DNA of 25,609 nucleotides from a virus: positions 1 through 25,609 of IMG/VR virus record IMGVR_UViG_3300042504_001105, one strand, 5' to 3'. Both the position numbers and the translations under genes were made by a program. Below are positions 1 through 25,609 of the stretch, piece after piece. Below the pieces are notes generated by a model. It did no database searches. It was given only the letters and a program-made list of their open reading frames with translations, and was not told the DNA's origin. How positions within the stretch are numbered: position 1 is the stretch's first letter; every line of letters begins with the position of its first letter.

Positions 1-1455
1 TACCTCTTGCCACCCAAAAGCAACGCCAATCTTAATTTTTGACTGCGTAGCGTCAATGTCAACAATCTGATAGCGGGTGTCGGTAACGTTTGCAGGCCAT
101 ACAGCACCAGAGGCTGTCTGTTTCACCAGCCACATGCCGACGTTAATACCTAAGTCGTCAGTCAACCTATCGACGCCAGCGGTGCCGCTTGTCACAGTCA
201 TGAAGCCTGTCGCAAGATCGAAGTCAGAAACCCCTAACCTATCCCCTGTGCGATATACGGGGTCGTCAAATTGGGTGCCACCAGCAGCAGCCCCGATGCC
301 TCCACCCGCATTATTAAACACTTCATTTTCTTCAATAATTATTTCGCTACCAAAAACGACAATAATGCCCGTGTTGTCATTATTGTATACGCGATTGCGC
401 CTAATGACACACTGCATAATTGCCGATTGGCCGTTTGCCATGTAAAGATTTGCTTCAACGTCGATCCCAGCTTGAGGCGAATTAGTAACGGCCCCAGAAA
501 GATCGCAACCCTCAATCAAACACCCATGCACGGCAACCACCGAGATCACGTTACGCCCCGGATTGGTGCCCTTGCAATCTATGATGCTGATGTTTTTTGA
601 AACATTGTTGGCGGCGGGGTTGCCACCAATGTAGAAACAGTCATCACCGCCGCCGCCGGACCCATCGGCCCACAGGCCGCGCACAGAACACCGATCAGCA
701 CCTTGCAAGATGTAAATGTTATGGCTGCTTTGTGAGCCGTCCATCGTGGTCTTTGCGCCGTACCCCCAAATATGAACATCAGGCTGTTGAATCTGAAAAC
801 AGCGAGAACCGCCGCTAATCGCGACAATGTTTACCCCCGGCTCAAGAAAAATAAACGTGTCGGCGACTGGAATAATCCGGTCTGTTAGATAAGTCCCCTT
901 GGGAAAATACAGAGTTTTTCCTGCGGCAGCAGCAACAGCCGCATAGATAGCCGTCGTGTCAATCGTAATGCCGTCTCCAGCAGCACCAAAGTCTTTCACG
1001 GATATAATATCGCGCATTTTATCTTGGGCGGATCGTGCAACTGCACCCGCGCCAGAAGATAAGAAACCGATCCAGTCAGACCCATCTGCATCCGCCAAAT
1101 CTTCAACATTACCGATTTGGTTATTAAACCCAGTAAAAGTAATCTGAGATGCGGGCGGGGGTGCAGGGACAGAGACGTTGTCGTATGTACCCAACAAAAC
1201 CGACGCAGATGTGTTGATAACAAATTTGTAATCTGAACCCTCAGTCAACCAAATCTGGCCGCCTGGCACACGCCCCGCGCTGTCTAACACGATAGGGTTA
1301 GTGTGCGGCGTGCCGCCCGTTACAGAAGTGTACGTAGTTTGCGGCGTAGTCGTACCGGCTGCGTAGGTATATATTTTACCCCCGGACAACGGTTGACCGT
1401 TGTTGTCAAAAAACTGACCTGCATAACCGCCAATAGGCGAGGGATTAACTGGCAT
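1..1455 (-). CDS. Tailspike / tail fibre protein, pectate-lyase fold (3' end cut by window)
   Basis: Open for 485 codons from the ATG at 1455 to the window edge, so the C-terminus is missing. Residues about 8-82 (GGYAGQFFDNNGQPLSGGKI onwards, ending in TEGSDYKFVI) look like the N-terminal particle-anchoring domain of podovirus tailspikes. Residues about 152-190 contain SVKDFGAAGDG and then LYFPKGTYL, the opening of the Pectate_lyase_3 right-handed beta-helix. The remainder is rich in G, N, V and I, as expected of a beta-helix. The likely role is binding and possibly cleaving a host surface polysaccharide. GAGG sits about 8 bases before the ATG. It is the last visible gene of the leftward virion operon, and its GC is lower than that of the portal and terminase genes, as is common for exchangeable receptor-binding genes. 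The enzymatic specificity cannot be read from the sequence. Confidence 0.88.
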   Translation of the reverse strand, partial: MPVNPSPIGGYAGQFFDNNGQPLSGGKIYTYAAGTTTPQTTYTSVTGGTPHTNPIVLDSAGRVPGGQIWLTEGSDYKFVINTSASVLLGTYDNVSVPAPPPASQITFTGFNNQIGNVEDLADADGSDWIGFLSSGAGAVARSAQDKMRDIISVKDFGAAGDGITIDTTAIYAAVAAAAGKTLYFPKGTYLTDRIIPVADTFIFLEPGVNIVAISGGSRCFQIQQPDVHIWGYGAKTTMDGSQSSHNIYILQGADRCSVRGLWADGSGGGGDDCFYIGGNPAANNVSKNISIIDCKGTNPGRNVISVVAVHGCLIEGCDLSGAVTNSPQAGIDVEANLYMANGQSAIMQCVIRRNRVYNNDNTGIIVVFGSEIIIEENEVFNNAGGGIGAAAGGTQFDDPVYRTGDRLGVSDFDLATGFMTVTSGTAGVDRLTDDLGINVGMWLVKQTASGAVWPANVTDTRYQIVDIDATQSKIKIGVAFGWQEV

Positions 1456-1524
1456 ACTTATACCCTCAATAGATCCGTTAACAAAAACGTGTGCGCGACA
1501 GCCATGACAAACAAACTAAGCATG

Positions 1525-2673
1525 TCAGTACGCTTTCGTCACACTGTTAGTCCATGCCTCAGCAGAGGCAATCGTTGAGGCCGACAGATTTGTTGCGGAG
1601 AAACGCGCAATTAAGCTATAGAGCCTGCCGTTAAAATATCCAGCCGCAGTAGCTTGTCTGCCTATGTATAGTACCTGCGAACCAAAACTTGTCACCCCAC
1701 TATCCGTAGCAGAGCCCGTTGCCTTGACCGTTCCGTTTTCTCTCAAGGAAATTTCACCTGCCCCTGCTGCGGCGGCGTCATACAGAGTTGAAAACACAAC
1801 TGTATACGGCGCGACTTTGGTAACGCGCGGTGACAAGTTAAGAGCCGACCCATATAGAACGGCGCGGTAGGCATCCGTCGAACCATCGCCAGTAATAAGA
1901 CGCATCATGGCATCTGTCGCAGTAGTAGTGGTATCGCCAAACTGCCACACGGGGCTATTGTTTGACCTTGGCAATCCTACTCTGGTGCCTGCAAACATCT
2001 GCGCTTTTGTTACGCTGCCAGGGTTAATGCTTGCCGTGGCAAGAAAATCCGCCGTACCATCAAAGAAAAGGTAATACGGGAAATTTGTGGTGTCGTAATC
2101 AGTAGCTGTGGTGACACGCTGATAGGCTGGGAGACCTACGCCATCGCTGGTGACGCGGAGATCTGCGTTTGTAACCGTTCCCGATACGGTAATGGTAAGC
2201 GATCCGGCAGTGCAAGTAATAGAGTTGCTTCCTGCGGTATACGTTCCGGTGGCTGTACCCGATAACGTGACGGAACCATCGCCGCTAAAGGCGAGCGTGT
2301 AAGCCGTTGCAACAGTTGTTACCGATTGCGTAGACAGCGTAGCCGTAGCCAAAAGCTGGTTCACCCTAGCACTCAGCACGGGGCAAGAGGCTGGTGTGGC
2401 TTGCGTGGCGGTGTTGCCGCGACCGGACTTGTCAAGAATGCGGCCTACAGATTGCTCCACCGCTGTAACAGGCGTGGTCCCCGCGCTGTCTTGGAACATC
2501 GTGGTGAAATCGGACGGGTCGTACCAAACACCTTGCTCGCCCGCTGCAAAAAGCGAAGCAGGGTTAAATGCTTGACCTGCCGACAGCATCATCACGCCAT
2601 AACTGGGCTGGTAATAGTCCAGATACCGCTTAATGCGGTCGCCGCCATCAAAACCAGCCGGGGAGCGGATCAT
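1525..2673 (-). CDS. Tail-associated protein with concanavalin-like C-terminal half
   Basis: Encodes 382 residues. The N-terminus carries GVWYDPSDFTTMFQDSAGTT and SVGRILDKSGRGN (about residues 49-86), a pattern common in phage tail and receptor-binding proteins. The second half (TVVFSTLYDAA, ISLRENGTVKATGS, LYIGRQATAAGYFNGRLYSLI) resembles a LamG/concanavalin-like jelly roll, which in virion proteins usually serves carbohydrate or surface contact. The middle is a Thr/Ser/Gly-rich beta segment (residues about 110-190). The start overlaps the upstream stop by four bases (ATGA) and has no Shine-Dalgarno of its own, so it is probably translated by coupling. It lies directly upstream of the tailspike and shares its lower GC. 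The exact structural role is unknown. Confidence 0.75.
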   Translation of the reverse strand: MIRSPAGFDGGDRIKRYLDYYQPSYGVMMLSAGQAFNPASLFAAGEQGVWYDPSDFTTMFQDSAGTTPVTAVEQSVGRILDKSGRGNTATQATPASCPVLSARVNQLLATATLSTQSVTTVATAYTLAFSGDGSVTLSGTATGTYTAGSNSITCTAGSLTITVSGTVTNADLRVTSDGVGLPAYQRVTTATDYDTTNFPYYLFFDGTADFLATASINPGSVTKAQMFAGTRVGLPRSNNSPVWQFGDTTTTATDAMMRLITGDGSTDAYRAVLYGSALNLSPRVTKVAPYTVVFSTLYDAAAAGAGEISLRENGTVKATGSATDSGVTSFGSQVLYIGRQATAAGYFNGRLYSLIARFSATNLSASTIASAEAWTNSVTKAY

Positions 2674-2945
2674 GCGTAGTAAGACACGTTGATGGTTGCG
2701 GAAGCCGTCTGCTGGATGAACTGGATGGCCTTGAGGTCGCCGTCGTAGGACAGCGACACGCCCGTGGCCAGCGGCATCCCGACCGAGGCGGTCGGCGCCG
2801 TGCCGTCATCGCGCCAGCGAACGGCCTGCGTCTCCGCAACGACCAAGGCCAGAGTGGCCCCGACCGGGACGGTCAGCGCAGTCGATGCAGACAGGCTGGT
2901 GATCTGCTGGTAGCCCAAACACTGCGTGGTGGTCTTAAGGCCCAT
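2670..2945 (-). CDS. Small virion-module protein, beta-rich
   Basis: Encodes 91 residues, starting at the ATG at 2945 behind a strong AAGGAGG. The sequence has short beta-type stretches (ALTVPVGATLALVVAE) and the signature VRWRDDGTAPTASVGMPLATG. Small proteins with this signature occur in the head-tail gene clusters of many phages and prophages, so a decoration or head-tail accessory role is plausible. No catalytic motif is visible. It sits between the helical protein (2956-3321) and the tail protein (1525-2673), overlapping the latter by four bases. The family resemblance is from memory and the function is inferred from position. Confidence 0.7.
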   Translation of the reverse strand: MGLKTTTQCLGYQQITSLSASTALTVPVGATLALVVAETQAVRWRDDGTAPTASVGMPLATGVSLSYDGDLKAIQFIQQTASATINVSYYA

Positions 2946-2955
2946 GATAGCCTCC

Positions 2956-3321
2956 TTATGCGAGGAACTTGAGTTTGTAAATCGTAGTATAGTACAACCC
3001 TACGATCTCGTCGATGACGTTCTGAAGTGGCGTGCAGTCCTTGTCTACCACCTTATACCGAATGTCTTCAATTTCTGTCGCCTGCCGCTCAAGAAATTCC
3101 AGCACGTTGCTGGACTTGTCCGCCGACATCAGCATGACCGGCCCGATCAGGCCGTACTTGCCCTGGTACATTTCGGCAAACTTGTCGGCAAGGTCGATGA
3201 TTGCCGGGTAGAACTTACCCAACGCCTTGTGCTTGGCAAACGACCGTGTGTTGAGGTGTGCCGAGTGCGTTACGTCGCGCGCAAGGAACAGCATACCTAG
3301 AAACTTGTCGCAACCGCTCAT
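2956..3321 (-). CDS. Helical phage protein, DUF5856-like
   Basis: Encodes 121 residues, all predicted helical, with HSAHLNTRSFAKHKALGKFYP near the N-terminus and LADKFAEMYQGKYGLIGP in the middle. The His/Glu spacing and four-helix look resemble the ferritin-like/Dps-like small proteins classed as DUF5856 in phages; this assignment is from memory. An AAGGAG lies seven bases before the ATG, and the start overlaps the portal stop by four bases (ATGA), so it is co-translated with the portal gene. It could bind metal or be a small virion component; nothing in the sequence decides between these. Confidence 0.65.
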   Translation of the reverse strand: MSGCDKFLGMLFLARDVTHSAHLNTRSFAKHKALGKFYPAIIDLADKFAEMYQGKYGLIGPVMLMSADKSSNVLEFLERQATEIEDIRYKVVDKDCTPLQNVIDEIVGLYYTTIYKLKFLA

Positions 3322-5468
3322 ACAGGGGCTCCTTCAACAGGCATTTCGGGCGGCAGCGGCATCTGGCGTTCGGACGGCTGCGGCATCGTCGGGCGTCCGT
3401 TTGAGATGTCGCCCGTTTCGATGGCCGCTGCGATGGTGCCCATGACGATGTCCTGTATCTGGTCAGGCGTCATGGCGTTCTGGACCGCCGAGATGCGCTT
3501 GGTCTCGGCGTCATACGCTTTAATCTGCAACTCCTGCGCTTCCATCGAGTTCTGGATGTTCTCGACCATACCCATGGTTTGGTTGAGCTGCTGGGTCAGC
3601 GCCTCGATCATCTGCTCGGCAGACTGGAGTTCCGGCGACTTGTCGTCCTCGGCCAGCACTTTCGGGTCGATGATCTTCTTGAAGCGGGCCGCCATCTCCT
3701 GCGCACCCGGCCAGTCCATGTTCTTGATGAACAGGTCGCCCGCCACCTGCCACAACTGCGGGCTGGTCTGGAGGATGTTGGCCATGGCCTCGACGGCCTC
3801 CTGGCGCTTGGTCAGATAGCTCGGGCCCGTGGTGATGACGACGTCGTAGGTGCCGACCGTCGGGTTGTAGATCTTCTCAATGACGTTGCCCGCAGCGTCC
3901 ATGATCGGCTTGACCGGCTCGGGCTGCTGCGGGTTGATCTTGGCCATGCCAACCTCACCGTCAACGCCGATGATGCGCGCGATGCGCTCGGTGTCGTAGA
4001 TCTTGGGGATCATGTCCACAAGCTGGCGGGTGATGTGGCGGATGGCGCGGCCGAGGTTGTCAACGTAGTGGTAGGTGCCCGTGTCGCCCTCCTGCACGCG
4101 CGCGAGGATGGCCTTGCCAGAGCGTTCGTTGCCCTGCTGGCCGAGGCTGGCGTTGTACTGGCCGGTCGTAGACTTGATGTCCTCCGCGGCGCCCATCTTG
4201 GCCTGAATAAGGCCCGTCTGCGCCATTGGCGGCTGAGAACGCTGCGGGAGAGGCAGGACATTTCCCGCGCCGTCGGTCACATCCGGGTTCACTTCGAGGT
4301 ACGGCCAGTTGGTCGTGTTGGCCGTCTTCCACTGCATCTCGTAGCCTTCAAACTGGCCGCCATAAGCAACGAAGGGTGCCTTGGGCGCCAAGGCCAGCAT
4401 CTCGGCCTCCTGGCTGGTCCAGTAGTTGTACATGCGCTGCGCGTCCTTGGCGTTGCGCACCAGCCCGGAGACGTACAGGCGTCCGTCTACCTCAAATTCG
4501 TTGCCGACGACCCGCACGACCGGGATGTACTTGCCGATCCACTCGCGCTCGTCCAGCACCTCGTAGCCATTGGTCTTGACCCACATGACCTTGCGGCGGT
4601 CAACGGTGCGGGTGCGCACCGGCTGGCCAAACATGGCCTTGAGCTGCCCATCCTGCGGCGTACCGTTGAAGGCGGTCACGTTGCCGGGGTAAAGGTTGAG
4701 CTTGGCCTTCTCATGGTCGATGTAGAAGTATTCCGCGATACGGACGGTGTTCTGACTAATCCATTGGCTTAGTGACTGGTCGCCAATACCCTGCGCCATG
4801 ATGGACGTAATGGGTGCTGCGTCGGGGAACATCCGCTCAAACTCTTCCTTGAGCAGGTCTTCCGTAATGAAGCACCACTTGGCGTCGGACCCGCACGGGT
4901 CTTGGATCGTCGGGTCCATATAGACGCTGAACGAGTTGCGGATGCGGCCGATGCGCAGATCCTGATCAAAACTGTCTTCTCGTGCATATTCTGTCAGGAT
5001 GCGGATGTAGCCCTCGCCGTAGGTCACCTGGTTGTCGCAGGCGGTGTCGTAGGCCACGTCGGCGTCCGACATATACTCGATGTGCCGGATGATGCCGTCG
5101 AAAACCTCGGCCACTGCCACGTCGGCGTTGTCGTCAGCCGGGATCACCTTGCCGCTGGGCCGGTTCTGCCGCTGCTGGTTGGTGACCTGCCGGACGTGCT
5201 GCGGCAGCTTGTTGATGGTCAGGCAGGGGCGCGCGTTGATCGTCTGACCTTGCACGGAGCCGCGGGTCGCCAGCACGTCGGCTGGCCACTGCCACTGGTT
5301 GTCGGGCGAGCCTGCCATGAAGCGCAGGTCGTCCAGTTCGTCCTCGCGGCTCTCGCCCAAGGCAGAAATGGCCATGGTAAAGCGCGACCGCATGGTCGAG
5401 AGCATGTCGCTCTTGTCCGTGCCGCCGTTGGCGACCTTGGCCGCGCCTTTGATGCCATCGTCTGCCAC
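3318..5468 (-). CDS. Portal protein, P22-like
   Basis: Encodes 716 residues, the size expected of P22-type portals, which form the dodecameric DNA gateway at one capsid vertex and bind the terminase and the tail. Typical features are the N-terminal Trp/Pro-rich segment (SPDNQWQWPADV), LTINKLPQHVRQVTNQQRQN at about residues 84-103, the acidic segment after NRPSGKVIP, the wing region with YGEGYIRILTEY, and ERSGKAILARVQEGD near residue 450. The C-terminal about 100 residues are helical and Gln/Glu-rich (MIEALTQQLNQTMGMVENIQ), consistent with a barrel-type coil. The start is GTG at 5468, overlapping the upstream TAG and preceded by AAGAGGA. It is followed without a gap by virion genes. Confidence 0.92.
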   Translation of the reverse strand: MADDGIKGAAKVANGGTDKSDMLSTMRSRFTMAISALGESREDELDDLRFMAGSPDNQWQWPADVLATRGSVQGQTINARPCLTINKLPQHVRQVTNQQRQNRPSGKVIPADDNADVAVAEVFDGIIRHIEYMSDADVAYDTACDNQVTYGEGYIRILTEYAREDSFDQDLRIGRIRNSFSVYMDPTIQDPCGSDAKWCFITEDLLKEEFERMFPDAAPITSIMAQGIGDQSLSQWISQNTVRIAEYFYIDHEKAKLNLYPGNVTAFNGTPQDGQLKAMFGQPVRTRTVDRRKVMWVKTNGYEVLDEREWIGKYIPVVRVVGNEFEVDGRLYVSGLVRNAKDAQRMYNYWTSQEAEMLALAPKAPFVAYGGQFEGYEMQWKTANTTNWPYLEVNPDVTDGAGNVLPLPQRSQPPMAQTGLIQAKMGAAEDIKSTTGQYNASLGQQGNERSGKAILARVQEGDTGTYHYVDNLGRAIRHITRQLVDMIPKIYDTERIARIIGVDGEVGMAKINPQQPEPVKPIMDAAGNVIEKIYNPTVGTYDVVITTGPSYLTKRQEAVEAMANILQTSPQLWQVAGDLFIKNMDWPGAQEMAARFKKIIDPKVLAEDDKSPELQSAEQMIEALTQQLNQTMGMVENIQNSMEAQELQIKAYDAETKRISAVQNAMTPDQIQDIVMGTIAAAIETGDISNGRPTMPQPSERQMPLPPEMPVEGAPV

Positions 5469-6004
5469 TATTTCCTCTTGCCAGATGCGCTGGAAACGTT
5501 ACGGCCGCTGCTGTCCTTGCGAGGGCCTGCCACGCCGCCCTTGTTAAAGGCGTTCTGAGACGTGCGCTGCGAAGCTGACATGGGCGTCTTGTAGGCCGTA
5601 CCCGCCTTGGTAACGGTCTTGCCAGTCGTCTTGCCGGTGGTAAAGCCCGTTGTGTCGCCCGTTGCGCGGTTGACCGCCATGCGGGCGGGCGCCGCGGCTT
5701 TGACAGGCGACATGAGCTCAGAAACGGTCGTGCGAATAACCTGCGGAGGCTTGGGCTTGGGCTTGGGCACGGGCGCGGCGGCTTTCTGCTTAAGTTTGGC
5801 CAACTGCTGCCTGCTGTACTCGTCCATGCGCAGGCCAACGGGCTTTACGGGGCCAATCGGCTTGCTGTACTTTATGCCGAAGGGGCCGAAACCGCCCGAC
5901 AATTTGCTCTTTGGTTGCGTACTTCCCTGAAAGTCGCCTTTGTAGTCGGCGGTGTTGGGAATTTGACCGCGGTCTGATTTATACGCAACAGAACGTTTAG
6001 CCAT
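5468..6004 (-). CDS. Basic, low-complexity protein upstream of portal
   Basis: Encodes 178 residues, strongly basic and poor in hydrophobic residues. It has a Pro-Lys tract (VPKPKPKPPQV, about residues 78-88), a Thr/Gly/Lys segment with short repeats (TTGFTTGKTTGKTVTKAGTA) and a Ser/Arg/Lys tail. It is probably largely disordered. The ATG follows GTAGGATG with AAGGG further upstream. It lies between the large terminase and the portal together with three other small basic proteins, which suggests a nucleic-acid or capsid-interior role, for example DNA condensation or assembly. No named family is recognised. Confidence 0.7.
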   Translation of the reverse strand: MAKRSVAYKSDRGQIPNTADYKGDFQGSTQPKSKLSGGFGPFGIKYSKPIGPVKPVGLRMDEYSRQQLAKLKQKAAAPVPKPKPKPPQVIRTTVSELMSPVKAAAPARMAVNRATGDTTGFTTGKTTGKTVTKAGTAYKTPMSASQRTSQNAFNKGGVAGPRKDSSGRNVSSASGKRK

Positions 6005-6005
6005 C

Positions 6006-6146
6006 CTACTTGCCCTTTTTGCCCTGTGCCTTGCGCTTCATCGCGTAGGCGATGGCCACAGACTGCTTTGCGGGTTTGCCCGCAGCCATTTCGGTCTTGA
6101 TATTCTTGCGGAACGCGCCCTTGGAGGCTGATTTCACGAGCGGCAT
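6006..6146 (-). CDS. Very small basic protein (46 aa)
   Basis: Encodes 46 residues from the ATG at 6146, with AAGGATAAGTGAC upstream. The sequence is MPLVKSASKGAFRKNIKTEM followed by a helix with KPAKQSVAIAYAMKRKA. This short pattern (MPLVKS...AFxxNxxxEMxAGKPxKQxxAIAY) recurs in many phage genomes as a conserved hypothetical protein. The upstream gene stops two bases before (TGACATG), so translation is coupled. A longer reading is possible from non-ATG codons upstream, but those codons fall inside the preceding gene in another frame and give an unconvincing sequence. The function is unknown; the charge suggests DNA or RNA contact. Confidence 0.75.
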   Translation of the reverse strand: MPLVKSASKGAFRKNIKTEMAAGKPAKQSVAIAYAMKRKAQGKKGK

Positions 6147-6147
6147 G

Positions 6148-6360
6148 TCACTTATCCTTTCTGGAGCCCTTGACGCGTTTAATACCGGGCAGTCCGCCGT
6201 AGCTGGACAGCGACCGCTGCGCGGTTTTGGCTGATTTTTTGAAGTCGGCGGCAGTCGGAGCGCCCTTGGAGCCAACTTTCCGCATTTTTTCGCCTGATCC
6301 GGCGGCAATGCGGGCGCGTTTTACGGCAATATTTGCGTATAGACCGGGTTTCTTGGCCAT
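6148..6360 (-). CDS. Small basic protein (70 aa)
   Basis: Encodes 70 residues: MAKKPGLYANIAVKRARIAA, then GSGEKMRKVGSKGAPTAADF and a Lys/Ser/Arg tail. The block GSGEKMRKxGxKGAPTxxxF is widely conserved in phage hypothetical proteins placed near terminase and portal genes. GGAAG lies upstream of the ATG, and the preceding gene ends one base before it (TAAATG). There is no hydrophobic core large enough for an enzyme. It probably acts with its basic neighbours. Confidence 0.75.
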   Translation of the reverse strand: MAKKPGLYANIAVKRARIAAGSGEKMRKVGSKGAPTAADFKKSAKTAQRSLSSYGGLPGIKRVKGSRKDK

Positions 6361-6361
6361 T

Positions 6362-6619
6362 TTAGCACTTCCACCGTCTCATTGAGGCTTTCGCCCGCTC
6401 TGCATTCTTCGACTTGGCGACTACGCCACCCATCCGGGCGCAAAACGAGGCCTTCCGGCCCTTGTCCGCAGCCGTCTTGGGGGTAGGCGCGGGCGGCTTC
6501 AGCTTGCTGCCCGTCGCCTTGTTGTACTTGGCACGCCCCTTGGCCGTCAGCCCAGCGCCCTTGCTGACGGGCAGCTTCTCACCGCGTCCTACCGACAAAG
6601 ATACGCCCTTGCGCGCCAT
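6362..6619 (-). CDS. Small basic Cys-containing protein, DUF6321-like
   Basis: The chosen start is the ATG at 6619, giving 85 residues; it overlaps the terminase stop (TGATG) and has AGGG five bases upstream. An upstream TTG at 6634 is in frame but inferior. The sequence contains GLTAKGRAKYNKATGSKLKP, then KASFCARMGGV and a closing RRWKC. This combination (KGRxxYNxxTGSxLKxP ... SFCARM ... RxWxC) matches a small phage protein family that I recall as DUF6321. Its two cysteines could bind metal only as an oligomer. The function is unknown. Confidence 0.75.
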   Translation of the reverse strand: MARKGVSLSVGRGEKLPVSKGAGLTAKGRAKYNKATGSKLKPPAPTPKTAADKGRKASFCARMGGVVAKSKNAERAKASMRRWKC

Positions 6620-8145
6620 CACGACCCTAGCCAAGAGGTTGAAACACTTGACTGACCATAAGCCTTGCGCGGCGTTCTGTCAACGCGCTCGCCTCTGGAG
6701 GCCACGGGGAACGCGAATGTAACGGCTATCGCGTCTGCGGCGTCGGGGCTTGCGAGCCCACGGGCTTTCATCTCCTTCTTGCCTTCGAGGAAGATCGTGC
6801 CCTTGCTGTCCGGCTTCATCAGCGGCGAGATCAGGTCCGTCTTCAGCACCCGGTCGGGTGGGATCGACGCGGTCTTCAACCATTCCCGCATGGCTCCCCA
6901 CATCTCGGCCCGCTTGTTGCCGTACATGACCGGCTTGCTGCTCTTGGACCCAAAGTTCACCCCCTTGACCTTGTACCGCTGCTCCTTGAGCCGGTCCACG
7001 ACCCCCGCGCCCAGCCCGCCCTCGTCGATCACCACCATCGTCGGCTGGAACTCTTCCATCGCCTCGATGACGCGGCCGACTACTTCCATGGTGTCGTCAC
7101 CGCGGTAGCGCTTGATTGCCACGATGTCTCGGCCTTGCCGTACCGCGATAACTGTAGCGTCGGCACCGAAGCGTGCCGGGTCCACGCCGAGGACCACTGG
7201 AGCCGAGGCGTCCTTATAGCGGGGTCGTCCCATGGCGTCGTCGACGAGATGGATCGGGATGAACTGGTCATCTCCAGCCGAGGGAAACTCACCGTAGACC
7301 TCAACATGCGCCTGAACGCTGTCAGGCCCGTATTCGAGGATGATCTGCTCATAGACCGCCTTGTCCGTTCCTTCGACCGTGCGGGCGTCCACGGTCTTGT
7401 TGCGCCAGAAGTCCCGCTTGGCGTTGAACGCCTCGTAGAAGTAGCCCGTGTTGCGGCGGGGGTTGGAGAACGCCATCCAGAAGCGGTTGGGCGTGTTCTC
7501 GGTGAAGAAGCCCGCTGCCACCTGCCAGATGCTGTCGGAGATACCGCTGGCTTCGTCGAACACCAGCATTACACCATCGAAGTTGTGCACGCCCGCGTAG
7601 GCGTCCGGGTTCTCTTCCGACCACAGCCGTCCCTCGACGCCCCAGTAGCGCGTGCCCTTCTTCAGGTCGCGCTCGACCAGCTCGGCCAGCCACTTGGCGG
7701 GCATGACGCGGGTAGCCGAGACCTCGAACCAGTGACTGTTCAACGCGAGCGCCAGCCACTTGGTGATCTCGGCCCAGGTGATCGACCGGAGCTGCGTCTC
7801 GGAGTTGGCCGACACGATGGTGCTGGACCCGATCCGGGTCGTCAACATCCAGATGATGAGCCACGAGACGAGGGCCGACTTGCCGATGCCGCGGCCGGAA
7901 GACACGGCCATGCGGAGCACGTCGAAGTCCACCTTGCCGCTGTTCTGCCTGATGTGCTCGGCCAGATCGCGCAGCACCTCGCGCTGCCACTTGCGCGGGC
8001 CAGAGAAGTGCTCCAGCGGCGTGCCGGGCTGCCCCCACGGAAACAGCCACATCACGAACTTGAGCGGGTCGTCCTTGAGCGACGGCGCCCACAGGGACGC
8101 CATCAGGTTCTGCTCGTCCTCAGCGCTGTAGCGCGTGGTCTGCAT
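6619..8145 (-). CDS. terL: Terminase large subunit
   Basis: Encodes 508 residues. The packaging ATPase has a P-loop SSGRGIGKS at 82-90, a Walker B MLVFDEA at 193-199 and a coupling motif around AFSNPRRNTG (225-234). The RNase H-like nuclease has LGVDPARFGAD (319-329, Asp322), VVIDEGGLGAGVVD (371-384, Asp374) and SPDAADAI (466-473). Together these are a complete motor plus headful/cos nuclease, which translocates DNA into the procapsid through the portal. The start ATG overlaps the upstream TAA (TAATG) with no good Shine-Dalgarno, which indicates coupling. The gene order small terminase, unknown gene, large terminase, portal is typical of P22-like and related podoviruses. Confidence 0.95.
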   Translation of the reverse strand: MQTTRYSAEDEQNLMASLWAPSLKDDPLKFVMWLFPWGQPGTPLEHFSGPRKWQREVLRDLAEHIRQNSGKVDFDVLRMAVSSGRGIGKSALVSWLIIWMLTTRIGSSTIVSANSETQLRSITWAEITKWLALALNSHWFEVSATRVMPAKWLAELVERDLKKGTRYWGVEGRLWSEENPDAYAGVHNFDGVMLVFDEASGISDSIWQVAAGFFTENTPNRFWMAFSNPRRNTGYFYEAFNAKRDFWRNKTVDARTVEGTDKAVYEQIILEYGPDSVQAHVEVYGEFPSAGDDQFIPIHLVDDAMGRPRYKDASAPVVLGVDPARFGADATVIAVRQGRDIVAIKRYRGDDTMEVVGRVIEAMEEFQPTMVVIDEGGLGAGVVDRLKEQRYKVKGVNFGSKSSKPVMYGNKRAEMWGAMREWLKTASIPPDRVLKTDLISPLMKPDSKGTIFLEGKKEMKARGLASPDAADAIAVTFAFPVASRGERVDRTPRKAYGQSSVSTSWLGS

Positions 8146-8549
8146 TATTTGCGGCGGCTCATAAAGCCTGTAAACGCCGACATTGCATTGCGCGTGTTTG
8201 CGTTGCCGCCAGAAAAAACGCCGGACAACAGGTCAGCAAACGCATTTCCTTGCTGCGATGGCGCAGGTTCCTCGGGCGGCGACATGAACTGGTAGAACAT
8301 CTTGCCCCGGCTGCCCAGCATGGACGGGCCCACTATGCGCAGCAGTTGTTCTATAGACTGCGCGCGGTCACCAAGGTCTTCGCGAAATTCTGGTCTCAAG
8401 GTCCAGCCGGAATAGTCAGAGAACATTGGCCGCGCGCGGCGTTGGTTTTGGCCAAAATCAAACCTTTGGCCTGCCGTGCCGGGGGTGCGCCCAAACAATC
8501 CTGTAACAAGTTGTTTTTGCGCCGAAATGTCAGGTGATTTCGGAAACAT
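8145..8549 (-). CDS. Unknown protein between the terminase subunits
   Basis: Encodes 134 residues from an ATG with a strong GGAGG six bases upstream. It is Arg/Gly/Phe-rich with a disordered N-terminus (GLFGRTPGTAGQRFDFGQNQ), a central helical stretch with LGDRAQSIEQLLRIVGPSML (about 56-77) and a Gly/Asn-rich C-terminus (ADLLSGVFSGGNANTRN). It overlaps the small terminase by 20 bases and the large terminase by one. No family is recognised. Its position suggests a packaging or head-assembly accessory role. Confidence 0.65.
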   Translation of the reverse strand: MFPKSPDISAQKQLVTGLFGRTPGTAGQRFDFGQNQRRARPMFSDYSGWTLRPEFREDLGDRAQSIEQLLRIVGPSMLGSRGKMFYQFMSPPEEPAPSQQGNAFADLLSGVFSGGNANTRNAMSAFTGFMSRRK

Positions 8550-8991
8550 GCGTTACCTCCGTTGCAACAAGGTCAATTACGCGCCGCTGCGCCTCTTCCA
8601 ACGCCGCCGTGATGCTGATCTTCTGCTCGATGCTGACCTCGACCGCCTGCTTGGCCACCCACCCATGGGCGTAGCGCAACATCTCGGTCGCCGCCTTGGC
8701 GTCGCCCGCCTCGGCAGCGGCGTACAGGGTGGTGGCCATGGCGCGCTCGCCCTCGGCGCGGCCCTTCTGTTCGGCGTACTCCGCGATGGGGTCCATCTGG
8801 CAGAGCTTGCGGTACTCGACCGGCGTCATGCCAGCGGCGAGTGCCAGGCTGTCGCCCTTGAGCCCCAGCTTGGCAGCCGCGTAGATCGCCTCCAGACGCG
8901 CCTCGGTGGCGGTCAGCGGACGCGGGTCATAGGGCAGTGAGTGGAAGGTCATGACGTCAAGATAGCGCGGGTTGGCTGTTTGAGCAAGCAT
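8530..8991 (-). CDS. terS: Terminase small subunit
   Basis: The first good start is the ATG at 8991 (153 residues). An in-frame TTG further out and another ATG at 8952 are alternatives, and none has a clear Shine-Dalgarno. The N-terminal region (LTATEARLEAIYAAAKLGLK, then ALAAGMTPVEYRKL) forms a DNA-binding helix-turn-helix. It is followed by helices with EYAEQKGRAEGERAMATTLY and AGDAKAATEMLRYAHGW, typical of the oligomerisation domain of small terminases, and then an AALEEAQRRVIDL helix. It recognises the packaging site and delivers DNA to the large subunit. It is the first gene of the packaging set and overlaps the next by 20 bases. Confidence 0.8.
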   Translation of the reverse strand: MLAQTANPRYLDVMTFHSLPYDPRPLTATEARLEAIYAAAKLGLKGDSLALAAGMTPVEYRKLCQMDPIAEYAEQKGRAEGERAMATTLYAAAEAGDAKAATEMLRYAHGWVAKQAVEVSIEQKISITAALEEAQRRVIDLVATEVTHVSEIT

Positions 8992-9078
8992 CAAGTATTT
9001 TGTTGTGAGCGTGGAGAAAAAATAAAAAGTTTTTGCGGTCCTTGGCCACGGCAACAGCAGCCGCGCTCGGCCCTGCCC

Positions 9079-9181
9079 CCCCCCTCCCCCCTGAGCACTC
9101 GCAGCAAAATGCTGCAATGCAACTGTTATACTAGTATATCAGTCGCCTGGCGCGCGGGGCGCGCGACTAGCTGCAGCTAGT
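9079..9181. repeat. Homopolymer tract and short perfect palindromes upstream of terS
   Basis: This intergenic stretch holds long C runs (from about 9076), then two perfect palindromes: TATACTAGTATA at 9127-9138 and ACTAGCTGCAGCTAGT at 9166-9181. Between them is a GC-only inverted repeat (GCGCG...CGCGC). The word CGCCTGGCGCGC also occurs twice, here and again inside the next gene at about 9243. Placement just upstream of the small terminase gene would fit a packaging (pac/cos) or control site, but no known site was matched. C-run lengths are also prone to sequencing error. Confidence 0.4.
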
Positions 9182-9216
9182 GGCGCTTGGCGGCCGATTG
9201 CCGTGGACCTTTTGCC

Positions 9217-9546
9217 CTAGCGCCGCGGCAAGGGCAGTCCAGCCGCCTGGCGCGCATTCCATTCCAGATCGGTCAGGCCTTGCGTGTACCATTCCGCGCG
9301 GGGGCTCAAACGATAGGTCTGAATGCGCCCGTCCGCGCGATCGATGAATAGATAGATAACGCCCTTGGGTGTCCGGCATGACAGGCCATAAACGTGAAGC
9401 GGCGCCCGCGGAACAAGGAATTCGACTAGGGCGCGCCATTGGTTGCGCGTAATCTGTCCGTCGACAACGGCGGGCGCTAACCAGATCTTAACTGCATATT
9501 CGTCCGCCAGATCGGCGCTGGGTAATATGGGCATTCTCTTGGGCAT
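9217..9546 (-). CDS. Unknown small protein, first gene of the leftward module
   Basis: Encodes 109 residues from the ATG at 9546, chosen because GGAG lies seven bases before it. A longer reading to 9675 would run through the promoter and operator. The sequence MPKRMPILPSADLADEYAVK is followed by alternating strands and helices, including VVDGQITRNQWRALVEFLVP, LHVYGLSCRTPKGVIYLFID and TQGLTDLEWNARQAAGLPLP. It resembles no family I can name. It is transcribed from the divergent control region next to the operator-like palindrome, so it may be an early leftward gene. Confidence 0.65.
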   Translation of the reverse strand: MPKRMPILPSADLADEYAVKIWLAPAVVDGQITRNQWRALVEFLVPRAPLHVYGLSCRTPKGVIYLFIDRADGRIQTYRLSPRAEWYTQGLTDLEWNARQAAGLPLPRR

Positions 9547-9565
9547 GTGCTTTCTCCAAAACTGA

Positions 9566-9589
9566 CAAATCACATATAGGCGTGATTTG
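9566..9589. promoter_or_regulatory. Operator-like perfect inverted repeat over a leftward -10
   Basis: The arms CAAATCAC and GTGATTTG are perfect 8-bp inverted repeats separated by 8 bp, giving a centre-to-centre spacing of 16 bp (about one and a half helical turns). The repeat covers the -10 of the leftward promoter at 9573-9601, where a dimeric helix-turn-helix repressor would block transcription. The only visible HTH candidate gene in the window is at 23445-23681; no link is shown. Confidence 0.6.
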
Positions 9590-9601
9590 ACGATTCGGCA
9601 A
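9573..9601 (-). promoter_or_regulatory. Candidate sigma-70 promoter, leftward
   Basis: Reading leftward, TTGCCG (9601-9596) and TATATG (9578-9573) are separated by 17 bp. Each matches four of six consensus bases. It lies about 27 bases upstream of the ATG at 9546 and would drive the 9217-9546 gene and perhaps the packaging genes beyond. Confidence 0.5.
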
Positions 9602-9687
9602 GGGTCGACAGGGCTGTAGGCGCCGGGGTAGTCGTGGGGTAGTCGTGGGCAATCGTAAACTACCCCACTATCCATATGCTCTGATAA

Positions 9688-9703
9688 ACTGTAATTTTAC
9701 AGT
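9688..9703. repeat. Perfect palindrome ACTGTAA-TT-TTACAGT
   Basis: Seven-base perfect arms around a TT centre in the AT-rich core. The CTG-N8-CAG spacing is two bases shorter than an enterobacterial LexA box, so it is better regarded as a protein-binding palindrome of unknown owner. Confidence 0.5.
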
Positions 9704-9713
9704 ACCATACTAT

Positions 9714-9735
9714 TATATTAGCATTTACTAATATA
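9714..9735. repeat. AT-rich perfect inverted repeat
   Basis: TATATTAG and CTAATATA flank a 6-bp spacer, giving perfect 8-bp arms. It could form a cruciform or bind a dimer. A leftward TATAAT hexamer (9717-9712) overlaps its left arm, but no good -35 is found at 16-18 bp. Confidence 0.5.
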
Positions 9736-9863
9736 CAACTAACCAGTCTTATAGTTAGAGAGTATACCCATAATACCCATCATGCGATTGCATAAGGCTT
9801 TTAGAGCCACTCCGCATTGCCCCACGCTGTACCCCACGCGTACCCCACCAACTACCCAACGAA

Positions 9864-9889
9864 AAACGGCGGCCGTTGGGCCGCCGTTT
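9864..9889 (-). terminator. Intrinsic terminator, oriented leftward
   Basis: The arms AAACGGCGGC and GCCGCCGTTT (10 bp, perfect) enclose a 6-base loop. Read leftward the stem is followed by TTTTTC, a good rho-independent terminator. Read rightward it is followed by TTTGCTT, which is weaker. It would stop leftward transcripts entering the control region from the early cassette side. Confidence 0.65.
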
Positions 9890-9894
9890 GCTTA

Positions 9895-9912
9895 CTACGC
9901 CATATGGCGTAG
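9895..9912. promoter_or_regulatory. 18-bp perfect palindrome
   Basis: CTACGCCATATGGCGTAG is a perfect palindrome with no spacer, placed between the terminator hairpin and the rightward promoter at 9988. It is probably a dimer-binding operator; the binding protein is unknown. Confidence 0.5.
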
Positions 9913-9987
9913 CACGTCCATTTTTCCGCGTCAAGCGACCCTTGCGAGGCCTATTCAGCCTGGTTTTCGCATGTCATAAAATAGTTG

Positions 9988-10016
9988 TTGACATTGCGTG
10001 GATGCTTCGGCATAGT
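9988..10016 (+). promoter_or_regulatory. Sigma-70-like promoter for the rightward early cassette
   Basis: A perfect TTGACA (9988-9993), a 17-bp spacer and CATAGT (10011-10016, four of six consensus bases) lie about 30 bases before the start codon of the clamp-like gene at 10047. It is the best promoter match in the control region. Confidence 0.7.
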
Positions 10017-10046
10017 GGGCGCATCAACAAGAAAGGAGACGACACT

Positions 10047-10616
10047 ATGCTAATCGCTACTGACATTCTCAAGGCCGCCCTGCTTTGCGCTTCGCAGAAA
10101 GAGAGCCGCTACTACCTTCGCGGCGTGCACCTGAGCACCACGGGCCACCTGGTGACGACGGATGGCCATCGCCTCTTTTGTGCCAAGCTGACTGAAGCCC
10201 CAGCGGCCGACGTCATCATTCCGCTTGATACGGTCAAGGCCGCGCTCAAGCTGGCGCCGAAGAAGGCCGCCACGATCGAACTGAACGGCAACACATTGGG
10301 CGGCATTGTGTTCGCGCCGGTAGACGGCACATTCCCGAACTGGAAAGCAGTCATCCCGCCGATCGACGGCTATTCACCCGGCAAGCCTGAGCACATGACG
10401 CCCGCGCATTTTAATCCGGACTACATTTATGACATTGGCCAAATGTCGCGCGCGCTTGGTTCCAAAACCGGAACCGCGTTTCGCGTTCATGCTTGGAACA
10501 ATGAAAGCCCGCATGGCGTGACGTTTGCAGGCCGTGAAGATTGCTTTGCCGTCATCATGCCCATGCGCACGGTGAAGGAAGCGACACCCTGGAACGTCGC
10601 CCGTTCCATCGCTTGA
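10047..10616 (+). CDS. Sliding-clamp-like protein (DnaN domain)
   Basis: Encodes 189 residues from the ATG at 10047, preceded by AAGGAG at eight bases; longer in-frame readings run through the promoter. The segment KESRYYLRGVHLSTTGHLVT followed by TDGHRLF (residues 18-44) is the hallmark of the middle domain of the bacterial beta clamp. IELNGNTLGGIVFAP and DGTFPNWKAVIPP match the following strands of the same fold. Bacterial clamps are about 366 residues with three domains, so this is a half-length protein that could assemble as a higher oligomer or act on the host clamp pathway. It would tether the phage DNA polymerase or a nuclease to DNA. It is the first gene after the candidate origin and its own promoter. 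Confidence 0.7.
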   Translation: MLIATDILKAALLCASQKESRYYLRGVHLSTTGHLVTTDGHRLFCAKLTEAPAADVIIPLDTVKAALKLAPKKAATIELNGNTLGGIVFAPVDGTFPNWKAVIPPIDGYSPGKPEHMTPAHFNPDYIYDIGQMSRALGSKTGTAFRVHAWNNESPHGVTFAGREDCFAVIMPMRTVKEATPWNVARSIA

Positions 10617-10626
10617 CAACTAACTA

Positions 10627-10656
10627 TTGACGGGCGGCACATGCCGCCCGTATACT
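10627..10656 (+). promoter_or_regulatory. Promoter with a perfect palindrome filling its spacer
   Basis: TTGACG (10627-10632) and TATACT (10651-10656) are separated by 18 bp, each matching five of six consensus bases. A perfect inverted repeat (10630-10651, arms ACGGGCGGCA and TGCCGCCCGT around CA) occupies the spacer and both inner edges. It could be an operator placed to block polymerase. As RNA it could also be a hairpin ending the clamp transcript, although no T-run follows. It precedes the gene at 10690. Confidence 0.6.
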
Positions 10657-10689
10657 TTCCACGCAATGTCAACTAATGGAGACTACACT

Positions 10690-10932
10690 ATGTGCAACGG
10701 ATGGAAGAACCGCGAAACTTGGCTTGTCAACCTATGGTTCGGCGACAACTTCGCAATGGATGCCGACGACGGCGTCGAAATCACGGCGGACTATATCCGC
10801 GACGTCGTCGAAAACTACGTCGATGAAATCGTCCCCGCGTCGTCGTTCATCGCGGACATGATGGACATGAACACTATTGATTACGACGAACTCGCCCGCC
10901 ACTATGCGCCGGAGATGGCCGATGCTGAGTGA
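10690..10932 (+). CDS. Small conserved phage protein (NGWKNRETWLVNLW family)
   Basis: Encodes 80 residues. The start is chosen at the ATG at 10690 because GGAG lies eight bases upstream; the leader around it (GGAGACTACACTATG) is almost identical to that of the clamp-like gene. The N-terminus MCNGWKNRETWLVNLWFGDN is a motif shared by many phage and plasmid small proteins of unknown function. The rest is acidic and helical (ITADYIRDVVENYVDEIVP). Net negative charge and small size would suit a host-takeover or anti-restriction-like protein, but that is only a guess. Confidence 0.75.
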   Translation: MCNGWKNRETWLVNLWFGDNFAMDADDGVEITADYIRDVVENYVDEIVPASSFIADMMDMNTIDYDELARHYAPEMADAE

Positions 10933-11020
10933 TAGCCTGTTCCTTGCCGCGCAGCTCGCCAAAGTCGCGCTTGTGTGCGCCGCGGCCTACGCCTTCACCT
11001 ACGCTGTCATGCTATTCTAG
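10922..11020 (+). CDS. Micro-protein with one transmembrane helix (32 aa)
   Basis: An ORF from the ATG at 10922 to the TAG at 11018 encodes MLSDSLFLAAQLAKVALVCA followed by AAYAFTYAVMLF, a single hydrophobic helix. GGAG lies seven bases before the ATG inside the end of the preceding gene (11-base overlap), and its stop overlaps the Shine-Dalgarno of the next gene (CTAGGAGGG). That chain of overlaps supports translation. The function is unknown; an inner-membrane effector is possible. Confidence 0.5.
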   Translation: MLSDSLFLAAQLAKVALVCAAAYAFTYAVMLF

Positions 11021-11030
11021 GAGGGAAACA

Positions 11031-11342
11031 ATGTCCTATCTTTATGTGCCGGTCACGATCGGCATCCACCGCGGCGACGTCCACTTGACGGACTTTGACT
11101 GCGAAGCCCGCGTTGACTATGAGTTGCCAGATGGTCCGTCTGGCGTGCTCGATTGGGACGTCACCGCGTTCCATTTCTCAAGCATCACAAATGGCCGCGT
11201 GGTCTATACCGAAATCGGCCGCACAGATCCGCTCTGGAAGGATCTATACGACCATTGCGACCGCGAATGGATCCACGATCAGGCGCGCGAGACCCTCGCG
11301 GCCGACGGTATCTGTGACCTCTACATGGACCCGGACCTATGA
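11031..11342 (+). CDS. Unknown early protein (103 aa)
   Basis: The start is the ATG at 11031 behind AGGAGGG; an upstream in-frame extension would run over the micro-protein gene and looks non-coding. The protein is acidic, beginning MSYLYVPVTIGIHRGDVHLT, with regular hydrophobic alternation (VDYELPDGPSGVLDWDVTAF) and a helical C-terminus (LWKDLYDHCDREWIHDQARE). No family is recognised. The stop overlaps the next start (ATGA). Confidence 0.7.
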   Translation: MSYLYVPVTIGIHRGDVHLTDFDCEARVDYELPDGPSGVLDWDVTAFHFSSITNGRVVYTEIGRTDPLWKDLYDHCDREWIHDQARETLAADGICDLYMDPDL

Positions 11343-11518
11343 CGCGGCCGCTGTACGACGCCCGCGGCCTGGTGCCAGACCCGGAACGGCTCGCGGAGGC
11401 GCACCACGTGCACCGCGACCCGGCCACTGACGAAGTATCCTGGCCGCCGTCGCGCATGGCGGCCGTGCTACGTGAACTCAAACTGATAGATGAAAAGGAC
11501 CTCGACCATGACACATGA
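11339..11518 (+). CDS. Unknown small protein (59 aa)
   Basis: The ATG at 11339 overlaps the previous stop by four bases, and the TGA at 11516-11518 lies ten bases inside the next gene. The translation MTRPLYDARGLVPDPERLAE continues through HHVHRDPATDE and a helix MAAVLRELKLIDEKDLDHDT. It is a tightly nested ORF in a compact cassette. It has no known motif and no strong Shine-Dalgarno, so expression would rely on coupling. Confidence 0.5.
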   Translation: MTRPLYDARGLVPDPERLAEAHHVHRDPATDEVSWPPSRMAAVLRELKLIDEKDLDHDT

Positions 11519-11801
11519 TTTCACTTATCTCAACCAGCTCGGCGTCGTCGATCTGCTCGACCGTGCGCACCGCGGCAACTGGACCGGCCCGGAGGCGCAC
11601 ATGATCCGCGCGCTTGCCGAACGGCTCGAAGAGCACCTTGACGCCGTCGCGGATTACGACGCCGTCAATGACGCCCTCATGGACGCAAACCAGCGCGCGG
11701 AAGCCCTTGCAGAAGAGGTTTCCGAATTGGAGCGCGCCCGCAACGAATGGCAGGCCACCGCTGAGGCGTTGAACGGCCGTGTGAAGGAATTGACCTATTG
11801 A
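11508..11801 (+). CDS. Coiled-coil protein (97 aa)
   Basis: The start at 11508 is preferred over an in-frame ATG at 11490 because AAGGA lies eight bases before it. The N-terminal half (MTHDFTYLNQLGVVDLLDRA) is followed by a long Ala/Glu/Leu-rich helix from about residue 38 to the end (ALAEEVSELERARNEWQATA), a likely dimeric coiled coil. The function is unknown. The stop overlaps the start of the next gene. Confidence 0.65.
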   Translation: MTHDFTYLNQLGVVDLLDRAHRGNWTGPEAHMIRALAERLEEHLDAVADYDAVNDALMDANQRAEALAEEVSELERARNEWQATAEALNGRVKELTY

Positions 11802-12007
11802 CCCCGGACTTCGCCTATTGGGCAGGCCATTGCAGCGCGTTTGACGACGCGACACTGTTGCGCTTCCTTGATGCCGTGGACGTGCGCCGCAACCGCTACG
11901 ACGCGGCCCTTGCGGCCGCGCAAGCGGAGGCCATGCGCCGCAACCTCATAGAAGAAAAGGCCCCCGTCACCGGGGGCCAGTCAACAATAGGGAGGAAACA
12001 GCCTTGA
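11798..12007 (+). CDS. Small protein with TTG start (69 aa)
   Basis: TTG at 11798 overlaps the previous TGA and has AAGGA about nine bases upstream; no ATG exists before residue 47. The translation MTPDFAYWAGHCSAFDDATL and an Arg/Ala-rich helix (AVDVRRNRYDAALAAAQAEA) look protein-like. The last third (KAPVTGGQSTIGRKQP) coincides with a perfect leftward terminator hairpin and with the Shine-Dalgarno of the next gene, so its sequence there is probably shaped by those elements. Confidence 0.5.
   Translation: MTPDFAYWAGHCSAFDDATLLRFLDAVDVRRNRYDAALAAAQAEAMRRNLIEEKAPVTGGQSTIGRKQP
11959..11978 (-). terminator. Leftward intrinsic terminator inside a rightward gene
   Basis: Perfect 8-bp arms GGCCCCCG and CGGGGGCC enclose TCAC. 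Read leftward the stem is followed by TTTTCTTC. Read rightward it is preceded by AAAA and lacks a T-run. It sits in the 3' end of the 69-residue gene and is suited to stopping antisense transcription arriving from the leftward replication operon that ends at 12731. Confidence 0.65.
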
Positions 12008-12471
12008 CGTATCACGACGTGCCACTGGACGCAATAGAGATTGAGCGGCGCCTACGGGCGTACCTCGACGACCTGGTACAGCTCGCGGGCGGGCCCGTGA
12101 CGGTCTGGCGCGCGGCCCGCATGGCCATGGAGCACCTGCGGCGAGCGGCCGACGCGCCCAATAGCGAGCCCGTGACGCTGCCGACGACGCACCCCGAGCG
12201 GATCGTGTGGGCGGTGGCGACCGCGCATGGGCTCACAGCCGACATCCTGCGCGGCCCGTCGCGGACGCGCGACGTCAGCGCGGCGCGGCATCATGCGGTC
12301 TGGGAACTGCGCCTGCGGCGACCCGACCTGCCGCTGGACAAGATCGCGGCTTGGCTGAACCGCCGTGATCATGCGACGATGATCCACAGCTTGAAGACGT
12401 TCCGCAAACTGCGCGCGAACGGTCAATACGACGAAGAGCGCGCCCTTGTAGAGCGCGCCCTGTCATGTTGA
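12004..12471 (+). CDS. DnaA domain IV-like DNA-binding protein
   Basis: Encodes 155 residues from a TTG at 12004 with a strong GGAGG eight bases upstream; the TTG overlaps the previous stop. Residues about 64-138 resemble the C-terminal DNA-binding domain of the replication initiator DnaA: HPERIVWAVATAHGLTADIL, then SAARHHAVWELRLRRPDLPL and the signature NRRDHATMIHSLKTFR (119-134), equivalent to GGRDHTTVLHA in DnaA. The AAA+ ATPase domain is absent, and the N-terminal 60 residues are a short helical domain. It could recognise the candidate origin, recruit or mimic host DnaA, or regulate transcription. It is encoded in the same cassette as the clamp-like protein. Confidence 0.78.
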   Translation: MTYHDVPLDAIEIERRLRAYLDDLVQLAGGPVTVWRAARMAMEHLRRAADAPNSEPVTLPTTHPERIVWAVATAHGLTADILRGPSRTRDVSAARHHAVWELRLRRPDLPLDKIAAWLNRRDHATMIHSLKTFRKLRANGQYDEERALVERALSC

Positions 12472-12524
12472 TGCTGGTGGCCTTGGTGCTGGCGGCCCTT
12501 GTGGCCGCCTGGCTCGACCTTTAA
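12465..12524 (+). CDS. Possible 19-aa transmembrane micro-ORF
   Basis: ATG at 12465 overlaps the stop of the DnaA-like gene and encodes MLMLVALVLAALVAAWLDL, a single membrane helix. The Shine-Dalgarno is weak, so only translational coupling would express it. The ORF is short enough to be accidental in GC-rich DNA. It resembles the 32-residue membrane ORF at 10922 in placement between cassette genes. Confidence 0.3.
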   Translation: MLMLVALVLAALVAAWLDL

Positions 12525-12540
12525 CATAGGAGAAACAAAA

Positions 12541-12753
12541 ATGAGAGTTAAAACAACTTACGCTAAAACGCTTTGGTGCCCGTTTGCACGGTCGTCCAAC
12601 GAGGGGGACTATTCAGCTAATAGAACTTACGACGGCGACCCCGATGCGGGTTGTAAATGTATCGCCGACCGATGCATGGCTTGGCGCCCGGTCGGCGAAA
12701 CTGGTGCTTCAGGCTATTGCGCGCTTATGGTTAGCCGTCAAGCCCGCCCTTGA
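12541..12753 (+). CDS. Cys-rich small protein, possible zinc binder (70 aa)
   Basis: The start is the ATG at 12541 with AGGAG eight bases upstream. The translation has WCPFARSS (about residues 12-19), then CKCIADRCMAWR (52-63) and GYCAL. The spacing WCPF...N...CIxxxCMAWR...GYC is a recurrent phage small-protein family in which the cysteines probably bind zinc. The function is unknown. The 3' end overlaps the end of the convergent primase-helicase gene by 23 bases. Base composition here is less GC-rich than in its neighbours. Confidence 0.75.
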   Translation: MRVKTTYAKTLWCPFARSSNEGDYSANRTYDGDPDAGCKCIADRCMAWRPVGETGASGYCALMVSRQARP

Positions 12754-15079
12754 TTAGCTTAAGATCCGGCTCCGGCGCGGTTGCTGGGGCCGGTACTGGT
12801 TGCGGCGGTTGCTCAATCATGCGCCGCAGGTCGCTCTTTGAGTAGCTGCGCGTCATGTCTTCGCGCGCCCAGATGTTTTTCTTGGTCTGATATTCCGCCG
12901 ATTTGACCGCGCCAAGGTCGATCCAGCCTGCTTCCTTGAGGCCATGCAGCAGCGCCGCCTGGGGGACCTTGACGCCGCCGGGCGCGCCTTGCTGCAATGT
13001 GCTGCAAAGTTTATGGAACGGGGAGGCGATGACGCCCGCGGCGAACTCGGGCGATGGCTTGTGCACCTGCTCGATGACGTAGCTCTCCGCCATGCTGCGG
13101 CCCGTCTCAATGAGGCGCGTCCGGTAGTCCGTCCACGGCGGCATGGCTGCCGGGTTGAACGCCGACACGTCGCGGTCGAGCAGCCACCGGCCCACGGCTT
13201 GGAGGCCGCCCTGCTTCTTGTACCACGACCACAACGCCACCGCGTCGGCCTTCTCCATGCGCGGCGCGTGCGACCACAGGCAGAACCAGCGGCGGTCCTG
13301 CGTCGGCAACGACAACGGAACGGGATCGTTGGTGAACGCCAGCACGAACAGGCGGTTGACCATGTCGTAAGGATGCAGGCCCTTGCGCTCAATGGTCAGC
13401 GTATCGGGCGGCGCCGCGATGATCGGCTTCAGCTTGTTGGACAGCGAGCGGCGCTGCGCGGCTTCCGGTTCCTTCAACTCGTTCAGGATCAGGATCTCGC
13501 TCTCAAGCGCGTAGCCCCAGCGGGAATTGATGCCGTCAGCGTCCACCAGTCCGCGGTTGCGCAGGTCCGGCCCGCACACGGACCAGATGAAGGGGAACCA
13601 GAACGTGTCCTTGCCGCAGCCCTCGTCGCCGCCATGCAGCACCGCGTGATTGATCTTCACCTCCGGGTGCTGGATCTTGTAGGCCATGACGTCGAAGACG
13701 TGCTCGCGCTCGACCAGATCAGGGATCAGCAGCTCGGCATGGGCCAGCCATGGCGTGACGTCGCCCGGCGCGACGCCGGACAGGTCAGGTCGCGCGTTGA
13801 CCCAGCGGTTGCCGTAGACCTCGCTGTCCTTGGCGACAAGAACGCTCTCGCCCGCGGCGTAGGTCAGCCCGCGCAGCACGCGCGCGCCCGCCCCCTGGCG
13901 GTTCTCGTCGTAGCAGACGGACGCCTCGACCTTGCGTTGCGTGTGGATGGACTTGCAATCGACGTGCCGGAACACCGCGTTGAACGCGCCGCGCGTCATC
14001 TCCCGCCGGTCGATCATGTCGAAATAGGCGTCGTCCTCGACGATGTATGCAAACCGGCTGAACCACTCGCGCTTGGTCAGGCGGCCCAGCTCCTTGCGGT
14101 CAACCTCGGCGATGACCTCGGCCGCCGCGTCAGGGAACGCCTCGGTCGGTTGGATCGTCGCGGCCACCATGGCCATGCGCTCGGCCACCAGCTCCTCGCG
14201 GAAGCCCGCCTGCACCGTCGGCCCGCCCTGCTCGGCCACCCATGCAAGGAACGCATTGCTGTCAAGATGCTCGCAGTGGGAGTGGTAGCAGCAGAACGCC
14301 CGGTTGACGGGCGAGTAACGCCCCTCGATCTGGCCGTCCGTGTGCGCGGCATGGTTTGGGCAGACGACGCCGCACCAGCCCTCGCGGTTGACCTGGGAGA
14401 GCACCAGCCCCTGCTCGGAGAGCCACTTCAGCACGCTGTCGGAGCCCGTGTCGCGCAGGCGGATCACCTGCGGCCCAGCACTGTCGGCGGGCGCTGGCGT
14501 GACGTCCAGCCCCTCGCAGATGGCGGCAAGCGTGTACTCGCGCTCGGGGTGGAACTCGACCAGCCGCGCCGGGAACAGGTCACGCCCCGGCTTGAGGTTA
14601 GGCGAGCCCGGCAGGCGGCAGTTGCGCACCGCGTTGGTGGCGCCGGGGTCGGTATAGCCTGCGGCCGCAATGGCGGTGATGGCCGCGACGAACTCAGCCT
14701 TGGTCGGCTGCTCCTTGAAGGCGTAGCCCCACTGGCAGTTGCCGGGCGACGTCTCGACGATCCACGTCGGCGGCACGGGCGGGGTCTTGGACTTGGTGCC
14801 GATGTCGTCCAGCATCATGAACAGGACGAACTCGCAGTTGGCCGCCGACGCCGACGGCTTGCCATCGAAACGGTCGATGATGAACGAGCCCGTGTTGATG
14901 AACCAGCTCTCGCCGCCCCTGCGCACACGCGACGGCAGGAAGGCGGGCCATGTGAACTTGAGGGTGCCATCACGGTGTGTGACCTGCTGCCCGTCGTACA
15001 TGACGGGCTTCTGGCGCACGATCAGGGCTGTTTCGCCGTCCGGCGCAAGGCCGGTCAAGTATTCTAGAAGGTCTGACAT
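12731..15079 (-). CDS. Primase-helicase (AEP-type primase plus SF3/D5-like helicase)
   Basis: Encodes 782 residues. The N-terminal third resembles RepB-type archaeo-eukaryotic primases: FVLFMMLDDIGTKSKTPP (84-101), TWIVETSPGNCQWGYAF (105-121) and AVRNCRLPGSPNLKPGR (150-166). A Cys/His cluster follows (CPNHAAH, CCYHSHCEH, about 240-271), probably a zinc-binding primase-associated segment. The helicase (DUF5906/virulence-associated E style) has Walker A HGGDEGCGKDTF (482-493), Walker B EILILNELKE (528-537) and sensor/Arg finger AFTNDPVPLSLPTQDRRW (581-598). It would unwind DNA at the fork and make primers for the phage polymerase. The C-terminus is Pro/Ala-rich. GAGG precedes the ATG. Confidence 0.88.
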   Translation of the reverse strand: MSDLLEYLTGLAPDGETALIVRQKPVMYDGQQVTHRDGTLKFTWPAFLPSRVRRGGESWFINTGSFIIDRFDGKPSASAANCEFVLFMMLDDIGTKSKTPPVPPTWIVETSPGNCQWGYAFKEQPTKAEFVAAITAIAAAGYTDPGATNAVRNCRLPGSPNLKPGRDLFPARLVEFHPEREYTLAAICEGLDVTPAPADSAGPQVIRLRDTGSDSVLKWLSEQGLVLSQVNREGWCGVVCPNHAAHTDGQIEGRYSPVNRAFCCYHSHCEHLDSNAFLAWVAEQGGPTVQAGFREELVAERMAMVAATIQPTEAFPDAAAEVIAEVDRKELGRLTKREWFSRFAYIVEDDAYFDMIDRREMTRGAFNAVFRHVDCKSIHTQRKVEASVCYDENRQGAGARVLRGLTYAAGESVLVAKDSEVYGNRWVNARPDLSGVAPGDVTPWLAHAELLIPDLVEREHVFDVMAYKIQHPEVKINHAVLHGGDEGCGKDTFWFPFIWSVCGPDLRNRGLVDADGINSRWGYALESEILILNELKEPEAAQRRSLSNKLKPIIAAPPDTLTIERKGLHPYDMVNRLFVLAFTNDPVPLSLPTQDRRWFCLWSHAPRMEKADAVALWSWYKKQGGLQAVGRWLLDRDVSAFNPAAMPPWTDYRTRLIETGRSMAESYVIEQVHKPSPEFAAGVIASPFHKLCSTLQQGAPGGVKVPQAALLHGLKEAGWIDLGAVKSAEYQTKKNIWAREDMTRSYSKSDLRRMIEQPPQPVPAPATAPEPDLKLIKGGLDG

Positions 15080-15097
15080 TGTTTCCTCTTGTCGTCG

Positions 15098-15451
15098 TTA
15101 CTTCAGCGTGCGGAACGCGATTGCGTTGTTGACCGATCTCACCCGCGACCGCACGCGGTTGCCGTCATTGCCGGATTTAACCACCCAGCCCTTGGCTGTC
15201 CTGCCGACGATCACGCCGACGTGATTGCGCCAGACGACGATGGCGCCGATCCGCGCCCGCGTCGGACGCCCGATCCGGGCCCAGTTCCGTGCGCGCCACA
15301 GATCCTTGCGATGCGGCATTCCGAAATAGTGCGCCAGATAGCAACCGCACCAGCGCGACGGGCAACCCCTCGGCTGGCCGGGCTCGCGGGCCTCAACGCT
15401 GGCGGTGGAGATCAGCAGCGCGGCCAGAGCCGCAAGCAGTACGTTCTTCAT
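15098..15451 (-). CDS. Secreted CHAP/NlpC-like cysteine hydrolase
   Basis: Encodes 117 residues starting with a Sec signal peptide MKNVLLAALAALLISTASVE, with cleavage likely after A21 (VEA). The mature part has CPSRWCGCYLAHYFG (candidate nucleophile in RWCGC), then ARNWARIGRPTRARIGAIVV, WRNHVGVIVGRTAKGWVV (candidate His) and SGNDGNRVR (third polar residue). This arrangement is that of CHAP/NlpC-P60-type amidases found in Rhizobiales genomes and phages. It would act on peptidoglycan in the periplasm. It is unusual for it to lie between polymerase and primase genes rather than in the lysis cassette (24154-24976). AGGTG precedes the ATG. Confidence 0.65.
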   Translation of the reverse strand: MKNVLLAALAALLISTASVEAREPGQPRGCPSRWCGCYLAHYFGMPHRKDLWRARNWARIGRPTRARIGAIVVWRNHVGVIVGRTAKGWVVKSGNDGNRVRSRVRSVNNAIAFRTLK

Positions 15452-15459
15452 GGTTCACC

Positions 15460-18294
15460 TCATGCCTTACCGTAACGAGCAAGCACTTTGCCGCTGGCAC
15501 CCAAAGGAAGCCCTTCAGCCCACGCGGGAGGGGTAACCATAACAGCCTGCATCGCGGCTGCCAATTCTTCTGATTTTTCTGTATCAACCTCGGCTACAAT
15601 TTCGTCGTGGACGTGCAAGACGACCTCGACGCCCGCGGCGTCCAGACCGCGCAGCGCCTCGCGCAGGATGTCGTTGGCAGTGGCCTGCACGATGTTCTCG
15701 CAGGCGAGCCCGCGCCAGAGCCGCGCCCGTGGCCACTCCTTGGCATCCGCCGCAGGCTTCCACGACGCCTTGGCGTAGGATACGCCGTCCTCCTCGAACC
15801 GCGCGTAGGGGTAGCACAGCACGCGGCCCGACGGCAGCGCGTACCACAGGTGGTCGCCCTGCTTCATGTACTGGACGCGGCCCGCCGTGAACACCTCGCC
15901 GGGGTTGCGGATGGCGCGGGTGTAGGCCTGCTCCAGATCCGACCAGAACGGCACGGCCCACGGATTGGCGCGGCGCCACAGGTCCACGGTGCGCCTCGCC
16001 TCGCTCTCGGGCATGTGGACGCCGTAGACGCGGCCCATGGCGCTGAACGCGCCCACGCCGCCGCCGAACCCGCAGTTATGTGTTATCAGCGGCCCCCTTG
16101 CACTCATCACTGTGAAGCGATTTTGAGGCCCCGCATACGCAATGTCGTAGACGCGCCTCAAGTTCGAGGATGTATCGCTGCATTTTTTGAATGCTGCGCT
16201 TGTTGTTGCAGTTGTCGCGCTTTGAGATAAATCGTAAGTTGCCGGGTTCGTATCCTTTGTTGACGTCGATACGATCCAGTTCCAAGCGCGGCTGATCCCA
16301 GCCATCCAGCGACATAACGTACGCAAGGAACGCAACTTTGTCAGTGTGCCACGGCTTGTAAAGACGAATACCTCGCCCGCCGTAGTTTGGGAACCCTCGG
16401 TCGTTTGGGTTGTGGCACCTGTTTTTGCAAGCGGACAAACGATTAAGAAGTCGCCGCCGATGCGCATCATTTGGACAAACGGTTGCGTACCGGAAGTAAT
16501 TCTTAATCCAATGTCCAGTAGCTTTTTTTGCACACGTATTACAGCGCGTAGAAGCGCCGTTTCTAAGGTTGTGAAGAGCGGCGACGTGAGGGGCGGCACC
16601 ACACGAGCATTGCACAATCGCGCCTCGTACCCCGCCAGCGGGACCGATTTGAAAACCAATGATGGCAAGTTCTCCGAACCTGTCGCCAACGCTCGGCAAA
16701 GCAACGGTTCGCTTGAAGCGAGTAGCCGCGCCTCGGCCCACTCGTTCGCTGCAAGAAACAAATGATCCGGCGTTGCGTCGATGCCTGCCACATTGACAGT
16801 CTGCTTTACACCTCTTGGAATTACTCCTTGGTGCGTCACCCATGCTTCACCGTCCCATAGTGCGTCGAGTTGTGTTACCTCCTGAATAGCCTTCCATCCG
16901 TTATCCGTCAACACTAACGTGTCTTCGGCTAAACAGGCCAGCACGGCCACCTTGCCAAGCTGCCGCTGCTCGTCAGTGACGGCCGTCTCCTCGACGTTGA
17001 ACATGCGCGCGGCGACGGCAACGTAGATGTCGCGGCCCTCGCGGAACACGTCCAGCGTCTCCTCGCCGTCCATCGACAGCCACGGCGTGACGCGGGCCTC
17101 GATCTGGGCGTAGTCGAACACGGCAAAGGACTTGCCCTCGGCCGGGATCAGCGCCGGGCGCAGCATCGACTTCAGCACGTCGGTGACGCGCTTGCCAAAC
17201 TCGGGCACGATCTGATGCCCGCGCACGAGTGCCTGGCGGGCTAGTTCAGGCTCTTTGGCACATTTTCGTGGGAAGTTGTGTACCTGTAATCCGTAGCTTG
17301 ATGCTCGGCCCGTAGCGCTTCCGCCAGCGAATACAAACGCACCCCGGACGCGACTGTCGAGATCATCTGAGAGCGATGCAGCTCGCTCAAACTTCGCCAC
17401 GGACGATGCCCAGAGATCGTCCGCGCACTGCACCACCTCATGGACTTCCGGGGATACTTCATCAGGGTTCTCCATCGCCAGCAGGTTGGACCGCACGGTC
17501 TTGTCGATGCTAGCCTTTTGTTCGCCGTCCTTCCAGACCATCATCATGGCCCGTGCCTGCGGCCCAACGCGCTCCAGCACCCACTCGCGCATACGGGGGC
17601 TACGCACGCTGGTGAGCCCCGTGATCTCGCGGAAGATCGTCTCGATCTCCTCCTGCTCGGCGGCGGCATACTTGACGGCTGCCTGCGCCAGCGGGCGGTC
17701 GAGGCGCACGCCGCGGTCGTTGATGCGCTCGTTGACGTGGTAGTCAAGCAGCTCCTCGTCGGTCAGCCCGCGCATAGCCTTCGAGAAGGCCCGCATGGCG
17801 CGCACGTCCTGCTCGCAGTACTCGATCATCTCCTGCATCAACCCGGCGTCCTCGCGGAACGTGCCGTTGGCCTGCGGGATGGACAGCGCACGCACCAGTG
17901 CTGCGCCACGGTGGTCCTTGCGCATCCCTGCGCCCGCAAAGCGGCCCACGTCCTCCAGGCTACCCGGTGCGCAGTTGGCGCGGGCCTGCGTCGCGGTGCA
18001 GTAGAACTGCGTCAGCGCAGGCTCGGGCACGCCGTGGTCAGGGCAGATGACGTACCAGAAGATCAGCCGCTCGAAGGCGGCGTTGTGGGCGCGGATCTGT
18101 GCGCCAGAAAGAATTGCCGCCGAAACTTTCTGTGGAAAGGACTGATCGGGTGTCCACGTCTGCACGTCCTCGTCATTGAAGGCGTAGGACATGCAGAGCA
18201 CTTGTGTGGAGATGTCTTGCGCGTAGTTGTACACGCCCCGGCTCGGCAGGTCGCAGCGCGAGCGGGTCTCGAAGTCAACCCAGAGTATTGTCAT
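15460..18294 (-). CDS. DNA polymerase I (family A) with intein
   Basis: Encodes 944 residues including a 287-residue intein, so the mature enzyme is about 657 residues. The 3'-5' proofreading domain has WVDFET (Asp7, Glu9), RAHNAAFE (68-75) and YCEQDV (159-164, Asp163). The polymerase has motif A VFDYAQIEARV (392-402, Asp394), motif B RQLGKVAVLA joined after splicing to CGFGGGVG, and motif C LHVHDEI (893-899, Asp897). The helix containing Arg444 and Lys448 is the nucleotide-binding O helix, and the intein interrupts it between A453 and C741. No Shine-Dalgarno is visible before the ATG. The gene lies between the possible ssDNA-binding protein and the secreted hydrolase in the leftward replication operon. 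Confidence 0.92.
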   Translation of the reverse strand: MTILWVDFETRSRCDLPSRGVYNYAQDISTQVLCMSYAFNDEDVQTWTPDQSFPQKVSAAILSGAQIRAHNAAFERLIFWYVICPDHGVPEPALTQFYCTATQARANCAPGSLEDVGRFAGAGMRKDHRGAALVRALSIPQANGTFREDAGLMQEMIEYCEQDVRAMRAFSKAMRGLTDEELLDYHVNERINDRGVRLDRPLAQAAVKYAAAEQEEIETIFREITGLTSVRSPRMREWVLERVGPQARAMMMVWKDGEQKASIDKTVRSNLLAMENPDEVSPEVHEVVQCADDLWASSVAKFERAASLSDDLDSRVRGAFVFAGGSATGRASSYGLQVHNFPRKCAKEPELARQALVRGHQIVPEFGKRVTDVLKSMLRPALIPAEGKSFAVFDYAQIEARVTPWLSMDGEETLDVFREGRDIYVAVAARMFNVEETAVTDEQRQLGKVAVLACLAEDTLVLTDNGWKAIQEVTQLDALWDGEAWVTHQGVIPRGVKQTVNVAGIDATPDHLFLAANEWAEARLLASSEPLLCRALATGSENLPSLVFKSVPLAGYEARLCNARVVPPLTSPLFTTLETALLRAVIRVQKKLLDIGLRITSGTQPFVQMMRIGGDFLIVCPLAKTGATTQTTEGSQTTAGEVFVFTSRGTLTKLRSLRTLCRWMAGISRAWNWIVSTSTKDTNPATYDLSQSATTATTSAAFKKCSDTSSNLRRVYDIAYAGPQNRFTVMSARGPLITHNCGFGGGVGAFSAMGRVYGVHMPESEARRTVDLWRRANPWAVPFWSDLEQAYTRAIRNPGEVFTAGRVQYMKQGDHLWYALPSGRVLCYPYARFEEDGVSYAKASWKPAADAKEWPRARLWRGLACENIVQATANDILREALRGLDAAGVEVVLHVHDEIVAEVDTEKSEELAAAMQAVMVTPPAWAEGLPLGASGKVLARYGKA
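16075..16935 (-). mobile_element. Intein in DNA polymerase motif B
   Basis: Polymerase residues 454-740. Splicing block A is CLAEDTLVLTDNGWKAI with Cys454 as first residue; block B is GIDATPDHLFL with Thr508 and His511; block F is VYDIAYAGPQNRFTV (715-729); block G is GPLITHN followed by Cys741 as the first extein residue. All residues needed for class 1 splicing are present. The segment between blocks B and F (about residues 530-710) has no homing endonuclease motif in this frame. Instead an HNH endonuclease is encoded there in another frame (16076-16843). The element is in frame with both exteins and should yield an active polymerase after splicing. Confidence 0.88.
16076..16843 (-). CDS. 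HNH homing endonuclease nested out of frame in the intein
   Basis: A 255-codon ORF in the -1 frame relative to the intein. From about residue 50 it matches the common phage HNH family. First comes SVGDRFGELAIIGF with a zinc-finger-like segment CSCG (79-82) and CNTC (101-104). Then comes LLNRLSACKNRCHNPNDRGF, NYGGRGIRLYKPW (153-165) and the nuclease core LELDRIDVNKGYEPGNLRFI followed by KRDNCNNKR (about 187-215). A C-terminal helix and CVCG segment follow. The first about 50 residues overlap intein block B coding and look non-homologous, so the true start is uncertain; ATG 16843, an in-frame GTG at about 16741 and a TTG at about 16696 are candidates, none with a clear Shine-Dalgarno. Its TAA lies within the last two codons of the intein. 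GC is lower than in the exteins, which indicates later arrival. Confidence 0.8.
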   Translation of the reverse strand: MGDAPRSNSKRCKADCQCGRHRRNAGSFVSCSERVGRGAATRFKRTVALPSVGDRFGELAIIGFQIGPAGGVRGAIVQCSCGAAPHVAALHNLRNGASTRCNTCAKKATGHWIKNYFRYATVCPNDAHRRRLLNRLSACKNRCHNPNDRGFPNYGGRGIRLYKPWHTDKVAFLAYVMSLDGWDQPRLELDRIDVNKGYEPGNLRFISKRDNCNNKRSIQKMQRYILELEARLRHCVCGASKSLHSDECKGAADNT

Positions 18295-18341
18295 GGATGT
18301 GGTCGGGGCGCGGCCTCGGCAGAAACCGCGCCCCTCGCCCG

Positions 18342-18980
18342 TTACGCGCTGCGACGGCGGCGGGTGGGGGCATCCACCGGCGCTTCGCTTGCGGGCGTCT
18401 CTTCCGTCTGGCCATCAAGCCCCAGCCAGTTCACGACCTCGAACACGGGCGTGAAGATGCGCCCGTAGGACTTGTGAGTGTAGTGGTCCTTCTTCAGCCT
18501 CACCGCGGGCACCGGCTTGGCCTGATCGGCCTCGACCTGCGCCGCAATGTCAAGGGCCAGCTTCTGCACGGCACGCTTGCCGCCGACGCTGGTCACGCTG
18601 TAGCGCACCTCAAGCCCCTCGTCCTCGCCGGACATGCACTTGAGGCTCATGCCGACCTGAAGCTCCCAGCCGCGCTTGGCCTGCGGCGGCGCGGGGTCCA
18701 GTTCGGGCAGCGGTTCGTTGACCGGCACCATCTTCTCGGCCAGCACCTCGCCATCGCCCCAGGCGATGTAACCGTGCACGAACGAGAACGGATTGACGGC
18801 CCAGGTGCTGCCGTCCTCGACCTCGGTCTGGTCAGCGCCGAACACCCAGTGTCCGGTCTTGTCCATCTTGAGGATCGCAGCGCTGTCGCCGCCGCCAACG
18901 CTCGCATCAAGCGAGCGCAGTGCCTGCGACAGGTTCTGGACGGAGGGAAGATTGGCCTTAGAAAACACGATAGCGTTCAT
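18342..18980 (-). CDS. Replication-module protein, possible ssDNA-binding protein
   Basis: Encodes 212 residues from an ATG with GGAAGG upstream. The core is beta-rich with alternating strands (GHWVFGADQTEVEDGSTWAV, then FVHGYIAWGDGEVLAEKMVP, GWELQVGMSLKCM and VRYSVTSVGG), and the acidic C-terminus ends in an RRRRSA tail. Proteins of this size paired with DUF2800 nucleases in phage replication clusters are often ssDNA-binding (gp2.5-like). That pairing is the main argument here, since no OB-fold motif is certain. Alternatively it is a recombination partner of the nuclease. Confidence 0.55.
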   Translation of the reverse strand: MNAIVFSKANLPSVQNLSQALRSLDASVGGGDSAAILKMDKTGHWVFGADQTEVEDGSTWAVNPFSFVHGYIAWGDGEVLAEKMVPVNEPLPELDPAPPQAKRGWELQVGMSLKCMSGEDEGLEVRYSVTSVGGKRAVQKLALDIAAQVEADQAKPVPAVRLKKDHYTHKSYGRIFTPVFEVVNWLGLDGQTEETPASEAPVDAPTRRRRSA

Positions 18981-18994
18981 CTTATTGTCCTTCC

Positions 18995-20119
18995 TTAGAC
19001 AAGTTTACCAAGGGCAGCAGCGAGATGCTTGCCGACCTGCAACGACGCCGGGCGCGGATCATCCGCGGTTGCCAGCGTGTCACCCGATGAGACGGCGGTG
19101 ATGAGCCCCTCCGGCATGGCGAGCTTGTGCTTCTTCAGCACCTTCTCGACCTGCGCCGGGCTCTTCAACTCCGTCAATTCCGTAGCACTACAGCCTGCTT
19201 CGGCAAGGGCTGTCAATGCCGCCTGTTCGTTCACCCACTGCCGCGTGGCCCGCTTCGGGACCATCTTCCAGCCGGGCACCTCAACACCCGCCTCCAACAG
19301 CGTCACAGCCATCTCGCGGGCGTCCTTGATCCAGCCCTCCAGCAGCTCAATGCTGGCCAGCGCCTCCGTCAGACGGTCCACGTTGACCGCCTTGATGTTC
19401 TCGCGCTTGGCGCGCTCGACGGCACCGTTCACCAGCGGGCAGATCGACTTGGCAGCGCACCAGCGGCAGTGGTCGCCGGTCGCCAGCGGCGCGTCCGGCC
19501 GCTGCGCGGTCTTGACAGCCATGATCAGTTCGGCCTCGAAGCGGCGCACCCGGTCGAGGTCCGTCACCCAGCGCCGCACATGCGGCGGCTGCACGATGAT
19601 CACCTCGACCGTCTCGACGCCCTCGAAGGCCCAGCGTGTCGCCTCGGTGCGAAGTGCGGCAGCCGTGTAGAAGAGCGCCTGCGGGTTCTCTTCAGCCTCG
19701 ACAGGCACGCCATCGCCAAACTTCCAGTCCAGCAGAATGCCGCGATTGCCAATCCGGCCAACAAGATCGGCGGAACCAAAAACACCAGGGAGAGCGTCAC
19801 CAAAGCCCACCACCTGCTCGACCGCGTATTCCAACTGTCCATCCGGGTCGATCTCATCCAGCACCGCCAACGCGGGCAGCAGCTTGCGCTCCAGCCGGTC
19901 CTCCGTCAACTCGATGCCGTTGTACATCAACCCAAGGAACTCCTCGGGCCTCTTGGTCGTCTCCAGAATGGTGGCGATGACGTTGTGCAGCAGCGTGCCC
20001 TCGTCGGCGTAACTGCTGGACGGCTTGGGCGGCACCTGCTGCACAAGCGCGACGCTGCCGGGGCACGCAATGACACGCTTGGCGGTCGAGCCGCCGACGA
20101 TGTTAGAGTGTTGGGCCAT
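18995..20119 (-). CDS. Cas4/RecB-like PD-(D/E)XK nuclease, DUF2800 type
   Basis: Encodes 374 residues. Nuclease motifs are ADEGTLLHN (His45), GVFGSADLV with Asp118, ILLDWKFGDG with Asp131 and Lys133, and a QALFY helix at 147-151. Four cysteines fit an iron-sulfur cluster as in Cas4 and AddB: Cys19 in IACPGS, then CRWC (218-221) and C227. The family (DUF2800) is common in phage replication and recombination operons and probably processes DNA ends. The ATG follows AAGGG at about nine bases and overlaps the previous stop (TAATG). Confidence 0.85.
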   Translation of the reverse strand: MAQHSNIVGGSTAKRVIACPGSVALVQQVPPKPSSSYADEGTLLHNVIATILETTKRPEEFLGLMYNGIELTEDRLERKLLPALAVLDEIDPDGQLEYAVEQVVGFGDALPGVFGSADLVGRIGNRGILLDWKFGDGVPVEAEENPQALFYTAAALRTEATRWAFEGVETVEVIIVQPPHVRRWVTDLDRVRRFEAELIMAVKTAQRPDAPLATGDHCRWCAAKSICPLVNGAVERAKRENIKAVNVDRLTEALASIELLEGWIKDAREMAVTLLEAGVEVPGWKMVPKRATRQWVNEQAALTALAEAGCSATELTELKSPAQVEKVLKKHKLAMPEGLITAVSSGDTLATADDPRPASLQVGKHLAAALGKLV

Positions 20120-20466
20120 TATTCGCCACCCTTCAATGTAAGACCAAACTGAAGCAAAAAGTCCTTTATCTCTTCCACAACCACAGCACCTGCGTTTGGC
20201 TCCCGAAGTATATCCCGCTCGGTCAGTTGTGCTAGCCCGTGTATTGTTTCAGCGCCCATAAACCGCACGACGTTGCGCGACCTCAAACTCAAATCGGTCC
20301 AACTTAACTTTACGCGGTCAATGTCTATAAATACGCCGCGTTTGGCGCTTGTCGCGGCTACAATGTGCGCTTTTTTTTGCAGCAACATTCGTCTTTCCGC
20401 TTGCAGTTCTTTAACGCGCGCCTTTGCGTCTGCAATTTTCAAATCAATTTCTGCGATCTCGTCCAT
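20119..20466 (-). CDS. Coiled coil fused to an RNA polymerase alpha-CTD-like domain
   Basis: The start is the ATG at 20466, with AGGAG six bases upstream (115 residues); an in-frame ATG at 20490 is less likely. Residues 1-35 form a Lys/Glu-rich coiled coil. Residues about 58-112 read DLSLRSRNVVRFMGAETIHG, then LAQLTERDILREPNAGAVVV and EEIKDFLLQFGLTLKG. This aligns well with the alpha C-terminal domain of bacterial RNA polymerase ([47 protein letters not shown]). Arg62 and Asn65 correspond to the DNA-contacting Arg265 and Asn268 of E. coli alpha; the Lys298-Ser299 pair is not conserved. It may bind UP-like elements or host transcription factors. It is first in the leftward replication operon. 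Confidence 0.72.
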   Translation of the reverse strand: MDEIAEIDLKIADAKARVKELQAERRMLLQKKAHIVAATSAKRGVFIDIDRVKLSWTDLSLRSRNVVRFMGAETIHGLAQLTERDILREPNAGAVVVEEIKDFLLQFGLTLKGGE

Positions 20467-20490
20467 TGTCGTCTCCTGTTGTTTCGTCAA

Positions 20491-20536
20491 CCGTTACAGA
20501 TTTCTTGTTGACCTGTCAAGCATTGTTTGTTAGAGG
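20491..20536. promoter_or_regulatory. Back-to-back divergent promoters sharing a palindromic -35
   Basis: TTGACC (20508-20513, rightward) and TTGACA (20519-20514, leftward) abut as the near-palindrome TTGACCTGTCAA. With 17-bp spacers the -10 positions would be TAGAGG (20531) and TAACGG (20496), both poor matches. Position between the divergent genes at 20466 and 20543 is right for two promoters, and the palindrome could serve as a common operator. Confidence 0.4.
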
Positions 20537-20542
20537 ATGGTC

Positions 20543-20857
20543 ATGGTACGCGAAAGTGAGATCGAAAAGTACTTCGTCTGGACGGTGCAGCGCATGGGCG
20601 GGACGGCCTACAAGTTCAAGTCGCCCAACCACCGCGGCGTGGCCGACCGCATCGCCTGCCTGCCAGGCGGCGTCGTGTGGTTCGTGGAACTCAAAGCCCC
20701 CGGCGGGCGGCTGTCACCGCTCCAGAAACTCTTCGCGGCCCGCATGAAGGAACTCGGACAAAACTACACGACACTATGGTCAAAAACGGAGATAGACGAA
20801 TGGCGGCATACTATAACGAGTTCGACCCCTACGCAGCCCAATGGCTGCGCAACCTGA
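20543..20857 (+). CDS. VRR-NUC domain nuclease
   Basis: Encodes 104 residues from the ATG at 20543, which has GAGG six bases upstream; an ATG at 20537 is too close to it. The motif string GVADRIACLPGGVVWFVELK (Asp35, Glu49, Lys51) followed by GGRLSPLQ (Gln61) is diagnostic of stand-alone VRR-NUC PD-(D/E)XK nucleases of phages, which resolve branched or Holliday-type DNA structures. The C-terminal about 20 residues overlap the methyltransferase start and are probably not structural. It opens the rightward module. Confidence 0.88.
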   Translation: MVRESEIEKYFVWTVQRMGGTAYKFKSPNHRGVADRIACLPGGVVWFVELKAPGGRLSPLQKLFAARMKELGQNYTTLWSKTEIDEWRHTITSSTPTQPNGCAT

Positions 20858-21927
20858 TCGACAGTAAACTGATAGCGGAAGGTGACGTAGATGACAGATC
20901 AATTCGGGACGTGGCTTCGGGCGACCTCAAGGGTTACACGCAGTGCCACTTCTTCGCCGGTATCGGCGTCTGGTCCTACGCCCTCCGTCTCGCAGGATGG
21001 CCCGACGACCGGCCCGTCTGGACCGGCTCCTGCCCCTGCCAGCCCTTCAGCGCCGCCGGAAAGGGAGCAGGATTTGCCGACGAGCGTCACCTCTGGCCTG
21101 AGTTCCACCGGCTCATCGCCGAGTGCCATCCTCCAGTTGTCTTTGGAGAGCAGGTTGCGAGCAAGGACGGCCTCGGCTGGCTCGACACTGTACAGTCTGA
21201 CATGGAAGCATCGGGCTACGCCCTTGGGGCGGCTGATCTGTGCGCTGCGGGCGTCGGCGCACCGCACATCCGCCAGCGCCTCTGGTTTGTTGGAGAGCGG
21301 TTGGCTGACGCCAACGACGAGCGACATGAACGGAATCAGGAAACTGGATGGGACGCGCAGCGGAGGGCTGAACACCCAAGCGGCATTGACCGGCTGGGTG
21401 ACCACCACCACCAGGGACTGGAAGGACAGCGGCGCGGACATCAGGCCGAGGGAGGACGGCTCGGAGCGGTTCGACCAGTTGCCGAGACAGGCGAACTTGG
21501 CGGGCTGGCCAACGCCCAACACAATGACGGGCGGGCAGACGAGCCGGGGCGGAAATCGCAAGGGCGAACTGCTGATGGGTGGGGCGGCGCAGATGGCGGG
21601 CTGGGGCACCCCATCGGTGCAGGACGACAATCAGAGCCGCATGTCGCCGGAAGCGATGGCACGGGAATGGAGCAGGCCGGGTGCGTCTCAAAGCAACCTA
21701 GCGAAACAGGCGCACATGCTGACCGGCCCCGCCCGACTAACGGCCACTGGCGAGATGCTGACTGGCTCCACTGCCGCGATGGAAAGTGGCGGCCAGTTGA
21801 ACCCGGCACATTCCCGCTGGCTCATGGGGCTCCCGCCCGCGTGGGACGCCTGCGCGCCTACGGCAATGCCATCGTCCCGCAAGCAGCGGCAGAAGTGATC
21901 GGAGCCTATCTTGACGCTCGCCCTTAG
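20800..21927 (+). CDS. DNA cytosine C5 methyltransferase
   Basis: Encodes 375 residues from the ATG at 20800 with GGAG eight bases upstream. Motif I is FFAGIGVWSYAL (51-62); motif IV is GSCPCQPFSAAGKGAGF with catalytic Cys80; motif VI appears as GEQVAS instead of the usual ENV; motif VIII is RQRLWFVG (158-165); motifs IX-X lie in VGRLRAYGNAIVPQAAAEVI near the C-terminus. The long variable region (about 168-325) is hydrophilic, His/Gly/Arg-rich, and would hold the target recognition domain. It probably protects phage DNA from restriction. A second conserved ORF is embedded in the +1 frame over almost the whole gene, which explains the odd composition of the middle. No cognate restriction enzyme gene is adjacent. 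Confidence 0.88.
   Translation: MAAYYNEFDPYAAQWLRNLIDSKLIAEGDVDDRSIRDVASGDLKGYTQCHFFAGIGVWSYALRLAGWPDDRPVWTGSCPCQPFSAAGKGAGFADERHLWPEFHRLIAECHPPVVFGEQVASKDGLGWLDTVQSDMEASGYALGAADLCAAGVGAPHIRQRLWFVGERLADANDERHERNQETGWDAQRRAEHPSGIDRLGDHHHQGLEGQRRGHQAEGGRLGAVRPVAETGELGGLANAQHNDGRADEPGRKSQGRTADGWGGADGGLGHPIGAGRQSEPHVAGSDGTGMEQAGCVSKQPSETGAHADRPRPTNGHWRDADWLHCRDGKWRPVEPGTFPLAHGAPARVGRLRAYGNAIVPQAAAEVIGAYLDARP
20891..21898 (+). CDS. Embedded GW-TP repeat protein in the +1 frame of the methyltransferase
   Basis: A 335-residue ORF wholly inside the methyltransferase gene, with its own GGAAGG eight bases before the ATG at 20891. Residues about 85-135 contain LSLESRLRARTASAGSTLYS, LTWKHRATPLGR and LRASAHRTSASASG. 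Then come repeated modules GWLTPTTSD, GWVTTTTRDWKDSG, GWPTPNTMTG and GWGTPSVQDD, and a C-terminal NPAHSRWLMGLPPAWDACAP. I recognise this as a widespread phage and prophage protein family that also occurs next to, or overlapping, cytosine methyltransferases. Such family conservation is not expected of a chance shadow frame. The function is unknown; a role in methyltransferase targeting or host-DNA recognition is speculation. Confidence 0.72.
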   Translation: MTDQFGTWLRATSRVTRSATSSPVSASGPTPSVSQDGPTTGPSGPAPAPASPSAPPEREQDLPTSVTSGLSSTGSSPSAILQLSLESRLRARTASAGSTLYSLTWKHRATPLGRLICALRASAHRTSASASGLLESGWLTPTTSDMNGIRKLDGTRSGGLNTQAALTGWVTTTTRDWKDSGADIRPREDGSERFDQLPRQANLAGWPTPNTMTGGQTSRGGNRKGELLMGGAAQMAGWGTPSVQDDNQSRMSPEAMAREWSRPGASQSNLAKQAHMLTGPARLTATGEMLTGSTAAMESGGQLNPAHSRWLMGLPPAWDACAPTAMPSSRKQRQK

Positions 21928-23254
21928 ACCTTACCAGAACGACGCCGTGACGTTCCTCTACGAACGCGACCGCGCCATGATCCTGGCCCCTGTGGGCGCG
22001 GGCAAGACGGCCATCACGCTGCGGGCCATGGCCGAGATGAAGCGGGATGGCCACGCCAAGCGGTGGCTGGTCGTGGCGCCCAAGCGCGTCTGCACCGACG
22101 TGTGGCCAGTCGAGCGCAAGAAGTGGGCGCCCGACCTGACCATGGCGGTTGCCATCGGCAACGCGGCGCAGCGCAAGGCGGCGTTCGCGGCCAAGGTGAA
22201 CATCGTCGTGTTCAACTACGACAACCTCGACAAGATGCCCGAGGGTGACTTCGACGGCATCGTCTTCGACGAGCTGACCCGGCTCAAGAACCCTTCGGGT
22301 ATGCGCTTCAAGTCGCTCCTGAAGGTGCTCGACCGCTTCAAGATCCGCTGGGGCCTGACCGGCTCGTTCACGTCCAACGGGCTGGAGGACGTGTTCGGCC
22401 AGTGCAAGGTGATCGACGAAAAGCTGCTCGGTCGCGCCAAGGGCGCGTTCCTTCAGCAGTACTTCGTCTGCATCAACCGCGACTTTGGTGAGTGGATGCC
22501 GCGCCGCGGTGCGCTGGAGCAGGTGATGACCCGCATCCGCCCGGCGACGTTCGTGCTGGAGCCCGGCGTCTACAAGGACAAGCTGCCGCCGTGCCATGTG
22601 GTCGAGATGCGCTGCGACCTGCCCGACCGCGAGCCATACGAGAAGATGAAAAAGGAGTTCGTGGTCGAGATGCAGGGCAAGGAGATCAGCGCGCCGTCGG
22701 CCGCTGCGGTGACGACCAAGCTCCAACAGATGGCCAGCGGCTGGGTCTACGATAGCGTCTCAACGGCGTCCGAGACCGCGGGCCAGTTCAAGGTCACCAA
22801 GGCGGCGCACTGGTTCTCGACGCACCGCTTCGACCTGCTGGACGAGGTGCTGGAGGGCAACCAGCGGGCCAACACGCTGATCGTCTACAACTTCATCGAG
22901 GAGCTGGCGGAACTGAAGCGCCGCTATCCTGGGCGGCTGTGGACGCTGGACGACGGCGCCGACGTGATCGAGCGCTGGAACGCGGGCAAGATCCCGCTGC
23001 TGGCGGTTCACCCCAAGTCGGCGGGCCACGGCCTCAACCTGCAACACGGCGGCCACCACCTGGTGTTCCTGTCGCTGCCGTGGTCGCTGGAACTCTACGA
23101 GCAGGTCGTCGGCCGTCTGCACCGCAGCGGGCAGGAGCGCGACGTATGGGTCTACGTCCTGCTGACGAACAAGACCATCGACGAGCGCATTTGGGCGGCC
23201 CTTGCCGACAAGCGCGCCATATCGGACATTGCACTGGAGGAGTTGAAAGGATGA
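21911..23254 (+). CDS. SNF2-type SF2 DNA helicase/translocase
   Basis: Encodes 447 residues starting at TTG 21911 with GGAG upstream; the start overlaps the end of the methyltransferase gene. Motifs: Q-like RPYQNDAV, Walker A APVGAGKT (26-33), motif II VFDELTRLKN (119-128, DELT in place of DEAH), motif III LTGSFTSN, and motif VI QVVGRLHRSGQ (398-408), which is typical of the SNF2/Swi2 branch. This compact form is common in phages next to VRR-NUC nucleases, where it probably remodels DNA during replication or recombination. It overlaps the next gene by four bases (ATGA). Confidence 0.88.
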   Translation: MTLALRPYQNDAVTFLYERDRAMILAPVGAGKTAITLRAMAEMKRDGHAKRWLVVAPKRVCTDVWPVERKKWAPDLTMAVAIGNAAQRKAAFAAKVNIVVFNYDNLDKMPEGDFDGIVFDELTRLKNPSGMRFKSLLKVLDRFKIRWGLTGSFTSNGLEDVFGQCKVIDEKLLGRAKGAFLQQYFVCINRDFGEWMPRRGALEQVMTRIRPATFVLEPGVYKDKLPPCHVVEMRCDLPDREPYEKMKKEFVVEMQGKEISAPSAAAVTTKLQQMASGWVYDSVSTASETAGQFKVTKAAHWFSTHRFDLLDEVLEGNQRANTLIVYNFIEELAELKRRYPGRLWTLDDGADVIERWNAGKIPLLAVHPKSAGHGLNLQHGGHHLVFLSLPWSLELYEQVVGRLHRSGQERDVWVYVLLTNKTIDERIWAALADKRAISDIALEELKG

Positions 23255-23448
23255 GTTGGAATTGGCACGATTTGAACGTGGTTCTGGCGATGCGTGACGA
23301 GCACCAGGTCAAGGCCATGCTGGACGAGGAGGTCGAGGTCCACAAGCGTCCGACCTACGCGGTGCGCATCCACCAGCGCTACACGACGCTGCGCGCGGTG
23401 CGTGAACGCAAGGAAATTCTCGCCGCACTCTCAGGAGACAAGCAATGA
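23251..23448 (+). CDS. Small helical protein (65 aa)
   Basis: ATG at 23251 overlaps the helicase stop and has GGAGG further upstream. MSWNWHDLNVVLAMRDEHQV continues into MLDEEVEVHKRPTYAVRIHQ and RYTTLRAVRERKEILAAL. It is charged, helical and of no recognised family. Translational coupling to the helicase suggests a cofactor role. Confidence 0.65.
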   Translation: MSWNWHDLNVVLAMRDEHQVKAMLDEEVEVHKRPTYAVRIHQRYTTLRAVRERKEILAALSGDKQ

Positions 23449-23681
23449 GGCGTTTCCGGCACATGCCCATCCCGCAGCACGCGCACCCGCTGGTGCGGCG
23501 GCTGTACGCGGAGATGAACAGCCAGCGGATCGGCGTCACCGACATGGCCGAACGGACGGGCATCGCACGAAACACGTTCAAGGGCTGGCGAACGCGGCAC
23601 TGCCCGCGCGTTGCGGAACTGGAGGCATGCTATAACGTTCTGGGTATGGAATTGACTGTAAGGGCGGTGAGAGATGAATGA
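23445..23681 (+). CDS. Helix-turn-helix protein (Cro/CI-like)
   Basis: Encodes 78 residues from the ATG at 23445, with AGGAG seven bases upstream and overlapping the previous stop. The HTH is IGVTDMAERTGIARNTFKGW (about residues 29-48), followed by a short helix with VAELEACYNVLGMELTVRAV. It is a small single-domain regulator. It lies at the end of the rightward module; its targets could include the operator-like palindromes at 9566-9589 or 9895-9912, but nothing in the sequence proves it. Confidence 0.8.
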   Translation: MRRFRHMPIPQHAHPLVRRLYAEMNSQRIGVTDMAERTGIARNTFKGWRTRHCPRVAELEACYNVLGMELTVRAVRDE

Positions 23682-24057
23682 CATTCTAGACGAACGCGAG
23701 AAGACCCACGGCGATTATTATCAAGTGTCTATGATGGCACAGGAACTGAAGGACGCCATGCGCCGCGGCAAGAACTGGAGGACGCTTGACGATCCCCAGC
23801 GCGAGACGCTGGAGTTGATCGCCAGCAAGATTGGCCGCATCTTGTCAGGCAATCCGCACGAGTCCGATCACTGGCGGGACATCGCTGGCTACGCCACGCT
23901 GATCGAGCGGTGGCTTACCTCTTGCACCGCTTCCGATGATGATCCCACTCGCCGCCACGGCGGATGCAATCCCGCCACGCCTGCTCCTGTTCGGGAGGCA
24001 TCCGTTTGGCCAATAACGCCAGAAGAAGAGGGAGAACGGGCCGTACAGCAGCCGTGA
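23674..24057 (+). CDS. DUF6378-like protein with an extended tail
   Basis: The ATG at 23674 overlaps the previous stop. Residues 1-87 carry the family pattern: THGDYYQVSMMAQELKDAM, then LDDPQRETLELIASKIGRIL and SGNPHESDHWRDIAGYATLI. The conserved acidic and His positions suggest an all-helical MazG-like or DUF6378 fold, possibly acting on nucleotides. Residues 88-127 (after IERWLTS) have biased composition and run 143 bases antisense over the 3' end of the membrane protein gene at 23915-24157. The natural family end is near residue 87, so the tail is an unusual extension. Confidence 0.75.
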   Translation: MNDILDEREKTHGDYYQVSMMAQELKDAMRRGKNWRTLDDPQRETLELIASKIGRILSGNPHESDHWRDIAGYATLIERWLTSCTASDDDPTRRHGGCNPATPAPVREASVWPITPEEEGERAVQQP

Positions 24058-24157
24058 CTAGGCCGATCCAGAAGGACGGCCGTTGGGCAACGAGAAAGCC
24101 ACCAGCGCCAATGCCGATCAACAGCACAGCGACGGCGGCAATCTCAAGCCAGTTCAC
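23915..24157 (-). CDS. Small membrane protein of the lysis cassette
   Basis: Encodes 80 residues from a GTG at 24157 that overlaps the holin stop (GTGA). It has two hydrophobic segments, about residues 4-24 (LEIAAVAVLLIGIGAGGFLV) and 30-50 (FWIGLVTAAVRPVLPLLLAL), then a basic soluble tail PPEQEQAWRDCIRRGGEWDH with two cysteines. It sits directly downstream of holin and endolysin, so a holin partner or lysis-timing role is likely. Its 3' half overlaps the convergent DUF6378-like gene. Confidence 0.65.
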   Translation of the reverse strand: MNWLEIAAVAVLLIGIGAGGFLVAQRPSFWIGLVTAAVRPVLPLLLALLAKRMPPEQEQAWRDCIRRGGEWDHHRKRCKR

Positions 24158-24315
24158 TTCTTGGCCCAGATAGACCAGCCAGCGGCGAAGATGACACCGA
24201 GCGCGCCGATAATCTCGTTCATGGCGGTGGCGTCAATAACACCGGTGCCGACAACGTAACCGCCACCAGCCGCAAGAATGGCGCGCACTACGCCCCAAAC
24301 CATTTCCTTCGTCAT
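24154..24315 (-). CDS. Holin (Pam3-gp28-like)
   Basis: The start is the ATG at 24315 with AGGAG seven bases upstream (53 residues). MTKEMVWGVVRAILAAGGGY runs on into VVGTGVIDATAMNEIIGALG and a second hydrophobic segment ending SIWAKK. Two transmembrane helices with a short polar hairpin and a charged C-terminus are typical of small class II holins; I recall a Pam3-gp28-type holin family with the same layout. It permeabilises the inner membrane so the endolysin at 24312 can reach the cell wall. Confidence 0.78.
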   Translation of the reverse strand: MTKEMVWGVVRAILAAGGGYVVGTGVIDATAMNEIIGALGVIFAAGWSIWAKK

Positions 24316-24737
24316 GTCTTCGCTCCTGTCTTGGTGCCGGGATACTGGACCCACGGCAGTTGAAAATGTGGCCCATCTTTGAAACTTGTCCACGCCCCGC
24401 CCCACTCCAGCAGCACGCCTTCCTTCTTGGCGGCGGCCTTCATGCGCTTGGCCAGCTTGTCGTACAGCGGCCAGTCCCAGCGCACCGCGCCCTTGATCGT
24501 GCAGGCCAGATCGACGGCATGTGAAAAACTATTTGCCGCTGGGATATGTCGGGACCGTAACGTCTTGCTGGCGCCCTTGGCCTTGAGGATCTTCTGCTCC
24601 TCCAGCGTGCGCACGCCGCAGGTGACGACGAAACCCGTGTCGGCCTCGGCCCAGTCTTCGGCGCAGCGCAGCACGACGCGCACCAGGTCGGGATGGACGC
24701 CTTTGAGCTTGGCGAAGGACGCGCTGTTGAGCTTCAT
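24312..24737 (-). CDS. Endolysin, M15C L-alanyl-D-glutamate endopeptidase
   Basis: Encodes 141 residues. The zinc ligands and catalytic residues fit the M15C family: SRH at 62-64 (His64), HAVDL at 73-77 (Asp76), and DGPHFQLP at 121-128 (Asp121 and His124, with the same three-residue spacing as in T5 endolysin). The core also has TCGVRTLEEQKILKAKG and LLEWGGAWTSF. There is no signal peptide, so export depends on the holin. The start overlaps the preceding stop (ATGA) and the end overlaps the holin start. Confidence 0.88.
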   Translation of the reverse strand: MKLNSASFAKLKGVHPDLVRVVLRCAEDWAEADTGFVVTCGVRTLEEQKILKAKGASKTLRSRHIPAANSFSHAVDLACTIKGAVRWDWPLYDKLAKRMKAAAKKEGVLLEWGGAWTSFKDGPHFQLPWVQYPGTKTGAKT

Positions 24738-24976
24738 TTGCGTAGTGCCTCCTCGATGCTGTCGAGCTTCGTCATGATGGCCCGCGTTGTCTCGCGGATC
24801 TCCTTGATCTCGCGGTCGTGGGCCGTGCGCGCAGTCTCGGTCTGGGCTTGCAGAACCGCGATGGCCGTCTCATGCGCCTGTTGCTGGCGGTAGATAACCC
24901 AGACAAACGCGGCCACTGGCGCGATGATCCATTGCATGATGGCCCCGAGCACTTTGAAGGTCTGATCGTCAAGCAC
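24734..24976 (-). CDS. Membrane-anchored coiled coil, i-spanin-like
   Basis: Encodes 80 residues from a GTG at 24976 with GAGG nine bases upstream. A transmembrane segment at about residues 9-30 (VLGAIMQWIIAPVAAFVWVI) is followed by a long Glu/Gln/Arg coiled coil to the end (QTETARTAHDREIKEIRETT). This topology matches inner-membrane spanin subunits, which join the inner and outer membranes for the last step of lysis in Gram-negative hosts. No outer-membrane lipoprotein partner was found nearby. Confidence 0.65.
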   Translation of the reverse strand: MLDDQTFKVLGAIMQWIIAPVAAFVWVIYRQQQAHETAIAVLQAQTETARTAHDREIKEIRETTRAIMTKLDSIEEALRK

Positions 24977-24982
24977 GGCACG

Positions 24983-25609
24983 TCACCTCGACATCGCGTT
25001 GCGGTTACTTTCAGCGCTCTGCACGGACATTCCAGCCGCGATAATCGCTCGCAGACGATTGTTGGCCGCGTCTATAGCCGCGTCGCGAAGCATTTGGTTC
25101 TGCGCCGTTCGCCCAGCCAATACGGTTTTAAGCGCAGCATCGACTTGTTTTGCGGACGCCGCTTCAGCAATCTTTTTGATAGCCGCTTGTCCCGCAGCAG
25201 TAAGACCCGCGCCCACTGCCGCGCCTACAAGCCCACCGCCACCAATACCGCCAACTACACCGCCAGCAATTGGGCCAGCTCTGTTAGCCGCATAATCCGA
25301 AAGCGTTTCGCGCAAAGCTACGGCGTCAAACGCTTCTTTTTCGGCGCCGGTCAAGCGTTCGCCGCGGCGCGAGCGCATGTACTTGCGGAACTCGTTTTCG
25401 ATACCGCCTTGAAAGTACGGTGATTTGCGGTCCATGGCGTTGATGTCGCGCGCAAGCGCAGACCTGCGCGATAGCTCGCGGGCTTCTTTGACCGCAGCGT
25501 TTACGCGGTTAGGGGGAAGTCGCGGGTTAGCAGATGAAACAGCGCCGCTATCAAAAAAACTGTCGATTTCCGCCATGATCTTGCTTGCGAACTGCATGTC
25601 GCTGGGTTC
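24983..25609 (-). CDS. Large virion/ejection protein, C-terminal fragment (5' end outside window)
   Basis: The reading frame stays open to the window edge (209 codons), so the gene continues beyond 25609; an internal ATG at 25597 is unlikely to be the true start. The visible part has SRRSALARDINAMDRKSPYF, NEFRKYMRSRRGERLTGAEK and a Gly-rich hydrophobic stretch GPIAGGVVGGIGGGGLVGAA (about residues 109-128 of the fragment), then Ala-rich helices. This arrangement (FR...RGERLTxxEKEAF...Gly/Ala-rich membrane-active segment) occurs at the C-terminus of large phage and prophage proteins believed to be ejected with DNA. It precedes the lysis genes. Confidence 0.7.
   Translation of the reverse strand, partial: EPSDMQFASKIMAEIDSFFDSGAVSSANPRLPPNRVNAAVKEARELSRRSALARDINAMDRKSPYFQGGIENEFRKYMRSRRGERLTGAEKEAFDAVALRETLSDYAANRAGPIAGGVVGGIGGGGLVGAAVGAGLTAAGQAAIKKIAEAASAKQVDAALKTVLAGRTAQNQMLRDAAIDAANNRLRAIIAAGMSVQSAESNRNAMSR

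Follow-up and report, generated by a model that had tools for sequence, protein, structure and literature searches.

A candidate iteron-type replication origin beside the terminase genes of a podovirus-like phage, with a stand-alone DnaA domain IV protein as its possible reader

One of the questions raised by this locus is why short repeats face each other across an AT-rich core beside the terminase genes of a phage, and which protein might read them. The locus lies at about 9625-9860 of a complete viral metagenome record of 25,609 bases (here the window, meaning the whole stretch of DNA that was analysed), which holds a partial podovirus-like genome; its longest relatives reach 34-40 kb, leaving aside one 75-kb record. 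A sequence-only reading had taken the locus for a replication origin. Based on its layout, its conservation and its neighbours, we consider it reasonably probable, though well short of certain, that the element is an iteron-type replication origin.

Layout and gene surroundings of the element

The left arm (9625-9655, minus strand) contains two tandem GGGGTAGTCGT units at 9625-9635 and 9636-9646, with a period of 11 bp, and its minus-strand sites, GGGGTAG at 9625 and 9636 and TGGGCAATCG at 9646, point toward the core. The right arm (9820-9860, plus strand) holds three CCCCAC copies at 9820, 9832 and 9843 (spacing 12 and 11), followed by a degenerate fourth, TACCCAAC, at 9853. Both repeat sets are oriented inward, toward the AT-rich centre. 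The left tandem repeats and the three to four CCCCAC copies on the right lie where the sequence-only reading had placed them and exceed what is found in shuffled DNA: CCCCAC/GTGGGG occurs 5 times in 236 bp, compared with at most 3 in 200 dinucleotide shuffles. A wider site motif, set post hoc after the relatives had been inspected, gives 7 sites per 300 bp compared with at most 6 in 200 shuffles (6 being reached in one shuffle). Further sites were also found, namely a CCCCAC at 9663, within an additional plus-strand site, CTACCCCAC (9660-9668), on the core-facing edge of the left arm, and a TACCCAT pair at 9765/9774, which makes up the core pair TACCCATAATACCCAT (9765-9780, plus strand), two sites 9 bp apart. 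The block 3' of this pair (9781-9804, plus strand) appears by eye to be conserved with variation. The helical phasing that had been proposed for the repeats is only rough: spacing in the window is 11-12 bp, but it is 9 bp in the core pair and it varies among relatives.

Between the arms lies an AT-rich core (9669-9764), a candidate unwinding element, in which the window's least stable 60 bp are found by nearest-neighbour stability. The AT fraction over 9672-9790 is 0.689, compared with 0.391 in the whole window (GC 0.609). The AT-rich core with two perfect palindromes that had been described is thus confirmed, at 69% AT and with perfect inverted repeats at 9688-9703 (arms of 7 bp, loop of 2 bases) and 9714-9735 (arms of 8 bp, loop of 6 bases).

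The right border of the element is a terminator-like hairpin with a minus-strand T run (9865-9888, minus strand), which in relatives keeps its pairing while the stem sequence varies (by eye). To its right stands a perfect 18-bp palindrome, CTACGCCATATGGCGTAG (9895-9912), with arms that co-vary in relatives. The CTAC-N10-GTAG palindrome has 33 family sites with the inner 10 bp in 10 versions; 30 of the 33 are perfect and the other three break the central pair only, whereas nine distinct chance matches of the pattern break 3-5 of the 5 pairs. By hand, one of 34 sites (CAAGACTTGC in L085) was removed as a chance match. That the sites stay symmetric up to the centre although their sequence changes points to a cruciform or to a protein that binds DNA as a dimer and whose specificity shifts. 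On the minus strand of 9895-9934, TTGAC...GACGTGCTAC stands before the palindrome, in the window and by eye in most relatives, aimed into the terminator-like hairpin; it may be a promoter from which a very short RNA is made toward the element. Outside the left arm, TTGCCG-17-TATATG (9573-9601, minus strand) was seen by eye as a possible leftward promoter; it was not reported by a consensus promoter scan, and in several records, though not in all, inspection by eye showed a similar TTGCNN-17-TAnnnn to the left of this arm. A search of Rfam gave two matches only, both far under gathering scores. Elsewhere, in L010, L011, L014 and L016-L019, accessory-gene promoter-like stretches carry TTATCCCCAT, TATCCACAT or TATGCACAT near the -10 position (by eye); these stretches, upstream of small genes, are DnaA-box-like and often divergent.

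On the minus strand to the left of the element are a terminase small subunit-like ORF (orf8530, 8530-9117), assigned by its position before TerL and by aligned relatives and without a family in Pfam or PHROGs, then the terminase large subunit TerL (6619-8145, minus strand; PHROGs phrog_2, E 5e-45) and a P22-like portal. On the plus strand to the right are the gene for a short sliding-clamp-like protein (10047-10616; Pfam DNA_pol3_beta_2 9e-7; TIGR00663 3e-10) and, about 2 kb on, that for a stand-alone DnaA domain IV protein, which we named DnaA4 (12004-12471; Pfam Bac_DnaA_C 3e-11). Beyond it, on the minus strand, come a primase-helicase (RepB_primase and DUF5906; 12731-15079), another candidate origin binder, and a family A polymerase. 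Of the adjacency once claimed for the clamp-like and DnaA-like genes, the first part holds, with the clamp-like gene starting near 10047, but the DnaA-like gene is about 2.1 kb off. With an ATG near 9546 as the start of the left gene, the gene-free region that was also claimed runs over about 9547-10046; this no longer holds if the alternative upstream ATG at 9675 is the start of that gene.

Some of these neighbours have features of their own. The clamp-like protein is labelled RusA-like Holliday junction resolvase through phrog_3007, against beta clamp in Pfam and NCBIfam, and from these matches the former label looks wrong. The family A polymerase ORF (15460-18294) has an endonuclease-like stretch inside (phrog_93, residues 473-758), probably an intein, and most mapped relatives carry the polymerase as two adjoining pieces without the endonuclease-like gap. 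An ORF at 20119-20490, at the head of the polymerase operon, matches RNA_pol_A_CTD (Pfam 7e-7), and similar ORFs occur in the G011 and G017 records.

Conservation of the element among relatives

Protein queries only gave 19 distinct contigs, some of which form near-duplicate pairs (L014/L015, L010/L020). The element is present in 17 of them, one contig starts inside the right arm, and one, a distant contig with a clamp identity of 35%, is without it, so that the repeats were found in every relative with enough sequence except this one. A loss of the repeats alongside conserved flanking genes, which the sequence-only reading had named as evidence against itself, was seen nowhere; by eye it is the small genes on both flanks that change, while the element persists. 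More relatives were collected with the core pattern and the palindrome pattern, and genes were mapped on 21 records, window included, which are mutually related and non-independent. In all 21 viral records the element adjoins the terminase genes and is the strongest site cluster of the record, the best cluster outside it having 2-5 sites. The site count is higher than in all 40 shuffles of the same record in 19 of the 21. The remaining two, G001 and G002, have 6 sites each and their shuffles also reach up to 6; for them the case rests on sequence homology and not on counts. The G001 record (L002; 75,554 bases) has about two genome lengths with a second partial gene set, and may be a joined or chimeric assembly.

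The inward orientation is also kept: over the 21 records 81 left-arm sites are on the minus strand and 6 on the plus strand (n=87), and 49 right-arm sites are on the plus strand and 1 on the minus strand (n=50). The core pair is spaced 9 bp in every record (spacings of 9, 10 and 11 were searched). By nearest-neighbour stability, the least stable 60 bp of the record lie inside the element in 20 of 21 records (the exception is G001), and the least stable 100 bp in 18 (exceptions G001, G013 and G019). An exact canonical DnaA box, TTATNCACA, is found in 4 of 21 cores, compared with a mean of 0.15 and a maximum of 2 in 500 shuffles; three cores have TTATCCACA and one has TTATTCACA, and the window core has none. 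Three of these four cores are alike in context and may represent one event, which would make two events in all. A search with an exact 23-mer had no match, because the window has a variant of the 23-mer.

In more distant relatives, which are TerL relatives in genome bins together with named phages, arrays are again found. L136 has nine TTGTCCACA and one TTATCCACA in 400 bp, and TTGTCCACA is absent elsewhere in its 13 kb; the L139 array has six TTG(T/C)CCACA, that of L141 nine TTGCT(T/A)ACA (with one copy elsewhere) and that of L137 four TGCC(C/T)ACA, and L138 has two TTGTTTACA. MW202483 (Podoviridae sp. ctNMl277) carries eleven GTTTACA in its array and four elsewhere in 38 kb, and the cultured Rhodoferax phage P26218 (NC_029061) has TTGTAGCAG-like repeats. 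These two phages are like the window in having an array at the matching place beside the terminase genes, but they differ from it in repeat sequence; the depositors' feature tables of MW202483 and NC_029061 annotate no origin. What these relatives keep is the position next to the terminase genes, while the repeats themselves differ in sequence. In the partial contigs L136, L137, L139 and L141 the least stable 60 bp lie within the array. The number of stretches less stable than the array is one in MW202483, two in L138 and six in OR003940. The last of these (L148) has another repeat type at the corresponding place, overlapping a promoter-like stretch; its repeats resemble in part a repressor operator and it was dropped as support. 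Six TerL relatives fall in bins of Rhodoferax (two contigs, one bin), Methylococcaceae, Burkholderiales, Gammaproteobacteria and an actinobacterium, which is too mixed for a host to be named.

Candidate readers of the repeats

Another question that is raised by the arrays is which protein binds them. DnaA4 has 155 aa and a Pfam match to Bac_DnaA_C only, and DnaA models align only at its C-terminal end; by its sequence it is a domain IV protein without the AAA+ domain III, and not a DnaA. Its predicted structure (pLDDT 84) has the domain IV fold, with VIA Z scores of 16.1 to 3pvp and 15.6 to 1j1v over residues 62-155 in a comparison limited to folds ranked by Foldseek, and the alignment shows a conserved recognition helix. 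H123 and T125 are invariant among 19 aligned phage DnaA4 sequences, and the window protein has an alanine at the position aligned to T435 (numbering from PMC5742627). The gene was found by protein search in 20 of 20 relatives (9/9 and 11/11), which form one group and were in some cases found via DnaA4 itself. PHROGs has no family for DnaA4, and tblastn against the phages collection at 1e-3 gave no match. At the corresponding place MW202483, reached through TerL, has a diverged protein annotated as a DnaA helix-turn-helix protein.

In E. coli DnaA, as described in PMC5742627, the recognition helix reads the TnCACA half of the box and R399 reads TTA in the minor groove, and box binding is impaired in the T435M and R399A proteins. 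Of TTATnCACA, the boxes of the window clade retain chiefly the CCA(C/T) half. Together with H123 and T125 and the alanine at T435, this half fits an altered specificity of DnaA4, which may bind the window repeats.

DnaA4 is not required for arrays in general, since L136, L137 and L141 bear arrays and have no DnaA-like phage gene by Pfam or tblastn; the arrays of these three should therefore be read by a different protein, for which host DnaA and the primase-helicase are candidates. One option, compatible with the origin claim, is that the window origin too is read by one of these, DnaA4 doing something else such as promoter regulation. The primase-helicase would read the origin as alpha of P4 does. 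The gene is found in 21 of 21 records and also in relatives without DnaA4, and the C-terminal end of the protein is less conserved among L136, L141, MW202483 and the window. For host DnaA, the L136 boxes TTGTCCACA and TTATCCACA are near-canonical DnaA boxes, but those of the window clade and of L141 are far from canonical, and binding by the primase-helicase would be an analogy with P4 alpha. We regard this option as possible but doubtful.

Origin, late promoter or packaging site

Either a late promoter or a packaging site would also be expected where the element lies, directly upstream of the terminase and late genes. A serious rival, by analogy, is a late-transcription control region, in which DnaA4 would act on the left arm like GafA or GafY and activate the leftward terminase-portal operon. 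In gene transfer agents (GTAs), the N-terminal domain of GafA resembles DnaA and its binding site lies 75-125 bases upstream of terS (PMC9638019), and GafY makes contact with RpoD and recognises an upstream element of the GTA promoter (PMC11150451). The two set a precedent for a DnaA-like DNA-binding domain, either N-terminal or a protein by itself, that works next to terminase genes, upstream of a structural gene cluster, and assists in recruiting RNA polymerase; the likeness of DnaA4 to GafA runs via DnaA itself, which and not GafA is the sequence compared. The leftward promoter-like pair seen by eye beside the left arm and the RNAP alpha-CTD-like ORF of the window would fit such a role. Yet a late promoter leaves unexplained the second, mirror-image array with the terminator-like hairpin at the right border, the core as the record's least stable DNA, and the arrays kept in relatives without DnaA4. 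A GafA-type DUF6456 partner was not matched among the Pfam-scanned ORFs of the window, which is part of a genome of about 38 kb. The right arm, the melting of the core and the arrays of relatives that have no DnaA4 are all explained by an origin, which is therefore preferred; late control seems to us improbable. Less probable still is a packaging site, at which the small terminase subunit would read the repeats as sites that flank a cut point in pairs: the array remains beside terS/terL even in relatives with other replication genes, and several records seem to be mutual circular permutations, as from headful packaging (circular assembly does likewise), but the small subunit has a helix-turn-helix-like stretch, in the window AAKLGLKGDSLALAAGM, that is near-constant while the repeats vary (TACCCCAC, TTGTCCACA, TTGCTTACA, GTTTACA), which makes this protein an unlikely reader, and the canonical DnaA boxes of some cores would have no reason there.

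The preferred replication origin would work as follows. An origin-binding protein on both inward-facing arrays and the central pair would strain the DNA, the AT-rich core between the arrays would melt, the phage primase-helicase would enter the melted bubble, and the family A polymerase with the clamp-like protein would then extend. In the window clade the array binder would most likely be DnaA4, acting by itself or serving host DnaA or the primase-helicase as an adaptor. As DnaA4 is without the ATPase domain, it should mark the origin and not open it via a DnaA filament.

Iteron origins and DnaA boxes are already known kinds. PMC4980987 describes plasmid iteron origins as made up of repeats together with an AT-rich element for unwinding and, optionally, DnaA boxes. 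The element resembles these origins (RK2 oriV and others) in its short tandem repeats, which are beyond chance and about one helical turn apart, in the AT-rich low-stability region beside them and in nearby replication genes, and possibly in the DnaA boxes of some members, of which the window has none. It differs in having two arrays that face each other across the core, in units of about 9-12 bp compared with 17-22 bp in RK2, F, P1, R6K and pPS10 (PMC4980987), and in that no RepA/TrfA-type initiator was seen and origin function is predicted here. With bacterial oriC and DnaA (PMC5742627) it shares an encoded domain IV protein, a low-stability core and boxes that are near-canonical in L136 or present as TTATCCACA in three cores and TTATTCACA in one; in contrast to bacterial DnaA, DnaA4 has no AAA+ domain and has alanine at the T435-aligned residue, and the window-clade boxes keep chiefly the CCA(C/T) half of the oriC box. 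Compared with GafA and GafY, the phage system shows mirror-image arrays, a melting core and arrays that are kept in relatives without the protein. The open-access literature searched yielded no paper dealing with these arrays or with a phage initiator that consists of DnaA domain IV by itself, and in the text of PMC10611076 that was searched DnaA, 'replication origin' and 'origin of replication' have 0 occurrences. Arrays that face each other, boxes that change fast although their place is fixed, and a DnaA domain IV protein that stands alone form a variant that we have not seen described in that literature.

The sequence-only reading is supported by the conserved inward repeats, the least stable DNA and the replication genes nearby, but not by the GC-skew check that it had proposed. 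In 10 records the minimum of the cumulative GC skew is 7-19 kb from the element, with the maximum near the element in some, and fourfold-site skew shows no difference between would-be leading and lagging genes; plain and fourfold-site GC skew give no clear origin at any other place either. Because GC skew is unhelpful and origin use is predicted from sequence, we hold our confidence in replication starting at the element at the level given at the outset.

Origins of uncultivated phages are seldom known, and these results offer a place-based rule, by which candidate origins can be sought in related phages between the terminase genes and the replication module despite complete change of the repeats. 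P26218, which is cultured, infects Rhodoferax sp. IMCC26218 and has an array at the matching place (about 33.3-33.65 kb of NC_029061), allows a direct test. The window also gives a testable case of a phage that possibly took over just the DNA-reading part of DnaA. A speculative explanation, to which we give limited credence, is that this whole group of uncultivated podovirus-like phages cut DnaA down to its DNA-binding domain as a private origin mark and that the boxes drifted from those of the host, the relatives with near-canonical boxes and without the gene representing a host-DnaA-dependent state. If this is true, the phage origin would be recognised apart from that of the host.

Follow-up and report, generated by a model that had tools for sequence, protein, structure and literature searches.

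A phage DNA polymerase intein with a putative HNH-family endonuclease gene nested out of frame, and the intein family in which this layout recurs

How can one stretch of phage DNA be read in one frame as the interior of a DNA polymerase intein and in another as an endonuclease, and is such a layout an accident of a single sequence? The locus that raises this question lies in a virus fragment of 25,609 nt from IMG/VR, here called the window, where a family-A DNA polymerase ORF runs uninterrupted through an intein whose middle also encodes an HNH-family ORF in a shifted frame (Table 1). In our assessment the locus is probably a composite homing element, in which a splicing intein is combined with an overlapping, separately translated nuclease gene. 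The initial annotation had taken the arrangement to be non-standard. It is not a one-off: the same double-coded design recurs across hundreds of phages and prophages, with the nested gene in either of the two shifted frames.

Table 1. Features of the polymerase locus, in window coordinates.
Feature	Position	Strand	Description
Family-A DNA polymerase ORF	15460-18294	minus	944 aa, contiguous across intein and both exteins
N-extein, polymerase residues 1-453	16936..18294	minus	phrog_17 (PHROGs), DNA_pol_A (Pfam); ends ...QLGKVAVLA
Intein, C454-N740, then C741	16935-16075	minus	287 codons, 861 nt
N-terminal Hint half, intein residues 1-93	16657..16935	minus	Cys1; block B T55PDH58
Intein-frame spacer, residues 94-256	16168..16656	minus	open, unconserved; doubles as the HNH coding core in the shifted frame
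C-terminal Hint half, residues 257-287	16075..16167	minus	block F VYDI..RF; block G HN
C-extein from C741 (CGFGGGVGAF...)	15460..16074	minus	phrog_10285 / phrog_7766; contiguous in intein-free relatives
Nested HNH-family ORF (putative endonuclease)	16076..16843	minus	255 aa plus stop, ATG start, phrog_374
Proposed HNH start ATG	16841..16843	minus	intein nt 93-95; last base of codon 31 plus TG of Trp32
Shine-Dalgarno-like stretch	16847..16856	minus	GGGACGGTGA; upstream of HNH start, within W-D-G-E codons

The intein sits in the motif-B loop of the polymerase, between ...GKVAVLA and CGFGGG..., and carries the complete residue set of a class-1-type intein: Cys1, the block B TxxH, block F, the block G His-Asn pair and Cys+1. 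Its splicing-domain residues C1, T55xxH58, D264, R273-F274, H286 and N287 are invariant in 10 of 10 diverse relatives, and the residue that follows the intein is C, replaced by S in Vibrio 97.13. AF2 predictions, built with IMG/VR rows, gave pLDDT values above 90 for intein residues 1-93 and of 94-96 for residues 257-287, and the intein model matched solved DnaX, DnaB and RecA mini-inteins in Foldseek (prob 1.00, best E=3e-3). These residues and the modelled Hint fold point to a splicing intein of class 1 type with predicted splicing activity. The region between the two halves, residues 94-256, has a pLDDT of about 30 and is predicted to be disordered. GC content is 53.0% in the intein vs 65.3% in the exteins. 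The intein boundaries and full set of blocks reported in the initial annotation are thus borne out, and an identical 861-nt intein in two other metagenome assemblies (L001 and L002), together with hundreds of relatives, rules out a sequencing or assembly error.

The nested ORF is offset by 2 (equivalent to -1) from the intein frame, where it had originally been placed, and its TAA stop is likewise confirmed within the last two intein codons, being formed by the T of CAT (His286) and the AA of AAC (Asn287). In PHROGs it matches phrog_374 (E=3.6e-34), phrog_3377 (1.4e-21), phrog_2081 and phrog_8790. As a separate observation, the intein half of phrog_93 includes a frame-shadow translation. Read in the HNH frame, the sequence has an AF2 pLDDT of about 92 across residues 50-215, and nested HNH copies keep C79, C81, C101, C104, YGGRGI, D190-R191, N202 and N214. 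Canonical HNH enzymes have a His in the first motif. Here that motif is D-R-I, with invariant D190 and R191, so that an Arg stands in place of the catalytic His; some free-standing HNH relatives have the same D-R-I motif. A Pfam search of the nested ORF returned no HNH match, and the HNH model found only weak matches in Foldseek, the Gme HNH nickase and PacI being the best by E-value and all E-values lying above 1. Because of the Arg in the motif, the blank Pfam result and the weak fold search, we regard catalysis as the least secure step of the whole account, and we call the ORF HNH-family by sequence and its nuclease activity putative.

To place the locus among its relatives we used several searches, whose locus sets overlap in part. 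By tblastn against phage records we recovered the intein frame from 192 records (coverage of 80% or more in 142) and the HNH from 696. Among the matches are over 140 Salmonella phages, many of them of Jerseyvirus type, as well as Shigella EP23, Pseudomonas MR14, EBPR siphovirus 2 and Vibrio 97.13; profile scans of IMG/VR added 80 further loci. We checked 87 loci base by base: all had an open intein frame, and the HNH was shifted by -1 in 82 and by +1 in 5, with no case in frame. This set had been found via the intein frame, and we therefore repeated the search in two ways independent of that frame. An HNH-profile scan of bacterial genomes yielded 29 loci; in 27 of them the two splicing halves share an open frame and the HNH between them is shifted (-1 in 8, +1 in 19). 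A scan with the first 82 intein residues only returned 138 distinct inteins, all with an open intein frame and none with an in-frame endonuclease; 62 contain an HNH at -1, 64 at +1, 3 have shortened HNH copies and 9 are mini-inteins without HNH. Relatives with and without the nested ORF, which the initial annotation had proposed to look for, thus both exist, and apart from the three shortened copies and the mini-inteins we found no homologue with the HNH frame broken in otherwise conserved sequence. For a large family of inteins the double-coded layout is the rule, with the HNH in either shifted frame.

The tree of HNH sequences contains a main -1 group, a Firmicutes-rich +1 group, with weak deep support between these two, and a further +1 group of APSE-1, Caulobacter RW and Shewanella SFCi1 that is placed among free-standing HNHs. 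From this grouping we infer at least two independent nestings. We think it likely that, within one splicing-domain family of phage inteins, the homing endonuclease is routinely encoded by a distinct gene in another frame, with a dedicated ribosome-binding site in the splicing block, that this state arose at least twice and in both shifted frames, and that dual-frame nesting is a standard, convergent solution and not an accident.

Could the intein frame be open across the HNH gene by chance? The probability of about 1 in 20,000 first put forward for this was overstated for a single locus. When the HNH protein of the window is held fixed and its own synonymous codons are permuted, 3.65 intein-frame stops are expected, and none occurs in 0.53% of 10,000 shuffles. 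The same null across 73 distinct -1 inteins gives 318 expected stops vs 0 observed, although the loci are not independent, and in five +1 inteins 43 are expected vs 0 observed. Six related HNH genes located outside such inteins, among them that of U1G in a fractured polA, have 7-25 stops in the equivalent frame. A chance open frame is therefore unlikely at the window locus (P=0.5%, a value that, like the other P values given here, is indicative only since related sequences are not independent) and is rejected for the family (0 vs 318 stops).

The two frames are nonetheless under different kinds of selection. Between related inteins, substitutions at intein codon positions 1, 2 and 3 stand at 0.08, 0.07 and 0.23 in the splicing halves, vs 0.10, 0.34 and 0.15 in the middle, where these correspond to HNH positions 2, 3 and 1. 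The middle varies at HNH third positions, and the nuclease is therefore the protein under selection there. Purifying selection on the HNH frame is seen between close pairs, including the window and L003 (0.03, 0.21 and 0.07 at HNH positions 2, 3 and 1). Because intein second positions evolve fastest in the middle and the region is predicted to be disordered, the intein frame there is selected for openness only, and its amino-acid sequence is not conserved. The original proposal that selection keeps both proteins consequently stands overall, but not for the intein reading of the middle, which is kept open and nothing more.

These patterns bear on two other readings of the locus. In the first, homing has ceased, and the nested ORF persists as a relic that is decaying inside the intein. 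That the HNH can be lost is clear from the nine mini-inteins and the three shortened copies, and the Arg at the motif His position leaves nuclease activity a prediction, but the purifying selection between close pairs, the invariance of the zinc and motif residues and the recent gain suggested by near-identical empty alleles (see below) make a relic improbable. In the second, the intein is a dead insertion, with the polymerase inactivated or replaced, and only the HNH gene matters. Although splicing of the window intein is a prediction, the splicing residues are all invariant, the Hint halves diverge mainly at third positions, and the ORF is open across the whole insert in every fully recovered intein surveyed except L125, in which the N-terminal splicing block is frame-shifted, and an old Salmonella SS3e record, in which one indel breaks the intein frame. 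We give this reading almost no weight. A composite of two working genes remains our preferred account.

If the nuclease is a separate protein, its translation would need a start inside the intein. At intein nt 93-95 the -1 class has ATG, GTG or TTG in 72 of 73 distinct inteins; the first base of the triplet comes from the variable codon 31. A standard start codon at nt 93 is present in 48/48 of the -1 class vs 35/63 of the +1 class (P=5e-9). Most +1 inteins have instead an ATG at nt 146, preceded by, for example, AAGGAGGT or GAGAGGT; this ATG occurs in 52/63 of the +1 class and is absent from the six commonest codons at that site in the -1 class, so that the two classes serve as reciprocal controls for start codons. 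About half of the mini-inteins retain the +1 start signal. The anti-SD duplex upstream of nt 93 has an energy of -10.7 kcal/mol in the window and a mean of -7.9 over 73 loci, vs -3.0 kcal/mol at control NTGs in polymerase exteins. An SD-like match at nt 93 is also present in the +1 class, if weaker (mean -7.2 vs -8.8 in the -1 class, P=1.4e-6), and the signal is largely a by-product of the W-D-G codons; Glycine 29 avoids GGC (10/73, vs 46% in exteins). Two other candidate start codons for the HNH, at nt 78 and nt 195, have SD energies at or above background and are unsupported.

The HNH might also be made without internal initiation, joined to the polymerase and splicing block that precede it through programmed -1 or +1 ribosomal frameshifting. 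Single-base slips would reach both shifted frames, and a minority of loci have no HNH-frame stop for a long way ahead of the start (99 codons at most). In the window, however, an HNH-frame TGA at 16847-16849, inside GGGACGGTGA, stands one codon before the ATG, and frameshifting is therefore disfavoured there; across the family the upstream stop lies at a median of 7 codons in the -1 class and at 1-2 codons in most +1 loci, and only the class that depends on the nt 93 start codon has retained it. We consider frameshifting distinctly unlikely as the route to the HNH protein, and continue with internal initiation.

The distribution of the intein is that of a mobile element. Seven contigs (L145-L148 and L150-L152) lack precisely the 861 nt while sharing 85-96% nucleotide identity over about 2-2.5 kb of the polymerase gene, and the insertion site is empty in at least 69 of the best 80 polymerase matches. 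The window and L003 share 72% identity in the exteins, vs 90% in the Hint halves and 89% in the HNH; for the window and EBPR siphovirus 2 the corresponding values are 33%, 58% and 52%. Other pairs show the opposite trend, as with L037, whose exteins are more like those of the window than its intein is. Family members are inserted at several different sites in polymerase genes, and the same element is found in SNF2-type helicase genes, as named from extein motifs, in L084 and L088. The intein thus shows two features expected of a homing element, exact empty sites in near relatives and transfer that goes beyond the host-gene phylogeny; its GC content, lower than that of the exteins, is foreign to the host gene. 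The near-identical empty alleles suggest recent gain of the intein.

We infer splicing, HNH translation, cutting and homing as the steps of the following model. A first gene, the class-1-type intein, would be translated within the polymerase and would excise itself from the motif-B loop, leaving the phage with a working polymerase. A second gene, for a zinc-ribbon HNH-family endonuclease, would lie inside the intein one base out of frame, with ribosomes initiating internally at an ATG or GTG whose start and SD-like sequence are contained in the coding sequence of the N-terminal block. The nuclease would cut intein-free polymerase alleles of co-infecting phages at or near the insertion site, and, with the intein-bearing copy as repair template, intein and nuclease would spread as a unit. 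The intein-frame reading of the nuclease region would serve as a passive disordered spacer that need only be kept free of stops. If this model is right, intein splicing and homing are carried by two overlapping genes read from different frames of one DNA, a state that evolution has reached repeatedly. The family would then offer a widespread natural system for the study of overlapping genes under opposing constraints, with built-in controls in its Hint-only and HNH-only regions, its two frames and its mini-inteins without the nested gene. Many phage records label such loci plain polymerases or mini-inteins, so that many putative endonuclease genes, among them those of common Salmonella phages, are missing from annotation.

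In canonical homing inteins such as PI-SceI and Mtu RecA, the splicing domain is split by the homing endonuclease between blocks B and F. There the endonuclease is part of the same polypeptide, whereas in the window it would be a separate protein from another frame; an endonuclease in the splicing frame was seen in 0/138 of the inteins surveyed here. In fractured genes with split inteins, a free-standing endonuclease gene lies between the intein or gene halves. Escherichia phage U1G, with a split polA and an HNH between the halves, resembles the window in the position of the endonuclease, but its host gene is broken and the equivalent frame across its HNH is interrupted by 13 stops, whereas the host ORF of the window is continuous. 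With the profiles used here, we found neither a splicing block nor an HNH of the window type in phiC31, considered as a possible historical precedent.

Further parallels come from within the family. Salmonella phage inteins of the Ent1/SETP3 type also have a -1 HNH, at about 41-49% identity, but occupy a different insertion site (GKA|CELGLGY). The Ent1-Ent3 records annotate the intein, and that of Ent1 describes it only as 'encoding splicing domains', with no endonuclease, so that the nested HNH was overlooked. The record of Hamiltonella phage APSE-1 (NC_000935) lists an HNH endonuclease CDS (P46) nested in a DNA polymerase CDS (P45) and does not describe the general pattern; by frame it belongs to the +1 class, and it differs from the window in its polymerase site, before CENICQ, and in an HNH closer to free-standing enzymes.

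Among the papers accessible to our literature search, we found none that treats intact splicing inteins with an endonuclease in another frame as a class. For the ShiLan domain and the Pacc40 hidden HNH, Arsenault et al. 2025 (PMC11855218) describe HNH genes that lie out of frame within phage methylase genes and lack a surrounding splicing domain, and they cite Gosselin et al. 2025 (bioRxiv 10.1101/2025.01.02.630785, 'non-canonical architecture') and Gorbalenya 1998 ('Non-canonical inteins') beside overlapping reading frames; part of the window arrangement may be described in either of those papers. In ShiLan and Pacc40, as in the window, the insert carries an HNH gene in a different frame and does not interrupt the reading frame of its host phage gene, and the distribution is disjunct (PMC11855218); ShiLan also shares the third frame and the TAAC end. 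That ending hinted that ShiLan might be a degenerate form of the window intein, an idea we rejected, as its HNH belongs to another family (the -1 ORF of ShiLan gp65 reads ...EHVHHVNG...) and no splicing block was seen. Its host gene is a methylase and no Shine-Dalgarno sequence was found for it, whereas the HNH of the window lies within a full splicing intein. APSE-1 P46 and, from 2025, the ShiLan methylase are partial precedents for the layout described here.

Four related loci (L118, L122, L129 and L140) each contain a second match to the splicing blocks, and these sequences suggest that each carries two inteins of the window's type, adjacent either within a single gene or across two genes that lie next to each other. 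The protein family phrog_93 appears to join two parts: columns 1-300 correspond to an intein half, including the shadow of the HNH in the other frame, and columns 351-443 to a second, 'endonuclease' half. A small ORF in the window matches this second half, and genes of its type may elsewhere also be a site of the same type of intein. The window also holds a second pair of ORFs in two frames of the same DNA, both matching DNA methyltransferase families.

Features in the window and in related loci

Source	Feature	Position	Strand	Match
Window	Small ORF	20537-20857	+	phrog_93, 'endonuclease' half
Window	416-aa ORF	20677-21927	+	phrog_363, E 1e-87
Window	335-aa ORF, different frame	20891-21898	+	phrog_31772, E 8e-37; phrog_1008, E 6e-27
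L014, Salmonella phage SS3e	Intein frame broken by indel	2995-3801		
L125, Eubacterium plexicaudatum	Prophage intein copy	2743-3668		
L112, Escherichia phage U1G	Split polA with HNH gene	187-3606		

The splicing frame is interrupted in two of the surveyed records. The indel in SS3e is either a sequencing error or a real break, and because it disrupts the intein frame the HNH is annotated there as a separate gene between two polymerase pieces. In the E. plexicaudatum prophage copy, a possible pseudogene, the N-terminal splicing block is divided between two frames, while the HNH and the C-terminal block are still present.

In phage U1G, polA is split into two ORFs with an HNH gene between them that overlaps both and belongs to the same broad family as the nested HNH, a fractured-gene arrangement that serves as a point of comparison.
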